This document shows, in pieces, positions 1 through 64,000 of a DNA stretch of 64,000 nucleotides. Both the position numbers and the translations under genes were made by a program. The notes below the pieces were generated by a model. It had not been told where the DNA came from, did no database searches, and was given only the letters and a program-made list of their open reading frames with translations. The DNA is from an uncultured Lachnospiraceae bacterium (GTDB lineage: Bacteria; Bacillota; Clostridia; Lachnospirales; Lachnospiraceae), in assembly GCA_947165025.1 (NCBI GenBank), contig CAMUYQ010000001.1:310001-374000 (forward strand), read 5' to 3'. Numbering within the stretch: position 1 is the stretch's first letter; the number at the start of each line of letters is the position of its first letter.

Positions 1-168
1 GAAGGACCTTACGATCACTTCGGATTTTCCCTGTCTGATGCCGTTATCGATCATGTACGCAATGACGAGCGGTACTGTAAGTTCGAATATGGCCTCAAGC
101 ATTTTAAAGAGAGGTGCGAGCACACACTCTTTTTTGTAATTATCAAGGTAGTGGATTAATCTTTTCAT
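1..168 (-). CDS. ABC exporter permease/ATPase, N-terminal fragment
   Basis: The first 56 codons of a gene that runs off the left edge of the window. The start at 168 is preceded by AGGTAGG. The peptide begins MKRLIHYLDNYKKECVLAPL and continues into a first hydrophobic segment (FELTVPLVIAYMIDNGI). This matches the N-terminus of type I ABC exporters of the multidrug/lipid family (transmembrane domain before an ATPase domain). The ATPase half is outside the window, so the substrate cannot be judged. Its ribosome binding site overlaps the stop codon of galE, 3 nt upstream, so the two are probably co-transcribed. Confidence 0.75.
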   Translation of the reverse strand, partial: MKRLIHYLDNYKKECVLAPLFKMLEAIFELTVPLVIAYMIDNGIRQGKSEVIVRSF

Positions 169-171
169 AAC

Positions 172-1188
172 CTACCTGTCGTATCCGTTCGGATTGTTGC
201 TCTGCCAGTTCCATGAATCCCTGCACATATCAACTATGTCATGCTTGGCCTCCCAGCCGAGTTCTCGCTTTGCCTTTGATGCATCGGCATAACACATAGC
301 TATATCACCCGCACGGCGCGGCTTGATATCATAAGGGATCGTGATACCGTTTGCCTTCTCGAAGCTCCTGACGAGTTCAAGAACGCTTACACCGTTTCCG
401 GTTCCCAGATTGTAAATGCACAGTCCGGCTTTCTCTTTTATCTTCTTAAGCGCCTTGATATGTCCGTCGGCAAGATCCGAAACGTGAATGTAATCCCTGA
501 CTCCGGTACCGTCGGGTGTGTCGTAATCATCTCCGAACACACCGAGTCGCTCAAGCTTTCCTACAGCGACCTGTGTAACATACGGCATCAGATTGTTAGG
601 TATTCCTTTGGGGTTTTCTCCGATGCGCCCTGACGGATCCGCACCGATGGGATTGAAATATCGCAGGATGACGATGTTCCACTCTTTGTCGGCCTTTGCC
701 ATGTCCATGAGGATCTGCTCGATCATCGACTTCGTCCAGCCGTAAGGATTGGTGCACTGACCCTTCGGACACTCTTCCGTTATCGGTATCATTGCAGGAT
801 CACCGTAAACAGTCGCCGATGACGAGAAAATGAAATTCTTCATGTTATGTTTGCGAAGCGAATCAAGGAGATTGAGTGTACCGGTGATATTGTTGTTGTA
901 GTATTCCCAAGGCTTCTCAACAGACTCCCCGACTGCTTTGAGTCCTGCAAAATGAATGCAGCAGTCAAAATCATTCTCATCGCATATCCTGTCAAGAAGC
1001 TCTCTGTCAAGTATGTCTCCTACATACAGTTTTGCTTCTTTTCCTGAAAGCTCCTTTACTCTTTTAAGGGACTCTTCGGATGAATTGCATAGATTGTCAA
1101 GAACAGCCACATCATGTCCTTCACGAAGAAGCTGCAGTACAGTGTGCGATCCTATGAATCCGGCACCTCCGGTAACGAATATGTTCAT
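172..1188 (-). CDS. galE: UDP-glucose 4-epimerase
   Basis: A 338-residue short-chain dehydrogenase/reductase that interconverts UDP-galactose and UDP-glucose in the cytosol (Leloir pathway, sugar-nucleotide supply for surface polysaccharide). The NAD-binding GGAGFIGSH motif is at residues 7-15, the catalytic YGWTK (YxxxK) lies near residue 150, and an RYFNPIGA substrate-binding segment follows. The length equals that of the E. coli enzyme. I chose the ATG at 1188, 30 nt inside the longest frame, because it has GAGGAGA 6-9 nt upstream and starts directly at the Rossmann strand. It lies downstream of ppdK, with a strong hairpin between them, and upstream of the ABC exporter. Confidence 0.95.
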   Translation of the reverse strand: MNIFVTGGAGFIGSHTVLQLLREGHDVAVLDNLCNSSEESLKRVKELSGKEAKLYVGDILDRELLDRICDENDFDCCIHFAGLKAVGESVEKPWEYYNNNITGTLNLLDSLRKHNMKNFIFSSSATVYGDPAMIPITEECPKGQCTNPYGWTKSMIEQILMDMAKADKEWNIVILRYFNPIGADPSGRIGENPKGIPNNLMPYVTQVAVGKLERLGVFGDDYDTPDGTGVRDYIHVSDLADGHIKALKKIKEKAGLCIYNLGTGNGVSVLELVRSFEKANGITIPYDIKPRRAGDIAMCYADASKAKRELGWEAKHDIVDMCRDSWNWQSNNPNGYDR

Positions 1189-1208
1189 GCTCTTTCTCCT
1201 CATAATGA

Positions 1209-1239
1209 GCCACGACACCCATGGATCAGGTGTCGTGGC
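1209..1239 (-). other. strong intergenic hairpin between ppdK and galE
   Basis: A perfect 11-bp inverted repeat (1209-1219 with 1229-1239, arm GCCACGACACC) with a 9-nt loop. No T-tract follows on either strand, so it is not a classical intrinsic terminator. Read on the minus strand it sits after the ppdK stop and just before the galE ribosome binding site. It could protect the ppdK mRNA 3' end or set different expression of the two genes. Confidence 0.6.
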
Positions 1240-1260
1240 GTATTGATGACTGTATATGTT

Positions 1261-3906
1261 TTACTTCTGTGCAATAGCTGCCTGAGCTGCTGCAAGTCTT
1301 GCGATAGGAACTCTGAACGGCGAACATGATACATAATCAAGTCCGAGGCTGTTACAGAACTCTACGCTGGAAGGATCACCGCCGTGCTCACCGCAAATAC
1401 CGACGTGAAGCTTCGGATTAACAGGCTTGCCCAGATCCATAGACATCTTCATAAGCTTGCCGACGCCGTCTCTGTCGAGCTTCTGGAACGGATCGTTCTC
1501 GAAGATCTTCGTATCGTAGTAAGCATTCAGGAACTTACCCGCATCGTCTCTCGAGAAACCGTATGTCATCTGTGTAAGGTCGTTTGTACCGAAGCAGAAG
1601 AAATCCGCATTGGCTGCGATCTCGTCAGCAGTAAGTGCTGCTCTCGGGATCTCGATCATGGTTCCGACTTCATATTCAAGCTTGAAGCCTGCAGCTTTAA
1701 TCTCTTCATCGGCCGTCTCAACAACTATCTTCTTAACGAAATTGAACTCTTTTACATCACCTACAAGAGGGATCATGATCTCGGGCTTAACGCTCCAGTT
1801 GCTGTGCTTCTTGGAAACGTTGATAGCTGCCCTTATGACTGCTCTTGTCTGCATCTTTGCGATCTCGGGATATGTGACCGACAGACGGCATCCGCGGTGT
1901 CCCATCATAGGGTTGAACTCGTGGAGCGAATCTATGATCGCCTTTATATCGTCAACACTCTTGTTCTGTGTCTTGGCAAGCTTCTCGATATCAGCTGCCT
2001 CAGTCGGAACAAACTCATGAAGAGGCGGATCGAGGAAACGGATAGTAACCGGATATCCTTCAAGAGCTTCGTAAAGCTTTTCGAAATCACCCTGCTGGTA
2101 AGGAAGAATCTTATCAAGTGCTTTTTCTCTTTCCTCAACAGTATCTGCACAGATCATCTCACGGAATGCATCTATCCTGTCGCCTTCAAAGAACATATGC
2201 TCCGTACGGCACAGACCGATACCTTCGGCACCGAGTTCTCTTGCCTTTCTCGCATCATGAGGTGTATCGGCATTTGTACGGACCTTCATCGTGCGGTACT
2301 TGTCCGCCCATGACATGATCCTTCCGAACTCTCCTGCGATCGTTGCATCAACAGTAGCGATCTTACCGTCGTAAATGTTACCTGTTGTACCGTCTATTGA
2401 AATGAAGTCGCCTTCCTTGAACTCCTTGCCTGCAAGAGTGAACTTCTTGTTGGCTTCATCCATGTTGATGTCGCCGCAGCCGCTGACACAGCACTTACCC
2501 ATACCTCTTGCAACAACGGCAGCGTGGCTTGTCATACCGCCACGGACTGTAAGGATACCCTGTGCAGCCTTCATACCCGTGATATCCTCGGGTGACGTCT
2601 CAAGTCTTACAAGAACGACCTTTTCTCCCTTATTGTTCCATGCCTCTGCGTCTTCAGCCGTGAACACGATCTTACCGCATGCGGCACCGGGTGATGCACC
2701 AAGACCTTTTCCGAGAGGAGCTGAAGTCTTGAGTACCTTTGCATCAAACTGGGGATGAAGAAGTGTATCGAGGTTTCTCGGATCGATCATGGCAACAGCC
2801 TGCTCTTCAGTCTTCATGCCCTCATCAACAAGATCGCATGCGATCTTGAGAGCTGCCTGCGCTGTTCTCTTACCGTTACGGCACTGGAGCATGTAGAGCT
2901 TTCCGTTCTCAACGGTGAACTCCATGTCCTGCATGTCATGGTAATGATTTTCAAGGATCTTGCACACCTTGATGAACTGCTGATAAGCTTCGGGGAACTG
3001 CTTCTCCATCTCATCGATCTTCATCGGTGTACGGATACCGGCAACAACGTCCTCACCCTGTGCATTGACAAGGAACTCACCCATGAGCTTCTTTTCGCCT
3101 GTGGCGGGATCTCTTGTGAATGCAACACCGGTTCCGGAATTGTTGTTAAGGTTACCGAATACCATCGGCATAACCGATACTGCCGTACCCCAGCTGTAAG
3201 GGATATCATTGTCACGACGGTATACGTTTGCTCTCGGGTTATCCCAGCTTCTGAACACGGCCTTGATGGCTTCCTTGAGCTGGATTATGGGATCTGTCGG
3301 GAAGTCCTCGTCGAGTTCCTTCTTGTACTCGCTCTTGAACTCCTCTGCAAGTTCCTTCAGATCTTCAGCAGTAAGATCAACGTCGAACTCAACGCCCTTT
3401 TTCTTCTTCATCTTGTCGATGAGTTCCTCGAAATGCTTCTTGCCGACACCCATAACGACATCGGAGAACATCTGGATGAAACGTCTGTATGAATCGTAAA
3501 CGAATCTTTCGAACTTGGGATCGGGATTGGCTTTGATCATAGCCTCAACAACCTCTTCGTTCATTCCGAGGTTGAGGATCGTGTCCATCATACCGGGCAT
3601 TGAAGCGCGGGCACCTGAACGGACCGAAACAAGAAGAGGCTTCTCGGGATCGCCGAAATACTTATCGTTGATCATCTCGATACGGCCGACAAATTCCATT
3701 ATCTGACCCATAACCTCGTCATTGATCTGTCTGCCGTCCTCATAATACTGAGTACATGCGTCTGTTGTGACGGTAAAACCCTGAGGTACCGGAAGACCTA
3801 TGTTGGTCATCTCGGCAAGGTTCGCACCTTTTCCGCCAAGGAGATTACGCATCTCGGCATTACCTTCGGTAAACAGATAAACCCACTTTTTCTTTCGTAA
3901 ATTCAT
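1261..3906 (-). CDS. ppdK: pyruvate, phosphate dikinase
   Basis: An 881-residue PEP-utilising enzyme converting pyruvate, ATP and phosphate to PEP, AMP and pyrophosphate. In many anaerobes it runs in the glycolytic direction with PPi. Three regions are visible: the N-terminal ATP-grasp part (GGKGANLAEM near residue 24, SVRSGARASMPGMMDTILNLG at about 94-114), the swivelling phosphohistidine domain (GGMTSHAAVVARG, catalytic His461) and a C-terminal PEP/pyruvate TIM barrel ending in HVGICGEHGGDP with the catalytic Cys. Length matches the family (about 875). The start has AGGAGG 7 nt upstream. It stands 70 nt downstream of glycyl-tRNA synthetase. Confidence 0.97.
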   Translation of the reverse strand: MNLRKKKWVYLFTEGNAEMRNLLGGKGANLAEMTNIGLPVPQGFTVTTDACTQYYEDGRQINDEVMGQIMEFVGRIEMINDKYFGDPEKPLLVSVRSGARASMPGMMDTILNLGMNEEVVEAMIKANPDPKFERFVYDSYRRFIQMFSDVVMGVGKKHFEELIDKMKKKKGVEFDVDLTAEDLKELAEEFKSEYKKELDEDFPTDPIIQLKEAIKAVFRSWDNPRANVYRRDNDIPYSWGTAVSVMPMVFGNLNNNSGTGVAFTRDPATGEKKLMGEFLVNAQGEDVVAGIRTPMKIDEMEKQFPEAYQQFIKVCKILENHYHDMQDMEFTVENGKLYMLQCRNGKRTAQAALKIACDLVDEGMKTEEQAVAMIDPRNLDTLLHPQFDAKVLKTSAPLGKGLGASPGAACGKIVFTAEDAEAWNNKGEKVVLVRLETSPEDITGMKAAQGILTVRGGMTSHAAVVARGMGKCCVSGCGDINMDEANKKFTLAGKEFKEGDFISIDGTTGNIYDGKIATVDATIAGEFGRIMSWADKYRTMKVRTNADTPHDARKARELGAEGIGLCRTEHMFFEGDRIDAFREMICADTVEEREKALDKILPYQQGDFEKLYEALEGYPVTIRFLDPPLHEFVPTEAADIEKLAKTQNKSVDDIKAIIDSLHEFNPMMGHRGCRLSVTYPEIAKMQTRAVIRAAINVSKKHSNWSVKPEIMIPLVGDVKEFNFVKKIVVETADEEIKAAGFKLEYEVGTMIEIPRAALTADEIAANADFFCFGTNDLTQMTYGFSRDDAGKFLNAYYDTKIFENDPFQKLDRDGVGKLMKMSMDLGKPVNPKLHVGICGEHGGDPSSVEFCNSLGLDYVSCSPFRVPIARLAAAQAAIAQK

Positions 3907-3951
3907 TACCTTTCCTCCTGAAGATTAATATTCAAAAATCACTTATCTAAT

Positions 3952-3980
3952 ATTATATCAGAAAAACCGAGAAAAATCAG
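3952..3980 (-). promoter_or_regulatory. possible ppdK promoter
   Basis: On the minus strand TATAAT lies at 3957-3952, 46 nt upstream of the ppdK start. The region 16-17 nt further upstream (TGATTT or CTGATT) is a poor -35 and overlaps the end of the glycyl-tRNA synthetase gene. It may let ppdK be expressed apart from glyQS, or the -10 match may be chance. Confidence 0.35.
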
Positions 3981-5377
3981 AACGAAAACTTTTCAGCGAA
4001 ATATGCGTCAAGTTCGTCAATCTTTATGCGCTCCTGTTCCATGCTGTCACGGTCTCTGACTGTAACAGCACCATCGTTTTCGGAGTCAAAATCATATGTC
4101 ACGCAGAACGGCGTCCCGATCTCATCCTGTCTTCTGTAGCGCTTACCGATGTTACCCCTGTCATCGAACTCACAGTTATACTTCTTCGAGAGCTGTGCGT
4201 AAATCTTGTCTGCACCCTCGCTGAGCTTCTTGGACAGCGGGAGCACACCGATCTTGACAGGTGCGATGGCCGGATGGAAATGAAGTACTGTACGTACATC
4301 GGGCTTGTCCTCTGTACCGATATTCTCTTCATCGTAAGCCTCACACAGGAATGCAAGCGTTACACGGTCAGCGCCGAGCGAAGGCTCAACAACGTAAGGG
4401 ATGTATTTCTCATTCGTCTCGTCATCGAAGTAATCCATCGGCTCACCTGAAGTGTTCTGGTGCTGAGTAAGGTCATAATCGGTCCTTGAAGCGATACCCC
4501 AGAGCTCACCCCAGTCGGTGAACGGGAACGCATACTCGATATCGGTCGTATGGTCACTGTAGAACGAAAGCTCCTCGGGATCATGATCACGGAGTCTTAA
4601 ATGATCCTTATCGATTCCGAGAGTGATGAGCCATTCGTAGCAGAACTTTCTCCAGTATTCAAACCACTCCGTCTGTGTACCGGGCTTGCAGAAGAACTCA
4701 AGCTCCATCTGTTCGAACTCTCTCGTCCTGAATGTAAAGTTACCGGGAGTGATCTCGTTACGGAATGATTTACCGACCTGGCATATTCCGAAGGGAACCT
4801 TTTTACGTGAGGTTCTCTGTACGTTCTTGAAGTTTACGAATATTCCCTGTGCTGTTTCGGGGCGAAGATAAACGATACTCTTTGCATCCTCGGTAACGCC
4901 CTGGAATGTCTTGAACATAAGGTTGAATTCCCTGATCTGCGTGAAGTTGTGCTTCCCGCACGAAGGACAGGCGATGTTGTTGTCGTTAATAAACTTTTCC
5001 ATCTCCTCATGTGACCAGCCGTCTACACTTGTCTCAAGCTTGATGCCCTTTTCTGCGGCATAGTCCTCGATAAGCTTGTCGGCTCTGAATCTCTCATGAC
5101 ATTCTTTACAGTCCATAAGAGGATCCGAGAATCCGCCGAGATGTCCCGAAGCTACCCATGTCTGGGGATTCATGAGGATCGCACAGTCAACACCTACATT
5201 GTAGGGATTTTCCTGTACGAACTTCTGCCACCATGCACGCTTGACATTGTTCTTGAGCTCAACGCCGAGGTTACCGTAGTCCCATGTATTTGCAAGTCCT
5301 CCGTATATCTCCGATCCGGGATACACGAAGCCCCTTGATTTTGCAAGTGCTACGATCTTGTCCATTGATTTTTCCAT
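3977..5377 (-). CDS. glyQS: glycyl-tRNA synthetase, homodimeric type
   Basis: A 466-residue class II aminoacyl-tRNA synthetase of the dimeric alpha2 type, charging tRNA-Gly. Class II motif 1 is in the N-terminal part ([19 protein letters not shown]), motif 2 around [21 protein letters not shown], and motif 3 GADRVTLAF near residue 346. The C-terminal anticodon-binding domain follows ([13 protein letters not shown]). CxxC pairs (CKEC, CPSC) are visible in the insertion. The start at 5377 has AAAGGAG upstream. The order era-recO-lipoprotein-glyQS-ppdK places it at the end of a housekeeping operon. No T-box leader is seen directly upstream. Confidence 0.96.
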
Positions 5378-5398
5378 TTTGGTATTCTCCTTTTATGA

Positions 5399-5992
5399 TC
5401 ATTCAAGTATCAGATATGCAAGTCCGTCAGATTCATTGAGGACCCGGGCCTCATCCGAATCAACGATCTCGATGTTTGCGGACACATAGGCAATGTCTGA
5501 AAAAGTCCTTATCCGCGCATGCTCACTCATTATGATTATGTTGCTGTCGGCCATGCTCATGATCTTGCGCTTATCGATCACATCGCCCTTTTCGACACCT
5601 TTCAGTACAACGTCCATCGTGTACCCGTTGTCATACGCATCGCCGATAGTTCCCACAAACAGCTTTTCACCTATGAAGTTCTCGTAATCGGAAGGTCCCG
5701 TGAATTCAAGATCAACATAAACCTGGGATTCTTTGAGTTCTACTTTTTTAAGCTTTATCTCTTCGCCGCCGATCGATTCGTTATAGGCCGCGACCGAAGA
5801 GATGAATTCGTTTTTGAGCTCGTCCAGACTGTAGTAATCCCTGTCAAAACTCTCTACAATGCTTTCCTTTACTTTGCCCTTCTTCTCAACGGATATGGTC
5901 GTCTCCGCAAAATCATACTTCTCATCCGCACATCCGGAAAAGCAAAGCATCGCACAAATCAATATGCAAATTGTGAAAAATTTCCTTTTCAA
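5399..5992 (-). CDS. conserved lipoprotein of unknown function
   Basis: A 197-residue predicted lipoprotein with a short N-terminal hydrophobic stretch ending in the lipobox LCFSGC (acylated Cys20). The mature part is acidic and soluble-looking, and I recognise no domain. The start is a TTG codon (5990-5992) with GGGAG 6 nt upstream; no ATG fits as well. Its stop overlaps the leader of glyQS and it follows recO by 30 nt, so it is probably in the era-recO-glyQS operon. The role is unknown; its position on the outer membrane face is inferred only from the lipobox. Confidence 0.75.
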   Translation of the reverse strand: MKRKFFTICILICAMLCFSGCADEKYDFAETTISVEKKGKVKESIVESFDRDYYSLDELKNEFISSVAAYNESIGGEEIKLKKVELKESQVYVDLEFTGPSDYENFIGEKLFVGTIGDAYDNGYTMDVVLKGVEKGDVIDKRKIMSMADSNIIIMSEHARIRTFSDIAYVSANIEIVDSDEARVLNESDGLAYLILE

Positions 5993-6022
5993 CAGTATCT
6001 CCCAAAAATAGCAATAAACAGA

Positions 6023-6688
6023 TTATACTCCCAGAGTATCCAAAAGGTCCACACTTTTAAATTTCCTGTCGATGAACCTTTTTATATACTGCTTTGACAG
6101 CTCTGACAGCTCGGCAAGCACAGTATCGTTTACAGCAAACGTGAAAAGCTTCTCAACCGGGGTGTTGACAATGAAATTGATCGTATATACTGCGGAATCA
6201 CTCAGACTGTTCTTTGCCGGAACCCCCGGGAACTCACCGTTTATTACCATCGCTTTCATTTCATATATCACGCGGACCAGCCTGTTATCAAGAGTAGGCT
6301 TGACGACCGCCTTCAGCGACTGGAACAAAAGCTTCAGCATTTCGATCTCATCGTTGTTCTCGCGTGTATAATAGTCGGCAAACTCCAGAAAATACATCCC
6401 GAGAAACGCACCGTCAAAATCCTCCCTGAGTTCCTCGAAATAATTCGTGATCGAAGCCTCGATCAGATTGTAGGCCTCACGTCCCTCAAACAGTTTGAAC
6501 TGTCCAAAGCAGAACTGATCGGTCGCTGCCAGAAGCCTTGAACCCTGCCGTCTGGCGCCTTTTGCAAAGGCCGTTATCTTGCCTCTCTCTTTTGTGAGAA
6601 GAACGATCCTTCTGTCGTAATCGCTGACGGGAGAAGTCTGAAGGACCATTCCTGTAACGATAACAGGACCCTGATTATAATTTACCAT
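6023..6688 (-). CDS. recO: DNA repair protein RecO
   Basis: A 221-residue RecO, which loads RecA onto SSB-coated single-stranded DNA together with RecR. The N-terminal OB-fold is clear (GMVLQTSPVSDYDRRIVLLT, then KGKITAFAKGARR-like residues), followed by the helical domain. It is shorter than most RecO proteins (about 240-250) and lacks the CxxC...CxxC zinc ribbon seen in many; the C-terminus ends FKSVDLLDTLGV. It overlaps the 3' end of era by 14 nt, which indicates translational coupling and the common era-recO gene order of Clostridia. Confidence 0.9.
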   Translation of the reverse strand: MVNYNQGPVIVTGMVLQTSPVSDYDRRIVLLTKERGKITAFAKGARRQGSRLLAATDQFCFGQFKLFEGREAYNLIEASITNYFEELREDFDGAFLGMYFLEFADYYTRENNDEIEMLKLLFQSLKAVVKPTLDNRLVRVIYEMKAMVINGEFPGVPAKNSLSDSAVYTINFIVNTPVEKLFTFAVNDTVLAELSELSKQYIKRFIDRKFKSVDLLDTLGV

Positions 6689-7592
6689 CGGTTAATTCTT
6701 TCCGGTCGTATCCGAAGTTCTTGAGAAGTATGTCAGAATCTCTCCAGTCTTTTTTGACCTTGATCCAGAGCTTCAGATTGACTTTGCTCTCAAGAAGATC
6801 CTCTATCTCATATCTTGCGGCACTGCCGATCTTTTTGATCATCGAGCCACCTTTGCCGATTATTATCCCCTTGTGCGAATCCCTCTCGCATATGAGTGTC
6901 GCATCGATATCAACGATCTTTTCGGAATATTTCATCGATTCTATCGTGACCGCGACTCCGTGCGGTACCTCATCGCTCAGGCATCTGAGTGCTTTCTCCC
7001 GGATGAGTTCGGCAACAATCTGTCTAACGGGCTGGTCGGTCACTGTATCCTCATCATAAAACGGGACACCTTCCGGCATATATCCGAACATGACCTCAAC
7101 GAGCGTATCGACATTATCGCCCTTAAGCGCTGATACAGGTACTATCTGTGCAAAATCACAAAGTCCTTTATATGCGTCTATAACCGCAAAGAGTTCATCC
7201 TTCTTCTTCGTATCCGTCTTGTTTATCACGAGGATCACCGGGATCTTTGAAGAGTTCAGATCCTTTGCTATGGCCCTGTCTCCTTCTCCGATATACTCTG
7301 AGGCCTCAACGAGCCACAGTATCAGATCGACTGATGCGGCTGCCGATCTTGCCGCATTCATCATGTAGACACCGAGCCTGTTTCTGGCCTTGATAATACC
7401 CGGAGTATCGAGAAGGACGATCTGCCCTCTCTCATCGGTATAAACCGTCTGAATGCGGTTTCTTGTTGTCTGCGGTTTATTGGATGTTATCGCTATCTTC
7501 TGCCCGATTATCCTGTTTGTCAGGGTTGATTTTCCGACATTCGGGCGTCCGATGACTGCAACAAATCCGGCCTTCTTACTGCTTGTTTCCAT
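6675..7592 (-). CDS. era: GTPase Era
   Basis: A 305-residue TRAFAC-class GTPase that binds 16S rRNA and helps 30S maturation. G1 is GRPNVGKST, G2 includes TTRNRIQ, G3 is DTPG, G4 is NKTD and G5 is SAL. The C-terminal KH domain has GKGGSMIKKIGSAARYEIEDLL. I chose the ATG at 7592, 30 nt inside the longest frame, because TGAGGAT lies just upstream and this is where the family begins (METSSKKAGFVAVIGRPNVGKS). Its start overlaps the 3' end of the DUF4349 gene by 17 nt and its end overlaps recO by 14 nt. Confidence 0.96.
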   Translation of the reverse strand: METSSKKAGFVAVIGRPNVGKSTLTNRIIGQKIAITSNKPQTTRNRIQTVYTDERGQIVLLDTPGIIKARNRLGVYMMNAARSAAASVDLILWLVEASEYIGEGDRAIAKDLNSSKIPVILVINKTDTKKKDELFAVIDAYKGLCDFAQIVPVSALKGDNVDTLVEVMFGYMPEGVPFYDEDTVTDQPVRQIVAELIREKALRCLSDEVPHGVAVTIESMKYSEKIVDIDATLICERDSHKGIIIGKGGSMIKKIGSAARYEIEDLLESKVNLKLWIKVKKDWRDSDILLKNFGYDRKELTDGKL

Positions 7593-8631
7593 TATCCTCA
7601 GGTTTCTTCGGCGGTGCATCAAGGATCTGGGCCTGAGGAACCTTGGGTGCCTTTGCGGTCTTCTTCTTTGATGTTGCCTTTACTATTGCGATGATACCCT
7701 TAACGATACCGAACACGATTAAGAAGATCACGCCGAGGATGATGAGTATCACGATGAGCATCGGAAGGAATGAAACAAATCCTACCGTGAAGTCCTGGAT
7801 CGCCTCCCATGCATCGGCACAGCTCTCCGTAAATCCTCTTGCTATCCTCTCGCCGAACGAAAGCTCTTCAACAGGTTCGGGTGTGTACTCTTTAACTTCG
7901 TTGATTGAAAGATTTACGGTCGAATACTCAACCTGGTTGTTCATCGTACGAAGTCTTGATTCGTAGCTTTCGATCTCGTAACGGACCTCTGTCAGACGAT
8001 TTTCGAGTTCGATGATATTCTCAAGGTTATCGGCCTGCTCAAGGAGCTGGTTCAGTCTCTGCTGCTCGATCTTAAGAGACTCTTTGTGGGCCTCGACATC
8101 GGCATACTGAAGCGTAACATCCTCTGCAGATTCATTTTTGCTCGTAATGTTTGTCTCGTTCTCAAGCTGATCCACAAAAGCTGAAAGCTTGTTTGCAGGG
8201 ATCCTTGCAACGATAAAAGCATTTCTCGTGTTACCGTATGAATTGTAGGAGTTACCTGAAATATCGGTACTCTCAGCGTATCCTCCAAGTGACTCGATAC
8301 GGTCCATGACGTTTGCAACGAGTGAATCAAACTCTCTTGTCTCAACGGTCATGTTAACGTTCCTGATGAGCTTTCTGTTTGAATTACTGAGTATCTCGGA
8401 ATCACTCGGTGCCGAGTTTTCTGCTCCGGCAGCCGTGCTCTTTGCCTCAACCGGTGCGGATTCATAATCCCATGCTCCCTCGTCCGCATAGTCATATGCT
8501 GCTTCTGCAGCGGCAGCAGCCGGCTCATCAGTCATTTTGTCATAGCTTGAGCTTGATGAGGAACCTCCGCATCCAGCAAGAACACTTACGGAAAGTATTG
8601 ATGCGATCATCAGTGCAAGTTTCTTTTTCAT
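7576..8631 (-). CDS. DUF4349 lipoprotein
   Basis: A 351-residue membrane-anchored lipoprotein of the DUF4349 family. A lipobox (VLAGCGG) follows the signal peptide, then a low-complexity Ser/Ala/Asp/Tyr stretch. The conserved domain (NVNMTVETREFDSLV; FIVARIPANKLSAFVDQLEN) is followed by a coiled-coil segment (about 175-225) and one C-terminal transmembrane helix (SFLPMLIVILIILGVIFLIV), then a basic tail. The start at 8631 has AAGGAGGA ideally placed. The molecular function of DUF4349 is not established. It precedes era with a short overlap. Confidence 0.85.
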   Translation of the reverse strand: MKKKLALMIASILSVSVLAGCGGSSSSSSYDKMTDEPAAAAAEAAYDYADEGAWDYESAPVEAKSTAAGAENSAPSDSEILSNSNRKLIRNVNMTVETREFDSLVANVMDRIESLGGYAESTDISGNSYNSYGNTRNAFIVARIPANKLSAFVDQLENETNITSKNESAEDVTLQYADVEAHKESLKIEQQRLNQLLEQADNLENIIELENRLTEVRYEIESYESRLRTMNNQVEYSTVNLSINEVKEYTPEPVEELSFGERIARGFTESCADAWEAIQDFTVGFVSFLPMLIVILIILGVIFLIVFGIVKGIIAIVKATSKKKTAKAPKVPQAQILDAPPKKPEDNGNKQ

Positions 8632-8652
8632 AATGGTCCTCCTTGTCATGTA

Positions 8653-11580
8653 TCACTTTAGGAAAAGTGCTTCTGTCCTGTCAAACAGTTCTTTTTCTTT
8701 ATCTATCTCTTCTTCACCGCCGAGCACACAGATGCACTCGTTCTCACTCACCTTTCTGATGTAGGAAGAAAGCTTTTTGATATCCGCCGATGTGCACGTA
8801 AGGATCTCGTCTCTTTCCTGCTGCATCTTCTCAAATGTGTCACCGCAAAGATATGCATCATGGCTCCTCGAACCCTTTGCGGAAGGCGTAAGCGGGAAAT
8901 CAATATCCGACATCGTTCCGATGATGTACTTTGTCATATCCCTTTCGGATGCTTCAAACCCTTCCAGGTACTCTGCCGCTTTGTTATAAACGTCAAGAGT
9001 TCTTCTAAGGTTCGGATCCCTGTATGACGCAAACGTTACCTTTCCGTTTCTGGTGAACGATCCGAAACAGCCGTATGCTCCGCCGACAACCCTGACCTGG
9101 TTCCAAAGATAATCATAGCCCATGATGACCCTGAGCACCTTAAGGGCTCCCGTATACGGAAGCGCATCATCTTTGTACGTGCCGGCCTTTGCGACGTACT
9201 GCACCTTTGCACTCGTCTTGTATCCTTCACTGAAACGTATCCGTTTAAAATCATATGACTGCCGTGTACCTTTTGTATCAGGTGCATCGCTCACGAAAGC
9301 TTCTATCTGTTTTACAAGCGCATCGTACTGATCAGCCTGCGCCGTATAATCGAACAGTTCAATGTTCTCCTTCGTAAATATCATTTCGGATACTTTTTTC
9401 AGATTGGCAGAAAGGTCATCAAACCTGTTATCAAAATCAGCTTCGATTTCTTCCACGAGTCTGTAGAATGCTATGCCGCCCATCTTCTCATTGATGAGTT
9501 CGGAAACACACATGCCGGAAAGGGCGCGCCTTACTGCGATACTGTGTCCGCCGGACATGAACGAAGCCTGAAGTCTTGATTTTAACATGCAGATCAACTC
9601 GCGCAGACGCTTTTTATCCGACAGATCGGATGTATAGATGACTTCACGGAATATGTCAAACGCAAAAGGAAGTTTGTCGTACAGCACCTTTGCCTTCAGC
9701 TCAAAGTAATGGACAAAGCTGTTGTAGTCATCCATGTTGTTGTAAAGGCTCGTTCCGAATTTGATACCGCCGGAATTTAAGAATATCTCATTTGACAGGT
9801 CGGCATACGAATAATTCTTCGTATTGACAAGGCCAAGTATCTGCTTGAGTATCCCGACATAACCCATGAGTTCCATCGGAACCTTATCAACATTAAATGC
9901 AACGGATACATAACCGATGCCGTTCGTAAATATATCATGGAAAAGTACGTCCTTTCCGGACACGTTACTCTTTTCGTTGATAAGATCTTCGGCCTCTTTT
10001 CTGATATCGGATCTCTTCAGGAGCGGAATGCATTTAAGAGTTTCCTCATCGTCCTCTTCCTCCTGATACTTATGAAGTGCCTTTGTATCCTCGATAAGCT
10101 TTGCGATCTCATCGCTGCTCATGGCATTCTTCTTATCCTCAAGCTTCTTTGCAAGCTCTTTGTCCTTTGCCGCTGTAAGACCCTTTTTCGGAGTCAGGCA
10201 TACAACGGATATATGTGTATTATCAAGAAGATACTTCTGTGTAAGTTCTTCAAAATACCCGGTATCCACAGCTTTTTTCAGGAATTCAAACGTATCAAGA
10301 GGACTGATATGAATGAACGGCATCTCCTCGTCATAGAGCCATGAATCAAGACACTGCAGGCCGTACATGAGTCCCTTCGGGTAATGTCCGAAGTCGGCCT
10401 CACGGAACTTGAACTCATACAGATTGATAGCTGCAAGGAGTGATTTTCTGTCATATCCGTTCTTTACGACATCTGTAAGTACGTTTCTTATGATCTCAAG
10501 AAACTTCTCCCTTTGGGACAGATCCGAATTCTTGACGATCACCGAAAAATAGGGCTGGTATACACCGTTCTCATATGTCGAATCAACATCCTTGCAAATG
10601 CCCGAGTCAAGAAGTGCCTGCTTTAATATCGCGCCGGGCGATGACAGGAGCGCATATTCGAGAACCTGGAAGGCAAGATAAAGCTTTTCGTCAAGAGATG
10701 TTCCGATAACGGCATTGTATGACAGATACGTGTTCTGTTCCTCGCTCTCGTCGTTCGTGATCGGATAATCCTTGACGATCTCGTTTGTCTTTGAAAATGC
10801 ATTCTGAAGCGTTATTCCCGAGTCTATATCAAGGCGGTCATACTTTGACAGATACTCTCTGTCTATGTAATCAAGCCTCTCATTCATGTCGGCATTTCCG
10901 TACAGGTAAACGTAACTGTTTGACGGATGATAATACCTTTTGTGAAAATCAAGAAACTGTTCGTATGTAAGATCGGGGATCACATCCGGATCTCCTCCGG
11001 ACTCGACCCCGTAGCAGTTGTCAGGGAAAAGTGAATCGAAGATGCTGCGTCCGAGCAGATCGTCAGGTGAAGAGAATGCACCCTTCATCTCAGAATATAC
11101 GACACCGTTGAGAGTGATCTCAGAATCCTCATCCTCTATCTCATAGTGCCATCCCTCCTGCCTGAATATCTGCTCCCTTTCATAAATATTGGGATGAAAG
11201 ACAGCGTCCAGATATACGTCACAGAGGTTTTTAAAGTCCTGATCGTTGCAGCTTGCAACAGGATAAACGGTCTTGTCGGGATATGTCATCGCATTGAGGA
11301 ATGTATTGAGACTTCCCTTTGCGAGTTCAACAAACGGATCCTTTGCGGGATACTTCTTAGAGCCGCAAAGAACAGAATGCTCGATTATGTGGGGAACACC
11401 CGTCGAATCTTCAGGCGGTGTGCGAAAGCCCACATAAAAGACTTTATTGTCATCATCGTTTTCTATGCACATGACCCTTGCGCCGGTCTTTTTGTGCTTC
11501 AGAAGATATCCTTTTGATTTGATATCTTTAAGATCTGTCGTTGAAACAAGATCGTATGATGAAAGTTTGTTAAGGTCCAT
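8653..11580 (-). CDS. M16C-family zinc metallopeptidase (presequence-protease type)
   Basis: A 975-residue insulinase-fold peptidase that degrades peptides inside a closed chamber formed by two halves. The inverted zinc motif HXXEH is HIIEH at residues 64-68, and the distal zinc ligand region NGVVYSEMKGAFS is typical of the M16C subgroup. The second, inactive half follows, with VRVVGGAYGCFG near residue 825 giving the R/Y substrate-binding pair. Length fits M16C (about 970). GGGAGAG precedes the ATG. There is no signal peptide, so it is cytosolic, with a probable role in peptide turnover. It is 21 nt upstream of the DUF4349 gene. Confidence 0.93.
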   Translation of the reverse strand: MDLNKLSSYDLVSTTDLKDIKSKGYLLKHKKTGARVMCIENDDDNKVFYVGFRTPPEDSTGVPHIIEHSVLCGSKKYPAKDPFVELAKGSLNTFLNAMTYPDKTVYPVASCNDQDFKNLCDVYLDAVFHPNIYEREQIFRQEGWHYEIEDEDSEITLNGVVYSEMKGAFSSPDDLLGRSIFDSLFPDNCYGVESGGDPDVIPDLTYEQFLDFHKRYYHPSNSYVYLYGNADMNERLDYIDREYLSKYDRLDIDSGITLQNAFSKTNEIVKDYPITNDESEEQNTYLSYNAVIGTSLDEKLYLAFQVLEYALLSSPGAILKQALLDSGICKDVDSTYENGVYQPYFSVIVKNSDLSQREKFLEIIRNVLTDVVKNGYDRKSLLAAINLYEFKFREADFGHYPKGLMYGLQCLDSWLYDEEMPFIHISPLDTFEFLKKAVDTGYFEELTQKYLLDNTHISVVCLTPKKGLTAAKDKELAKKLEDKKNAMSSDEIAKLIEDTKALHKYQEEEDDEETLKCIPLLKRSDIRKEAEDLINEKSNVSGKDVLFHDIFTNGIGYVSVAFNVDKVPMELMGYVGILKQILGLVNTKNYSYADLSNEIFLNSGGIKFGTSLYNNMDDYNSFVHYFELKAKVLYDKLPFAFDIFREVIYTSDLSDKKRLRELICMLKSRLQASFMSGGHSIAVRRALSGMCVSELINEKMGGIAFYRLVEEIEADFDNRFDDLSANLKKVSEMIFTKENIELFDYTAQADQYDALVKQIEAFVSDAPDTKGTRQSYDFKRIRFSEGYKTSAKVQYVAKAGTYKDDALPYTGALKVLRVIMGYDYLWNQVRVVGGAYGCFGSFTRNGKVTFASYRDPNLRRTLDVYNKAAEYLEGFEASERDMTKYIIGTMSDIDFPLTPSAKGSRSHDAYLCGDTFEKMQQERDEILTCTSADIKKLSSYIRKVSENECICVLGGEEEIDKEKELFDRTEALFLK

Positions 11581-11602
11581 GTTATCTCTCCCAAAAAAGT
11601 AT

Positions 11603-12511
11603 TTACATCACATGTTTATGTGTGAACAGATGCTCGTTACAGTACTCATAGTTTCCGTTACATTTTGAACAGAACCTGAACTCCAGATTGTCACCGTCCT
11701 GCTCTGTTCGGCCGCAGATGGCGCATTTATGTTTTGTTATCGCGCCGCTTCTTGCGGCTGATGAGCCCGAATAAGAAGACGCGGATGAGCCCGCACCCGA
11801 CATCGCCTGTTTGAAAGCACGCTTGCGGTACATCTCCTTTGGCGAGATGCTCTTGTAATTCCTTGTGGTAAAGAAGAACACGAGGAAATTCAAAAGACTC
11901 ATGATAATGGCCACACGAACCGAATATGCAAAGATAGGATAGGGATTTGCGACAAATATGAACTGGTAAATATTGATCGCCGCATATACATATGCCATCC
12001 ACTTCATCTTGACGGGTATCACGAAAAACAGAAGAACATGCACATCAGGATACGTTACAGCAAACGCCAGGAAAATGGACAGATTGATATAGTAGGTCGT
12101 AAACGTTGTACTTATCGCAAGACCTGTCTCGGGCGCGTTGAATCCCATCGCATTGGCAATGAAATACAGCGCTACCGCACCTATGACGGTCATTATGATA
12201 CCCGAGAAGATATAGACATTATAACGAAATGCCCCCCACGTTCTCTCAAGAGCGCTTCCGATCTGATAATAGAAATAGAGAACAATGATTATCAGAATGC
12301 TCATATCGCCGGGCGGAACGAGGAGCCACGTTATGATCCGCCAGAACTGGTAGCCTTTAAAAATGTAATACGGGTTCAGCGTGAAGATGCCCATGTATCC
12401 CGTCATCGCCAGAAGATACCCGAGCGCGTATGCAATTATTATATAGAGCGAGAGATTCCTGATCGCGTATTTGCCGATCTTTCTCTCCATTTTGTTAAGA
12501 AAAGAGTTCAT
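11603..12511 (-). CDS. rhomboid-like membrane protein with C-terminal zinc-binding motif
   Basis: A 302-residue protein with about six hydrophobic helices between residues 18 and 215, arranged as in rhomboid/derlin-like proteins (WRIITWLLVPPG in the L1 loop). A Ser/Ala/Gly-rich linker follows. The tail holds CAICG, FCSKCN and YCNEHLFTHKH, suggesting one or two bound zinc ions. I do not see the GxSG protease motif, so it may be a proteolytically inactive relative. The ATG at 12511 (GAGG 5 nt upstream) is preferred to the GTG two codons earlier. It is the first gene of the minus-strand run and lies head-to-head with the plus-strand activase gene. Confidence 0.75.
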   Translation of the reverse strand: MNSFLNKMERKIGKYAIRNLSLYIIIAYALGYLLAMTGYMGIFTLNPYYIFKGYQFWRIITWLLVPPGDMSILIIIVLYFYYQIGSALERTWGAFRYNVYIFSGIIMTVIGAVALYFIANAMGFNAPETGLAISTTFTTYYINLSIFLAFAVTYPDVHVLLFFVIPVKMKWMAYVYAAINIYQFIFVANPYPIFAYSVRVAIIMSLLNFLVFFFTTRNYKSISPKEMYRKRAFKQAMSGAGSSASSYSGSSAARSGAITKHKCAICGRTEQDGDNLEFRFCSKCNGNYEYCNEHLFTHKHVM

Positions 12512-12596
12512 ATACACCTCAAATGTTCACATAATCCGAAATATTATATCATCAGTGGATGTCATTGTAAACGGAACGGGGGGGATGCTGTTTCAC

Positions 12597-12625
12597 TTGA
12601 TATAATCCCCGCAACCCGATATAAT
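12597..12625 (+). promoter_or_regulatory. near-consensus sigma-A promoter of the activase gene
   Basis: TTGATA at 12597-12602, a 17-bp spacer, and TATAAT at 12620-12625. The start codon follows 35 nt later with AAGGA in between. This is one of the best -35/-10 pairs in the window and points to strong constitutive transcription. Confidence 0.8.
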
Positions 12626-12660
12626 GTATCACGCCGCATAAATAATAAGGAAACAAGGAT

Positions 12661-15600
12661 ATGCCCGATAATAAGTACTTTCTTGGCATCGACATCGGTT
12701 CCACAACGGTGAAGATCGCCATTTGCGATGATAACGACAAGCTTCTGTTCTCGGATTACAAAAGACATTTCGCAGACATACAGAACACACTTCGTGACCT
12801 GCTGTCTTCGGCCCGTGATCTGTTGGGACCGGTAAAACTGCATCCCATAATAACCGGAAGCGGCGGGCTCACGCTCGCCAATCATATGAACATACCGTTC
12901 GTCCAGGAGGTCATATGCGTAAGCACTGCCCTGTCCAGGATCGCGCCCGAAACAGATGTTGCGATCGAGCTTGGCGGTGAAGACGCAAAGATAATCTATT
13001 TTGAGGACGGTAACATCGAACAGCGCATGAACGGTATATGTGCCGGCGGTACAGGTTCATTCATAGATCAGATGGCGGCCCTTCTGATGACAGACGGTGC
13101 AGGCCTTAACGAATATGCCAAGAACTACCACAGTCTCTACACTATCGCCGCAAGATGCGGAGTGTTCGCAAAATCCGACATCCAGCCTCTCATCAACGAC
13201 GGTGCCACAAAGGAGGATCTTGCGGCATCCATATTCCAGGCGGTTGTTAACCAGACGATATCGGGGCTTGCATGCGGCAAGCCGATAAGGGGACATGTTG
13301 CTTTTCTCGGCGGCCCCCTTCATTTCCTCTCGGAGCTTACAAATGCGTTCATCCGCACTCTGGAACTTGATGAGGAGCACACGTTCATTCCCAAAAATTC
13401 CCATCTGTTTGCCGCAATGGGCGCGGCATTCAACTATAAGGAGTCCGTGGTCGTTGAGATAAACTCTCTCATTTCGCTTCTTGATAACAAGATCAAGATG
13501 GACTTTGAAGTTGCCCGTATGGAGCCCTTGTTTTCAAGTGCGGAAGAATACGGAACTTTTACCGACCGACATTCAAAAGCCTGCGTCAGCAAAAAAGAGC
13601 TTTCCGAATACCATGACGTATGTTTTCTCGGAATAGATGCGGGATCCACGACTACAAAAGCCGCTCTTATCGACAAAGACGGCAATCTTCTCTACTCATT
13701 TTACGACAATAACAACGGAAGCCCTCTTGCCACATCCATCCGTGCACTCAAAGAGATCTACTCTCTTCTTCCGAAGGATGCACGTATAGCTCACAGCTGT
13801 TCAACAGGATACGGCGAAGCTCTTATCAAATCAGCATTGATGCTCGATGACGGTGAGGTTGAGACGATATCGCATTATTATGCCGCTTCATTTTTTGAGC
13901 CCGAGGTTGACTGCATCCTTGATATAGGCGGACAGGACATGAAGTGCATCCGCATCAAAAATCATGCCGTCGACAATGTTCTCTTAAACGAAGCATGTTC
14001 GAGCGGCTGCGGCTCATTTATCGAAACATTCGCAAGAAGCCTGAACTACAGCGTGTCCGATTTTGCGAAAGCGGCTCTGTTTGCAAAGCATCCGATAGAT
14101 CTCGGAACGAGATGTACCGTGTTCATGAACTCTAAAGTTAAGCAGGCTCAGAAGGAAGGTGCGGATGTTGCCGACATTTCAGCAGGACTTGCATATTCCG
14201 TTGTCAAGAACGCACTGTTCAAAGTCATCAAAGTATCTGATGCCAGGTCCCTCGGTTCACGTATAGTCGTTCAGGGCGGAACATTCTACAACGATGCCGT
14301 TCTCCGGTCACTTGAAAAGATCTCCGGTGCGAAGGTGATCAGGCCGGATATCGCCGGTATCATGGGAGCTTTCGGTGCCGCACTGATCGCACGTGAGCGT
14401 TTTGAAGACAACGAAAGTACAACTACGATAACTCTTGAAAAGCTCAATACCTTCACTTTTGAAACATCTATGGCCAAGTGCAAGGGATGTACAAACAACT
14501 GCCGGCTTACGATCAACAAGTTCTCAGGCGGCAGACAGTTCATATCCGGGAACAGGTGCGAACGCGGTATCGGAAAAGTCAAGAATGAAGAGAACCTTCC
14601 GAATCTGTATGAATACAAGCTTCATCGTGTGTTTGACTACGAGCCTCTTCCGGTCACCGAAGCAAAACGCGGTCTTATCGGTGTTCCGCGAGTACTCAAC
14701 ATGTACGAGAACTATCCGTTCTGGTTCACTTTCCTGACAAAGCTCGGATATTCCGTCGTTCTTTCACCGATTAGTTCACACAAGATATATGAGATGGGGA
14801 TCGAATCGATCCCGAGCGAATCGGAATGCTACCCTGCAAAGATCACACACGGCCACATCATGTGGCTGATAAAGAAGGGCGTTCCGCTCATATTCTATCC
14901 GAGCGTATTCTACGAAAGGAACGAATTCCAGCAGGCGAGCAACCACTACAACTGCCCCATCGTTACATCATACAGCGAGAACATCAAGAATAACGTTGAA
15001 GAGATATGCCGCGGCGAGGTAAAGTTCTCCAATCCGTTCCTTGCATTTACAAACTTTGAGATCGCCGCAAAGGGACTGATCGCAGCATTCCCCGACATAC
15101 CCGCCGATGAAGTGTACTATGCCGCAAAAGCAGGCTGGGAAGAACTTGACAGAACGAGGCATGACATAGAGGCAAAGGGTGAAGAAGTCCTTAAATACCT
15201 TGAAGAGACCGGAAAAGGCGGCATAGTGCTTGCCGGAAGACCATATCATATAGATCCCGAGATCAATCACGGTATACCCGAGATGATCAACTCATACGGA
15301 ATGGCAGTACTTACCGAGGATTCCATCTCGCATCTTGCCGAAGTTGAGCGTCCGACGATAGTCTCAGACCAGTGGATGTACCATTCGAGACTGTATGCTG
15401 CTGCAACATACACCAAAACGCGCGATGACCTTGAGCTTGTCCAGCTCAATTCATTCGGTTGCGGACTTGATGCCGTAACAACGGACCAGGTCAACGATAT
15501 ATTAAGTTCCGGAGACAAGATCTATACATGTCTGAAAATCGACGAAGTCAACAATCTCGGTGCGGCAAGGATAAGGATACGTTCCCTGCTTGCTGCGATA

Positions 15601-16893
15601 AGGATCAGAAAACGCAGGAAAGAGACTCGGAAGATACGCTCAGCTGCTTACAACAGGATTCTTTACACCGAACAGATGAACAAGGACGGATATACGATAC
15701 TCTGCCCTCAGATGTCACCGATCCACTTTGATCTTCTCTCTTCAGCATTTACTGCGGAAGGATATAACCTCGTCGTACTCAACAACTCGAACAGGGCTGC
15801 TATAGACATGGGCCTTCAGTTCGTAAACAATGACGCGTGTTATCCTTCGCTTATAGTAGTCGGGCAGATAATGGATGCGATTCTGTCCGGACAGTACGAT
15901 ACGGATCATCTTGCGGTTGTAATGAGCCAGACAGGCGGCGGCTGCAGGGCAACAAACTACATCGGTTTCATAAGAAGAGCTCTTGCGAAGGCTGGCTATG
16001 GGCATATTCCGGTTATTTCGCTCAATCTGTCAAAGCTTGAATCCAATCCGGGATTCAGGATCACTCCCAAGTTCCTGCTCCGCGGCATATGCGCCGCTGC
16101 GATAGGTGACATATTCATGAGATGTCTCTACCGAATGAGACCTTATGAGCTTGTTCCGGGATCTGCGGACGCACTTCACCAAAAGTGGATAGAGCCATGC
16201 TGTAAATTTGTGGAATCAGACTTTATCTCGATCCCGAGCTTCTTCAGATTATGCAAACAGATAGTCAGGGAATTTGATGAACTGCCGATAGACGAAACGA
16301 TCAGAAAACCGAGGGTCGGTATTGTAGGCGAGATACTCGTCAAGTTCTCTCCTACCGCCAACAACGATCTTGTCAATCTTCTCGAAGCAGAAGGTGCGGA
16401 GGCCGTAATGCCTGATCTCCTTGATTTTCTTCAGTACTGCTTCTACAACCAGAAGTACAAAGCCGATCATCTCGGAACAAAGATGCGCACGGCCACGATA
16501 GCATCGCTCGGTATATGGGCGATCGAACGCGTAAGGGGTGCATCGGTCAAGGCGCTCAGAAACAGCAGACATTTCGAGCCGCCCGTTCATATCAGAACAC
16601 TTGCCGAATACGCCAAGTCGATCGTCGATATAGGTAATCAGACAGGTGAGGGATGGTTTCTGACGGGTGAGATGATGGAACTCATCCACAATGATGTGCT
16701 GAACATCGTATGTACACAGCCGTTCGGCTGCCTTCCGAACCACGTTGTCGGCAAAGGCGTCATAAAGGCGATCCGCCGGCAGTACAGAAAAGCAAATATA
16801 GTTGCGATAGATTACGATCCCGGAGCTTCGGAAGTCAACCAGCTCAACAGGATAAAACTGATGCTTTCAACGGCATTTAAGAATCTCGACTGA
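12661..16893 (+). CDS. giant 2-hydroxyacyl-CoA dehydratase activase-like protein (two ASKHA domains plus DUF2229)
   Basis: A 1410-residue protein related to the ATP-driven activators (archerases) of 2-hydroxyacyl-CoA dehydratases. Two actin-fold BcrAD/BadFG-type domains occur in tandem: [12 protein letters not shown] at about residues 7-18 and [12 protein letters not shown] at about 322-333, each followed by G-GS-GS and GG-rich phosphate motifs. A cysteine cluster KCKGCTNNC near 605 and DUF2229-type segments ([13 protein letters not shown]; later [12 protein letters not shown]) fill the C-terminal two thirds. Dehydratase-like Cys residues are present, but no separate dehydratase alpha/beta genes are next to it. 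The exact substrate is unknown; electron transfer is the family role. It is monocistronic, with its own promoter and AAGGA site. Confidence 0.88.
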
Positions 16894-16904
16894 ATACGAT
16901 GCGG

Positions 16905-18668
16905 TCATCTGATGGTGATCGCATCTCTTATGCCCACGCGAAGCTTATTGAACAACTGCTCTATACGCTCCTCATCAAAGAACATGATCGCTTCCAGAAG
17001 TTCGGAAGACAGATCCGCTAGATCGGTAAGTTCAAGTATCTTGCTGTCGCGTTCGATACCTTTGACGCAGAATCCGAGCATCTCATACTTCTTCTCCTTG
17101 AACATCTTCTCAGCATCGGTGATGAGTTCGTTAAGTTCGTTGTACTGAGCCGAGAACCGGTTCTCCTTGGACAGCTCCTCCACGTTCTCATTACCGAATC
17201 TCTGCCACAGCCATCTCGTCAGAACCGAATTGAGTGCACGCTTTGACAGCGGTTTTTCGAGATAATCATTGAAGCCTGCCTCAAGAAATCCCGTAAATAC
17301 GTCATTAATATCAGCTGTTGTTGTAAATACTATAGGTACCTGTGAATAGTAATCACCGGGCATGCTGCGTACTTTTGAAACTATCTGTGTACCGCTCATC
17401 TTCTCCATCTCATACGCGACAAAGATGATATCGTAGACGTGGCTCTCGATCTGGTCGAGCGCATCGTTTCCGCTCACGGCTCTTGTAACATTTACCTTGT
17501 ATGGTTTTAACACTCTCTGGAAGACGTTCAGGAATACGATATCCTCGTCGATGATAAGAACACGCGCATCCCTTGTGATGTTGACGGCGTTTTTGATCAT
17601 CTCCTCCTCGTTCTCCTCGGTGATGTCGGCAACAACACTCTCAGCCTTCTCAATATCCTCCATGTTGTAGACAAAAACTACCATTGCGAGTATCTCGCCA
17701 TAGTTATCCAGCTTGTGGTTTATGATCATGTTGACATGACGGTCGCTCATAGGATAGTCGGCACTTATACCAAACGCATTCTCTTCTCCCGTCTGGCAGA
17801 TCTGCGAATATGCGCTCGAGGTAAATTCGAAAACATCAGTTATTTTGCGTCCAACATATTGATCCGAGAAGAGCTGCGAGAGAACCTCGGCTCTTTTATT
17901 CTGGTACACGATGCGAAGCTGGCTGTCGAGTACAAAAACAACATCTGTTCTGCTTTCGTCAAGTTCGCGTGCAAAATGCCGCTGTGTTATCGTTATCGAA
18001 TCGTGATATACGAGCAGATGCCGCATCAGAATGACTGCGACCATATTGAATATGATAACGATCGGAACATATGTCATTGAATAAACGATTATGAACTGCT
18101 CCGAAATGAATCCGGCCGCAGAAAATACATATACGGCAAGAAGGAGCATAAGATCATGCTTCTCGCATCTTCTGTACACGGCCGCACCCCTGTAAACGAC
18201 AAACGTGATCAGCATGACAACATAGAACATGTAGAAAACAAAATACAGGGCCTTGTGCCATGGGGCGACGGGATTAAAATACACCCCAAACCTGCTCATC
18301 TCAAGTGTCCCGCCCTGCATAAGCGAATCTATGAAGAACAGCATAAGCGCTGCATACGATACGACGCTTATGAACATCGAAGTATACTTCTTCTCGACAT
18401 CGACCATTTCCTGTGTCAGCAGGACGATCTCTCCCATCGTCAGTACCTTCAGAAACTTCTCAAGTGCATAGAGAAGATAACAAAGGCGTCCGGGATATGA
18501 CAGCACCATAAGTACCTGAATTATCGCTGATGCCGTGATCGAAAATGCCAGGAACATATACCTGAACTTACTCTTTTGCGACACATCACCCGCAGCATAT
18601 TTGAAATACTGTGATACTGCCACAAGTCCCGCAGTAAGCACAAGACACATTGAAATGATAGTTAACAT
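16905..18668 (-). CDS. 7TM sensor with PAS-like domain and degenerate receiver domain, no kinase
   Basis: A 587-residue membrane signalling protein. Seven hydrophobic helices span about residues 1-220. A PAS-like segment at 240-340 (VFVLDSQLRIVYQNKRAEVL) is followed by a response-regulator receiver fold at 367-487. The receiver keeps the acidic pair (D374/D376), the Thr near 450 and the Lys of EKP at 472. The phosphoacceptor position, however, reads FVAYEMEKMSG, with Ala418 where Asp is expected. A helical Hpt-like tail of about 90 residues follows. No DHp or HATPase domain is present. It is 6 nt downstream of miaA; GGAG lies 9 nt before the ATG. It converges with the activase gene. Confidence 0.75.
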   Translation of the reverse strand: MLTIISMCLVLTAGLVAVSQYFKYAAGDVSQKSKFRYMFLAFSITASAIIQVLMVLSYPGRLCYLLYALEKFLKVLTMGEIVLLTQEMVDVEKKYTSMFISVVSYAALMLFFIDSLMQGGTLEMSRFGVYFNPVAPWHKALYFVFYMFYVVMLITFVVYRGAAVYRRCEKHDLMLLLAVYVFSAAGFISEQFIIVYSMTYVPIVIIFNMVAVILMRHLLVYHDSITITQRHFARELDESRTDVVFVLDSQLRIVYQNKRAEVLSQLFSDQYVGRKITDVFEFTSSAYSQICQTGEENAFGISADYPMSDRHVNMIINHKLDNYGEILAMVVFVYNMEDIEKAESVVADITEENEEEMIKNAVNITRDARVLIIDEDIVFLNVFQRVLKPYKVNVTRAVSGNDALDQIESHVYDIIFVAYEMEKMSGTQIVSKVRSMPGDYYSQVPIVFTTTADINDVFTGFLEAGFNDYLEKPLSKRALNSVLTRWLWQRFGNENVEELSKENRFSAQYNELNELITDAEKMFKEKKYEMLGFCVKGIERDSKILELTDLADLSSELLEAIMFFDEERIEQLFNKLRVGIRDAITIR

Positions 18669-18674
18669 ATAAAG

Positions 18675-19574
18675 CTACTCCGCCTGTTTATAAAACCTTT
18701 CTATCAGATCGATACTCTGCGACAGTGGATCATCCTTCATATCGATCCAGATTATGTCAGTTCTCTTTCTGAACCACGTCATCTGCTCTTTGGCAAGATG
18801 TCTTATCTCCATGAACAGTTTGTTGTAAAAGCTGTCATAATCGGCAAACTCCCCGCGAAGATACATAAGGATATATCTGTATTCAAGACCGAGCCTGTAC
18901 AGAAAATCATCTGTCGCACCTTTTTCTCTTAAGGATGCAACCTCTTCTATCATGCCCTCTTCAAGGCGTCTGTCAAGCCTGATCCTTATTCTCTCGTATA
19001 ATTCCTCTCTCGGCCATGTAACGCCGATGAGCAGGCATTCATACCTGGGAACGTTCGGCATTATGCCTTGATCGCCCGAAAGCGCTCTCTCCGCGGCCCT
19101 CTCAAGCCTGCGTTTGTTCATGATATCGACTCTCTCAAGTGCTGCGGGATCGTGTTCGCGGATGATAGCGATAAGCTCGTCATGCGATTTTTGCTCTATG
19201 CTCTTTCGCAGCTTTTGATCGGGGGACGCATCGGAGAGTCTGTATCCGTCAACAACGGCATTCACGTACAGTCCCGTTCCTCCGACGAGAAACGCCTTCC
19301 TTCCCTTTGAATGTATACCATCTATCGCATTATATGCAAGCTTCTGATAATGAGACAGCGAAAAAAAATCATTGGGCTTACATATATCGATAAGATAATG
19401 CCTGACGCCCTTCATCTCCTCTTCTGTCACCTTGCCGGATCCGAGATCGAGGCCTTTAAAGACCTGGCGCGAGTCCGCAGACACGATATCGGCATCATAA
19501 TGCAGTGCAAGTTCTATGCCCAGACCGCTCTTTCCCGATGCGTTTGTGCCGACGATACATACAAGCTTTTCCAT
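18675..19574 (-). CDS. miaA: tRNA dimethylallyltransferase MiaA
   Basis: A 299-residue enzyme that transfers dimethylallyl to N6 of A37 in tRNAs reading UNN codons. The P-loop is GTNASGKS at residues 9-16, then SADSRQVFKGLDLGSGK (DSxQ motif), HYLIDI, and GGTGLYVNAVVDG. The length is slightly below the usual 310. It starts 4 nt after the stop of the GH9 gene with only a weak GCGGGAC upstream, suggesting coupled translation. In other Clostridia miaA usually follows mutL; here it is in the lar/GH9 string. Confidence 0.95.
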   Translation of the reverse strand: MEKLVCIVGTNASGKSGLGIELALHYDADIVSADSRQVFKGLDLGSGKVTEEEMKGVRHYLIDICKPNDFFSLSHYQKLAYNAIDGIHSKGRKAFLVGGTGLYVNAVVDGYRLSDASPDQKLRKSIEQKSHDELIAIIREHDPAALERVDIMNKRRLERAAERALSGDQGIMPNVPRYECLLIGVTWPREELYERIRIRLDRRLEEGMIEEVASLREKGATDDFLYRLGLEYRYILMYLRGEFADYDSFYNKLFMEIRHLAKEQMTWFRKRTDIIWIDMKDDPLSQSIDLIERFYKQAE

Positions 19575-19578
19575 CTGT

Positions 19579-21867
19579 CTATTTCAGTCCCGCAAGCAGA
19601 AATGCAAGCGGCGTGTTCCAGTATATCGTAACTTCGTTGCACGAATATGTCTGGGCGTTGTCAACATAGCAGCGTGCCTTCGGAAGACCTGAAAGCACTG
19701 CCTTCGCATAAGGATCCTCCAGACTGGAATCCGGACCTCCGACAAGCATTCCCTTCATACATTTCCCGACTGCCTGGCTCGGCCTGTGATGCGGATCGAC
19801 CGGACATTTTGTGCCGTATCCGGTCAGGAAACAGTATGACAGACAGTTTGTCCCGAAGAGATAGTCAAGCTGTCTCTGGGCCGCCAGGCGGTAATCACCG
19901 TTTCCGGTAAGATCATATGCCATAAGAAGCGCCATTCCGTTATTTGCAACGGTCATGTTCGATCCCCACGGGTATTCATCGGTTATAGTGCATCCGTAAC
20001 TCTCACCCGTAAGTGCGGTATTTTTGAGACCATCGCACCACTCAAAGAACTTTCCCCTGATATCGATCGGAGCCTTCATCGGAGAAGGAGTCGTTACATA
20101 AGCATAGAACGCGTATCCGCTCATGTTGGCCCATCCGAGTGCTGCAACGCCGATCCTGTCCGGATCAACCTTTTCCATGAGCTTCTCAAATCTCCTGTCG
20201 CCCGTAGTCTTATATCCTTCACACAGCGCCCACAAAAATTCATCCGTGCCGGACTTATCGCCGTATTCACCGGTAAGCACGTCCGCGGGGTTGGAATAGT
20301 TAACATCGTCGGCATGGATGACATATACGTCCACTGCCTTATCTGCCGCATCAAGACAACGCGCTGCAAATTCTTCATCAAAGTCTTTGTACACTCTTGA
20401 TGCCATATACATCACAGCCGCAAAATCGGCTGTTGCCGTCTTGGACTCGGGAAGTATGTACAGAGGTTCAGTACATTCATCGCTCTTTACAACTCCGTCG
20501 AAATTCAGTCCTGTAACCTTGTGGTATACTCCACCGTCCGGCGCCTGCATCTTAAGAAGCCATTCAAGCTCATAACGCGCCTCATTAAGAACATCGGGTA
20601 CACCGTTTCCGCTCTCGGGAATATCAAGAGACTTAGAAAAAGCCTGTGGGAACATCTCATATGCAAGAAGCAGATCAGCCACAGCCTTTGTACCGGGGAC
20701 AGTATATCTTCCGTAATCGCCCGCATCATGCCAGCCACCGGTCACTTCAAGGAACCGTTTTGATCCGTATATCCTTGCCTCATCAGTATGGCATGCCCTG
20801 TGGGCAAAATCACCGGCCAGTGACTCGAAAAGCTCGCATCCGCACCTTTGAAGATACAGCATCCTCACCGTGTCCTTAAGTGCATCGTCATACACACCAT
20901 CACCGATCGTAAAATCATAGGATTCACCTATGCCGTCAACCCTGATGCGGTATCTTCCCGGTGTATTTACGGCTGAAAAATCAGCATAAGCCACTGTATC
21001 ACCGCTCAGACCTTTATCGATCCCTTCGGTGAGAACACCCGAAAATACGCTTTTGTTTTTTTCATCGATCACATCAAATGGCCTGAGATCCCCCGGTGTG
21101 ATCCTTACGACCGCACGCTTTTTGTCGGCCGGTCTGTACCCGACCTGATTGACATTTATATCCATAAGCTCTCCCGATATTTCCGGTTTCTTAACATCAT
21201 CCGGATTTGTCAGAACAAGTTCCGGCTCCTCTATGAACACGTTATGTTCAGACAGTCCCTGTGCTTTAGTCTCATCACCGAGATTAAAGCACATCCTCGG
21301 TGCCGGATCCGACGGCTCCTTCATCTCAAAATCAAATGTTATCTCTTTGGGATCCTGCGATATCTCAACTTCCTCGAGCCTTGCGTACGGATGATAATCG
21401 GAACCGTTGATCTGTATCCTCCACTCAAACTTCCGGTCAACATCGGATGACATCTTTGCGGAGAAATGATACTTACCGCCTTCAAGCATCTCAAAGCCGT
21501 CACAGTACAGTTGAACGGCATGTCCCACAGCACCCGGGGATATAATATGAAGCTTGAGCTTTCCATTTGATACATCAAAGTCAGCGCTGCCGCCGGACTG
21601 TGTATATATGCCCCATGAACTGTTCTTTGACGCAAAATCGGCGCCGGGTATGAGATTGCCGCTCTCCGGGGCTGTTTCTTCGGTATCTGTGGCGGTTTCT
21701 TCGTATGTCTCCTGCGAAGGTGTCTCTGCAGATGCCTCAGCAGTTTCCTCCTGAACAGGCTTCGTGTCATGTGTACTTTCAACGGGCCGGTACATACCGC
21801 ACCCCGGCACGGATGCCAGGATCACCGATATCATCAGTATTTCATTTATCTTCCTGAAATTAACCAT
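19579..21867 (-). CDS. GH9 cellulase lipoprotein (CBM-like, Ig-like and catalytic domains)
   Basis: A 762-residue surface lipoprotein (lipobox SVPGC, Cys23) with a Thr/Glu-rich linker (about 30-70). A CBM4/9-like beta-sandwich follows (about 72-220: NLIPGADF, then FIEEPELVLT), then the Ig-like CelD_N domain (about 235-322, VNQVGYRPADKKRAVV) and the GH9 (alpha/alpha)6 catalytic domain (about 328-760). The catalytic region shows GGWHDAGDYGRYT (Asp381/Asp384), HHRPS, and the general acid in CNEVTIYWNTPLAF (Glu745). It should cleave beta-1,4-glucans, possibly oligosaccharides at the cell surface. The start overlaps larC by 8 nt, so it is translated from the lar operon, which is unusual for a cellulase. 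Confidence 0.93.
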   Translation of the reverse strand: MVNFRKINEILMISVILASVPGCGMYRPVESTHDTKPVQEETAEASAETPSQETYEETATDTEETAPESGNLIPGADFASKNSSWGIYTQSGGSADFDVSNGKLKLHIISPGAVGHAVQLYCDGFEMLEGGKYHFSAKMSSDVDRKFEWRIQINGSDYHPYARLEEVEISQDPKEITFDFEMKEPSDPAPRMCFNLGDETKAQGLSEHNVFIEEPELVLTNPDDVKKPEISGELMDINVNQVGYRPADKKRAVVRITPGDLRPFDVIDEKNKSVFSGVLTEGIDKGLSGDTVAYADFSAVNTPGRYRIRVDGIGESYDFTIGDGVYDDALKDTVRMLYLQRCGCELFESLAGDFAHRACHTDEARIYGSKRFLEVTGGWHDAGDYGRYTVPGTKAVADLLLAYEMFPQAFSKSLDIPESGNGVPDVLNEARYELEWLLKMQAPDGGVYHKVTGLNFDGVVKSDECTEPLYILPESKTATADFAAVMYMASRVYKDFDEEFAARCLDAADKAVDVYVIHADDVNYSNPADVLTGEYGDKSGTDEFLWALCEGYKTTGDRRFEKLMEKVDPDRIGVAALGWANMSGYAFYAYVTTPSPMKAPIDIRGKFFEWCDGLKNTALTGESYGCTITDEYPWGSNMTVANNGMALLMAYDLTGNGDYRLAAQRQLDYLFGTNCLSYCFLTGYGTKCPVDPHHRPSQAVGKCMKGMLVGGPDSSLEDPYAKAVLSGLPKARCYVDNAQTYSCNEVTIYWNTPLAFLLAGLK

Positions 21868-23104
21868 TTAATTCTCTGTCTACGAGATGCTTTGCTTCAA
21901 CAACGGAAATATCGCGATCCTTTGCGATCCTCGCAAGGTCCTCGTGCTCGATCTTCCGCCTCGTGACACCGTATCCTTTTGAGATCTTTTCTCTGACGGT
22001 CCCGAATGAAGTGTCACGCTCTTTGATCTTTCTTGTAAGAGTATATCTGTTAAATGTATTTTCCCTTATTCCGAGTGTCGTCGTATGCTTGAACATGAGC
22101 GAAATAAACCTGTCCCTCTCATCTTCTTCGCACATGAGTGATATCATAACCGCAGGGCGGGATCTTTTCATTGAGATAGCAGTCGTATACACATCGTTTG
22201 CCCCTTCTTTGCGAAGAATCTTTACAGCATTTCCTATCTCTTCCCCCGTCATGTCATCAACATTGCATGACAGTTCGATAATCTTCTCACACCGGTCATC
22301 TTCTTCGGCCAATACGGCTCTTACGCAGTTTGCGGCCTCAAAGTCCTTCTTACCCATTCCATAGCCTATGGCAGATGCTCTCATCACTTTCATGGGCGAA
22401 AAATCATCCGCGAAATGTTTGACAAGTGCCGCACCCGTCGGTGTACAAAGTTCGCCCTCAATGTTTCCCTCGTATGCAGGTATCCCTTTAAGAATATTGA
22501 AGGTTGCAGGTGCGGGTACAGGAAGGATGCCGTGTGCACAATTTACCTTTCCGAATCCGGTACAGACCGGTGATGCCACTATCCTGTCAGGCGACAGCAT
22601 TTCGATAAGAAGCGCAAACGATGTTATATCCGCTATCGCATCTGCAGTCCCGACTTCGTGAAAATGTATGTCGCTTACGGGACATCCATGTGCTTCGCTC
22701 TCAGCGTCGGCAAGGATACGGTATACTTCCTTTACATCCGTCTTAACTCTGTCGCTTACGATGAGCGAATCGATAACGGACAAAATATGTTCCATGCTGC
22801 TGTGGTGATGTTCGTGATGATGGTCATGTTCATGATCATGATGATCGTGTTCATGATGATGATCGTGTTCATGATGATGGTCATGTTCAAGTTCATCAAG
22901 GCCATGGATCCTGACATCCATATGTGTGCCACAGATGCCGCATTTTACACTCTTTTCAGGAGTAACTGTAACGCCTTCAAGACCGGCTTTGTTGATCCTT
23001 TTTACAAATTCTTCTCTTCCTTCATCATCAAGAAGTTCATAAAGTGCCGCAGAAAGCATATCTCCCGCAGCTCCCATGAAAAGATCGAGAAACAGGGTTT
23101 TCAT
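21860..23104 (-). CDS. larC: nickel-pincer cofactor biosynthesis protein LarC, single uninterrupted frame
   Basis: A 414-residue LarC, the CTP-dependent cyclometallase that inserts nickel into the pincer cofactor used by lactate racemase LarA and relatives. It begins LFLDLFMGAAGDMLSAAL as in the family. A histidine/aspartate-rich stretch (about residues 74-100, repeats of DHHHEH) probably stores or recruits Ni2+. The C-terminal part contains ELSCNVDDMTGEEIGNAV. In Lactobacillus plantarum LarC needs a programmed frameshift; here both halves are in one frame. It overlaps larB by 4 nt (ATGA) and the GH9 gene by 8 nt. No larA or larE is in the window. Confidence 0.93.
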   Translation of the reverse strand: MKTLFLDLFMGAAGDMLSAALYELLDDEGREEFVKRINKAGLEGVTVTPEKSVKCGICGTHMDVRIHGLDELEHDHHHEHDHHHEHDHHDHEHDHHHEHHHSSMEHILSVIDSLIVSDRVKTDVKEVYRILADAESEAHGCPVSDIHFHEVGTADAIADITSFALLIEMLSPDRIVASPVCTGFGKVNCAHGILPVPAPATFNILKGIPAYEGNIEGELCTPTGAALVKHFADDFSPMKVMRASAIGYGMGKKDFEAANCVRAVLAEEDDRCEKIIELSCNVDDMTGEEIGNAVKILRKEGANDVYTTAISMKRSRPAVMISLMCEEDERDRFISLMFKHTTTLGIRENTFNRYTLTRKIKERDTSFGTVREKISKGYGVTRRKIEHEDLARIAKDRDISVVEAKHLVDRELNG

Positions 23105-23868
23105 TTATTTTTTTCCTTCTTACCGGTAATATGATTGATCATTGAGGCCATATAGCCTGCACCGAAACCGTTGTCAATATTAACGACACTTACACCGCTC
23201 GCACATGAATTGAGCATCGACAGAAGTGCTGAAAGACCTTCAAAAGCCGCTCCGTATCCGACACTTGTAGGAACTGCTATGACAGGACAGTCGGAAAGAC
23301 CGCCTATCACACTGGCAAGTGCGCCCTCCATTCCGGCTATCGCTATAATGACCGTTGCTGACATTATATCATCAAGATGGCTCATCAGTCTATGCAGGCC
23401 TGCAACTCCCACATCATACAGTCTTACAACATCATTTCCTAAAAATTCAGCAGTAACTGCCGCTTCTTCAGCTACCGGAATATCACTCGTTCCGCCTGTT
23501 GCGACAACTATCTTTCCTATACCGGAAGCTGACGGTATCTGTCCGACCGTCGCGATACATGCCTCATCGTGATACTGTATTTCCGGTATATCCGAGATCT
23601 TTTCAAACGCTTCACGGCCGATCCTTGTGATCAGGATGTTCTCCTGCCCGCTCTTATGCATTGCAGTGACGATCTGTCTGATCTGCTCCGGTGTCTTCCC
23701 GGCTCCGTATATCACTTCGGATGCACCCTGTCTGAGCTTTCTGTGAAGATCCACTTTCGCAAAATCAATATCCTCAAAAGGCTTTTTCTTCAGTCTGAGA
23801 ACAGCCTCTTCGACAGTGATCTCACTGTTCTTTACCGCATCAAGTATGTCTCTGATATCTTCTTCCAT
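23101..23868 (-). CDS. larB: nickel-pincer cofactor biosynthesis protein LarB
   Basis: A 255-residue LarB, which carboxylates and hydrolyses nicotinic acid adenine dinucleotide in the first step of pincer cofactor synthesis. The C-terminal PurE-like domain is clear (VVATGGTSDIPVAEEAAVTAE, RLYDVGVAGLHRLM, AGMEGALASVIGGL, VPTSVGYGAAFEGLSALLSMLN, NIDNGFGAGYMAS). The ATG at 23868 has CAGGA 9 nt upstream. It is the first gene of the larB-larC-GH9-miaA-7TM string, right after the terminator of the preceding operon. Confidence 0.94.
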   Translation of the reverse strand: MEEDIRDILDAVKNSEITVEEAVLRLKKKPFEDIDFAKVDLHRKLRQGASEVIYGAGKTPEQIRQIVTAMHKSGQENILITRIGREAFEKISDIPEIQYHDEACIATVGQIPSASGIGKIVVATGGTSDIPVAEEAAVTAEFLGNDVVRLYDVGVAGLHRLMSHLDDIMSATVIIAIAGMEGALASVIGGLSDCPVIAVPTSVGYGAAFEGLSALLSMLNSCASGVSVVNIDNGFGAGYMASMINHITGKKEKNK

Positions 23869-23885
23869 TACATGTATTCCTGTTA

Positions 23886-23926
23886 ATAAAAAAATAAAGG
23901 CGGTAAGCTTTCGCTTCCCGCCTTTT
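23886..23926 (-). terminator. intrinsic terminator after the DUF362/trx operon
   Basis: On the minus strand a stem AAAGGCGG...CCGCCTTT (23925-23918 with 23903-23896), extended by GAAGC/GCTT around a GAAA loop, is followed by a run of T residues (23895-23887). It lies just after the stop of the 23932-24243 gene and before larB. Confidence 0.9.
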
Positions 23927-23931
23927 GTACT

Positions 23932-24243
23932 TCAGTTCTTAATGATCGAGGCGCGGACGATCCCTTTCGGATCTTTGATGATCAGTATCACGAGCCATAT
24001 GATCAGTCCCAATGCCACTACCGAAAGGCCCAGGTAAAGATCATTCAGCATGTCCGCAGGCTCCTGCAAGAAAAACTCAGCTCCGATCTCTAAATACTCT
24101 ACGATCGCGTCAACAAGCCACATTATCGATGCTCCCCAGTACATAAGGCACAGCGTGCCGAGCTGCATTGATGAATCAGGCGCCTTTTTATACCATATTA
24201 TCGTACATATTATGGCAGCAAATACAGTAGTCAGTAATGTCAT
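23932..24243 (-). CDS. small membrane protein of unknown function
   Basis: A 103-residue protein with three predicted transmembrane helices (residues 1-17, about 28-52, about 70-92) and a basic C-terminus. I chose the ATG at 24243 because AAAGGAGG lies 9 nt upstream; the ATG closer to it would be too near. It starts one base after the stop of the preceding small membrane protein, so the pair is coupled. I recognise no family. The operon with thioredoxin and a DUF362 ferredoxin hints at a redox-linked or energy role, but that is inference only. Confidence 0.65.
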   Translation of the reverse strand: MTLLTTVFAAIICTIIWYKKAPDSSMQLGTLCLMYWGASIMWLVDAIVEYLEIGAEFFLQEPADMLNDLYLGLSVVALGLIIWLVILIIKDPKGIVRASIIKN

Positions 24244-24244
24244 G

Positions 24245-24625
24245 TCACGCATCCTCCTTTGCTTCTCTTTTCTCGATCGCTGAAGATGCCGCAACCATCA
24301 CACCCCATATGAGAGTGACAAGTACAGCCATACCAACCCCGGCGGTGCCCATTTCGACCAGCATATCCGCGGTCTCTCCGTTCTGTACCGCAGTCAGGAA
24401 AGGAAATGTAGGAATGACCTCGCCATGCCATACATGCTCAAATGCAAGAAGCGCGCTTCCGCCCCACAGCATTTTATTGAGCCATGAAAGCTTCTGCGAG
24501 AACTTCACTTTGGGAATCTGCGCTGAAGCATCTGCTCCCTCATTCTTCTTTTCTTTGGAAACGATGATCTTTTCGGCTACCGTTGTTACGATTGCCTCAG
24601 TAGTAGGAACTAGAAAACAAGCCAT
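24245..24625 (-). CDS. small membrane protein of unknown function
   Basis: A 126-residue protein with a hydrophobic N-terminus (MACFLVPTTEAIVTTVAEK), a central amphipathic part (WLNKMLWGGSALLAFEHVWHGEVIP) and a C-terminal helix (GMAVLVTLIWGVMVAASSAI) ending in charged residues. The ATG at 24625 has CGGAGG 6 nt upstream and is preferred over a TTG two codons earlier. It follows trxA by 39 nt and is coupled to the next small membrane gene. The His/Trp-rich core (FEHVWHGE) might bind a metal or haem, but no known motif is complete. Confidence 0.65.
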   Translation of the reverse strand: MACFLVPTTEAIVTTVAEKIIVSKEKKNEGADASAQIPKVKFSQKLSWLNKMLWGGSALLAFEHVWHGEVIPTFPFLTAVQNGETADMLVEMGTAGVGMAVLVTLIWGVMVAASSAIEKREAKEDA

Positions 24626-24664
24626 AACCAACCTCCGATGAATATATTAATATGATTTTACTAT

Positions 24665-24979
24665 TTATTCTCCGATCATTTCAAGGAGTTTCTCCCTTGT
24701 CTGAACTCCGAGTGCCGTAGCTGCCTCGGCTCCGTTTTTGAACACCTTGATAGTGGGAATGCTCATAATGTTAAACCTTCCCGCAAGTTCCTCTTCGTCG
24801 TCGACGTTCACCTTTCCGACAACATACTTTCCGTCAAATTCCTCGGCAAACTTTTCGATAACGGGTCCCATCATCCTGCAGGGTCCGCACCAGGGCGCCC
24901 AGAAATCGATGACTGCCGGCTTGTCAGCCTTTAATACTTCCTGTTCAAAATTTTCCTTTGTGATAACAAGTTCTGCCAT
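24665..24979 (-). CDS. trxA: thioredoxin
   Basis: A 104-residue thioredoxin with the active site WCGPC at residues 30-34 and the cis-Pro loop SIPTIKVFKNG. It reduces protein disulfides in the cytosol. GGGGAC lies just upstream of the ATG, and it starts 12 nt after the DUF362 gene. It has full family length, and its partner reductase is not in the window. Confidence 0.95.
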   Translation of the reverse strand: MAELVITKENFEQEVLKADKPAVIDFWAPWCGPCRMMGPVIEKFAEEFDGKYVVGKVNVDDEEELAGRFNIMSIPTIKVFKNGAEAATALGVQTREKLLEMIGE

Positions 24980-24991
24980 TTTGTCCCCTTT

Positions 24992-26116
24992 CTATTTCAT
25001 GGTTATAAGTTCGTATTCACGAGTCCCTATACCGATCTTCTCGGCATGCTCAAGACATTCTCTCCATGATGTATTGTGATTGCTGTTCTTGAACACATCT
25101 CCGTGATCATGAAAATGCTTCGAAGCCATATTGTCACCGAGCTGGCTGTTTCTTATCGGCTCCGCCTTCTGGCACAGATCTACGCATGCCATATCAAGAG
25201 CTACCGGATCAAATGATGCAAGCATACCTATATCGGGAAGGATCGGTGCATCATTCTCACCGTGGCAGTCACAGTTTGGCGACACATCCATGATCATGTT
25301 GATATGAAAGTTCGGTCTGCCATCGAGAACAGCGGCCGTATATTCACTCATCCTGCGTCCGAGCATCTCAGCGGCATCCCAGTTGTCATTTTCTATCGCA
25401 TCAAACGAACATGCTCCTATACAGCGACCGCATCCCTTGCATTTCTCGGGATCGATCCATGCCTTGCCATCCTTATATACAAACGCATCAGACCCGCATT
25501 CCCTGCCGCATCTCTTGCATCCTCTGCACTTTTCGGTAATGACGTGAGGATGGCCGCTGTTATGCTGGTGCATCTTACCGGCACGGCTGCCGCATCCCAT
25601 TCCTATATTCTTGATCGCACCACCGAATCCTGCCTGTTCATGTCCTTTGAAATGATTCAGCGAGATAATGATATCAGCATCCATTACAGCACGTCCGATA
25701 TATGCTTCCTTACAGTATTCGCCGTTCGGTACGGGAACGATAACATCGTCCGTCCCGCGAAGACCGTCTGCTATTATAATCTGGCACCCTGTCGTTATGG
25801 TGTTGAACCCGTTTATGTTCGCACAGTCAAGGTGCTCAAGGGCATTCTTTCGGCTACCGGGATAAAGTGTGTTACAGTCGGTCAGAAAAGGAAGTCCACC
25901 CTTTTTCTTTACGACATCGGCAACGGCCTTTGCATAATTCGGGCGAAGATAAGCAAGGTTTCCAAGCTCTCCGAAATGCATCTTGATCGCGACAAACTTG
26001 CCTTCCATGTCGATGGAATCAATGCCTGCCTTCATGATCAGTTTCTGAAGCTTTTTGGTGAGCGATACTTCAAGTACCGTTCGAAAATCAGTGAAATATA
26101 CTTTAGATCTTTCCAT
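24992..26116 (-). CDS. DUF362 protein with two 4Fe-4S clusters
   Basis: A 374-residue cytosolic protein. The N-terminal and central part is DUF362 (KMHFGELGNLAYLRPNYAKAV, LTDCNTLYPGSRKNALEH, SLNHFKGHEQAGFGGAIKNIGMGCGSRAGK). Two ferredoxin-type CxxCxxCxxxC motifs, CRGCKRCGREC and CKGCGRCIGAC, lie at about residues 192-232. The start at 26116 has AAAGGAT upstream. The family's role is unsettled; electron transfer is inferred. It leads the operon with trxA and the two small membrane proteins. Confidence 0.88.
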   Translation of the reverse strand: MERSKVYFTDFRTVLEVSLTKKLQKLIMKAGIDSIDMEGKFVAIKMHFGELGNLAYLRPNYAKAVADVVKKKGGLPFLTDCNTLYPGSRKNALEHLDCANINGFNTITTGCQIIIADGLRGTDDVIVPVPNGEYCKEAYIGRAVMDADIIISLNHFKGHEQAGFGGAIKNIGMGCGSRAGKMHQHNSGHPHVITEKCRGCKRCGRECGSDAFVYKDGKAWIDPEKCKGCGRCIGACSFDAIENDNWDAAEMLGRRMSEYTAAVLDGRPNFHINMIMDVSPNCDCHGENDAPILPDIGMLASFDPVALDMACVDLCQKAEPIRNSQLGDNMASKHFHDHGDVFKNSNHNTSWRECLEHAEKIGIGTREYELITMK

Positions 26117-26128
26117 TATGATCCTTTC

Positions 26129-26191
26129 CGGCAAAAAAGCCGCGGCCAGAAAAACAGACTACAATCTGATTTTATTCTAACCGCGGCTTTT
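26129..26191 (-). terminator. intrinsic terminator of the tryptophan transporter operon
   Basis: On the minus strand an 11-bp stem AAAAGCCGCGG (26191-26181) pairs with 26145-26135 and runs into six T residues. The 35-nt loop can itself fold a small stem (CAGA/TCTG). It lies 30 nt after the stop of the ABC ATPase gene, just inside the leader of the DUF362 operon. Confidence 0.85.
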
Positions 26192-26220
26192 CAACAAGTC
26201 ATTTTTTGTTTTATCAGTGT

Positions 26221-27018
26221 TCAATTTGCGTCATCCGTCAGAAGCATCCTGTCGTTGTCCAGAACGTGTCCGGACTTCGTTCTGAACATCAGGAGCAGAT
26301 CATCCACTGTCATACCATTTCTCTCATCCCCTTTTATGTCAAGGATGATGTTCCCGTCATCCATCATGAGTGTCCGGTTTCCCTGAGTCAGGGCCGCATG
26401 CATGTTATGGGTTATTACAAGGCATGTCAGATGATTTTCGCGTGCGGTCTTTTCGGTAAGTTCCATGACCTTTGCGCTTGTCTCGGGGTCAAGTGCCGCC
26501 GTGTGCTCGTCAAGGAGAAGGAGCTTGGGCGGATTGATCGTGGCCATCATAAGGGTGAGTGCCTGTCGCTGTCCTCCGGAAAGGAGTCCTACCGGAGAGT
26601 CCATTCTGTCCTCAAGTCCCATATTAAGGAGCGCAACTCTTTCCCTGAGCATTGCCTTTTCCCTTTTGGATATCCTTGAAAGCCAGCCACCGCTTCCTGC
26701 GGCAAGCGATAAGTTTTCTTCTATGCTCATATCCGGTGCGGTTCCCTTAAGCGGATCCTGAAAGAGACGTCCGATCGTTTTGGCACGGATATGCTCGGGA
26801 GTGAGCGTGATGTCCTCGCCGTCAAGTAGGATCCTTCCCTCATCTGTCAGAAACGTTCCGGCTATCGCATTGAAAAGTGTTGATTTTCCGGCACCGTTGG
26901 CACCGATTATCGAAATGAAATCGCCCTTTTCAACGTTAAGCGACAGTCCCTTAAGTGCCTGTTTCTCGTTAACCGTTCCCGGATTGAAGGTTTTGGAAAT
27001 GTTTTCTATGTTCAGCAT
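26221..27018 (-). CDS. ABC transporter ATP-binding protein, TrpZ-like
   Basis: A 265-residue ABC ATPase. Walker A is GANGAGKST (residues 38-46), the Q-loop lies in GRLFQDP, the signature is LLSGGQRQALT, Walker B is LLLLDEHTAALD, and the H-loop is VITHNM. It powers the import system formed with the two upstream genes. It starts inside the permease gene (7-nt overlap). The T-box upstream points to tryptophan (or a precursor) as substrate, which is an inference from regulation rather than from this protein. Confidence 0.9.
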   Translation of the reverse strand: MLNIENISKTFNPGTVNEKQALKGLSLNVEKGDFISIIGANGAGKSTLFNAIAGTFLTDEGRILLDGEDITLTPEHIRAKTIGRLFQDPLKGTAPDMSIEENLSLAAGSGGWLSRISKREKAMLRERVALLNMGLEDRMDSPVGLLSGGQRQALTLMMATINPPKLLLLDEHTAALDPETSAKVMELTEKTARENHLTCLVITHNMHAALTQGNRTLMMDDGNIILDIKGDERNGMTVDDLLLMFRTKSGHVLDNDRMLLTDDAN

Positions 27019-27917
27019 TTTCTCTTCTCCAATCTTCTGGCAAACTCCGGATACTTGCTCTTAAGATACGGCCCGGAGATCGCGAATATGACTATTACCG
27101 ATGAAACAAGCTTGAGCATGTATGCGGGCATGTTGAACCTGAGTGCCACTGTATACACAAGTCTGAATATAAACGCGCCGAGTATGGTTCCGGCTATTTT
27201 CAGTCCCATTCTGCGTGATCTGATGAAAGTCTGTCCGATAAGAAGCGATGCAAGCGCGATCGTTACCATACCGGATCCGATGTCGATATTGACCGATTTC
27301 TGTGACTGCGCGAGAAGGCATCCCGAAAGAGCCGTGAACGAGTTTGATACACACAGTCCAACGATAGTCGTCATCACCGGATTGATCGATGAAGATCTTA
27401 CCATCTCGGGATTGTTACCGGTAGCCCTTATGGCAAGACCGATCCTCGTTTTTAAGAATAAATACAGGAAAGCCGCAACCGCAATTACTGCGGCTGTGGC
27501 TATCACAAGTTTGTTTACTTCAAATTCTCCGAAATTATCTGTTACGGACTGCACCTTTGAAAACACGGTCTCGGTCTTGTTCATGTTGAGAAGTGAACTT
27601 CCGCCCATGATACCGATATTGACCGAATAAAGTGCAGTGTTCATTATGATACCGGCAAGCAGACTGTCGACGCCCATCTTCGTCTGAAGGAATGCGGTGA
27701 CAAATCCCGATATGACACCCGCAAGCATTGCTGCGATTATTGAAAGATAAGGGTGTCCCGAAATCGCCACGACTGCGCCGACACATGCTCCCAGGGTAAA
27801 GCATCCGTCGGTCGACAGATCGCAGACATTTAACATCGAATAACTCAGAAACAGTGCGAGAACCGTAAGTGAGCTTATCAGTCCAAGTTCAAGTGCCGTC
27901 TGTATCAAAGGAATCAT
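27012..27917 (-). CDS. ABC transporter permease, TrpY-like
   Basis: A 301-residue inner-membrane permease of the branched-chain amino acid/ribose (BPD_transp_2) superfamily with about eight hydrophobic helices. It has the conserved NVCDLSTDGCFTLGACVGAVV segment near residue 30 and the NNPEMVRSSSINP cytoplasmic coupling loop near residue 175. It overlaps the substrate-binding protein gene by 4 nt and the ATPase gene by 7 nt, the usual arrangement of a coupled three-gene importer. Confidence 0.9.
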   Translation of the reverse strand: MIPLIQTALELGLISSLTVLALFLSYSMLNVCDLSTDGCFTLGACVGAVVAISGHPYLSIIAAMLAGVISGFVTAFLQTKMGVDSLLAGIIMNTALYSVNIGIMGGSSLLNMNKTETVFSKVQSVTDNFGEFEVNKLVIATAAVIAVAAFLYLFLKTRIGLAIRATGNNPEMVRSSSINPVMTTIVGLCVSNSFTALSGCLLAQSQKSVNIDIGSGMVTIALASLLIGQTFIRSRRMGLKIAGTILGAFIFRLVYTVALRFNMPAYMLKLVSSVIVIFAISGPYLKSKYPEFARRLEKRKC

Positions 27918-28993
27918 TTTTCAAAACTCTCCGCTGTTGTTATCTCCTGAACTTTCAGGCAGTAAGGTGCAAATACTTTGTTAAGTTCGTCGTAATCAAG
28001 ACCGAGCTTCTTACAGATATCGGTGTTGATCGTTGCAGTTCCGTTATCAAATGTCATAACGGGTGTCTTGGCGGGATCGTTACCGTCAACAAGTATTCCC
28101 TTTACCATGTTTGCAGTCTCTAAACCGAGATTTGCATAGTCAACACCGTATCCGAGGAAAGCACCGTTAAGTGCAAACGAATCAGCTCCCGTGTAGTGCG
28201 GTATACCTGCATCGGCAAGTGTTTCATATATCGAAAGCTCTGCTGTCATGACCGTGTTGTCGGTAGGTGTAAAGATCGCATCAACTCCGTCTGCAACCAT
28301 TGCCTGTGCTGCAAGAACGATCTCGTCAACGTTTGTTCCTGTGTGTTCAACATATTCAACACCCTTGTCATCAAGATATTTCTTGGCTGACTCGATCGGT
28401 GCCGTGCTTGCATCCTGACCTATATCGTAGAGAAGTCCGATCTTCTTTGCATCGGGGTTGTTTGCGAATATAAGGTTCATGATCGCATTTGTGTCAAGGT
28501 AATCGCTCGTTCCCGTGATGTTTGCGCCCGGTGCATCATTTGCGGCAACAAGGCCTGCGCCTTCGGGATCTGAAACTGCCGCAAACACTACAGGGATGTC
28601 CTTTCCTTCGGTAAGTGACTGCATCGTCATTGCAACGGGTGTTGCAACACCTACCATAAGATCGACATCGTCTGCGATGAAGTTTGCAACAATCTGGTTA
28701 AGAACGTTCGCATCCGCATTGCAGTTGTCGTACTTGATCTCAAACTTTACATTGTTCTCTTTGCCGAGAACGTCGAGCTGTGACTCAATGTTATCAACTA
28801 TCTGGTTAAGTGATGCATCGTCAACATAGTTGCAGATACCGACTTTGAATGTCTTTGACGCATCAGATGCTTCGGTCGCCGTCTGTGACGCATCGGCTGC
28901 CGGTGCCGATCCTGCCTGTGAGCACGCAACAAGACCTGTTGCGATAGCTGCCGTCATTAATACTGCTGCTGCCTTTTTCATGATCTTCTTCAT
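27914..28993 (-). CDS. ABC transporter substrate-binding lipoprotein, TrpX-like
   Basis: A 359-residue extracellular solute-binding lipoprotein (lipobox GLVACS, Cys23) of the ABC_sub_bind (PF04392-like) family. The body reads KTFKVGICNYVDDASLNQIVDNIES, then DVDLMVGVATPVAMTMQSL and GIPHYTGADSFALNGAFLGYGVDY. The ATG at 28993, well inside the longest frame, is chosen because AAAAGGAG precedes it and a signal peptide begins here; the longer frame would run through the T-box terminator. With the T-box it forms a TrpXYZ-type importer, a system known to carry Trp T-boxes in Firmicutes. Confidence 0.9.
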   Translation of the reverse strand: MKKIMKKAAAVLMTAAIATGLVACSQAGSAPAADASQTATEASDASKTFKVGICNYVDDASLNQIVDNIESQLDVLGKENNVKFEIKYDNCNADANVLNQIVANFIADDVDLMVGVATPVAMTMQSLTEGKDIPVVFAAVSDPEGAGLVAANDAPGANITGTSDYLDTNAIMNLIFANNPDAKKIGLLYDIGQDASTAPIESAKKYLDDKGVEYVEHTGTNVDEIVLAAQAMVADGVDAIFTPTDNTVMTAELSIYETLADAGIPHYTGADSFALNGAFLGYGVDYANLGLETANMVKGILVDGNDPAKTPVMTFDNGTATINTDICKKLGLDYDELNKVFAPYCLKVQEITTAESFEK

Positions 28994-29039
28994 TTTTCCT
29001 GTCTCCTTTTCTTCTGAAAACTTTGCGTTGAAGTCTGAG

Positions 29040-29312
29040 ACAATAAAAAAATCCTGTCCCAAACTGTTTGCTGGGACAGGATGTATAATCTCCTGCGGTG
29101 CCACCCGGCTTGATGCATCTGCATCCACTCAACGCATACCAACATATGCTGACTTTGTTAACGGAGAGTCTGCTCCGTCTCCCATACTCACCTTACGGCT
29201 TTCCGTTCGCCCTCGAAAGTCCATTCAGAACTGTATTCTTTACCGCAATCCCACCGCCTGCGGCTCTCTTTAAAGAAGTGACAGTACTTACTACTCTTTC
29301 TCACAGGTTTTG
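29040..29312 (-). promoter_or_regulatory. T-box riboswitch, tryptophan (UGG) specifier
   Basis: The minus-strand leader shows the T-box hallmarks. The conserved GGGTGGCACCGCAGG antiterminator bulge is at about 29107-29093, with the CACC able to pair to the tRNA 3' end. A competing terminator follows: a 10-bp stem ATCCTGTCCC/GGGACAGGAT at 29082-29073 and 29060-29051, then eight T residues. Stem I has an AGAGAGCC-type distal loop. The specifier loop reads GAATGGACT, so the codon is TGG at 29223-29221 (Trp). Uncharged tRNA-Trp should turn on the TrpXYZ-like operon. Confidence 0.92.
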
Positions 29313-29316
29313 TTAT

Positions 29317-29346
29317 CTTATATCACACAGTCCGATATGATGTCAA
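29317..29346 (-). promoter_or_regulatory. promoter of the T-box/TrpXYZ operon
   Basis: TTGACA at 29346-29341, an 18-bp spacer, and TATAAG at 29322-29317 on the minus strand, directly upstream of T-box stem I. The -35 is a perfect consensus. Confidence 0.75.
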
Positions 29347-29374
29347 CACTTTTTTGAAAATCATATCATCCCGC

Positions 29375-31897
29375 TTACAATTCAAGCGGCATTGTCCTTA
29401 TCTTCTCAGGAGGTATGTATGAGAACAGCATGTCCTCAAGATCCTTGAGCGAGATCGGCTTTGCAAGATAATCCCTGAAACCGAGCTTGATATAATCATC
29501 CCTTGCGGTTGACTGTGCATTTGCCGTAAGGCAGATGACCGGAACACCTTCGCAGAGGCTGTCCTCAAGTTCATTCATCTTCTTAAGAGTCTGAGGTCCG
29601 TCCATTTCAGACATCAGATGATCAAGGAAGATGACATCATATCTGTTCCTTGTAACAAGTGAAAGTGCATCTTTTCCGCTTGTTGCGGTATCGATATTGA
29701 TCTTTGTCTTCTTCAGCAGATTCTTAACAACCGTAAGGTTAACATTGGAATCGTCAACAACAAGGATCCTCGCATCTTCTGCAGTAAAGCGGACACGGTA
29801 TTTTCTGACCGCGGTCTTTTTAAATCTCTCTGAAATATCACCGACAGGCGCATCATTTATGATACCCTGCTCAAGTTCAAACGAGAACTCGGAACCTTCC
29901 CCGTAAGTACTTACAACATTCAGCCTGCTTCCCATCAGTTCGAGAAGTTCTGTCGTGATCGACAGTCCGAGACCTGTACCTTCGATCGTACGGTTTCTCA
30001 GTTCATCAACACGCTTATATTCGTCAAATAGTGTTTCCATGTCCTCTTCTTTGATCCCGATACCCGTATCTTTGACCGATACGTTCAGGCGTATTGATTT
30101 TTCATCTCTTGACGATACTCCCATCCTGAGAGTGACAGAACCCTTTTCCGTGTACTTGACGGCATTTGTCAGTATGTTCGTGATGACCTGTTTGATCCTT
30201 GTCTCATCACCGAACAGAACGGACGGTATATCGGATGCGATATCAAGCTTCACCCTAAGGCCTTTGTCAGCGGCCCTGAGTCTAATGACATTATACAGAT
30301 CGTTTATAACCGAAGATATCTCATACTCTGCCGGAATAATGCTCATCTTGCCGGCCTCGATCTTGGAGAAATCAAGTATATCATTAACGATACCGAGCAG
30401 GTTATTTCCTGCGGATCGTATACTTGAAGCATACTCGATCGTCTCATCCTCACGGCTGTCCTGCAGGATCATCTCGTTCATGCCAAGTATCGCATTTATC
30501 GGTGTACGGATCTCGTGAGACATATGGGACAGGAATGCCGATTTGGCGTTGTTGGCATTTCTGGCCTCAGCTGCAATATCGATAAGATCGGTCGTGATCT
30601 TTGACAGGAATACCGACATCCTGTCAGAAAGAGACATCAGTCTTCCGCGGCGAAAGTTTTCCATCGGCTGATCCTGGCTTTCGGCTGCAGCCGGTGAATC
30701 TCCTTCACGCATACCGACAGCAATATGGGCGCTGTTGAGAATACCGCCCTTTCCCTTATGGTAGAACAGTTCACACGAGCCGTGCATAAGTGCAAAACCG
30801 GGGGCGATCTCCGAAAAACCGTCCCATTCCATATGAGCATCCTCTTTCAGGAAATTGATACGGTTTCCGCAAGGATTCAGAAACAATGCCTCAGGCGCAA
30901 ACTGTTTCATCCGGTTTTTTGATGCGAGACTTGAGTAGAGCACTTCATCATGGGATGCAAAAGAGAGACGGAGCTGCTCTCCGGGATCAAGAGTCATCAT
31001 GAAGTAGAGCTCCCCGTCCTTTCCGCAGTCGATCGGGATCAGACATATACTGATGCCGTCACGTTCAACAATAAGAGGAAACTCGCATACGTTTCCGATC
31101 AGGAACGAATCCTGGTATACACCGAGGTATTCCCTGTATATATCGACAGCAGGCATGCCGTTTATCTTTTTGATAACAGTCTCTCCCCTTGCAGGGTGCT
31201 CACCGAACTCAAGATTCAGCATGCGGCCCACGCCCTTCCAGCCGAGAGCGTAATTTGCCTCAACATTAAGATCTTCACCTGAGAATATCACAGCAACAAA
31301 TCCGTCGGACAGCATCGTGCTCCCGGCTACGAATTCATCGATCGCCTGATCCTCGGCAATCTGCTCAACCTCGAGTGCATTCTCTTTTTCCTCAAAGGAA
31401 AGTCTTGTCGGGAGATTACGGATCGTTGACGTACCGAACAGGACCACGTCCTCATGTCCCTCCATCGCCTCTTTCATGAACCGTGTATTGTTGAGAGCCA
31501 TATTGCTTGAAAACAGCTCCACTGCTTTGGCGGATCCGATCTCATCAAGACGCTGCCTGAGTGTGGCCGCTGCCTTTGATTCATCTCCCGGAAATGCAGG
31601 GATAGTAACGACATCGATATCCGCTTTATCCGTCATAACAACATTCAGAGCGATACCCAAACCCTCAGGCATAAATTCGGCAGCAAGCGTAAGTGATATA
31701 CCTGCTCCGAGAAGTTCCGGATGACTTGTATTTCTGATATCTGCCACAACCGATCCGATGTCATCCTTTGAAAAACCCTTTTCATATATCGTTACAAGCG
31801 CGCATTTATGCGGGGTAACATCAAGCAGGGCGCCGATATTTTTAACGGCACCCTTTGCTTCTTCAATATTCTTACATAAATATTTCTTCTGGATCAT
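29375..31897 (-). CDS. FIST-domain hybrid sensor histidine kinase with receiver
   Basis: An 840-residue cytosolic hybrid kinase without transmembrane helices. The N-terminal 380 residues match FIST and FIST_C sensory domains (GAGISLTLAAEF; VAVIFSGEDLNVEANYALGWKG; IYREYLG; LNPCGNRINFL), proposed to bind small ligands such as amino acids. A HisKA helix has FLSHMSHEIRTPINAIL (phospho-His near 460), followed by HATPase_c (NILTNAVKYTEKG, DTGIGI, EGTGLGLSI). The C-terminal receiver is intact (VVDDSNVN, FLDHLMSEMDG, AKP). The ATG has no strong ribosome binding site. No cognate DNA-binding regulator is adjacent. Confidence 0.9.
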   Translation of the reverse strand: MIQKKYLCKNIEEAKGAVKNIGALLDVTPHKCALVTIYEKGFSKDDIGSVVADIRNTSHPELLGAGISLTLAAEFMPEGLGIALNVVMTDKADIDVVTIPAFPGDESKAAATLRQRLDEIGSAKAVELFSSNMALNNTRFMKEAMEGHEDVVLFGTSTIRNLPTRLSFEEKENALEVEQIAEDQAIDEFVAGSTMLSDGFVAVIFSGEDLNVEANYALGWKGVGRMLNLEFGEHPARGETVIKKINGMPAVDIYREYLGVYQDSFLIGNVCEFPLIVERDGISICLIPIDCGKDGELYFMMTLDPGEQLRLSFASHDEVLYSSLASKNRMKQFAPEALFLNPCGNRINFLKEDAHMEWDGFSEIAPGFALMHGSCELFYHKGKGGILNSAHIAVGMREGDSPAAAESQDQPMENFRRGRLMSLSDRMSVFLSKITTDLIDIAAEARNANNAKSAFLSHMSHEIRTPINAILGMNEMILQDSREDETIEYASSIRSAGNNLLGIVNDILDFSKIEAGKMSIIPAEYEISSVINDLYNVIRLRAADKGLRVKLDIASDIPSVLFGDETRIKQVITNILTNAVKYTEKGSVTLRMGVSSRDEKSIRLNVSVKDTGIGIKEEDMETLFDEYKRVDELRNRTIEGTGLGLSITTELLELMGSRLNVVSTYGEGSEFSFELEQGIINDAPVGDISERFKKTAVRKYRVRFTAEDARILVVDDSNVNLTVVKNLLKKTKINIDTATSGKDALSLVTRNRYDVIFLDHLMSEMDGPQTLKKMNELEDSLCEGVPVICLTANAQSTARDDYIKLGFRDYLAKPISLKDLEDMLFSYIPPEKIRTMPLEL

Positions 31898-31967
31898 ATG
31901 ACCATTATGAAATTGAGTCTCTTTCCTGTCAAGAACACTTCATACCTTCATGATAGCAGATCATTCA

Positions 31968-32201
31968 TTATTTTACGGGCTTTGAGTACCTGAGATTTCC
32001 TCCGCAGGCACACTTTTCTCTCTTAGTGAACAGTTTTGCAGCCTCCCTGCCGCTCACTACCTTAGACTTTCCGCACTTTTCACATGTAACCTTGACTGCA
32101 GCGAACGCACGGGGATGTTCGTTAAATCTGCGTAATCCGCCCATTATCTCATCAAGTTCCTCATCGCTCATTTCCACAAATTTCATTTTCTCGTTATCCA
32201 T
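31968..32201 (-). CDS. double-glycine leader small protein with a CxxC...CxC zinc-ribbon core
   Basis: A 77-residue protein. The N-terminus is an export leader of the double-glycine type, EMSDEELDEIMGG, with cleavage expected after GG near residue 22. The mature part is basic and has CEKCG and KCACGG, four Cys that could bind zinc. AAAGGAGG lies 7 nt upstream of the ATG at 32201, which is preferred over one 21 nt earlier. Unlike the other leader proteins nearby, its upstream region lacks the 11-bp tandem TGTGAC repeats. No modification enzyme or C39 transporter is adjacent. It may be a secreted signalling or bacteriocin-like protein, or a ribosome-associated protein with a fortuitous GG. Confidence 0.7.
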   Translation of the reverse strand: MDNEKMKFVEMSDEELDEIMGGLRRFNEHPRAFAAVKVTCEKCGKSKVVSGREAAKLFTKREKCACGGNLRYSKPVK

Positions 32202-32311
32202 TTTGTTTCCTCCTTTAGTCAAAGTGTGTAAAACTGTTGCATGAAACTTATTAAATATGTTATAAAGTATGTAGATTGATTTACATAACTTCTATGGGGG
32301 TATGAATAATT

Positions 32312-32791
32312 ATGTTAAAAAGGCTTATACTTGTAAGTTCTCTTATGTTTATTGCGGCTCTGTCATTTAAGGTTTCCGATGTCAAGGCCGATACTGTAAC
32401 GGCAACATATTTTACTCCGACACTTCAGGTTATGTACGGTGTTGATCAGGCCCAGCTGATTGTTAACAACAATGCCCGGGCATTAAAGCTTTTAAAGGCC
32501 AACAAGGCTTCACAGGCTGAGATCATCCGCGCCCAGGCTCTTCTCAATGATTCCCAAAGCCTTCTCAACACTCTTAATGCTCTTGTTGCCAGAGACGCGG
32601 CACTGATATCTGTAGCGCCCGCAGGTAAGGTAAATCCTCCTACGTTTGCTGTCAATTCCCTCAGTGCTCAGGGAGCATGGCACGAATACAGTTATAAGGC
32701 TGCTGCACTTGCTGCCGGCGTATATCCCATACTTCCCACGACCAAACCGTCGTCAAAGGCTACCGTTTACGGTCCTTTCTGTATGTACTGA
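32312..32791 (+). CDS. secreted Ala/Leu-rich protein of unknown function
   Basis: A 159-residue protein with a typical signal peptide (MLKRLILVSSLMFIAALSF, cleavage likely after DVKA near residue 27). The mature part is rich in Ala, Leu and Asn with a helical repeat-like stretch (NNNARALKLLKANKASQAEIIRAQALLNDS in sense, broken by Leu/Ala heptads), then a Pro-rich tail ending FCMY. It has no cysteine except near the C-terminus. GGGGG lies 11 nt before the ATG, a loose spacing. It stands alone on the plus strand inside the leader-peptide region and converges with the 77-residue membrane protein. I do not recognise it. Confidence 0.65.
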   Translation: MLKRLILVSSLMFIAALSFKVSDVKADTVTATYFTPTLQVMYGVDQAQLIVNNNARALKLLKANKASQAEIIRAQALLNDSQSLLNTLNALVARDAALISVAPAGKVNPPTFAVNSLSAQGAWHEYSYKAAALAAGVYPILPTTKPSSKATVYGPFCMY

Positions 32792-32814
32792 TATATCATT
32801 TACCGGTATTATCG

Positions 32815-33048
32815 TTAAACCTGTTCTTTGATATATCCATGAGCATCGAGTATGTTCTCCTTCTTATTATCAGTTTCTTCGGTCAGTTCCGATACTGCTT
32901 CCTGCATGTCTTCATCACCATTATTTAATGATGACATTATCATAAGGCCTGCTATGATAATGATCAGTGCCAGTGCAAGCGCACCCACTATGCTGATCAG
33001 GACTATGGCACCCGTACTCAGTCCTTTTCCTTTATTGTTATCCTGCAT
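32815..33048 (-). CDS. single-pass membrane protein with acidic tail
   Basis: A 77-residue protein: basic N-terminus (QDNNKGKGLSTG), one transmembrane helix (AIVLISIVGALALALIIIIAGLMIM, about residues 14-39), and an acidic C-terminal tail. It would place the tail outside. GAGGTG is upstream, with a long gap of about 12 nt. Its promoter carries the tandem TGTGACA repeat shared with the leader peptide genes, so it probably belongs to the same regulon. Role unknown; immunity or accessory function is conceivable. Confidence 0.6.
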   Translation of the reverse strand: MQDNNKGKGLSTGAIVLISIVGALALALIIIIAGLMIMSSLNNGDEDMQEAVSELTEETDNKKENILDAHGYIKEQV

Positions 33049-33098
33049 ATTCCATTAACACCTCGATCATTATCGTTTAAGCTTCCACTGACAATATG

Positions 33099-33132
33099 AT
33101 TATATCCGGTATACTGTCACACTACTGTCACA
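33099..33132 (-). promoter_or_regulatory. tandem-repeat activator-type promoter A (membrane protein gene)
   Basis: On the minus strand TGTGACA (33132-33126), 4 nt, TGTGACA (33121-33115), 10 nt (ending CCGGA), then TATAAT (33104-33099). The half-sites repeat every 11 bp and take the place of a -35, as in PhoB/OmpR-type activator promoters. It begins just after the stop of the metallopeptidase gene and lies 51 nt upstream of the 33048 start. Confidence 0.75.
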
Positions 33133-33133
33133 C

Positions 33134-34066
33134 TCATATACCCGGACTGTTCCAGAGCCGGTCTATCGTCTCTTCAAGCATAACTGCAATATCAAACGGC
33201 GATGCTTTTTTTTCGTTATCGGTCATCTTTCTAAACTCATCAAATACAGGAATTATCCTTTTTGCGAGTTTTTCAAGCATATCCCGCTTTTCAGTCTCAT
33301 CATCCGTCGTCACGTAGTTTTCCAGACGTCCGCTGACATACCGGTCATCTTCGATTCCGAGAAATACCCTGGCCATTTTTTCATCAAAGTATCCGAGTGC
33401 GGCATAGATTCCTACAGCGTCCGCCACAAGCTCATCCCATACCTTGTCTATCTTATCATGATAAAGCCTCCGGCAAATGAAATGCGTACACTCGTGGTAT
33501 CGTCTGATCGTATAAGACAGTTTCAGCCATTCATCGGCGTTCATTCCCACACGATCGGCAGACACATTACTGTAAGGACCCGCAGACAATACTATGATCG
33601 CATCCCTGTAATTCTGCTTATCGGAAGTAAATCTGTCAAACTCCGAATCCCAGTCAGGCTCAATGTTTCCAAGACGCATTTGTTCCTCAATGAACTCATC
33701 ACGGTGATTTTCGATCTTTCTCCAGTTTATGACCCCGTCAAGAATCGATGCTCCCTGTGTTCTCGGTATCACGGCCTCGGTACACTTGTGAGCCATGATA
33801 CGCATAAATGTATCGAAATCCTCACGTTCATGGAGAGATACAACCATGACAGCGCCTGCAGGTGTATCATCATACTCCGCCGAATCAAGTTCATTCATCC
33901 GAAAATGCGACAGGGACTTTTCTTCGGGTTCCTCTCCGCATTCGACGACCGCACGGTACTTTGCCTCTCCGTCAGCGGAAGGCCTGATATAAAGCTGTCT
34001 GTATGTATCGGCCAGCATCTCATATACTGCCCGGCCGGTAACTTTCCTGTTATCAGTACAGTCCAT
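33134..34066 (-). CDS. HExxH metallopeptidase-like protein of unknown family
   Basis: A 310-residue soluble protein without a signal peptide. Residues 190-195 read YHECTH, an HExxH zinc motif (His191, Glu192, His195), and 17 residues on comes DELVADAVGI (Glu212, Asp216), the position of the third zinc ligand in gluzincin-like folds. I recognise no named family. The gene starts 14 nt inside the end of the S41 peptidase gene, so the two are coupled. With the leader peptide gene upstream in the same operon it may process or monitor the peptides, but this is inference. Promoter A begins right after its stop. Confidence 0.7.
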   Translation of the reverse strand: MDCTDNRKVTGRAVYEMLADTYRQLYIRPSADGEAKYRAVVECGEEPEEKSLSHFRMNELDSAEYDDTPAGAVMVVSLHEREDFDTFMRIMAHKCTEAVIPRTQGASILDGVINWRKIENHRDEFIEEQMRLGNIEPDWDSEFDRFTSDKQNYRDAIIVLSAGPYSNVSADRVGMNADEWLKLSYTIRRYHECTHFICRRLYHDKIDKVWDELVADAVGIYAALGYFDEKMARVFLGIEDDRYVSGRLENYVTTDDETEKRDMLEKLAKRIIPVFDEFRKMTDNEKKASPFDIAVMLEETIDRLWNSPGI

Positions 34067-35882
34067 TTATATACTCCGTAAGCGCTTTTCTGTCATAATA
34101 GTGGTCGTAATCCACGATCGCAAAGTCCACCGGAGCACCCTGATCAATATCGTAAAACGCTCCGTTCTTTAAAAAGCTCAGCCTGTTATAGCTTGAAATG
34201 CGTAGAAAACTGCCTGTAGCCGTTGACAAAAACATCGAGGAACATGAGCCGCCGCCGGACTGCTTACCGATGATAGTGGCTTTTCCGGAGTTCTTGAGAT
34301 AGCACGGAACAAGGTTACCGCACGAAAAACTTGCCGGGGATGTAAGGCAGAAAAGTTTCATTCCTCTTCCTTCAAGGGTATCGCTTTCATCAAATTTATG
34401 ATCAAGATTTGTGTCGGCATAGAACACACTTGTCTCCCTTGCCCCCGTTGCAGTGTTTTCGACACTTATCTGGGCTTTACCGATCAAAGCTGCAAGTGTA
34501 TATGCAGCGGTTATGGATACACCTCCGACATTCTGCGACATATCCAGAACAACATTTTTGACGGGACTGTCATCCCTCAGTATACGGCCCACAGAATAAC
34601 TGATCAGGCCGATCGTATCGGGTGCATCTTCCGTCGGAGATTCTTTGTAATAATCCATCGTCGCATCTTCATATGAATCAAATGTGATATACGCCGTATT
34701 GCCTATCTCCTCATATCCCGGAACACCGTCAGGATAATATTTTGATCTTACATCCGACAGTTCAGCGCGCAATGCGTTCATTTCATTTCTGGCAATGCCC
34801 TCTCCTATATCCTTTCCGAAATCCTTGGCGGCATCCTTTCCGGCCAGATATGAAGGTGTACCGTACTTGCTGTGTTTATCATCAAGATATCTGCAGATGA
34901 TCTCATAATATGCTTTATCCATCGCTACCGCGTCGGTACCTGTCAGGATCTCCTTGTAACCGCTGTTGGAAGCAAGCGAATCAAAACTCTCTATACCGTG
35001 AATCTGCTTTAATCCGTAAAGCTGGTCAAAGGCAAAGCAGAACTCATTATATGAAAACTTGGCAAGTTCCTTATCCACCATGTTGGTCGCTTCGGCCGAA
35101 TAGTATGACTCACCGAGCGGGGTAAGTCCGGATTTGGTGCTTCCGAGATATCCTCCCGCAACAATATAAACGTTTTCACCGTTAAACAGTGTATTTATAT
35201 TTCTCGCTGCAAACAGTATGTCGGATACCGTCTGAAGCGGGATAAAGTATTTGTCATCAATCCTTACAAGATCAATACCATACCTGCCCGGCTCCATTAT
35301 GAGCTCACGTCCGAACATTGTATTTGTCTCGTCTCCCCTTCTGACAAAGTATTCCACGCCGTCTTTGTCCTTGACTCCCGAATTAGCTGCCGGATCCAGG
35401 ATCGTTTCCTCTCCGGCACGAAGGAAAGCATTATAATCAAGAAAATCGAATGTATCGTTCTCAAAATCAATCGTCATATAATAGCCGTCTTCACGTGTAA
35501 GTTTGGCCTTGTCACCATCGGTCTCAACGCTCAGTTCATATCGTTTCCCGTCACCGGTGTTACTGCCGACGAAATAATATGTCACGTTCCGAACAGTCTC
35601 TGCGATGTCATTTATCTCCATATAAGGGACAGGACCGCCGTTAATGAAATAGAGCGAAATATTGTCGGACATATCCATTGAACCGATATATACGGGGAAA
35701 ACCTTCTCTTCAAGAGATGTTTTCTTTTCAGGACTCTCTTCTGATTTTTCCGTTTTATCCTCAGTCATCTCTTCCTTCGGCTCGGCTGCCTTTGAAGGAT
35801 CTGCCGAAACATTGACGCGGCATCCTGCAAGGGACGTGATAAGTATCGCAGCCGTCATGATCATCGTAAATGTTTTTCTCAT
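34053..35882 (-). CDS. S41-family peptidase lipoprotein
   Basis: A 609-residue lipoprotein (lipobox SLAGC, Cys21) with a charged linker (about 30-60) and two copper-amine-oxidase-N-like beta regions (VYIGSMDMSDNISLYFINGGPVPYMEI; IDDKYFIPLQTVSDIL). The C-terminal half resembles tail-specific S41 peptidases: NTAYITFDSY, VKNVVLDMSQNVGGVSITAAYTLAALIG, and the nucleophile region TSPASFSCGNLVPCYLKNSGKATIIGKQSGGG. The usual catalytic Ser in SFSCGN is present. The ATG has AAGGAG 6 nt upstream. It lies downstream of a leader-peptide gene and is coupled to the metallopeptidase-like gene. It acts outside the membrane. Confidence 0.85.
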   Translation of the reverse strand: MRKTFTMIMTAAILITSLAGCRVNVSADPSKAAEPKEEMTEDKTEKSEESPEKKTSLEEKVFPVYIGSMDMSDNISLYFINGGPVPYMEINDIAETVRNVTYYFVGSNTGDGKRYELSVETDGDKAKLTREDGYYMTIDFENDTFDFLDYNAFLRAGEETILDPAANSGVKDKDGVEYFVRRGDETNTMFGRELIMEPGRYGIDLVRIDDKYFIPLQTVSDILFAARNINTLFNGENVYIVAGGYLGSTKSGLTPLGESYYSAEATNMVDKELAKFSYNEFCFAFDQLYGLKQIHGIESFDSLASNSGYKEILTGTDAVAMDKAYYEIICRYLDDKHSKYGTPSYLAGKDAAKDFGKDIGEGIARNEMNALRAELSDVRSKYYPDGVPGYEEIGNTAYITFDSYEDATMDYYKESPTEDAPDTIGLISYSVGRILRDDSPVKNVVLDMSQNVGGVSITAAYTLAALIGKAQISVENTATGARETSVFYADTNLDHKFDESDTLEGRGMKLFCLTSPASFSCGNLVPCYLKNSGKATIIGKQSGGGSCSSMFLSTATGSFLRISSYNRLSFLKNGAFYDIDQGAPVDFAIVDYDHYYDRKALTEYINGLY

Positions 35883-35910
35883 ATGTCTCTCCTTTTTGAA
35901 CTATATACTA

Positions 35911-35950
35911 AAATGCGAGAGGGTCCGGTTCATGGATCCTCTCTGCATTT
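35911..35950 (-). terminator. weak terminator/attenuator between leader peptide gene and S41 peptidase
   Basis: On the minus strand AAATGC, one bulged base and GAGAGG (35950-35938) pair with CCTCTCGCATTT (35922-35911) around a 15-nt loop. Only a short T-stretch follows (TTTTAG). It could let most transcripts stop after the peptide gene and some read into the peptidase genes, giving peptide in excess. Confidence 0.55.
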
Positions 35951-35972
35951 ACAACCAAACACTTTTGAGCGC

Positions 35973-36311
35973 TTATCTCTTCTTTTGAAGTATACGGCCT
36001 TCCGGATTAAAGTATCCGTTCCTTGCCTCAAAGAAATACCGTTTAGCCCCCGGGCAGAAGTATGTGGGGAATATCGTTCCACTCTTACTCTGGAATCCAC
36101 CCCGGACCTTCTGGACGCCTGCATGATACTTGCGGTGATACGGGCAGTATGTGTTGACAACAATATCAATTACGAAACCGAAGTTTCCTCCGCCGACTAT
36201 CTCCTCAAGCTCTTCGTCCGACAACCTGGGGTCATCAGATTTGGTTACTGCTTCCACCTCAAGTGTCTCATCATCATTGATCTCATTCATCTCATTAATA
36301 TTTTCGCTCAT
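35973..36311 (-). CDS. double-glycine leader small protein
   Basis: A 112-residue protein. A long acidic leader ends in DPRLSDEELEEIVGGG, with cleavage expected after the double glycine near residue 41. The mature part (about 70 residues) is basic and aromatic, with two Cys-Pro pairs (NTYCPYHRKYH and TYFCPGAKRYFF). AAAGGAGG lies 7 nt before the ATG at 36311, chosen over an earlier in-frame ATG. Promoter B with the tandem TGTGACG repeat is upstream; the S41 and metallopeptidase genes follow downstream. No RiPP-modifying enzyme is in the window. Confidence 0.75.
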   Translation of the reverse strand: MSENINEMNEINDDETLEVEAVTKSDDPRLSDEELEEIVGGGNFGFVIDIVVNTYCPYHRKYHAGVQKVRGGFQSKSGTIFPTYFCPGAKRYFFEARNGYFNPEGRILQKKR

Positions 36312-36366
36312 TGTTATTCCTCCTTTAGGATCCCGCAGAAGCGGTGGCTTCATGTCTGATGATGTC

Positions 36367-36400
36367 ATTATATCCGATCTATCGTCACAGAACCGTCACA
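36367..36400 (-). promoter_or_regulatory. tandem-repeat activator-type promoter B (leader peptide-S41-metallopeptidase operon)
   Basis: On the minus strand TGTGACG (36400-36394), 4 nt, TGTGACG (36389-36383), 10 nt (ending TCGGA), TATAAT (36372-36367). The geometry is identical to sites at 33099, 41675 and 42128. The start codon is 55 nt downstream of the -10. Confidence 0.78.
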
Positions 36401-36513
36401 CGCTTAATCCCATCATCCAAATACACACTTCAGATAAATTTACCTCCGCAGCTGCATCCGGTATACCTCACACAAAATATGCATAATCCGATTATAAACA
36501 AACACCGCACAAC

Positions 36514-37221
36514 TTACAAGAAATACAGCAATGAAATCTCATCTGAAGAAAGAGGGCGAAAATCACCCGGATCAAGTGTTTCGTCAAGAACAAGTCCCCC
36601 CATCGATATCCGCTTTAAATAGGTGACGCCGGCACCGAATGCCTGAAACATTCTCTTGATCTGGTGAAACCTGCCCTCTCTTATCGTCACGTAATATGCG
36701 TTCTTCTCTTGGTCTGTGATCTTTTCAATCTTTGCAGGCAATGTTTTCTTTGCGTCCCCTATATCAACGCCCTCTTCGAATATCCTCATATCTTCGTCAT
36801 TAAGCAAACGGTTGGTCTCGACATAATACTTCTTGTCAACATGCCGTTTCGGAGACAGAAGTTCATGAGCCAGCTTTCCGTCATTCGTGATCAGAAGAAG
36901 TCCCTCCGTATCCTTATCAAGACGCCCTACCGGGAACAGATCTTTTTTATTTACCCCTTCAAACAGATCAAGGACCGTGGCGCAGCCGGTATCCTCGGTC
37001 GCACTCACAATCCCCTGTGGTTTGTTCAGCATGTAATACCTGAACTTCTCATATCTGATGATCTGTCCGTCAAAACATATTTCATCGGAAGCTTCGTCAA
37101 TATGTACCGATGGGTCGGCAAGCGTCTTACCGTTGACACTTACCCTGCCGGATCTGACGATCTTTTTTGCCTCACTTCTAGAACAGATGCTGTTTTTTAC
37201 AAGAAACCGGTCTATCCTCAT
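36514..37221 (-). CDS. RsuA-family rRNA pseudouridine synthase
   Basis: A 235-residue pseudouridine synthase. An S4 RNA-binding domain at residues 2-48 (IDRFLVKNSICSRSEAKKIVRSGRV) precedes the RsuA/RluB/E/F catalytic domain with the invariant Asp in GRLDKDTEGLLL (near residue 102) and REGRFHQIKRMF. It most resembles RsuA (16S rRNA U516), but RluB/E/F cannot be excluded. A second paralogue is at 57953-58660. It is 9 nt downstream of an HD hydrolase gene. Confidence 0.92.
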   Translation of the reverse strand: MRIDRFLVKNSICSRSEAKKIVRSGRVSVNGKTLADPSVHIDEASDEICFDGQIIRYEKFRYYMLNKPQGIVSATEDTGCATVLDLFEGVNKKDLFPVGRLDKDTEGLLLITNDGKLAHELLSPKRHVDKKYYVETNRLLNDEDMRIFEEGVDIGDAKKTLPAKIEKITDQEKNAYYVTIREGRFHQIKRMFQAFGAGVTYLKRISMGGLVLDETLDPGDFRPLSSDEISLLYFL

Positions 37222-37230
37222 ATCTCGCCT

Positions 37231-37884
37231 TCAGCGCACCTCTGTCACACTTTTTTCAGTGACTTTTCTATCCTTTTTTATCCATCCTTTGCTCATACCG
37301 TTTTCGATATTTTTCTCTATCCATTTATAAACCCTTGGCATGTAACGGCGCACCGGATCTTCGCGATTTTCGATCATCCCACGTGTTGCGTTTCCGAGCA
37401 CCCATGTATGGCCGTCGGTAAGAGTATTGTGAAGAAGCGGCTGGAGGCGGTCCATGCATGCGGCATACCTGGCGTCATCCGTCTCCATCGCGTCAAACTC
37501 TTCCCAGTAATCACGGAGCATTTTCCCCTGGACGGCGGGTAGCTGTCCGAACAACTTATCGGCAGCGGCCTTCTCTCTCTCCTCCTTGTCTTCATTGCCC
37601 TTTGCATCAAATGCAAACGTATCTCCGGCATATATCTCGACAAGATCATGAACGACACACATGCATACGGCGCGGCCTATATCCACCTTGGTGTAAAAAT
37701 ATTCATCAAACATCATCGCCATGACGGCTATATGCCACGAATGTTCGGCATCATTCTCGCGACGGCTCTTGTCGATAAGCACCGTGCGCCTGAGAACCGC
37801 TGTCATCTTATCTATCTCAGCCGTAAACAGCAGAAGTTTATCAAGCTTCGCGTCACCCGATGAAACAAAATCATTTATTCCCAT
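37231..37884 (-). CDS. HD-domain hydrolase (5'-nucleotidase-like)
   Basis: A 217-residue HD-superfamily phosphohydrolase. The metal ligands are visible as DAEHSWH, CVVHDLVEIYAGD and CMDRLQPLLHN, the pattern of YfbR/HDDC2-type 5'-deoxynucleotidases. It is soluble and of family length. The C-terminal tail is very basic. It stands just upstream of the RsuA-family gene. The exact nucleotide substrate cannot be told from sequence. Confidence 0.88.
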   Translation of the reverse strand: MGINDFVSSGDAKLDKLLLFTAEIDKMTAVLRRTVLIDKSRRENDAEHSWHIAVMAMMFDEYFYTKVDIGRAVCMCVVHDLVEIYAGDTFAFDAKGNEDKEEREKAAADKLFGQLPAVQGKMLRDYWEEFDAMETDDARYAACMDRLQPLLHNTLTDGHTWVLGNATRGMIENREDPVRRYMPRVYKWIEKNIENGMSKGWIKKDRKVTEKSVTEVR

Positions 37885-37948
37885 TTACGTCTCCTGTTTT
37901 ACCTGTTTTAACGGTTTTGTGTCCCATTATGGCCTGTGCGTCAACCTC

Positions 37949-39076
37949 CTACGCAAACCTTGATCTCAGATATACGGTCATGCGAACCATGATCTCAGTA
38001 AGTACCATACAGATCAGCATCAGGATCAGACAAGAGCCGGGGGTAAATCCGGCATAACCATGAAACCCGAAAGCAACGAGGTACACGATAAGGTGAAGTG
38101 CGTAATACAGGGTGATATAACGGCTGTAGTACATGATCTGTGAAGATATAAGGCCCTGCTCTATACTTCCGATGGCATGATTTTTACGCTTGTTTATCAG
38201 TAAAAATATTATTGCCGCAAACAGCATTATATGTGCGAGAGACGCAGCAACATGCCAGATGTCCGGGCAGGAATATGCATAATCCACTATCCCGGTAAAC
38301 AGGGAAATATCTGTCAGGTATTCACTTTCATCCGGGGTAAGGCGAAGCCTTATGATGACGCTTACCCACCATATGGCAATGACGGCCACACTTACAGGTA
38401 TCATGCGCTTATAGAACTTAACTTTATCTTTAATCCTCCGATAACAACGCCCGACTGCAACACCAATAAGTGCATAAGGCAGGAAATATAACGGAGTAAA
38501 TGCCACATACGGTGCACCACCGATAAGAAGAGTGACTATATATCCGATCACCGGAATATCTATGGTTGTTTCATATACCTGCGGAGCCGCAACGGATATC
38601 ACAACCGCAAGTATGAGATACCCGAAGACAGGGACTTGGATTTTTCTCAAAAGTGCCAGAACAAGATAGATGATCCCGGTAATGAAGAAAATATTGATAA
38701 ACTGCGCATATATCTTTACCATAACCGAAAAAGCCTCGGCCCCACCGGAAGTCAGGCTGCTTTTTACATACGGATACGGGATAAGAAGAGCAAGTACATA
38801 GGCCAGGTTACACAAATACTGATAAACGATCATCCGGATGCCTCTTTTTGTCAGTAAAAATGGTGTCATGCGGCTGTCATACACGCTTCCGAACCCGACA
38901 ATGAAAATATAGATAGCAGCTCCGGACATCGTGGCAAAAATGTAAATACATGACACAATAGGACTCATATCAGAATGCGTAGCCTGAAATGCATGCGCAA
39001 GAAAAATAAAAGGCATAAATATGCCCTTTAAATAGTCAAATTCAATCTGCCTTCCTGTGTTGTACTCTTTCATCAT
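37949..39076 (-). CDS. multi-pass membrane protein, acyltransferase-3-like
   Basis: A 375-residue protein with about ten hydrophobic helices. The N-terminus RQIEFDYLKGIFMPFIFLAHAFQ resembles acyltransferase-3/OafA-type proteins (R-x10-H pattern). Charged loops between helices and a C-terminal pair of helices also fit. The family usually O-acylates surface glycans, but the match is weak and a different membrane family is possible. The ribosome binding site is poor (GAGTGA). It begins 34 nt after the GuaA-like gene. Confidence 0.6.
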   Translation of the reverse strand: MMKEYNTGRQIEFDYLKGIFMPFIFLAHAFQATHSDMSPIVSCIYIFATMSGAAIYIFIVGFGSVYDSRMTPFLLTKRGIRMIVYQYLCNLAYVLALLIPYPYVKSSLTSGGAEAFSVMVKIYAQFINIFFITGIIYLVLALLRKIQVPVFGYLILAVVISVAAPQVYETTIDIPVIGYIVTLLIGGAPYVAFTPLYFLPYALIGVAVGRCYRRIKDKVKFYKRMIPVSVAVIAIWWVSVIIRLRLTPDESEYLTDISLFTGIVDYAYSCPDIWHVAASLAHIMLFAAIIFLLINKRKNHAIGSIEQGLISSQIMYYSRYITLYYALHLIVYLVAFGFHGYAGFTPGSCLILMLICMVLTEIMVRMTVYLRSRFA

Positions 39077-39110
39077 TCAGTATCACTCACAACTTTTATC
39101 TTTCTGTTTT

Positions 39111-40094
39111 TTATTCGTACTCAACCGTTGCGGGAGGCTTAGGCGTATAATCAAAAAGAACACGATTGATACCCGGAACTTCCGCTATGATCCTCTTTAC
39201 GAGGTGATCGATAAGTTCATCGGAAAGATGCTCCACGGTTACCTCCATAACATCAGTGGTATTGATCGCACGAATGATGCACGGCCAGTCAAAAGTTCTC
39301 TTTCCGTCCCTGACACCGGTCGATTTGAAATCCGGAACAACGGTAAAATACTGCCATACTTTTCCTTCGAGACCGTTTTTAGCAAATTCTTCGCGAAGGA
39401 TCGCATCGGATTCACGCACTGCCTCAAGCCTGTCTCTTGTAATGGCACCGGGGCAGCGGACTCCAAGTCCGGGGCCGGGGAATGGCTGACGGTATACCAT
39501 ATTTGCAGGAAGTCCGAGACGCTCACCTACTATACGGACTTCATCTTTAAAAAGGATCTTAACAGGCTCAACAAGTTCAAACTTCATATCCTCGGGAAGT
39601 CCGCCCGCATTGTGATGAGCCTTGATCCCTGCTTCACTCTCAAGAATATCCGGCCAGATTGTTCCCTGTGCAAGAAATTCTATGCCATCAAGCTTACGGG
39701 CTTCCTCTGCAAACACATCAATAAACTCTCCGCCTATGATCTTACGCTTTGTCTCGGGATCAGCAACTCCCTCAAGCTTATTAAGGAATCTATCCGTTGC
39801 ATCCACATAGATAAGATTAGCCTTCATCTGGTTACGGAACACTTCGATAACCTGTTCGGGTTCGCCCTTCCTGAGCAGTCCATGATTAACATGCACGCAT
39901 ACAAGCCTGTCTCCGATCGCTTTGATGAGCATTGCCGCCACAACAGAAGAATCAACTCCTCCTGAAAGTGCGAGCAAGACTTTCTTATCACCGATCTGCT
40001 CCCTGAGTGCCTTCAGCTGCTCTTCGATAAAAGCATCTGCAAGTTCGGGTGTGGTGATCCTTACCATGTCGTCCGGTCTTCTTTCGTATACCAT
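39111..40094 (-). CDS. GMP synthase ATP-pyrophosphatase half without glutaminase domain
   Basis: A 327-residue protein equivalent to the C-terminal two thirds of GuaA: the P-loop [15 protein letters not shown] (about residues 41-54), the XMP-binding segment [12 protein letters not shown], and the dimerisation domain ending INRVLFDYTPKPPATVEYE. The class I glutaminase (GATase) domain is absent; the start at 40094 has CGGAG 7 nt upstream and reads MVYERRPDD. Archaea have such a split ATPase subunit with a separate glutaminase. Here a complete guaA sits 5.5 kb away and no glutaminase gene is adjacent, so it may use free ammonia or act on another substrate. Confidence 0.88.
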   Translation of the reverse strand: MVYERRPDDMVRITTPELADAFIEEQLKALREQIGDKKVLLALSGGVDSSVVAAMLIKAIGDRLVCVHVNHGLLRKGEPEQVIEVFRNQMKANLIYVDATDRFLNKLEGVADPETKRKIIGGEFIDVFAEEARKLDGIEFLAQGTIWPDILESEAGIKAHHNAGGLPEDMKFELVEPVKILFKDEVRIVGERLGLPANMVYRQPFPGPGLGVRCPGAITRDRLEAVRESDAILREEFAKNGLEGKVWQYFTVVPDFKSTGVRDGKRTFDWPCIIRAINTTDVMEVTVEHLSDELIDHLVKRIIAEVPGINRVLFDYTPKPPATVEYE

Positions 40095-40223
40095 GTCATT
40101 TCTCCGTTTCTGTTTTATTTTTTATTTATTCTAATTCAATGCTATATCTTCACCTACTATAGTTGTTGTTAATTATATCATATTCCCCGGACTATTTCCC
40201 TTAGGGGTTCTGTATGTACTGAG

Positions 40224-40721
40224 TTATAATTCACATACCATGATGAATTCCTCATCATTCTCATCGACTGTCTCAAAGCCGACCTTCTCATACATCCTGA
40301 CGGCGTAGTTGGCTTTCTGGACCGCAAGGGATGCCTTCGTATATCTCTGTTTTTTTAACACATCCAGCATTCTGATCATCAGCTGTGTGCCGATACCCTT
40401 TCCTCTGTGATCCTTATAAAGTGATATGGCAAACGAAGGGGTTTCATCATCAACATGACCGTAATCATTCATTATACGTGTCCATACTGCCCCGATAACC
40501 TTTCCGTCGATCTCTGCAACAAGAGCATTATCTCCACGGCGACTTCCGAAATCATCCGTATACACCCTCAGTTCCGGTTTTTCGATAATATTCCTGTCAG
40601 GCGGCTCTACACCTTCCGGGATAAATATCGCTTCATACAGAAAATCCTTCAGCAGATCCTCTTCTCCTGTTTTCGGTTTTCTGATGGTATATCCTGTTTC
40701 TTCTTTTTCGATCCGACTCAT
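40224..40721 (-). CDS. GNAT-family N-acetyltransferase
   Basis: A 165-residue acetyltransferase with the acetyl-CoA binding motif A YKDHRGKGIGTQLMIRML (about residues 105-122) and the motif B region NYAVRMYEKVGFETV. It is soluble, with AAGGTAA upstream of the ATG. The acceptor substrate is unknown. It is monocistronic by spacing. Confidence 0.88.
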   Translation of the reverse strand: MSRIEKEETGYTIRKPKTGEEDLLKDFLYEAIFIPEGVEPPDRNIIEKPELRVYTDDFGSRRGDNALVAEIDGKVIGAVWTRIMNDYGHVDDETPSFAISLYKDHRGKGIGTQLMIRMLDVLKKQRYTKASLAVQKANYAVRMYEKVGFETVDENDEEFIMVCEL

Positions 40722-40785
40722 TGTTGTGTATTACCTTCTTTTCCAAATACTTATCTGTTCTCTTTTTAAATCAAAAAATGAACCA

Positions 40786-40989
40786 CTACCCCCGTTCCTT
40801 CCTGTATAACCTCGCGAGAAAAAACGATACGATTATGAGCACAGCTCCATATGCGTACATGATCGGATATGTGAATACGAATCCGAGAAGTTCGCAAAGA
40901 ACAAAGTCTGTAAACCCTATAATACACCAATGGATCACATCCAATACGTATATGCCTGTATATATGGCGGCACAAGCGCACCTATTCAT
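40786..40989 (-). CDS. small two-helix membrane protein
   Basis: A 67-residue protein with two hydrophobic segments (CACAAIYTGIYVLDVIHWCIIGF and YAYGAVLIIVSFFLARL) and a basic end (RLYRKERG). Its start overlaps the preceding small gene by 8 nt with GAGG directly abutting the ATG, so expression would rely on coupling. I do not recognise it. An overlapping frame at 40766-40981 is less hydrophobic and Arg-rich and is taken as a shadow. Confidence 0.5.
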   Translation of the reverse strand: MNRCACAAIYTGIYVLDVIHWCIIGFTDFVLCELLGFVFTYPIMYAYGAVLIIVSFFLARLYRKERG

Positions 40990-41197
40990 CCTCGGTAAAG
41001 AGATATTCTTCTATATTACAGACATTACCTTCGTCGTCGTACCATCCTTGCGCGCAGTCCCAATACCTTCCTTCAGAAAAGAGGATCTGATAACCGTCGG
41101 TACGGCCTGCCCTTACGAGAACCGCTACAAACCACATTGCACAGGCAAAGAAAAACAATAAGTGTAATAATGTTCTGCTTACGTTTTTTTTCTCCAT
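40982..41197 (-). CDS. small membrane-anchored protein
   Basis: A 71-residue protein with an N-terminal transmembrane segment (TLLHLLFFFACAMWFVAVLV) and an acidic, aromatic tail (ILFSEGRYWDCAQGWYDDEGNVCNIEEYL). GAGAG is 5 nt before the ATG at 41197. It overlaps the next small gene, and together they sit just downstream of the terminator of a leader-peptide gene. A two-gene immunity or accessory cassette is a possibility, without direct support. Confidence 0.5.
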   Translation of the reverse strand: MEKKNVSRTLLHLLFFFACAMWFVAVLVRAGRTDGYQILFSEGRYWDCAQGWYDDEGNVCNIEEYLFTEDE

Positions 41198-41263
41198 CAA
41201 GTCTCTCATCGGTCGATACCAAAAAACTATTTAATTATACGGTATTATCAGCCCCTTCGCCAT

Positions 41264-41299
41264 AAAAAATCCCCCAAGAGCAGAATTCTTGGAGGATTT
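41264..41299 (-). terminator. intrinsic terminator of leader-peptide gene 1
   Basis: On the minus strand AAATCCTCCAAGA (41299-41287) pairs with TCTTGGGGGATTT (41279-41267) around a 7-nt loop, followed by T residues to 41264. It lies 12 nt after the stop of the gene at 41312. Confidence 0.9.
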
Positions 41300-41311
41300 T
41301 GCATTTTTTCA

Positions 41312-41590
41312 TCATTTCGATATTTGGAAAGCTCTATATCTGTCAGCGCCACCGGGCTCCTGTAAAGCCCTTTGCATTCTCCTATGGACTCCTTCCGAAC
41401 TATAAGGTCCGGACGTCACACCTGTTTTCAAATCCCTGATATACCATCCATTTTTATGTATAGTCTTATCAAATCCGGAACCCAGCTCTTCCATAACACC
41501 CATGGTATCCATAACATCGTCAATTATCGTTCCGCCATCCACCTCTTCCAACTCTTCATTTCTTAACGCCTTTTTTTCTGATTCTGACAT
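41312..41590 (-). CDS. double-glycine leader small protein, paralogue 1
   Basis: A 92-residue protein with leader MSESEKKALRNEELEEVDGG (cleavage expected after residue 20). The mature part begins TIIDDVMDTMGVMEELG and ends in a GYF_2-like stretch (GWYIRDLKTGVTSGPYSSEGV). AAAGGAG lies 8 nt before the ATG at 41590; an ATG six bases earlier is too close. It is a tandem duplicate of the gene at 41759 with near-identical 5' half and control region. It is controlled by tandem-repeat promoter C and ends at a strong terminator. Confidence 0.78.
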   Translation of the reverse strand: MSESEKKALRNEELEEVDGGTIIDDVMDTMGVMEELGSGFDKTIHKNGWYIRDLKTGVTSGPYSSEGVHRRMQRALQEPGGADRYRAFQISK

Positions 41591-41674
41591 GAACATCTCT
41601 CCTTTTCTTTCAGTATCCCGACACTGGTCTCTGTTCTTTTGAGCTAACTTCATCAGAACTATATTACATTACTG

Positions 41675-41708
41675 ATTCTAAAACATCAACTGTCACAGAA
41701 GCGTCACA
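41675..41708 (-). promoter_or_regulatory. tandem-repeat activator-type promoter C (paralogue 1)
   Basis: On the minus strand TGTGACG (41708-41702), 4 nt, TGTGACA (41697-41691), 10 nt, TAGAAT (41680-41675). The geometry matches sites A, B and D. The start codon is 84 nt downstream of the -10. Confidence 0.78.
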
Positions 41709-41713
41709 TATGT

Positions 41714-41742
41714 TTGTCATGGGGTAATTCCTCTTATATAAT
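41714..41742 (+). promoter_or_regulatory. outward plus-strand promoter in repeat copy 1 (antisense to paralogue 2)
   Basis: TTGTCA at 41714-41719, a 17-bp spacer, and TATAAT at 41737-41742. In copy 2 the same promoter faces the cysteine peptidase gene; here it points into the 3' end of the leader-peptide gene at 41759, so it would make antisense RNA. It is probably a by-product of the duplication. Confidence 0.55.
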
Positions 41743-41758
41743 ACAGCATGATCAAATT

Positions 41759-42043
41759 TCAACTCTTCTTTTTATACACAACTTTAAATTTCCCGCCCAT
41801 GCCCTTCAACACTTTCACTCTCTTATGGGCTTCATTATTACTAAAAGGTCCGGTCAACTGACCTGTTTCCAGATTCTTGATATAACATGCCCCTTCACCG
41901 AATGATGCACCTACAGACATATCAAGTCCGGCACCCATCTCTTCCATAACATCCATGGTATCCATAACATCGTCAATTATCGTTCCGCCATTCACATCTT
42001 CCAGCTCTTCGTTACTTAAAGCCTTTTTTTCTGATTCTGACAT
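41759..42043 (-). CDS. double-glycine leader small protein, paralogue 2
   Basis: A 94-residue protein with leader MSESEKKALSNEELEDVNGG (cleavage after residue 20). The mature part begins TIIDDVMDTMDVMEEMGAG and has a GYF_2-like stretch (ACYIKNLETGQLTGPFSNNEAHKRV) and a Lys-rich end. The start at 42043 has AAAGGAG 8 nt upstream. It shares leader, first mature helix and promoter with paralogue 1 but differs in the C-terminal half, suggesting diversification of the exported part. Confidence 0.78.
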   Translation of the reverse strand: MSESEKKALSNEELEDVNGGTIIDDVMDTMDVMEEMGAGLDMSVGASFGEGACYIKNLETGQLTGPFSNNEAHKRVKVLKGMGGKFKVVYKKKS

Positions 42044-42127
42044 GAGCATCTCTCCTTTTCTTTCAGTATCCCGACACTGGTTTCTGTTCTTTTGAGTTAA
42101 CTTCATTAGAACTATATTACATTACTG

Positions 42128-42161
42128 ATTCTAAAGCATCAACTGTCACAGAAGCGTCACA
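42128..42161 (-). promoter_or_regulatory. tandem-repeat activator-type promoter D (paralogue 2)
   Basis: On the minus strand TGTGACG (42161-42155), 4 nt, TGTGACA (42150-42144), 10 nt, TAGAAT (42133-42128). A third, looser TGTCAC lies at 42168-42173 inside the -35 of the divergent plus-strand promoter, so one protein could act on both directions. Confidence 0.78.
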
Positions 42162-42166
42162 TATGT

Positions 42167-42195
42167 TTGTCACGGGGTAATTCCTCTTATATAAT
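42167..42195 (+). promoter_or_regulatory. divergent promoter toward the cysteine peptidase gene
   Basis: TTGTCA at 42167-42172, a 17-bp spacer, and TATAAT at 42190-42195, about 180 nt upstream of the 42376 start. It abuts the tandem TGTGAC repeats of promoter D. A second -10-like TATAAT at 42338-42343 is closer to the gene but has no good -35. The rest of 42044-42375 holds only this control region and decayed repeat sequence. Confidence 0.6.
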
Positions 42196-42375
42196 ACAGC
42201 ATGATCTAATTGGGAAGTTCTATATCAGGCAGATGTCTGCCCTTGTCAAAACATCAATAATTATTTGATTATAAGGTATTTTCCGCCTCTATGCCATAAA
42301 AAATGCAATAAAAATCACATAGTTTGTGTTTATGATGTATAATTACGTATCAATGCTCTGATCGGAGGTATCATT

Positions 42376-43938
42376 ATGAAAAAACGTTATATCTCATATT
42401 CAATCATATTGAGCCTGTTTGTGATGTCTCTTACCGCCTGCGGAAGATCAAATACCGCGGCAGATCAGGCTGTTAATCCGACACCGGCACCCGCACAGGA
42501 TGCACCTGCTGATACAACCGATCCCAAAGCGGACACCACGCCGGAAAGCTCCGGCAGCTCATCCAACAGCATGAAGATATCTCTTGATCCGGAAGATACT
42601 GCAGATACCACGGAGCACGAATATACGATAAATTACACCGATTCGAAGACCGGCAAGATATGTGTCGTAGATTTTTCAAGTGACGGTCATTCCTACGAAA
42701 TGTGTGTGTCCGGCCTTGCGGAGGAATTTACAGACGATCAAATAAATACGCTGATAAACGCATTCTTATCAGGAAACGTTGCAACGATAGAAAGCGATGA
42801 TCTTATTGATGCCGAGAAATTCTCAGAGTATATATACGGAACACTTGGGGACTGGGTATTCTCAGATGATTACCGAAACGTAGACGACTGGGGCGATCAC
42901 TCCATGTGTTGGGCGGGTTCTGCTTCAGACATGCTTTGGAGCGCAGGCTGGGCACGGTTGGCACTTGAGAAGAATACCGAACTCTCTTTTAAAAATGTTG
43001 ATGATCTGTTTTCCTATTTTGTCGAGCATTACGACAACAACAGCCAGATGACGCAGTATGATGCCATTGAATGGTTTATGGCCGGAGGATATGAGCCAAG
43101 ATCGACGGATAAGACACCTGCCAATCTTCCGGGTTACAACCCGGAGGACTATTGGGAAATAGCAATGCTTGATGACGGCGACAGTATAGATAAGGGTATC
43201 GAACTTATAAAGAAGCTCAAAGACGGCGCCTCTGTCGGGCTTACCGTTTCACTCAACCAAACGGAATATCCGTTAAAGGACGATGAAGATAACGCCGCAA
43301 CCTATGACAATATAAGCGGGAATTACCACAAAGAAGTCTATATCGAACTCGATGACGGCGATGAAAAGACAGAATCAGGTTTTTACGTTTACAACGATCT
43401 GGGAAACGCAGTCAAGGTAGAAAAAAAGGATGATGATACATACATAACCGAAGACGGGAAGGAATATGATGTATTTAATGTCCTTAAAGGCAAGCTCTAT
43501 CCCTTAGAAAGCGGATACTATGCTGTCGTAAATGAGGATGGCGGCGTTGACTATTTTGCTGAATGTGATGATGGCGAAGTGGATTTTGATAACGGCACGA
43601 CCCTTTATTCAGTCGGTATGGGTTCACATGCGATCACTGTATCAGGGTACATCATCGACGTTGATGAGCAGCAACCCCTCAACAGCGTTAAAGCCCTGTT
43701 CATAACAGACCCCGACAACGACGCACATGACCATAACATGCCAAAAGAAGTTCGCGGTAATGAGCAGGCTTCAAAAGCGGGAAGACCCAACACGATGCAG
43801 CTGTTTACGGCTTCTTGCGTTACTTTGGAAGATTCCGATGACGACGGTAATAATAAACAGACATTAAATCTTGATAATTACATGAAAGAAGCCGTTGCAT
43901 TGATCGCGTCAGTAACTGCTCTTACTCCTGCTCCCTGA
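42376..43938 (+). CDS. papain-fold cysteine peptidase lipoprotein (IdeS/Mac-like)
   Basis: A 520-residue lipoprotein (lipobox SLTAC, Cys22) with a Pro/Ala/Thr/Ser-rich linker to about residue 70. The catalytic part has DHSMCWAGSASDMLW (nucleophile Cys178), GMGSHAITVSGY (His418) and an Asp-rich ITDPDND (445-449), giving a Cys-His-Asp triad in papain order. The motif SMCWA-AS-MLW is shared with IdeS/Mac-type and C39-like secreted peptidases; which one is not certain. An insertion of about 100 residues lies between Cys and His. GGAGG precedes the ATG. It lies head-to-head with the duplicated leader-peptide genes. Confidence 0.78.
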   Translation: MKKRYISYSIILSLFVMSLTACGRSNTAADQAVNPTPAPAQDAPADTTDPKADTTPESSGSSSNSMKISLDPEDTADTTEHEYTINYTDSKTGKICVVDFSSDGHSYEMCVSGLAEEFTDDQINTLINAFLSGNVATIESDDLIDAEKFSEYIYGTLGDWVFSDDYRNVDDWGDHSMCWAGSASDMLWSAGWARLALEKNTELSFKNVDDLFSYFVEHYDNNSQMTQYDAIEWFMAGGYEPRSTDKTPANLPGYNPEDYWEIAMLDDGDSIDKGIELIKKLKDGASVGLTVSLNQTEYPLKDDEDNAATYDNISGNYHKEVYIELDDGDEKTESGFYVYNDLGNAVKVEKKDDDTYITEDGKEYDVFNVLKGKLYPLESGYYAVVNEDGGVDYFAECDDGEVDFDNGTTLYSVGMGSHAITVSGYIIDVDEQQPLNSVKALFITDPDNDAHDHNMPKEVRGNEQASKAGRPNTMQLFTASCVTLEDSDDDGNNKQTLNLDNYMKEAVALIASVTALTPAP

Positions 43939-43957
43939 GCTTATGTGACAGGCTTCA

Positions 43958-44113
43958 TCATTCGCTTTGAGTATCATCGGAAACGGCTTCGTCAAATAAC
44001 GAACGCAGTATATCGGCACTTACGGAACCGACTTTATTTATATTTTCCGCATGCTTTATACACCAGGGGAAAATAAAAGAAACATAAACATCTGCAGAAA
44101 AGTTCCCTATAAG
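43958..44113 (-). pseudogene. C-terminal gene remnant without start codon
   Basis: An open frame of 51 codons on the minus strand, beginning after an in-frame TGA and ending in a normal stop. It reads coding-like (GNFSADVYVSFIFPWCIKHA, then ENINKVGSVSADILRSLFDE), but no ATG, GTG or TTG is present. Probably the 3' piece of a gene lost by deletion; its upstream border coincides with an AAAGTTCCCTA repeat. The parent family is not recognised. The 322-bp gap 43939-44260 holds only this and the repeats below. Confidence 0.4.
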
Positions 44114-44167
44114 TCAACATTAATTTAGGGAACTTTCACATTGTCATATATCGCGAAAGTTCCCTAT
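44098..44167. repeat. three copies of AAAGTTCCCTA, two direct and one inverted
   Basis: The 11-mer occurs at about 44099-44109 and 44156-44166 in direct orientation and inverted at 44126-44136. The first and inverted copies can form an 11-bp hairpin. The AT-rich surroundings and truncated neighbour suggest a recombination scar or an operator cluster. Confidence 0.6.
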
Positions 44168-44260
44168 ATTTTGTTGCGAATTTTTCAAATTTTATTCTAA
44201 TTCATTTACAAGGAAATTACAAACCGTTTTTTCCTGTTCTTTTCGTACTTCTTATACATA

Positions 44261-45139
44261 TCATTTCCCTTCTTGACCATCGCTTTTGTCATTTATAGTT
44301 TCAATGAGTCCGGTAACCAAATCTTGCAATTGAGCTGCGTTTTTATTCGTGATCACCGGTTTTCCGGTTCTCTTTTCCACCGCCAATCGTGCTTCACCTG
44401 CCGCTTCTCCGCCTTCAATCGCAACCATTCGATTTTCCTCAAAGGACTCCGGTTGTTTTTCCCTGGAGATTTCTGTGGTGGTAGCCTCAGCCAACATATT
44501 AAGGACCAGCTCCAGCGTTGACATGTTATCCCTGAGGTTTTCCTTTTTTAAACCTTTATGATTCTTATATTGCCGCGTTGTCATCCCGGACCAGGCTTTC
44601 GTAATCTCATCTGTCAGGATTGCATATTCAACACCTTTCCTTACGCCACGCTTTTCCCATTCATCTGTAAGTTCTTTTCTTACCTGAATTGCCTGCAGTC
44701 GCTGATTGATCCATTCTCTGGAATAACCTTTCTTAGCGTAGGTTTCAAGAGCCCTCTCGATAGTCAATTCCGGATCTATTACTTCTTCAATCCGCTCGCG
44801 CCCAACCTGAGCCAGCCACATTTTAAAGGGTTCGGCTTTCTTTGATGGAATCGACTGGATAATTCGAAGCAGTTGCTCTGTGTTGGCAACATCTGTCATT
44901 CTCTTTTTTCCATCCTGCGCTGTCATTTTCAACTGGTGACAATTTGTCACCAGTTGACTTCCCTCTTCTTTTAGTCTCTGTTTCAGTTTGTTCCAATACT
45001 TTCTAGCTTTTTCGTAATCAATTTGCTCCGTAAGAGTTCCAACAACATCCACAACCGAAAAATACCATTCTTCCTCATCCTCTACCCATGCTGTCCTTAT
45101 CGGCCGGTCTTCAAATAACTGAACTTTATCATTTGCCAT
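44261..45139 (-). CDS. BRO/DinD-family protein
   Basis: A 292-residue protein with an N-terminal BRO-N-like domain (VQLFEDRPIRTAWVEDEEEWYFSVVDVVGTLT, KMWLAQVGRERIEEVIDP). A helical C-terminal half of the type found in DNA-damage-inducible protein D (RKGVEYAILTDEITKAWSGMTTRQYKNHKGL) follows. Such proteins occur in phage and mobile DNA and bind nucleic acid. The ATG at 45139 is preferred to one two codons earlier. It overlaps the upstream XRE gene by 11 nt, so the two form an operon. It is probably an accessory gene pair. Confidence 0.85.
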   Translation of the reverse strand: MANDKVQLFEDRPIRTAWVEDEEEWYFSVVDVVGTLTEQIDYEKARKYWNKLKQRLKEEGSQLVTNCHQLKMTAQDGKKRMTDVANTEQLLRIIQSIPSKKAEPFKMWLAQVGRERIEEVIDPELTIERALETYAKKGYSREWINQRLQAIQVRKELTDEWEKRGVRKGVEYAILTDEITKAWSGMTTRQYKNHKGLKKENLRDNMSTLELVLNMLAEATTTEISREKQPESFEENRMVAIEGGEAAGEARLAVEKRTGKPVITNKNAAQLQDLVTGLIETINDKSDGQEGK

Positions 45140-45359
45140 CTGCATGTTTCCCCCTTATAGATTCTTCATCTTTTATTTGCGCGTTTTCCTCAAGCAGCAT
45201 AATATACGCCATCATTCTGACCAAATATTCCGGAGGGGCGCTTATTCCCTGTTCCCACTGCTGAAGAGTTCTTACAGGAATTCCAAATTTAGCGGAAAAT
45301 TTACTTTGCGATAATCCCGTTTTCTTTCGTAACTCCTTTATTTTTTCTGAAATATCCAT
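45129..45359 (-). CDS. XRE-family transcriptional regulator
   Basis: A 76-residue helix-turn-helix protein: ISEKIKELRKKTGLSQSKFSAKFGIPVRTLQQWEQG covers the HTH, and the rest (APPEYLVRMMAYIMLLEE) a short dimerisation helix. The ATG at 45359 with GGAG 8 nt upstream is preferred to the longer frame, which would run through the operator. It probably represses its own operon by binding the palindrome at 45411-45431. It forms a pair with the BRO/DinD gene. Confidence 0.88.
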   Translation of the reverse strand: MDISEKIKELRKKTGLSQSKFSAKFGIPVRTLQQWEQGISAPPEYLVRMMAYIMLLEENAQIKDEESIRGKHADGK

Positions 45360-45395
45360 ATCATCGTCTCCAAAAACATCTTTGTACTTTATTAA

Positions 45396-45431
45396 AGTAT
45401 AAATCAACTCATATACGTTGTCAACGTATAT
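45396..45431 (-). promoter_or_regulatory. promoter with perfect 21-bp palindromic operator, XRE-BRO operon
   Basis: The minus strand has TTGACA (45424-45419), a 17-bp spacer and TATACT (45401-45396). The -35 lies at the centre of a perfect palindrome, 45411-45431, with 10-bp arms ATATACGTTG/CAACGTATAT and one central base. An XRE dimer bound here would block RNA polymerase. Confidence 0.85.
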
Positions 45432-45465
45432 ATTTCTCTCGTTGGGTACAACAATATTTTCCCAA

Positions 45466-45500
45466 AATAAAACTGCAGGCAACCACAAGGATTACCTGCA
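45466..45500 (-). terminator. intrinsic terminator of guaA
   Basis: On the minus strand TGCAGGTAA (45500-45492) pairs with TTGCCTGCA (45482-45474), with a 9-nt loop, followed by GTTTTATTTT. It lies about 48 nt after the guaA stop. Confidence 0.85.
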
Positions 45501-45547
45501 ATCTATTAACATTATCTGTACCAAATGAACAAGATAACACAAATGTA

Positions 45548-47089
45548 TTATTCCAGCTCTATCGTGCCGGGGGGTTTGCTTGTCAGATCGAACATTACGC
45601 GATTGACACCCTTCACTTCGTTTATGATACGGCGCATGCATATCTGCTGGACTTCGAACGGAATATTGCAGCATTCCGCAGTCATGAAATCTGTCGTATT
45701 CACTGCGCGCAGAACAACGGCATAATCATATGTCCTGAAGTCTCCCATGACACCGACCGATCGCAGATTTGACAGAGCCGCAAAGTACTGGCCGGGCCGC
45801 TCTTCAAGCACTGCCTTATCAAGTTCCTCCCTAAAGATCGCATCCGCTTCCTGGACGATCTTAACCTTCTCTGAAGTAACTTCGCCCACTATCCTGACAC
45901 CGAGTCCCGGACCCGGGAAAGGCTGTCTGTTAACAAGATGATCGGGCAGTCCGAGCTTTGATCCCGCACGTCTTACCTCATCCTTAAAGAGCATCCTCAG
46001 CGGTTCTACTATCTCCTTGAAATCAACGCAGTCCGGGAGCCCACCGACGTTATGGTGCGATTTTATAACAGCGGATTTACCGAGTCCCGATTCGATCACA
46101 TCCGGGTAGATAGTCCCCTGAACTAGAAAATCAACCGCTCCAATCTTCTTTGCCTGTTCCTCAAACACACGGATGAACTCTTCCCCTATTATCTTACGCT
46201 TCTTCTCAGGCTCCTCGACACCCTTGAGCTTATCGTAAAACCTGTCCGCGGCATTGACCCTTATGAAGTTAAGATCATAGTTTCCCAAAGGCCCGAATAT
46301 TGCTTCGACCTGATCTCCCTCGTCCTTCCTTAAGAGACCGTGATCTACAAAAACGCATGTCAGGTTCTTGCCTATCGCTTTGCTCATAAGGACTGCAGCA
46401 ACGGATGAATCAACTCCTCCGGAAAGTGCGCAGAGAGCCTTGCCGTCTCCGACCTTTTCCTTTATCAGCCGTATCTGCTCATCCACGAAAGAATCCATCT
46501 TCCAGTCGCCTTTGCATCCGCATATCGTATATACAAAATTGGAAATTATCTTCCTGCCCTCGCGTGTATGCGTGACCTCGGGATGAAACTGTGTCGCGTA
46601 AAGCCTTCTGTCATCATCCTCCATCGCAGCAACCGGACACACGGGTGAATGTCCCGTAACGGTAAATCCTTCAGGTGCCTTGGCAATATAATCGGTATGA
46701 CTCATCCAAACATCGGTGTTCTCATCAATACCGTGAAAAAGCCTGCTTGAAGTGTTGATCGTAACTTTAGTCCGCCCGTATTCGGATACGGGTGCGGTCG
46801 CAACTTCTCCGTCAAGCATGTATGCCATAAGCTGCGAGCCGTAACATATTCCGAGAACTGGAATTCCAATTTCAAGTATAGCCTTATCATAGTGCGGTGA
46901 AGTCTCAAGATAAACGCTGTTCGGTCCACCCGTAAAAATGATACCCTTGGGGGCCATTTCCGTGATCTTATCAAGTGTGATCGTATACGGGTGTACTTCC
47001 GCATACACATTACATTCCCTTACGCATCTTGCGATAAGCTGATTGTATTGTCCTCCGAAATCAAGGACGAGTATCATCTCGTTTTTCAT
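45548..47089 (-). CDS. guaA: GMP synthase (glutamine-hydrolysing), full length
   Basis: A 513-residue bifunctional enzyme converting XMP, ATP and glutamine to GMP. The class I glutaminase domain has the nucleophile in GICYGSQ (Cys82) and the His/Glu pair in TQFHPEVTH. The ATP-pyrophosphatase has [14 protein letters not shown] near residue 223, and the XMP loop [13 protein letters not shown] and dimer domain end [14 protein letters not shown]. The ATG at 47089 has AAGGCGGTG upstream and avoids an N-terminal extension. A second GuaA-like ATPase without glutaminase is at 39111-40094. Confidence 0.96.
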
Positions 47090-47171
47090 ATCCACCGCCT
47101 TATTTGTTTTAAATGACAACAAGTATTTTAACATAAACGGAACGGTTTCGCTTACATTTCAAATAAGAAAT

Positions 47172-47193
47172 GCGGGGCCATTTCTGACCCCGC
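47172..47193 (-). terminator. hairpin terminator region after gdhA
   Basis: On the minus strand GCGGGG (47193-47188) pairs with CCCCGC (47177-47172), followed by ATTTCTTATTT. A second hairpin, ACCCGATC/GATCGGGT with a 3-nt loop (47230-47248), overlaps the gdhA stop codon itself. Together they separate gdhA from guaA. Confidence 0.7.
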
Positions 47194-47247
47194 GTGAAAT
47201 CAATTGAAACTGCCGTACCCGCTCCGGCTACCCGATCAAAGATCGGG

Positions 47248-48652
<1,405 letters not shown>

Positions 48653-48655
<3 letters not shown>

Positions 48656-48688
48656 AAAGGCGCACGGAGATTCTCCCCGAGCGCCTTT
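48653..48688 (-). terminator. intrinsic terminator of the CstA gene
   Basis: On the minus strand AAAGGCGC (48688-48681) pairs with GCGCCTTT (48663-48656), and the T-run continues to 48653. The 17-nt loop can pair further. It lies 48 nt after the stop of the 48736 gene. Confidence 0.85.
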
Positions 48689-48735
48689 GCTCTATAGCAT
48701 AATAAAACAACAAAAATCAAAATGCAAGTGTTAAT

Positions 48736-50490
48736 TTATGCTGCCTTCTTTTTGGGCTTAGCCAGAGTCTGGATACCTTCGATCGCAAGCACGACGGCAA
48801 GAACGATAAGAAGGATACCGATGATGACCTGTGAATAAGGACCCCAGTCAGCAGGATTATCAGGTGTTGCATTTTTGATGACCGCGATCTGATCCTTTGT
48901 GTTGATGATCAGTGAAGCGATCGTTACGCAGAGCATGAAGAACATGGGAATAACAACCATGAACTTATCCTTCGCGATATTGCCAAGCCAAACAGCAACG
49001 GCAAGAAGACCGATAGCAGCGAGAAGCTGGTTTGCTGATCCGAACAGTGCCCAGATCTTCTCGTATCCGTTAAGACCGAGAACAATACCGAGGATAACGG
49101 TGATGATCGTTGCAACGTAAGGATTGCAGAGGAACTTCTTGTATCCGCTTACGTTCTCAGCTGTCTCGCCCTTATCTGAATCGATCCAGAATTCCTGGAA
49201 CATGAAACGTGCAAGACGTGTTGCCGTATCAAGTGATGTCAGACAGAATGCGGAATATGTAAGAACAAGAAGGATGTTAAGAACAGTAAATGTTCCCGGG
49301 ATCGCATCGTCGATCATGTGTGCAAGTCCGCCGCCGAAGATTGCCGTAGCACCCTTAAGGGGTGAGTCGGGATTGGCTGCATTGTAAGAATATGCATATG
49401 CAACAGCAACAAGTGTTGCAACAGCAAGTACACACTCAAGAAGCATTCCACCGTAAGCAATGGGCTTTGCATCCTTTTCCTTGTCAAGCTGCTTTGATGT
49501 CGTACCTGATGATACGAGTGAATGGAATCCCGAAATAGCTCCGCACGCGATCGTTGTAAAGAGCACGGGGAACACGGGCTTCCAATCAAGTCCCTTTGCT
49601 GCATACTCTTCTGCCGTAAGCTGGATAACAGGAAGCGCACCCATTGAAGGATGTGAAACGATAACAGCTACGACTGCGATGGCAAGCATCGCATAAAGAA
49701 GGAAGCTTGAAAGGTAATCTCTGGGCTGCAGAAGGATCCATACAGGAGTTACGGATGCGATCGCAATATACAGTCCGACTACCCACATCCATGTCTTCTC
49801 TGACAGGTAGATGGGATGCCAGTTAAGACCGATGATGATGATAAGTACGATACCAACGATACCTACAAGTGTTGCCGTAAGCATTGATACGTTTCTGCGG
49901 TATACCGCAAAGCCGAATACGATAGCGATGACAATGAACAGAAGCGATACCATTGCAACCTGTGCATTCGTTGCGGAAGCAGCAACATCAAGAACACCGC
50001 TCTCATCGAATGTTGCACCGAATGTCTTGGCAACGATAGAAGCAAAAGCGGCAACAACAAGTATAAGTGTAAGGTAAGCAAAGATGATGAAAAGCTTCTT
50101 TGCTCTTCTCGACATGTTAGCCGAGATGATCTCACCGATCGACTTGCCGCCATGACGGATAGATGCGAAAAGTGCACCCATATCATGAACACCACCGAAG
50201 AAGATTCCGCCGATAACTATCCAGAGGCAGCAGGCAAGCCATCCGAATCCGGCAGCTGCAGCAGATATAGGTCCGGTAATAGGGCCTGCACCCGCTATTG
50301 ATGAGAAATGGTGACCCATAAGGACCGGAGCCTTTGCGGCAACATAGTCAACACCATCCTCCATTGTGTGAGCAGGAGTCTCCTCACTGTTCTCACCGAT
50401 ACCCCACTTCTTGCAGAGCCATCTTCCGTAGAAAACGTACCCGCATAAAAGTGCGGCAACACAGATGATCAGAAGTAATAAACCATTCAT
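48736..50490 (-). CDS. CstA-family carbon starvation/pyruvate or peptide transporter
   Basis: A 584-residue membrane protein with about 16 hydrophobic helices. The CstA signature FSSIAGAGPITGPISAAAAGFGWLAC and GGVHDMGALFASIRHGGKSIGEI lie in the first 125 residues. FHSLVSSGTTSKQLDKEKDAKPIAYGGML and the C-terminal 5TM part (LDTATRLARFMFQEF) follow. E. coli relatives (CstA, BtsT) take up pyruvate or peptides. AGGAG precedes the ATG. It forms its own unit with a terminator. Confidence 0.92.
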   Translation of the reverse strand: MNGLLLLIICVAALLCGYVFYGRWLCKKWGIGENSEETPAHTMEDGVDYVAAKAPVLMGHHFSSIAGAGPITGPISAAAAGFGWLACCLWIVIGGIFFGGVHDMGALFASIRHGGKSIGEIISANMSRRAKKLFIIFAYLTLILVVAAFASIVAKTFGATFDESGVLDVAASATNAQVAMVSLLFIVIAIVFGFAVYRRNVSMLTATLVGIVGIVLIIIIGLNWHPIYLSEKTWMWVVGLYIAIASVTPVWILLQPRDYLSSFLLYAMLAIAVVAVIVSHPSMGALPVIQLTAEEYAAKGLDWKPVFPVLFTTIACGAISGFHSLVSSGTTSKQLDKEKDAKPIAYGGMLLECVLAVATLVAVAYAYSYNAANPDSPLKGATAIFGGGLAHMIDDAIPGTFTVLNILLVLTYSAFCLTSLDTATRLARFMFQEFWIDSDKGETAENVSGYKKFLCNPYVATIITVILGIVLGLNGYEKIWALFGSANQLLAAIGLLAVAVWLGNIAKDKFMVVIPMFFMLCVTIASLIINTKDQIAVIKNATPDNPADWGPYSQVIIGILLIVLAVVLAIEGIQTLAKPKKKAA

Positions 50491-50515
50491 GTTGTAATGT
50501 CTCCTCTCTCCCTAA

Positions 50516-51061
50516 TCAAAAGATTTTAGTTTCAACATGCCGTCTGTAGTGGTCGACATGCTTTTTCAAAAATTTCGCCGTCTCGCGGGCGTGCCTGTTA
50601 TGAGTGATCACACCGTCCTCAAGACACAGGGCAGATGTATGCATCTCCATCCATCCCTTGAGCGAAAATTGAAAACTTTTGTATATCTTGCACTTCTTAA
50701 TTATCTTAAGTGCATCGGGATCGGCACTGTCGCAGAAGACCGCCATGACAAGTCTGGTGCACATATGCTGATGGTTAAAATCAACGTGATCGAGCTTTAT
50801 CTTCGGAAAGCCGTCGTTATAGGCTTCATCGATGTACCTTTGAGCAAGTTCGGCTGTCAGATGCTTCGTCCTGTAAAAATAAACGTATTCGTCATCATCC
50901 GCCGACCACATCTGGAACTTCTTTGATATGACATGCTGCCCGTGTGTAACATGCATGTGCGCCGTAGCGATAAGATCGCCCCCGTCGTCCTTCGTTTCAA
51001 TATTGTAGTTGGTCCTGTAACCGTCCAGTATCTGATTGAAGATCAGGTCGAAATCTATCAT
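50516..51061 (-). CDS. conserved hypothetical protein
   Basis: A 181-residue soluble protein, His-rich in its first half (HMHVTHGQHV; DHVDFNHQHMC) and basic at the end (HNRHARETAKFLKKHVDHYRRHVE). I recognise no domain. The ATG at 51061 fits the start of charged sequence; the longer frame would cross AT-rich promoter-like DNA. No good ribosome binding site precedes it. TTGTAA, 16 bp and TACAAT on the minus strand (about 51110-51083) are a plausible promoter, overlapping a 7-bp inverted repeat. It is divergent from the SGNH gene. Confidence 0.65.
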   Translation of the reverse strand: MIDFDLIFNQILDGYRTNYNIETKDDGGDLIATAHMHVTHGQHVISKKFQMWSADDDEYVYFYRTKHLTAELAQRYIDEAYNDGFPKIKLDHVDFNHQHMCTRLVMAVFCDSADPDALKIIKKCKIYKSFQFSLKGWMEMHTSALCLEDGVITHNRHARETAKFLKKHVDHYRRHVETKIF

Positions 51062-51192
51062 AGGTGATAAAATGCATGTAATATTGTATATTACATCATC
51101 TGTTTTACAAAATCTTGGGGTAAAAATCGTATTATCTACTACATAATAGAACGTAACAGATAGATATTCAAGATTTTTTTTATAAAATAAGA

Positions 51193-51205
51193 TATAATAG
51201 TCAAC
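51193..51205 (+). promoter_or_regulatory. -10 element placed for a leaderless SGNH transcript
   Basis: TATAAT at 51193-51198 ends only 7 nt before the A of the annotated ATG (51206) and no Shine-Dalgarno sequence is present. Transcription from the usual distance would start at or next to the start codon. The -35 region is a T-rich stretch without a clear hexamer. Confidence 0.5.
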
Positions 51206-52240
51206 ATGCAGACATTCACTCATTTCATGAAACAGATACTGTCATGGATCGCGGCCGTTGTCATAGCGGCCGCAATATGCGATATTCTCTGCTTTTTCTT
51301 CTATGATCCCCTTCAGGATCTGCCGCGCTCTGCCGGCTCGACGACGGGATTCCTTCTTCCCGAAAGCCGCGGTGTATACGGCCTTGAAGGCTACTGCGTT
51401 GCAAAAACGGACTCTTTCGGATACGTTAACCGTGATCTTCCCCGGGCAGACGAATATTATGTTGTTGCCGGTGCATCTCATACAGAAGGACTTTTTATAG
51501 ATGCCTCCGAAAGATACAGCGATCTGCTGAACGATTCGCTCTACGATGACGGCAGGCTTCATGTCATAAACATCGGAAAAAGCGGAAACTATTTTTCAGT
51601 AGTACTCCAGCACCTTGACGGGATACTCGGGGAATTTCCCGATGCAAAGGGCATCATAATAGAAACGGATTCGCTCTGCTATGATACAAAGGCTCTGTAC
51701 GATTCCATGGCGCAGGCCGGATACGATCCGGAAGAGACTGCCGCTTCTATCGTTTCGAGCATGTCTTCCCGACAGAAGCTTACAATAAAGCTGAAGCAGT
51801 CACTTCCGCTGATTCGTCTTCTGCATAAACAGTACTTTACGTTTCTAGAATCACGACAGGATCCATCCGGATCCGACATACTCGATCCCGAATTCTGGAG
51901 ATCGGAATACGAAGGCGAGTTTGAGACGGCACTTGACGACCTGATGAAGTTCATCAGAAGTAAAACTGACAAGCAGGTCATAATACTGTACCATCCTGCC
52001 GTAAGGCTTGAAGAAAACGGCAGCATGACCGCCCTTACAAACAATGCCGAGCCCTATTATGAACGGGTATGCAAAAACAACGGTATTGATTTTATCGACA
52101 TGACCGGCAGGTTCATGCAGGCATACAATGAGGAGCACATCATTCCATACGGATTTATGAACACGACACCCGGAGACGGACATATTAACAGATACGCCCA
52201 TAAGATGATGGCTGAAGAACTCGAAAAGGTGATCAGATGA
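51206..52240 (+). CDS. SGNH-type membrane-anchored protein (O-acylation partner)
   Basis: A 344-residue protein with one N-terminal membrane helix (ILSWIAAVVIAAAICDILCFFF) and an extracellular SGNH-hydrolase-like domain. The GAS block is VVAGASHTEGLFI (residues 87-99), NIGKSGN is a block II Gly/Asn segment, and the C-terminal Asp/His block is PGDGHINRYAHKMMA. Such proteins work with MBOAT acyltransferases in DltD/AlgJ-like O-acetylation of cell-surface glycans. It overlaps the MBOAT gene by 4 nt. The start is uncertain: an ATG seven codons in (51227) is also possible, but neither has a ribosome binding site. Confidence 0.8.
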   Translation: MQTFTHFMKQILSWIAAVVIAAAICDILCFFFYDPLQDLPRSAGSTTGFLLPESRGVYGLEGYCVAKTDSFGYVNRDLPRADEYYVVAGASHTEGLFIDASERYSDLLNDSLYDDGRLHVINIGKSGNYFSVVLQHLDGILGEFPDAKGIIIETDSLCYDTKALYDSMAQAGYDPEETAASIVSSMSSRQKLTIKLKQSLPLIRLLHKQYFTFLESRQDPSGSDILDPEFWRSEYEGEFETALDDLMKFIRSKTDKQVIILYHPAVRLEENGSMTALTNNAEPYYERVCKNNGIDFIDMTGRFMQAYNEEHIIPYGFMNTTPGDGHINRYAHKMMAEELEKVIR

Positions 52241-53538
52241 ACAGCAGCTCAACTTCAAAAAAGATCACAAATATTATACTGCTTCTTATTTGCTACGCAT
52301 TTTACGGATTCTTTGATCTTCGTGCACTTGTGATGCTCGCAGCGCTCTCACTTTTTACCTATGCGGGCGGCAGTATGATAATCTCAAGCCTCAAGGCAGA
52401 TGATGACAAACGTGCGGGAATGTATGCCGCGCTCTGTATCGCTGCGCAGATCGGGATGCTTTCATACTTCAAATACGCTGCATCCGTACCGCTCCCGGTC
52501 GGAATGTCTTTTTACATGCTCATGGCGATAAGCTTTCTTGCAGACTGCAGAAAGGGAAAGTTTCCAGAGCTTCCGTCAATTACCGAGGTTCTGATCTTTA
52601 TCAGTTTCTTTCCGACTATCCTGTCAGGGCCGATACTGAAGGCACATGATTTTATCCCACAGATAAACGACCGGAAACGCCTCACAAAGGAGCGTCTCAC
52701 AAAAGGTGTATGGCTCGTAGTGATCGGACTTTTCATGAAGCTGTGTCTGGCAGACAGGCTTGCCGTATCGGTCGATAAAGTATACGCCACTCCCCTTGTG
52801 TACAGCGGGCTTACGTTGTTCATGACGTCGGTCGGATACTCGCTCCAGCTTCTGTTTGATTTTGCCGGATACTCGAACATGGCGATCGGAGTTGCAACGC
52901 TTCTCGGCTTTGACATACCGGTAAACTTCAACCTTCCGTACATGGCAACAAACCCGTCGGAGTTCTGGAGCAGATGGCACATCAGCCTGTCATCATGGCT
53001 CAAGGAATACGTCTATATACCGCTTGGCGGAAACAGGAAAGGCACTGCAAGAACATATATCAATATCCTTCTCGTTATGATCATAAGCGGTCTGTGGCAC
53101 GGATCGACCGTCAACTTCCTTATCTGGGGAGTTCTTCACGGTGTGGGCCAGATGATCCACCGCGCCGTTTGCGGAAACAGAAAAGATGCGCACGGCAACA
53201 CCGCCATACGCATCCTTTCAATGACAGCCAATTTCCTGTTCGTAAACTTTCTGTGGATCCCGTTTCGTGCAAGGGATCTGTCCGACACGTGGACGATAGT
53301 CTCAAGAATACTGACACTTTCATCCGGAGCCTCATACTTTTACGTTTACACGTTCATATTCGGCATCACGCTGATCGTTGTACAGTTTATCGGATCAAAG
53401 TACTTTGGCGGAAACGATCCGATACGACCACTTCCCTTTGATAAACTGTACTCCAAAGTCATCTTCTGCACTCTTCTGATCGCGACCGCAATGTTCGCAT
53501 ACTTCGGAAGCGGTGCATTCATCTACTCACAGTTTTAA
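52237..53538 (+). CDS. MBOAT-family O-acyltransferase (AlgI/DltB-like)
   Basis: A 433-residue polytopic membrane enzyme with about 11 helices. The MBOAT core is FWSRWHISLSSWLKEYVYIPLGGNRKG, and the catalytic His is in SGLWHGSTVNFLIWG near residue 288. It moves acyl groups across the membrane to a glycan acceptor, paired with the SGNH protein encoded upstream and overlapping it by ATGA. The acceptor polysaccharide is unknown. It ends 2 bp from the convergent apt gene. Confidence 0.92.
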   Translation: MNSSSTSKKITNIILLLICYAFYGFFDLRALVMLAALSLFTYAGGSMIISSLKADDDKRAGMYAALCIAAQIGMLSYFKYAASVPLPVGMSFYMLMAISFLADCRKGKFPELPSITEVLIFISFFPTILSGPILKAHDFIPQINDRKRLTKERLTKGVWLVVIGLFMKLCLADRLAVSVDKVYATPLVYSGLTLFMTSVGYSLQLLFDFAGYSNMAIGVATLLGFDIPVNFNLPYMATNPSEFWSRWHISLSSWLKEYVYIPLGGNRKGTARTYINILLVMIISGLWHGSTVNFLIWGVLHGVGQMIHRAVCGNRKDAHGNTAIRILSMTANFLFVNFLWIPFRARDLSDTWTIVSRILTLSSGASYFYVYTFIFGITLIVVQFIGSKYFGGNDPIRPLPFDKLYSKVIFCTLLIATAMFAYFGSGAFIYSQF

Positions 53539-53540
53539 GA

Positions 53541-54065
53541 TCACTTTCCTTCGTATACGATCGCCGAATCGACATCGTATCCTTTAAGTCTGTCTCTTCC
53601 GTTAAGTCCTGCAAGTTCCATCAGAAATACTATCTTGACGACTTCGCCTTTAAGCTCTTTTACAAGCCTTGCTATCGCTTCCACGGTTCCTCCTGTCGCG
53701 ATAAGGTCATCTATGATGACGACCTTCTGTCCGGGCTTTACAGAATCTTTGTGAATCTCGATCCTGGCCGTCCCGTACTCAAGCTCGTATTCCGTTGATA
53801 TCGTCTCGCACGGAAGCTTTCCGGGCTTTCTGGCGGGGATGAACGGCTTGTTGAACAGATATGACAGCACGGCACCGAATATGAATCCGCGTGCTTCAGC
53901 ACCGACTATGACGTCAAAATCAACTCCTTCGAGCATTTTCCTGTAGGCATCAACAGCCATTTGAAAACCGTCGGCATCCTGCAGGACAGTTGTGACATCC
54001 CTGAACATTATCCCCTTCTCGGGAAAATCAGGTATGCATCTTACATAATCTTCAAGTTTCTTCAT
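53541..54065 (-). CDS. apt: adenine phosphoribosyltransferase
   Basis: A 174-residue purine salvage enzyme forming AMP from adenine and PRPP. The PRPP-binding motif is VVIIDDLIATGGT (about residues 119-131). The flexible loop KPGKLPCETISTEYELEYG and the N-terminal IPDFPEKGIMFRDVT are typical. GGAG is 6 nt before the ATG. It is 18 nt downstream of rubrerythrin. Confidence 0.97.
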   Translation of the reverse strand: MKKLEDYVRCIPDFPEKGIMFRDVTTVLQDADGFQMAVDAYRKMLEGVDFDVIVGAEARGFIFGAVLSYLFNKPFIPARKPGKLPCETISTEYELEYGTARIEIHKDSVKPGQKVVIIDDLIATGGTVEAIARLVKELKGEVVKIVFLMELAGLNGRDRLKGYDVDSAIVYEGK

Positions 54066-54083
54066 CTTATTCTCCGGATCCTA

Positions 54084-54623
54084 TCAGTAGTTTTCGGCAT
54101 GAACCTCGAAATAACTCTGAGGATGTGCACATACAGGGCATACATCGGGAGCCTCTGTTCCGACTACGATATGTCCGCAGTTTCTGCACTCCCAGACCTT
54201 GACCTCACTCTTCTTGAAAACTTCCTGAGCCTCCACATTGTGAAGAAGCGCACGGTATCTTTCCTCATGCTTCTTTTCGATGGCCGCAACACCCCTGAAC
54301 TTTTCGGCAAGTTCGGGGAAGCCTTCCTCTTCGGCTGTCTTTGCGAAGCCTTCATACATATCGGTCCACTCAAAGTTTTCTCCGTCAGCGGCAGCACCGA
54401 GATTTTCCGCTGTAGAGCCTATACCGTTAAGTTCCTTGAACCACATTTTGGCATGCTCTTTCTCATTGTCAGCGGTCTTAAGGAAAAGCGCAGCTATCTG
54501 CTCAAAGCCTTCCTTCTTAGCCTTGGATGCAAAATAAGTATATTTGTTCCTTGCCTGGGACTCGCCTGCAAAAGCGGCCTCAAGATTCTTTTCTGTCTGC
54601 GTTCCCGCGTATTTGTTAGCCAT
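54084..54623 (-). CDS. rbr: rubrerythrin
   Basis: A 179-residue non-haem iron protein that reduces hydrogen peroxide in anaerobes. The N-terminal four-helix diiron domain has [16 protein letters not shown] (Glu ligand), [10 protein letters not shown] and [16 protein letters not shown]-terminal rubredoxin-like FeCys4 site is formed by CRNCGH and [11 protein letters not shown]. It lies directly after the desulfoferrodoxin gene, giving an oxygen-defence pair. Confidence 0.96.
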
Positions 54624-54641
54624 ATGTTTCCTCCTTGTTTA

Positions 54642-55016
54642 TCAGCTCTTCCACAGTCCGTGGAGGTTGCAGTATGCATATGCTGCAACGACATCATCAC
54701 CTTCGCAGAGCGCAAAGCTGACCTCGGGCTTATCACCCGGCTTAAGTGATTTTCTCTGATTGCCCTGCTTCGTCTGGAGAGCGACCCATTCGATGTAGTG
54801 CTCGTCAAGCATCGGATGCTCTGCAGCGCCCACTTTGACGGTTACCGTTGATCCGTTCACAGCCACAACAGGTACGTGCTTTTCAAGTGATGCATCAACC
54901 GTTCCGGGCACGATCTCCGTCATTGCCTGTCCGCAGCACATGATTGGAACACCGGTACCCTTAACGACCGCAACGATCTGTCCGCAATGCTCACAGCGAT
55001 AAAACTTCATTTCCAT
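54642..55016 (-). CDS. dfx: desulfoferrodoxin / superoxide reductase
   Basis: A 124-residue superoxide reductase. The N-terminal desulforedoxin-like Cys4 site is CEHCGQ...CCGQ. The catalytic Fe(His4Cys) centre uses KHVPVV, EHPMLDEHYIEWV and CNLHGLW. It reduces superoxide to peroxide, which rubrerythrin then removes. The ATG at 55016 follows GGAGGG by 7 nt; the longer frame into metA is rejected. It overlaps no neighbour but follows metA closely. Confidence 0.95.
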   Translation of the reverse strand: MEMKFYRCEHCGQIVAVVKGTGVPIMCCGQAMTEIVPGTVDASLEKHVPVVAVNGSTVTVKVGAAEHPMLDEHYIEWVALQTKQGNQRKSLKPGDKPEVSFALCEGDDVVAAYAYCNLHGLWKS

Positions 55017-55050
55017 TGTAAATCCCTCCTTTGAAAATCTGATCCGTTTG

Positions 55051-55986
55051 TTATTTTTTCTGCTCTTCCGAGCCGATCTCTTCAATATCGTAAGGAACCG
55101 ACTGGTAGACGTAATAATTCAGCCAGTTTGTGTACAGGAGCTGTCCCGTCGAGCGCCAGTTGACTATCGGAGCTTTCGCGGGGTCATCATCCGGGAAATA
55201 GTTTGCCGGGATATCCGGGTTAAGGCCTTTTCCCAGATCCCTGTTATACTCGTTTGCAAGAGTATCCGCATCATACTCCGCATGACAGGTGACAAAAAAC
55301 TTTCTCGAGTCCTCGGTCTTTACTATCGTCACTCCCGCCTCATCGGAATCAGCCATAAGTTCAAGACCGGGAACCGACAGGATCTGCTCACGTGTAACGT
55401 ATATCTCCCTTGACTGGGGAGCATGGAAAACGTCGTCAAATCCTCTGAAAAGCGGTGATGTAGGCTTTAACACTTTATGCTCAAATATTCCGGAAAGCTT
55501 GCGATCATAAAACTTATGCTTAATCCCGTAGAAATAATACAGGCCTGCAAACGCTCCCCAGCACAGGTAATATGTGCAGTGGACGTGCTTTTCCGACCAT
55601 TTCATTATCTGGCAGAGCTCATCCCAGTATGCCACGTCCTCGTAATCGATATGCTCAAGCGGCGCACCGGTTATTATCATGCCGTCAAACTTCCTGTCCT
55701 TTACCTTGTCAAACGTCGTATAAAAGCTGTCCAGGTGCGTAACATCAACATGCGTCGGTGTATAGCTTGCAGTCTGAAGGAGTTCGATATTGACCTGAAG
55801 CGGGGAATTGGAAAGCTTACGCAGAAGCTGTGTCTCGGTGACCTCCTTTGTCGGCATCAGGTTCAGTATCAGAACATTAAGCGGACGGATATCCTGGTGC
55901 ATCGCCCTGTACTCCGTCATTACAAATATGTTCTCATTTTCAAGTATTGCCTGTGCAGGCAGTGAATCCTGGATTTTGATCGGCAT
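55051..55986 (-). CDS. metAA: homoserine O-acetyltransferase of the MetA family
   Basis: A 311-residue glutamine-amidotransferase-fold enzyme for the first committed step of methionine synthesis. The nucleophile is Cys142 (YYLCWGAFAGLY), with His and Glu further on (HVLKPTSPLFRG, VTCHAEYDADTLANEY). Position 111, in GAPLEHI, is Glu. In the Bacillus cereus homologue Glu111 selects acetyl-CoA, whereas Gly gives succinyl-CoA, so acetyl-homoserine is predicted despite the metA-type sequence. Confidence 0.94.
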   Translation of the reverse strand: MPIKIQDSLPAQAILENENIFVMTEYRAMHQDIRPLNVLILNLMPTKEVTETQLLRKLSNSPLQVNIELLQTASYTPTHVDVTHLDSFYTTFDKVKDRKFDGMIITGAPLEHIDYEDVAYWDELCQIMKWSEKHVHCTYYLCWGAFAGLYYFYGIKHKFYDRKLSGIFEHKVLKPTSPLFRGFDDVFHAPQSREIYVTREQILSVPGLELMADSDEAGVTIVKTEDSRKFFVTCHAEYDADTLANEYNRDLGKGLNPDIPANYFPDDDPAKAPIVNWRSTGQLLYTNWLNYYVYQSVPYDIEEIGSEEQKK

Positions 55987-56001
55987 CCGTTCTACTCCTT
56001 G

Positions 56002-57960
56002 TCACGCTTCAAGATACTGTTTAATAAAATCATCCTCGGAGATTATCGGAACATTAAGCTCCTTTGCCTTTTTGTTCTTGGACGAAGATGACGTAACGTC
56101 GTTGTTGATAAGACAGGTCGTGTTGCCGCTCACGCTTCCCGCGACCTTTCCGCCCATCTGTTCTATTATATCCTTAAGTTCATTGCGGCTTGCATAATTG
56201 TTGAGTGATCCGGTTATGACAAACGTCTTCCCGGAAAGCTTTGCGGCATCCGCCGAAACTTCCGGCTTTTCAATATCAAGCTGTGCAATGAGATCATCGA
56301 CGATCCTTATATTGTTCTCATCCGCAAAGAATTCCGTGATGCTTGTCGCAATTACCTCACCGACACCTTCGATCGCGGACAGTTCCTCTGCCGTGGCATT
56401 TCTGATCCGCGACAGATCATGGTCAAAATACCTGCACAGAACTTTCGCATTCGACAGCCCGACATTCGGTATACCAAGGCTGTATATCACTCTTACAAGC
56501 GTCGTATGTCGGCTCTTTTCAATGCTGTCATGAAGGTTGACATACGATCTGTCCCCGAAGCCTTCCATCTGGCAGATGTCTTCCCTGAAGCGGTCGAGCC
56601 TGTATATATCGGCATATTCACGTATCATGCCCTTTGCGATGAACTTTTCAAGTGTTGCCTCGCTCATTCCGTCGATCTGCATCGCATCACGTGATACAAA
56701 CAGTGTGAAGCTCTTGATCTTCTTCGCGCTGCAGTCCTTGTTCGTACAGACGAGCGTTGCGGTCCCGTTATCGTTCATGACACTCGTTTTCATGCCGCAT
56801 GCGGGACATGTATCCGGTATCTCAAGATCTCCGCTCTTTGTCAGGTTATCGGCGATCTGCGGGATGATCATGTTTGCCTTGTAGACGGTGATCGTATCTC
56901 CTATCCCGAGCTTAAGCGACTCTATTATGCTTAAGTTATGAACGCTTGCGCGCGAAACGGTCGTGCCCTCAAGCTCAACGGGATCAAATATCGCGACCGG
57001 ATTGATAAGACCAGTTCTTGACGGGCTCCATTCTATCTCGCGAAGTATCGTCTCCTTTATCTCATCTGCCCACTTGAACGCTATGGAATCTCTCGGGAAC
57101 TTCGCCGTCCTGCCAAGCGATGCTGAATATGCCAGATCCTGAAGCGTCAGAACGAGACCGTCCGAAGGTATATCGTTACTCTCTATCGCTTTTGCAAAGT
57201 ACTCGATACGCTCAAGTATATTGTCCGGTGTGACCTTATGATACTCAACTACCGCAAATCCCTGCTCTTTCAGAAACTCAAACTGTTCGGATCTTCTGTC
57301 GTGAAAGTCAACACCGTCTGCAGTAACAAGATTGAATGCAAAAAACCTGACATGACGGCTTGCCGTCACGGCACTTGAAAGCTGTCTGACGGAACCTGAG
57401 CAGAGATTCCTGGGATTTTTGTAACGGCTCTCGGCCTCAGGTATCGATTCGTTGATCTTTTCGAAATCGCTGTAGCCGATGACCGCTTCACCACGCAGGA
57501 CAAGATGTCCCTTATACGGGATCGATGCAGGCAGATTAACGAAAGTTCTCGCGTTCGGCGTTATCACCTCTCCGATCTCGCCGTTACCGCGCGTGACGGC
57601 CTTAGTAAGCTGTCCGTCATCATATGTCAGAACTATAGTAAGCCCGTCAAGCTTCCATGACAGAAGGGCTTCATGTCCTGCAAGCCAGTCCCTGAGCGCT
57701 TCCCTGTCCTTTGTCTTGTCAAGTGAGAGCATCGGCGAATCATGTCTCTCCTTCGGAAGTTCATCAACGGATTCGTATCCGACGGAGTGTGTAGGGCTGT
57801 TTGAAAGCACGATACCTGTCTCTTCTTCAAGAGATACGAGCTCATCATACAGCCTGTCGTATTCGTAGTTGCTCATGACCTCCGTATCCTCGGCATAGTA
57901 TGCTTTGGATGCGGCATTGAGTATATTCACAAGTTCATGAATCCTGGCGGACTTATCCAT
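56002..57960 (-). CDS. ligA: NAD-dependent DNA ligase
   Basis: A 652-residue ligase sealing nicks with NAD. Domain Ia is at 1-70, with the adenylation Lys103 in SWKLDGLTIV. The zinc finger is CPACG...CTNKDCSAKK (about 390-415), helix-hairpin-helix repeats lie around 480-550, and the C-terminal BRCT domain begins LSGKTFVITGSLN. The motif HDSPMLSLDKT replaces the more usual HxxPMLSLxN. It overlaps the downstream end of the pseudouridine synthase gene by 8 nt. Confidence 0.96.
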   Translation of the reverse strand: MDKSARIHELVNILNAASKAYYAEDTEVMSNYEYDRLYDELVSLEEETGIVLSNSPTHSVGYESVDELPKERHDSPMLSLDKTKDREALRDWLAGHEALLSWKLDGLTIVLTYDDGQLTKAVTRGNGEIGEVITPNARTFVNLPASIPYKGHLVLRGEAVIGYSDFEKINESIPEAESRYKNPRNLCSGSVRQLSSAVTASRHVRFFAFNLVTADGVDFHDRRSEQFEFLKEQGFAVVEYHKVTPDNILERIEYFAKAIESNDIPSDGLVLTLQDLAYSASLGRTAKFPRDSIAFKWADEIKETILREIEWSPSRTGLINPVAIFDPVELEGTTVSRASVHNLSIIESLKLGIGDTITVYKANMIIPQIADNLTKSGDLEIPDTCPACGMKTSVMNDNGTATLVCTNKDCSAKKIKSFTLFVSRDAMQIDGMSEATLEKFIAKGMIREYADIYRLDRFREDICQMEGFGDRSYVNLHDSIEKSRHTTLVRVIYSLGIPNVGLSNAKVLCRYFDHDLSRIRNATAEELSAIEGVGEVIATSITEFFADENNIRIVDDLIAQLDIEKPEVSADAAKLSGKTFVITGSLNNYASRNELKDIIEQMGGKVAGSVSGNTTCLINNDVTSSSSKNKKAKELNVPIISEDDFIKQYLEA

Positions 57961-58660
57961 AAACTCTCCTTTTCAGTTCGGCAAGTTCATCCTTCTCAAG
58001 TTCACGGTATGCACCCAGCTCCATGTTTCCAAGCTGGACATTCTCTATCCTGACGCGCTTTAAAAATCTTACATGATAATCAAACGCACGGCACATTCTC
58101 CTAATCTGCCTGTTAAGGCCCTGCGTGAGTGTTATCGTGAACGTGACGTCTGATATCTTTCTGATCGAGCATCTTTTTGTCGTGACATTGAGTTCGGGAA
58201 GGAACACCCCTTTTTCCATTGAACTTATAAAATCATCGGTCAGTGGTTTATTGACCCGCACAAGGTACTCTCTCTCGTGTCCGTTCGCGCCGCGCATGAG
58301 CATCTGCATGAAATCACCGTCGTTTGACAGAAAGAGAAGTCCCTCCGAATCCTTGTCGAGTCTCCCGCAGTATGTGACCCTGACGGGATAATCGATGTAA
58401 TCCATTATGTTGTTCTCTTCCCTTTTCTCGGCGGTACACACTATCCCGGCAGGCTTGTAAAACGCAAGATAGACTTTTTTGTCCCTGCCTTCCAGCACCT
58501 TTCCGTCAACGGTCACAACATCGCCTTCCCTGACCTTGGATCCATTTTCGGCGACGTTTCCGTTTATAAGTACCTTTCCTGCTTCAACAAGCCTGTCAGC
58601 AGCGCGTCTTGAACATACGCCTGCCTCTGCCAGATACTTGTTGATCCTCTCTTCTCCCAT
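57953..58660 (-). CDS. RluB/RluF-family 23S rRNA pseudouridine synthase
   Basis: A 235-residue S4-domain pseudouridine synthase: RINKYLAEAGVCSRRAADRLVEAGKV is the S4 domain, and the catalytic Asp is in CGRLDKDSEGLLFL. The C-terminal TLTQGLNRQIRRMCRAFDYHVRFLKRVRI fits RluF-type enzymes (23S rRNA U2604). It is coupled to ligA by an 8-nt overlap. It is a paralogue of the gene at 36514-37221. Confidence 0.92.
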   Translation of the reverse strand: MGEERINKYLAEAGVCSRRAADRLVEAGKVLINGNVAENGSKVREGDVVTVDGKVLEGRDKKVYLAFYKPAGIVCTAEKREENNIMDYIDYPVRVTYCGRLDKDSEGLLFLSNDGDFMQMLMRGANGHEREYLVRVNKPLTDDFISSMEKGVFLPELNVTTKRCSIRKISDVTFTITLTQGLNRQIRRMCRAFDYHVRFLKRVRIENVQLGNMELGAYRELEKDELAELKRRVYG

Positions 58661-58680
58661 AGCTGTCCCATTCTTATACT

Positions 58681-58712
58681 AAAGCCCCATAAACCGAAGT
58701 TTACGGGGCTTT
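58681..58712 (-). terminator. hairpin with UUCG-type loop after the SH3 protein gene
   Basis: AAAGCCCC (58712-58705 on the minus strand) pairs with GGGGCTTT (58688-58681), extended by TAAAC/GTTTA and capped by TTCG. The stem is very stable but only a short T-stretch follows, so it may act as a processing barrier as well as a terminator. It lies 22 nt after the stop. Confidence 0.7.
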
Positions 58713-58733
58713 GTCATCCTATCGGCTACCGTA

Positions 58734-59939
58734 TTACTCCACATAGTCAGCCTTGACGTATGCTTCCTCACCTTTGTATTTGATCTTGCACCATCCGCCC
58801 GAGAGTTCGATCAGTTCAAACTGTTCTCCTCTGTATGCCGTTGAGATCTTCTCTCCGGTCTCGGATGCGCTCTTTCTGACATTAACGTTTTCTTTAACGG
58901 TGATCTTGTCACCGGGCTTGAGATTGGATGCAGCCGATGATGTACTCTCACCTGAAGCACCTTCCGAAGGAGAAGCCTCTTCAACGGGCTCAAGGAATTC
59001 ACTCTTGATGTATGCTTCCTTGCCGTTGTAATCGATCTTACTCCAGCCGTTCTCCATCTTCTCGTATCTTGTGTAAACGTCACCGGCTTTTGTCTTGCCT
59101 ATGCTTTCCGAATCGGTACTTGCCGATGCACGGATATTGACGTTCTCACTCGTACACTTGACCTGACTCGCATTTGCCGCTGCCGCTTCAGCCTGTGCAG
59201 CTGCTTCAGCCTCGGCTGCCTCTTCCATATCCTTCTGCTGCTTTGCTGCAAGGATCTCCTGTGCGTCCTTGTTGATATCGTCCTTAAGCGCGCTTGCCGC
59301 AGCCGACAGTGCCGGATCCGACTCAAGAGCTGAATTGTAATCAAGTTCTACTTTGTTGATAAGTTCAGCAAAATCCTTCTGGGCAACAAGCTCAAGTATA
59401 TATGCCTCCTGATCCGCCGAAAGATTCTCGGAGTTGATGTAAAGTGCACCGGAATCATTCCTGCACACATAGAGCGAGATAAGCGCGGGAAGCGGTGTTG
59501 ACTGTCCGTTTATAAGAAGATTGTATGTCGCGAAAAGGAAGTATGAGTTCTCCTCGGGACCCTTCTTCGTATAAACGTTGTAATCGGAATAATTACCGAC
59601 ATATTTCGCCTGTGCTTCATAGAACGCTTTCATGTCATCCGAAAGAGATGAAGACAGAGAAGCCATAGTCTCGGTATCACCCGTGCTCATCGCACCAAGA
59701 TATGATGATACGAGCGAATTGACATCCGCATATGCATTTTCTTCGTACTTGTCCTTAGGAACCTCAACCGTCGTTTCCAGTTCGGGGATGGTCGAAGCCG
59801 TATCCTCCTCACTGCTGTCCTTGTGTGAGCTCCTGCTCCAGACAACGATAAGCACAACGATAAGCGCTATGAATAAACCGCCGATGATAAAGTAGCGGTA
59901 ATTTCTCGACATATACTCCTTAAATCCTCTTGATGCCAT
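58734..59939 (-). CDS. membrane-anchored protein with two SH3b domains
   Basis: A 401-residue protein with an N-terminal cytosolic patch, one transmembrane helix (IIGGLFIALIVVLIVVW), an extracellular acidic region, an Ala-rich coiled-coil (about 220-262, AEAEAAAQAEAAAAN) and two bacterial SH3 domains (about 270-325, NVNIRASASTDSESIGK; about 345-401, NVNVRKSASETGEKIST). SH3b domains usually bind peptidoglycan. The ATG at 59939 is used, since longer frames run through the tRNA gene. A second in-frame ATG at 59912 with AAGGAG is an alternative. Confidence 0.85.
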   Translation of the reverse strand: MASRGFKEYMSRNYRYFIIGGLFIALIVVLIVVWSRSSHKDSSEEDTASTIPELETTVEVPKDKYEENAYADVNSLVSSYLGAMSTGDTETMASLSSSLSDDMKAFYEAQAKYVGNYSDYNVYTKKGPEENSYFLFATYNLLINGQSTPLPALISLYVCRNDSGALYINSENLSADQEAYILELVAQKDFAELINKVELDYNSALESDPALSAAASALKDDINKDAQEILAAKQQKDMEEAAEAEAAAQAEAAAANASQVKCTSENVNIRASASTDSESIGKTKAGDVYTRYEKMENGWSKIDYNGKEAYIKSEFLEPVEEASPSEGASGESTSSAASNLKPGDKITVKENVNVRKSASETGEKISTAYRGEQFELIELSGGWCKIKYKGEEAYVKADYVE

Positions 59940-59986
59940 AAATTCAAACCTCTTCCTGTTTCCTGTAGATCTCATAAGATAAAGCC

Positions 59987-60059
59987 TGCACCCGAGAGGA
60001 TTCGAACCCCCGACACGCGGCACCGGAAACCGCTGCTCTATCCACTGAGCTACGAGTGC
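59987..60059 (-). tRNA. tRNA-Arg (anticodon CCG)
   Basis: A 73-nt cloverleaf read on the minus strand from 60059. The acceptor GCACTCG pairs with CGGGTGC through two G-T wobbles. The D arm is GCTCAGTGGATAGAGC, the anticodon stem GCGGT/GCCGC holds loop TTCCGGT, and the TTCGAAT T-loop is present. The anticodon CCG reads CGG. CCA is not encoded. It lies between the SH3 protein and the DUF5688 gene. Confidence 0.95.
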
Positions 60060-60129
60060 ATACCGGATATCTGTGAAAAATGCACACAAATACCCGATTT
60101 CACACGTATTTTACTATACCATAGGGTCT

Positions 60130-61017
60130 TTAAAATATCAATACTTCATCATCCAGCGAGTACAGGTACACATGATCGGAAAGTACGTCATCAGGCCCCA
60201 CCTGAGTCCTGTTCACCTCCCGTATCATCCCGTCTATATCGCATGAACTGTCCGTATCGGATCTTGCCAGCAGTATGAGTTCATGAACGGAGCTTGGGAT
60301 CACGTAAAAATCACCCCCGATTATCTTCCCGAACTCGTTAAGCTTATCCTTCATCGTCAGGACACAGGCTCCGTTGACCATTTTACGGTTCGATGCGACA
60401 TACATCGGAAACTCCTTTTCGGAGCATCCGTCATGACATAGCCCCTTCGTTCCCATCGCATCAAGGACATCTATTATATGCCTGAGCGTAAAATCATCGT
60501 GATCATGCGTATTCTTCTTGGCAATATACAGAACTGTTTCGGCATCCTTTCCCCAGAGCTTCAGGTGTTCGTTTCTTACCATTATCACGCCGTTGCCGAT
60601 CTTTTTGTCATATATCCTTACATAGGCTACTATCGCAAGATCCAGATATTCCTCATACGGCACCTCTTTAAGAAAATCACGGTTCGTCTGTCTGTTTATA
60701 AGCTTAATGAACAGTCTGTCCCTGACCGATTCAAAATCCTCAAAGAACGACATATCAAGGCTTACGGCAAGATCGTTCTCATGATAGAGCTTCAGCAGGC
60801 TGTCTGCGATATCGCTCACATCCTCGCCGTTTAAATATCTCGTGTAATAGTTATCCATATATATCGTCGGTGACGCATTGTAGCCTTTCCTTGAAAACGT
60901 CAGTCCCGACAGTCTGACTCCGTTATTCTTTGCGGTTGTGTGAATACCGGCCTTTACATCGTCAGCCGTCTCATTGATATAGTCACATACGGCATTAATG
61001 AACTCCATATAATCCAT
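60130..61017 (-). CDS. DUF5688 protein
   Basis: A 295-residue soluble protein of a family (DUF5688) common in Lachnospiraceae and often present in several copies. It has DVKAGIHTTAKNNGVRLSGLTF near the N-terminus and SSVHELILLARSDTD in the C-terminal half. The function is not known. The ATG at 61017 follows AAGGAG by 6 nt; longer frames overlap efp. It lies downstream of efp, from which a terminator separates it. Confidence 0.82.
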   Translation of the reverse strand: MDYMEFINAVCDYINETADDVKAGIHTTAKNNGVRLSGLTFSRKGYNASPTIYMDNYYTRYLNGEDVSDIADSLLKLYHENDLAVSLDMSFFEDFESVRDRLFIKLINRQTNRDFLKEVPYEEYLDLAIVAYVRIYDKKIGNGVIMVRNEHLKLWGKDAETVLYIAKKNTHDHDDFTLRHIIDVLDAMGTKGLCHDGCSEKEFPMYVASNRKMVNGACVLTMKDKLNEFGKIIGGDFYVIPSSVHELILLARSDTDSSCDIDGMIREVNRTQVGPDDVLSDHVYLYSLDDEVLIF

Positions 61018-61074
61018 TTCCTTCTCCTTTTCTTCATGAAATGATCCAAGGTGATCCCGGAAACGGTATGGCAA

Positions 61075-61104
61075 CAAAAAAAGGGCTGCATACGCAGCCC
61101 CTTT
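61075..61104 (-). terminator. intrinsic terminator of efp
   Basis: On the minus strand AAAGGGGCTGC (61104-61094) pairs with GCAGCCCTT, with a 4-nt loop, and is followed by a run of at least seven T residues (to 61076). It lies 8 nt after the efp stop. Confidence 0.92.
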
Positions 61105-61111
61105 GAATGAA

Positions 61112-61669
61112 CTAAACTCTTGAAAGGTATTCGCCGGTCCTCGTATCGATCTTGATCTTGTCTCCGAGTTCAACGAAAAGAGGAACGTTGACATTTGCAC
61201 CCGTCTCAACCGTTGCAGGCTTGGTAGCACCTGTTGCGGTATCACCCTTGAATCCGGGCTCTGTCTCAGTGATCTCAAGCTCCACAAAAAGAGGAGGCTC
61301 GATAGCGAACACGTTTCCGTTATGTCCGCACACCTTGACCATCTCGTTCTCTTTAACAAACTTGAGAGCATCACCTACGGTATCACCGTTGAGTGCGATC
61401 TGCTCGAAGTTTTCGGTATCCATAAAGTAGAACAGATCTCCGTCACTGTACAGATACTGCATATCTTTTCTATCAATACGTGCCTGAGGGAACTTCTCCG
61501 TGGGACGGAAAGATTTCTCTACGACACCGCCGTTTACGATATTCTTTAACTTAGTTCTGACAAAGGCTGCGCCTTTTCCCGGTTTTACGTGCTGGAACTC
61601 GATGATCTGAAAGATCTGACCATCGATCTCAACAGTAATCCCGTTTCTGAAATCACCAGCTGAAATCAT
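61112..61669 (-). CDS. efp: elongation factor P
   Basis: A 185-residue translation factor that rescues ribosomes stalled at polyproline. The KOW-like N-terminal domain has the modification loop [10 protein letters not shown] with Lys32 at the tip. OB domains II and III follow ([31 protein letters not shown]). GGAGG precedes the ATG. The gene is a self-contained unit. The modifying enzyme is not in the window. Confidence 0.97.
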
Positions 61670-61740
61670 TCGATATTCCTCCTAGAAATAATTGTCCGTA
61701 AAAAGATTCTTACATAGTTTACATTACGAGACTCAATAAT

Positions 61741-63105
61741 TCAACTGTTTTTTCTTCTGTATGATGACATTACTATCCATTCGAGTTTCCTTTTCAGGAC
61801 TATCTGTATCTCCTCTTTCGGATCGATCGGCCTGACAAGTATGTTCCTGATACCTGACCTTTTGGCACCCCAGACATCAGTAAAGAGCTGGTCTCCGATA
61901 AACACCGTCGAGGAAGTATCGGTACCGAGCATCTCCATTGCCGTCCTGTATCCGCGTCTTGAAGGCTTTCCTGCCTTATGAAGATACAAAGCGTTTTTTA
62001 CACTGCCATCCCTAAAGCTCTTTACCCTGCCCTCTTTGTTGTTCGACAAAAATAGAATTCCGAAACCGATGTTATCAAGCTTCTTCAGCAGTGCCACGGA
62101 CCGCTCGTCAGGCGGGGCATCATGCATAACAAGCGTATTGTCAATATCGAATATGATCCCCCGTATCCCTTCGGCATAAAGTTTTTCATAATCAATAACA
62201 TACGCACTTTCAATATACTCGTCAGGGTAAAAATAACCTATGATATCTATTTCGACCATCAACATGGCAACGACCATCATCACACATCCGACGATCATCC
62301 TTTGTGTCATGGACTCACCGAGGATCACAAATGATGCGATCGCTCCTACAACAGCCTCCATCCCCATTATTATCGATGCGGGTGCGGGCGGAGCATATTC
62401 CTGGCACACTGTCTGAAGCCCATACCCGAATATCGTAGGGAAGATTATAAGGAATGCGAGACTTCCTATCGTGCCTTCGGTAAACATCGAAGAAGTCATT
62501 GCTCCCGAAGCAAACGGTGCAGACAGGAGTGAGAAAACACCCGTTACTAAAAACTGCCAGATAACGAGTACTATTGTATCATCGCCTTTGGCATAGCGCG
62601 CTATAGTGATTATCTGAAGAGCGTAAATAAGGCCGCTGATGAGCGTAAGGGTATCTCCGAGTCCGATAGTTATCCTCTCGGTAAGTGATATGAGTCCTAT
62701 CCCCCAGAATCCGATAACGGCAGCAACCAGATATCTTAATCTCGGCCTGACCTTATTGATGACAAAGTGAAGAAAAGGTACGAGTATGACATATATCGTT
62801 GTCAGAAAAGCGTTTTTCCCGGCTGTTGTGTATTTACAGCCGTATGTCTGGAAAACTTCAGCGACAAAGAGAAGAAAACCTATCAGCATCCCGTGTATCA
62901 TCTGGTGCCTGTCGGATGCGATAAGCCGTTTAATGAATATGAGCCCCAAAAGCACACCACCGATCGTGAACCTGATACCGAGCATGTAAAGGGGCGGCAT
63001 AACGTCAATACTTGTTTTTATAAATACAAAGCTCAGTCCCCAGTTGATCGTGACAAAGATCAGCCCGAGACAGGCGATAAGTTCGTTTTTCCTGCTCTTA
63101 CTCAT
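61741..63105 (-). CDS. EamA-type transporter fused to YqeG-type HAD phosphatase
   Basis: A 454-residue fusion protein in one open frame. Residues 1-285 form a ten-helix EamA/DMT-type transporter (two EamA repeats; WGLSFVFIKTS, PTIFGYGLQTVCQEYAPP). From residue 292 the sequence is a complete YqeG-family HAD-IIIA phosphatase (FYPDEYIESAYVIDYEKLYA; nucleophile FDIDNT at 320-322; FLSNN; KPSRRGYR; FIGDQLFTDVWGAKRSG). YqeG normally starts at just this FYPDEY segment. The start is uncertain: ATG 63105 has no ribosome binding site, and the nearest AGGAGG (63130-63125) lies in a terminator stem 19 nt away. Confidence 0.85.
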   Translation of the reverse strand: MSKSRKNELIACLGLIFVTINWGLSFVFIKTSIDVMPPLYMLGIRFTIGGVLLGLIFIKRLIASDRHQMIHGMLIGFLLFVAEVFQTYGCKYTTAGKNAFLTTIYVILVPFLHFVINKVRPRLRYLVAAVIGFWGIGLISLTERITIGLGDTLTLISGLIYALQIITIARYAKGDDTIVLVIWQFLVTGVFSLLSAPFASGAMTSSMFTEGTIGSLAFLIIFPTIFGYGLQTVCQEYAPPAPASIIMGMEAVVGAIASFVILGESMTQRMIVGCVMMVVAMLMVEIDIIGYFYPDEYIESAYVIDYEKLYAEGIRGIIFDIDNTLVMHDAPPDERSVALLKKLDNIGFGILFLSNNKEGRVKSFRDGSVKNALYLHKAGKPSRRGYRTAMEMLGTDTSSTVFIGDQLFTDVWGAKRSGIRNILVRPIDPKEEIQIVLKRKLEWIVMSSYRRKNS

Positions 63106-63117
63106 GAAAAGAAGTAT

Positions 63118-63148
63118 AAAAAAACCTCCTGCAAATTGCAAGAGGTTT
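63118..63148 (-). terminator. intrinsic terminator after the 63170 gene
   Basis: On the minus strand AAACCTC and TGCA arms (63148-63137) pair with TGCA and GAGGTTT (63133-63122) around ATT, followed by seven T residues. It lies 21 nt after the stop of the upstream gene and only 12 nt before the fusion start. The descending arm contains AGGAGG. Confidence 0.88.
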
Positions 63149-63169
63149 GATATCATACGATTTTGATCA

Positions 63170-63550
63170 TCACTTCTGTATAACGATACCGTCTTCGTCA
63201 GCCGAAAGGTTTGTGTCGCCTACAAAGTACTGGTACTGCATGAGCGCCTGATCCTTCTGCATGTCGGATACAGCCTTTTGAAGATCAAGTGATTCAAGAT
63301 CTGACTGTCTTCCCTTCATCTCAAAGCCACCCGGCTCATTAAGACTTAAGGAAATGTCCTCAAGACTTGCATTGGCTCTCGGACGGATATCGGAAAGACG
63401 GAGGTCTATGGTGGACTGTCCGACGGCTTCCTGTTTCTTCTCTTCCTGAGCGGTCTGCTGTTCGTTGATCTTGCGAAGCGCCTGATCGTTACGGACGTTA
63501 TTGATGTTGCCGTATATGCCGGTCTGGTAGTTGTCGATTCCCTGTATCAT
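63170..63550 (-). CDS. conserved hypothetical protein, 126 residues
   Basis: A soluble, mostly helical, Gln/Asp-rich protein (INEQQTAQEEKKQEAVGQS, SDMQKDQALMQYQYFVGD). No signal peptide or transmembrane helix is present. I do not recognise a family; flagellated Lachnospiraceae have small proteins with a similar YQYFVG end, from memory only. GAGGG is 7 nt before the ATG. It has its own promoter and terminator. Confidence 0.65.
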   Translation of the reverse strand: MIQGIDNYQTGIYGNINNVRNDQALRKINEQQTAQEEKKQEAVGQSTIDLRLSDIRPRANASLEDISLSLNEPGGFEMKGRQSDLESLDLQKAVSDMQKDQALMQYQYFVGDTNLSADEDGIVIQK

Positions 63551-63601
63551 ATTATTTCCCTCTCCCTCGCACCGGTTGGTTTACATAACCGATACAAGGA
63601 A

Positions 63602-63629
63602 ATTATATCACATATTTGTTTGTTTGCAA
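63602..63629 (-). promoter_or_regulatory. promoter of the 63170 gene
   Basis: On the minus strand TTGCAA (63629-63624), a 16-bp spacer and TATAAT (63607-63602), 51 nt upstream of the start codon. The surrounding 63551-63682 gap is AT-rich and shows nothing else. Confidence 0.65.
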
Positions 63630-63682
63630 TATTTATATCGACAACCGCGGGAAAAAGTTTATAGCATTTTTAAAATAACTGA

Positions 63683-64000
63683 TCATTTTAAATATCCGGC
63701 ACTTGATAACAGTTGTTTTGTATACGGATCCTTGGGATCATTGTAGATTTCCTCATCCGTGCCCTGCTCGACTATCCTGCCGTCCTTCATGACGATGACC
63801 CGTGAACAGAGCTCATATACGACCTTCAGATCGTGTGAAATGAACAGTATCGCTATGCCAAGTTCCCTGTTAAGCTTTATGAGAAGATTGATGACCTGCT
63901 CCTGTACCGTTACATCGAGTGCTGATACAGGTTCGTCGGCTATTATCAGTTTCGGTCCGAGCATCAGGGCAAGTGCGATGCATACCCTCTGTCTCTGACC
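63683..64000 (-). CDS. oligopeptide/dipeptide ABC transporter ATPase, 3' fragment
   Basis: The last 105 residues of an ABC ATPase whose start lies beyond the right edge. The visible part begins [20 protein letters not shown] (end of the signature), then Walker [21 protein letters not shown], the H-loop FISHDLKVV and the OppD/DppF-type C-terminal [14 protein letters not shown]. It probably belongs to a DppD/DppF or OppF peptide importer. The downstream gene is separated by the gap that carries the 63602 promoter. Confidence 0.85.

Follow-up and report, generated by a model that had tools for sequence, protein, structure and literature searches.

About 20 promoters in the genome of an uncultured Lachnospiraceae bacterium, a relative of rumen Butyrivibrio, share a pair of TGTGAC repeats in front of the −10 element, and they form a real regulon that extends beyond the stretch of DNA in which it was noticed. 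An unusual regulator of the OmpR type, most likely P0002, probably activates the boxed promoters. No published description of this regulon was found in the literature searched.

Four promoter sites in the window

The window is the whole stretch of DNA that was analysed, 64,000 nt of the uncultured Lachnospiraceae bacterium (GCA_947165025.1, contig CAMUYQ010000001.1, positions 310,001 to 374,000). Four minus-strand sites match TGTGACR-N4-TGTGACR-N10-TANAAT with 0 mismatches, exactly where an earlier note had placed them, and their TGTGAC repeats sit at the −35 position:

33099..33132, minus strand: box and promoter; repeats 33127-33132 and 33116-33121; −10 TATAAT 33099-33104; exact match
36367..36400, minus strand: box and promoter; repeats 36395-36400 and 36384-36389; −10 TATAAT 36367-36372; exact match
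41675..41708, minus strand: box and promoter; repeats 41703-41708 and 41692-41697; −10 TAGAAT 41675-41680; exact match
42128..42161, minus strand: box and promoter; repeats 42156-42161 and 42145-42150; −10 TAGAAT 42128-42133; exact match

These are the only matches to the full pattern in the window at ≤3 mismatches. Shuffled windows contain 0.03 matches on average, and four are reached in 0 of 100 shuffles. The repeat pair alone, at ≤2 mismatches, occurs 8 times in the window compared with 4.81 expected, which is not above chance; the window signal is carried by the four exact repeat pairs. The 41675 and 42128 units are one gene plus its promoter, duplicated, as the earlier note had recognised, and its statement that the window contains no OmpR-type regulator agrees with the lack of any OmpR-type DNA-binding domain match within the window.

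The genes that belong to these sites all lie on the minus strand, as does a fourth GG-leader gene of the window:

32815..33048, minus strand: gene for a single-pass membrane protein of 77 aa, behind the 33099 site
33134..34066, minus strand: DUF7005 protein gene (PF22541, E 4e-56), in the operon of the 36367 site
34053..35882, minus strand: S41-family peptidase gene (PF03572, E 4e-11), in the operon of the 36367 site
35973..36311, minus strand: GG-leader peptide gene (112 aa, leader end ...LEEIVGG), first behind the 36367 site
41312..41590, minus strand: GG-leader peptide gene (92 aa, ...LEEVDGG), behind the 41675 site
41759..42043, minus strand: GG-leader peptide gene (94 aa, ...LEDVNGG), behind the 42128 site
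31968..32201, minus strand: fourth GG-leader gene, without a box, for comparison

The sites thus precede three of the four GG-leader genes, those at 35973, 41312 and 41759 and not that at 31968, and the 33099 site leads the single-pass membrane protein gene, both as had been proposed. The 77-aa membrane protein has no Pfam match over the cut-off, and the 35973..36311 peptide matches bacteriocin models solely below it. The S41/metallopeptidase operon that had been read from the sequence is also borne out: the 36367 site leads the peptidase, which by eye has a lipoprotein-like signal, and the DUF7005 protein, in which an HExxH-like HECTH is seen by eye. A relative of the DUF7005 protein in G023 (L250:3965-4870, PF22541 E 1.5e-60) adjoins both a P0002 paralog and an exporter of the PCAT type.

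A genome-wide set of boxed promoters

The window's own genome contains 20 sites at ≤2 mismatches, the 33099 site among them, compared with 0 in the reversed control. Exact TGTGAC pairs spaced 0–30 nt also number 20, and 16 of them are spaced by exactly N5 (reversed control, 3). A search pattern without any −10 gave 16 exact boxes; in 11 of these, no other distance from box to −10 hexamer fits TATAAT better than 11 nt. Position 9, which the search left free, is T in 19/20 sites, and 10/20 have the TGn of an extended −10. A small GG-leader gene lies behind 16/20 sites, against a background of 4 such genes among the 57 window genes, which refutes random placement of the sites; a GG ORF lies within 330 bp of 37 of 2000 random window positions. 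Because of the empty control, the one spacing in most pairs and the GG-leader genes behind most sites, the regulon is regarded as real. The description of the regulon as peptide-associated is refined by genes for Sec-secreted proteins, which the set also contains.

With 16 GG-leader genes behind boxes and two C39 domains in the genome, the set belongs to the GG-leader/C39-exporter type. The peptide cores have a median of 62 residues and include unrelated ones. No bacteriocin model was matched over the cut-off by the 6 GG peptides scanned, so that the models do not place these 6 among class II bacteriocins. The boxed peptides look exported and may act outside the cell.

Candidate regulator

We consider it quite likely that these are about 20 activator-dependent promoters, with P0002 as the most likely regulator and GG-leader peptides and Sec-secreted proteins as the output. 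The regulator would bind the two TGTGAC half-sites, which lie 11 bp apart on one DNA face and replace the −35 element, and the bound regulator would recruit RNA polymerase to the often extended −10. P0002, encoded behind P0006 and the most likely candidate for this role, would turn on the small GG-leader peptides and some Sec-secreted proteins, and an ABC exporter with a C39 peptidase domain (PCAT) would presumably cleave the peptides and carry them out of the cell.

P0002 (G000:C6:75781-76596) is encoded in the same genome outside the window. Five OmpR-like DNA-binding domain matches at E ≤0.05 are found in this genome. The receiver domain of P0002 is clear (Response_reg, E 2.9e-17) and is present in 62/62 aligned members of its group. 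The OmpR-type DNA-binding domain is weak by sequence (Trans_reg_C, E 0.028, below the cut-off) and reaches E ≤0.01 in 17/62 members. The best full-length matches of the predicted fold are OmpR/PhoB regulators (DrrB, E 3.9e-11), and the fold matches also include CosR and RitR; a second structural aligner, by which the DNA-binding part was barely probed, lists mainly receiver matches. By its predicted structure, P0002 is classed as an OmpR/PhoB-type response regulator with a receiver and a winged-helix DNA-binding domain. It is set apart from canonical regulators because its phospho-acceptor position is Glu53, Asp53 being kept in 50/77 aligned regulators of the group; the acid-acid-Asp-Lys quartet is kept in 32/77. 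The Pfam scan found no BTAD domain in P0002, which is hence not placed with the SARPs, and no LytTR domain at E ≤1.

Of the 37 genus genomes, 13 have close P0002 orthologs (≥58% identity). Together these contain 100 sites (reversed control, 11), and the other 24 contain 31 (control, 12), a number that falls to 23 when G025 and G023 are left out. Sites precede GG genes, as called by regex, in 41/69 cases in ortholog-bearing relatives versus 3/12 elsewhere, a comparison that took in 69/79 and 12/31 of the respective sites. Orthologs occur without boxes (≤2 mismatches) in G021 and G028, whose completeness is 78% and 59%. The co-occurrence p of 0.001 for P0002 is equal to that for the rival P0001 because the genomes share ancestry.

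The earlier note predicted an OmpR-type regulator and suggested looking for it beside further matches. The predicted OmpR/PhoB fold of P0002 and the boxes that adjoin its orthologs and paralogs in relatives support both ideas. In G025 an exact box precedes a P0002 paralog by about 50 bp, one- or two-mismatch boxes lie by P0002 paralogs in G036, G022, G035 and G013, and one-mismatch TGTGAT-type boxes lie 22 bp (L279) and 43 bp (L277) upstream of the operon. The 75 named loci with a P0006–P0002 pair contain 35 boxes (reversed control, 0), 12 of them no more than 150 bp from the operon (binomial p 9e-11). Outside the genus, the 43 genomes examined contain no exact box. A GG-regex ORF lies behind only 1/35 boxes in the 80 named loci, and it encodes a lipoprotein-like protein, which confines the demonstrated peptide bias to the window's genus. 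Because the window's own genome has no box near P0002, possible autoregulation is seen in relatives only. On this co-occurrence and adjacency with the repeats, P0002 would bind the boxes and may act as an activator.

Other readers of the box

Three ordinary OmpR-type regulators, P0003 (C5), P0004 (C3) and P0005 (C2), have clear OmpR DNA-binding domains of 86–99 bits, and the box geometry is compatible with any of them. However, 3 to 12 OmpR-type domain matches (E ≤0.05), among which individual orthologs of P0003–P0005 are not distinguished, are present in all 37 genus genomes with or without boxes. The 14-kb stretches around P0003 and P0004 contain no box, and for P0005 there are boxes about 6 and 14 kb off (C2:406622, C2:385693), not upstream of it. 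It is therefore unlikely that one of the three reads the boxes.

The SARP-like P0001 (G000:C10:6675-7817) has an OmpR-like domain and a BTAD above the cut-off; in this rival reading the regulon is real and P0001 would read its boxes. As described in PMC5930380, SARP boxes consist of heptamers separated by 4 nt, which gives a period of 11 bp, and close P0001 orthologs co-occur with exact boxes (7/10 versus 3/27 genomes, p 0.001). However, G004, G006, G011 and G023, which have close P0001 orthologs (78–83%) and no close P0002 ortholog, contain 0, 0, 1 and 1 boxes, whereas the six close-P0001 genomes with P0002 contain 4–21 (lowest in G031, 4 versus control 3). G025, with 7 boxes, lacks any match to P0001, and the 18-kb P0001 neighbourhood has no box, which makes P0001 a quite improbable reader.

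That the boxes are an ordinary promoter element or a repressor operator copied along with peptide genes is very improbable: the 41675 and 42128 units arose by recent duplication, and further 5' sequence is common to some promoters of the set, but the same box and −10 offset precede unrelated-core peptides, genes of secreted proteins and, in other genera, operons of the regulator, and TGTGAC repeats fill the −35 position. A repressor is judged less likely.

P0006 and the possible control of P0002

P0006, in front of P0002 in the operon, is a conserved protein of about 170 aa with no fold match in the PDB. It takes the usual place of the kinase beside 12 of the 13 P0002 orthologs in the genus, the 13th being a fragment, and in 75/80 named loci. 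The P0006–P0002 pair ranges beyond one species: Butyrivibrio, Pseudobutyrivibrio and other Lachnospiraceae have it as well. No histidine kinase gene adjoins P0002, so that the locus is not a canonical two-component one, although a kinase encoded at a distance may serve it. P0002 paralogs usually have a kinase at that position (L163, His_kinase E 2.1e-22; those other than L163 were called by position and size only). SpoIIE/STAS/RsbW partner-switching genes are nearby in 32/80 named loci, a count that leaves out three loci whose sole candidate is a 210-aa protein lacking any Pfam match.

This gene order suggests that P0006 may control P0002. A tentative extension is that this is an OmpR-type branch without kinase control, in which P0006 would have replaced the kinase gene and would set the state of an eroding receiver, perhaps relaying a SpoIIE/STAS/RsbW signal, and which in one genus would be wired to exported mini-proteins acting between cells. 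Control of receivers without a phosphorylation site is called "a mystery" in the relevant part of a 2025 review (PMC12632262). P0002/P0006 offers a concrete system for this problem; because the second gene is almost always linked and paralogs still have kinases, the change is open to stepwise testing.

Through the box, about twenty small genes from scattered places come together as one proposed co-regulated set in bacteria related to major rumen species, and the motif is a handle for finding more exported peptides. The Hungate1000 rumen bacteriocin survey takes in ruminant Butyrivibrio and Pseudobutyrivibrio and lists GG-leader peptides; the word "promoter" is absent from its text and its available passages describe no regulon (PMC13289728).

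Comparison with known systems

The proposed system resembles ComE/BlpR regulons in that a response regulator is proposed over scattered GG-leader genes, at some loci near an ABC/PCAT exporter. Regulators of the ComE/BlpR type are LytTR proteins that control peptide-bacteriocin regulons in lactic acid bacteria. However, P0002 has Response_reg and a weak Trans_reg_C, no peptide-sensing kinase is seen beside it, and the large cores of the boxed peptides, and the lack of bacteriocin model matches over the cut-off among the 6 scanned, differ from ComE/BlpR bacteriocins.

OmpR/PhoB-family regulators bind tandem boxes, such as the pho box bound by PhoB. P0002 shares with this family the predicted receiver and winged-helix fold and the two direct half-sites, 11 bp apart, that replace the −35. 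It differs in the TGTGAC half-site, the Glu acceptor, the lack of an adjacent kinase gene, the P0006 partner and the GG-peptide regulon. The heptamer, the 4-nt spacer and the 11-bp period are the same in the SARP family (AfsR, PimR), as far as the passages of PMC5930380 go, whereas P0002 has a receiver and no BTAD. An eroded phosphorylation site is shared with the atypical or pseudo-receiver OmpR-type regulators CosR, ChxR, HP1043 and RitR; the P0002 group differs in that erosion is patchy among the members of a single ortholog group and in that a second gene is almost always linked.

Promoter boxes in the genome

The four minus-strand sites of 34 bp that the earlier note described in the window are borne out: TGTGAC occurs twice in direct orientation at an 11-bp period, and a -10-like hexamer follows at a constant distance. 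The box is TGTGACR-N4-TGTGACR, and a site consists of the box, N10 and the -10 hexamer TANAAT. G000 denotes the window's own genome, other G numbers those of relatives, C numbers contigs and L numbers individual loci.

Window 33099, minus strand: site; 77-aa membrane protein downstream
Window 36367, 41675 and 42128, minus strand: sites; small ORFs with double-glycine (GG) leaders downstream
C2:385693: site; Sec-signal protein downstream
C8:90285: site; Sec-signal protein with a bacterial Ig-like domain downstream
C8:16951: site without an obvious gene nearby
G000:C6:75781-76596: P0002, OmpR/PhoB-fold response regulator, proposed reader of the boxes
G000:C10:6675-7817: P0001, SARP-like protein, rival regulator

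At up to three mismatches, the four sites are the sole matches in the 64-kb window, and shuffled sequence averages 0.03. A scan of the own genome (2.70 Mb, 20 contigs) at up to two mismatches yields 20 sites versus 0 for the reversed pattern. When gaps of 0-30 nt are allowed, the inter-repeat gap is exactly 5 nt in 16 of the 20 exact TGTGAC pairs of this genome; the reversed control has 3 pairs. A search pattern without any -10 finds 16 exact boxes, and in 11 of them no other offset gives a better TATAAT match than the stated -10 offset. Position 9, a column left free in the search, is T in 19 of the 20 own-genome sites; position 7 is a purine in all 20, and 10 carry an extended -10 (TGn). The exact box is absent from all 43 genomes examined outside the genus in a wider genome set. 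The second half-site is often TATGAC in G009, G032 and G035, and both half-sites are TGTGAT in several G026 sites. On sequence grounds, these variants suggest drift of the box between species.

Genes behind the boxes

The sites are not randomly placed, as the earlier note had expected: downstream of 16 of the 20 own-genome sites, within about 26-122 nt, lies a small ORF whose leader is of the typical GG kind. Such leaders occur in 4 of the 57 predicted genes of the window, and one lies within 330 bp of 37 of 2000 random window positions. At the window rate, the 13 GG genes at the 16 sites beyond the window correspond to a p of about 5e-13. The boxed genes L008, L012 and L013, and L020 in part, have in common a 5' leader that contains AAAAGGAACCGGAC and, further on, CCGG ahead of the start; unusually good folding is seen only in L016, whose 5' leader differs from that type. 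By eye, a GMP-synthase-like protein gene is full-length at window 45548-47089 and has a shorter second copy at 39111-40094; a BRO-like ORF (44261-45145) separates the two.

In relatives, 81 of 110 listed sites were examined: 69 of the 79 from genomes that have a close P0002 ortholog and 12 of the 31 from the remaining genomes. Most of those set aside were taken for chance matches. A regular expression finds a GG peptide downstream of 41 of the 69 sites versus 3 of the 12. By eye, at least 7 of the remaining 37 lie ahead of the same two Sec-protein families as in the own genome (G001:C2, G019:C20, G026:C22, G027:C10 and G031:C15; second group G001:C50 and G008:C4); among the others are sites ahead of additional secreted proteins and sites with no clear gene behind them. 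The cores of 61 peptides, one being the window's unboxed GG gene, group across genomes into families of 9, 7, 6 and 4 members and into four pairs, and many are singletons. At least two CxxC pairs are present in 9 of the 61 (L183, L184, L187, L189, L190, L216, L218, L227 and L239), whose cores resemble small zinc ribbons; judged from sequence, they look like unusual cargo for C39-type exporters. None of the six GG peptides scanned matches a bacteriocin model over the cut-off. The leader of one boxed member of a GG family, G001:C3:77861 (L237), has NGA in place of GG, probably a diverged cleavage site.

The own genome has two C39 exporters. About 2 kb separate the C3 exporter, a C39 peptidase-containing ABC exporter (PCAT), from a boxed peptide; a gene on the opposite strand intervenes. 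Just ahead of it, a 73-aa ORF (G000:C3:30873-31094; L079:8874-9095) resembles the truncated N-terminus of an HlyD-type exporter partner and has no Pfam match. The second exporter lies with an HlyD-like protein and three proteins that by eye resemble NHLP/Nif11-type leaders at G000:C1:404573-415316 (L080), a stretch with no box. In G026 and G031, a GG peptide comes after the regulator operon, and an ABC transporter is encoded on the opposite strand (L148, ABC_tran E 3.4e-33). A P0002 paralog of G023 (34% identity) adjoins an exporter that by eye is of C39 type, as well as a protein of DUF7005, the family of window gene 33134-34066.

The candidate regulator

Five OmpR-like DNA-binding domains are matched in the own genome at E up to 0.05: three ordinary response regulators, the SARP-like P0001 with a BTAD domain, and P0002. 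P0002 consists of a receiver and a winged helix with a weak score (Trans_reg_C E 0.028). The best matches of a structure model of its group (62 sequences; pLDDT 88, pTM 0.54) are full-length OmpR/PhoB regulators. The search that the earlier note proposed, for a PhoB/OmpR or LytTR regulator beside a site, succeeded: boxes adjoin P0002-type genes in relatives. An exact box lies about 50 bp upstream of a P0002 paralog in G025, and weaker boxes adjoin paralogs in G036, G022, G035 and G013. P0006, a protein of about 170 residues, is encoded ahead of P0002; the 75 loci of named relatives with this pair contain 35 boxes, 12 of them no more than 150 bp from the operon (p 9e-11), and the reversed pattern has no match across all 80 named loci. 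No box lies near P0002 in the own genome.

A close P0002 ortholog (at least 58% identity) is present in 13 of 37 genus genomes, one as a fragment. These 13 contain 100 sites (control 11) versus 31 in the other 24 (control 12), or 23 once G025 and G023 are removed. Exact boxes occur in 8 of the 13 versus 2 of the 24 (Fisher's test, p 0.001). Applied to P0001, this test also yields p 0.001 and so cannot by itself separate the two regulators. However, it is very unlikely that P0001 reads the boxes rather than P0002. Among ten genomes with close P0001, the six that also have P0002 contain 4-21 boxes (the lowest, G031, has 4 against a control of 3), whereas the four without P0002 contain 0, 0, 1 and 1. 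Moreover, G025 has 7 boxes yet lacks P0001. P0002 is separated from P0001 by these counts, by G025 and by the adjacency of boxes to P0002-type genes.

The partner protein and the receiver

A membrane histidine kinase gene usually lies ahead of the regulator in the paralogs (L163 by Pfam, others by position and size). In the P0002 group its place is held by P0006, whose mean column identity is 74% among 12 genus members. The 80 named loci, the best 80 of 175 relatives, come from Butyrivibrio, Pseudobutyrivibrio, Lachnospiraceae and a few MAGs labelled Blautia, Eubacterium, Ruminococcus and others; 76 have a near-full-length regulator, and in 75 of these it stands directly where the expected gene order places it. 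P0006 gives a structure model of good confidence (pLDDT 86.8, pTM 0.84), and no PDB match was found for the fold.

The phospho-acceptor of P0002 is Glu. Among 77 regulators in the alignment, this position carries Asp in 50, Glu in 9, Ser in 8, Gly in 4 and another residue or a gap in 6. All four residues of the acid-acid-Asp-Lys quartet are kept in 32, so intact and eroded receivers occur side by side in the group. SpoIIE, STAS or RsbW-like genes lie inside the examined flanks of 32 of the 80 named loci; such a set is present in the own genome too, downstream of the C3 PCAT (C3:36561-39596).

Proposed mechanism and relation to known systems

P0002 would bind as a tandem dimer to the two half-sites in the -35 position and, by analogy with OmpR/PhoB and SARP activators, may recruit polymerase to the promoter. 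With the receiver's acceptor being lost and no kinase partner gene beside P0002, the signal probably arrives via P0006. The output would be a set of presumably exported peptides and surface proteins, which may be bacteriocins, signals or of another kind.

For OmpR/PhoB activators, the comparison is the geometry of the pho box. That of SARP boxes is described in PMC5930380, and the available part of the Hungate1000 bacteriocin survey (PMC13289728) makes no mention of 'promoter'. The architecture of promoter and regulator is of an already known kind. Because no description of the regulon, P0006 or the box was found in the open-access library searched, outside which most subscription papers lie, what is rated new within this architecture is that an OmpR-type regulon has both an unusual set of outputs and an unusual pairing of regulator and partner.
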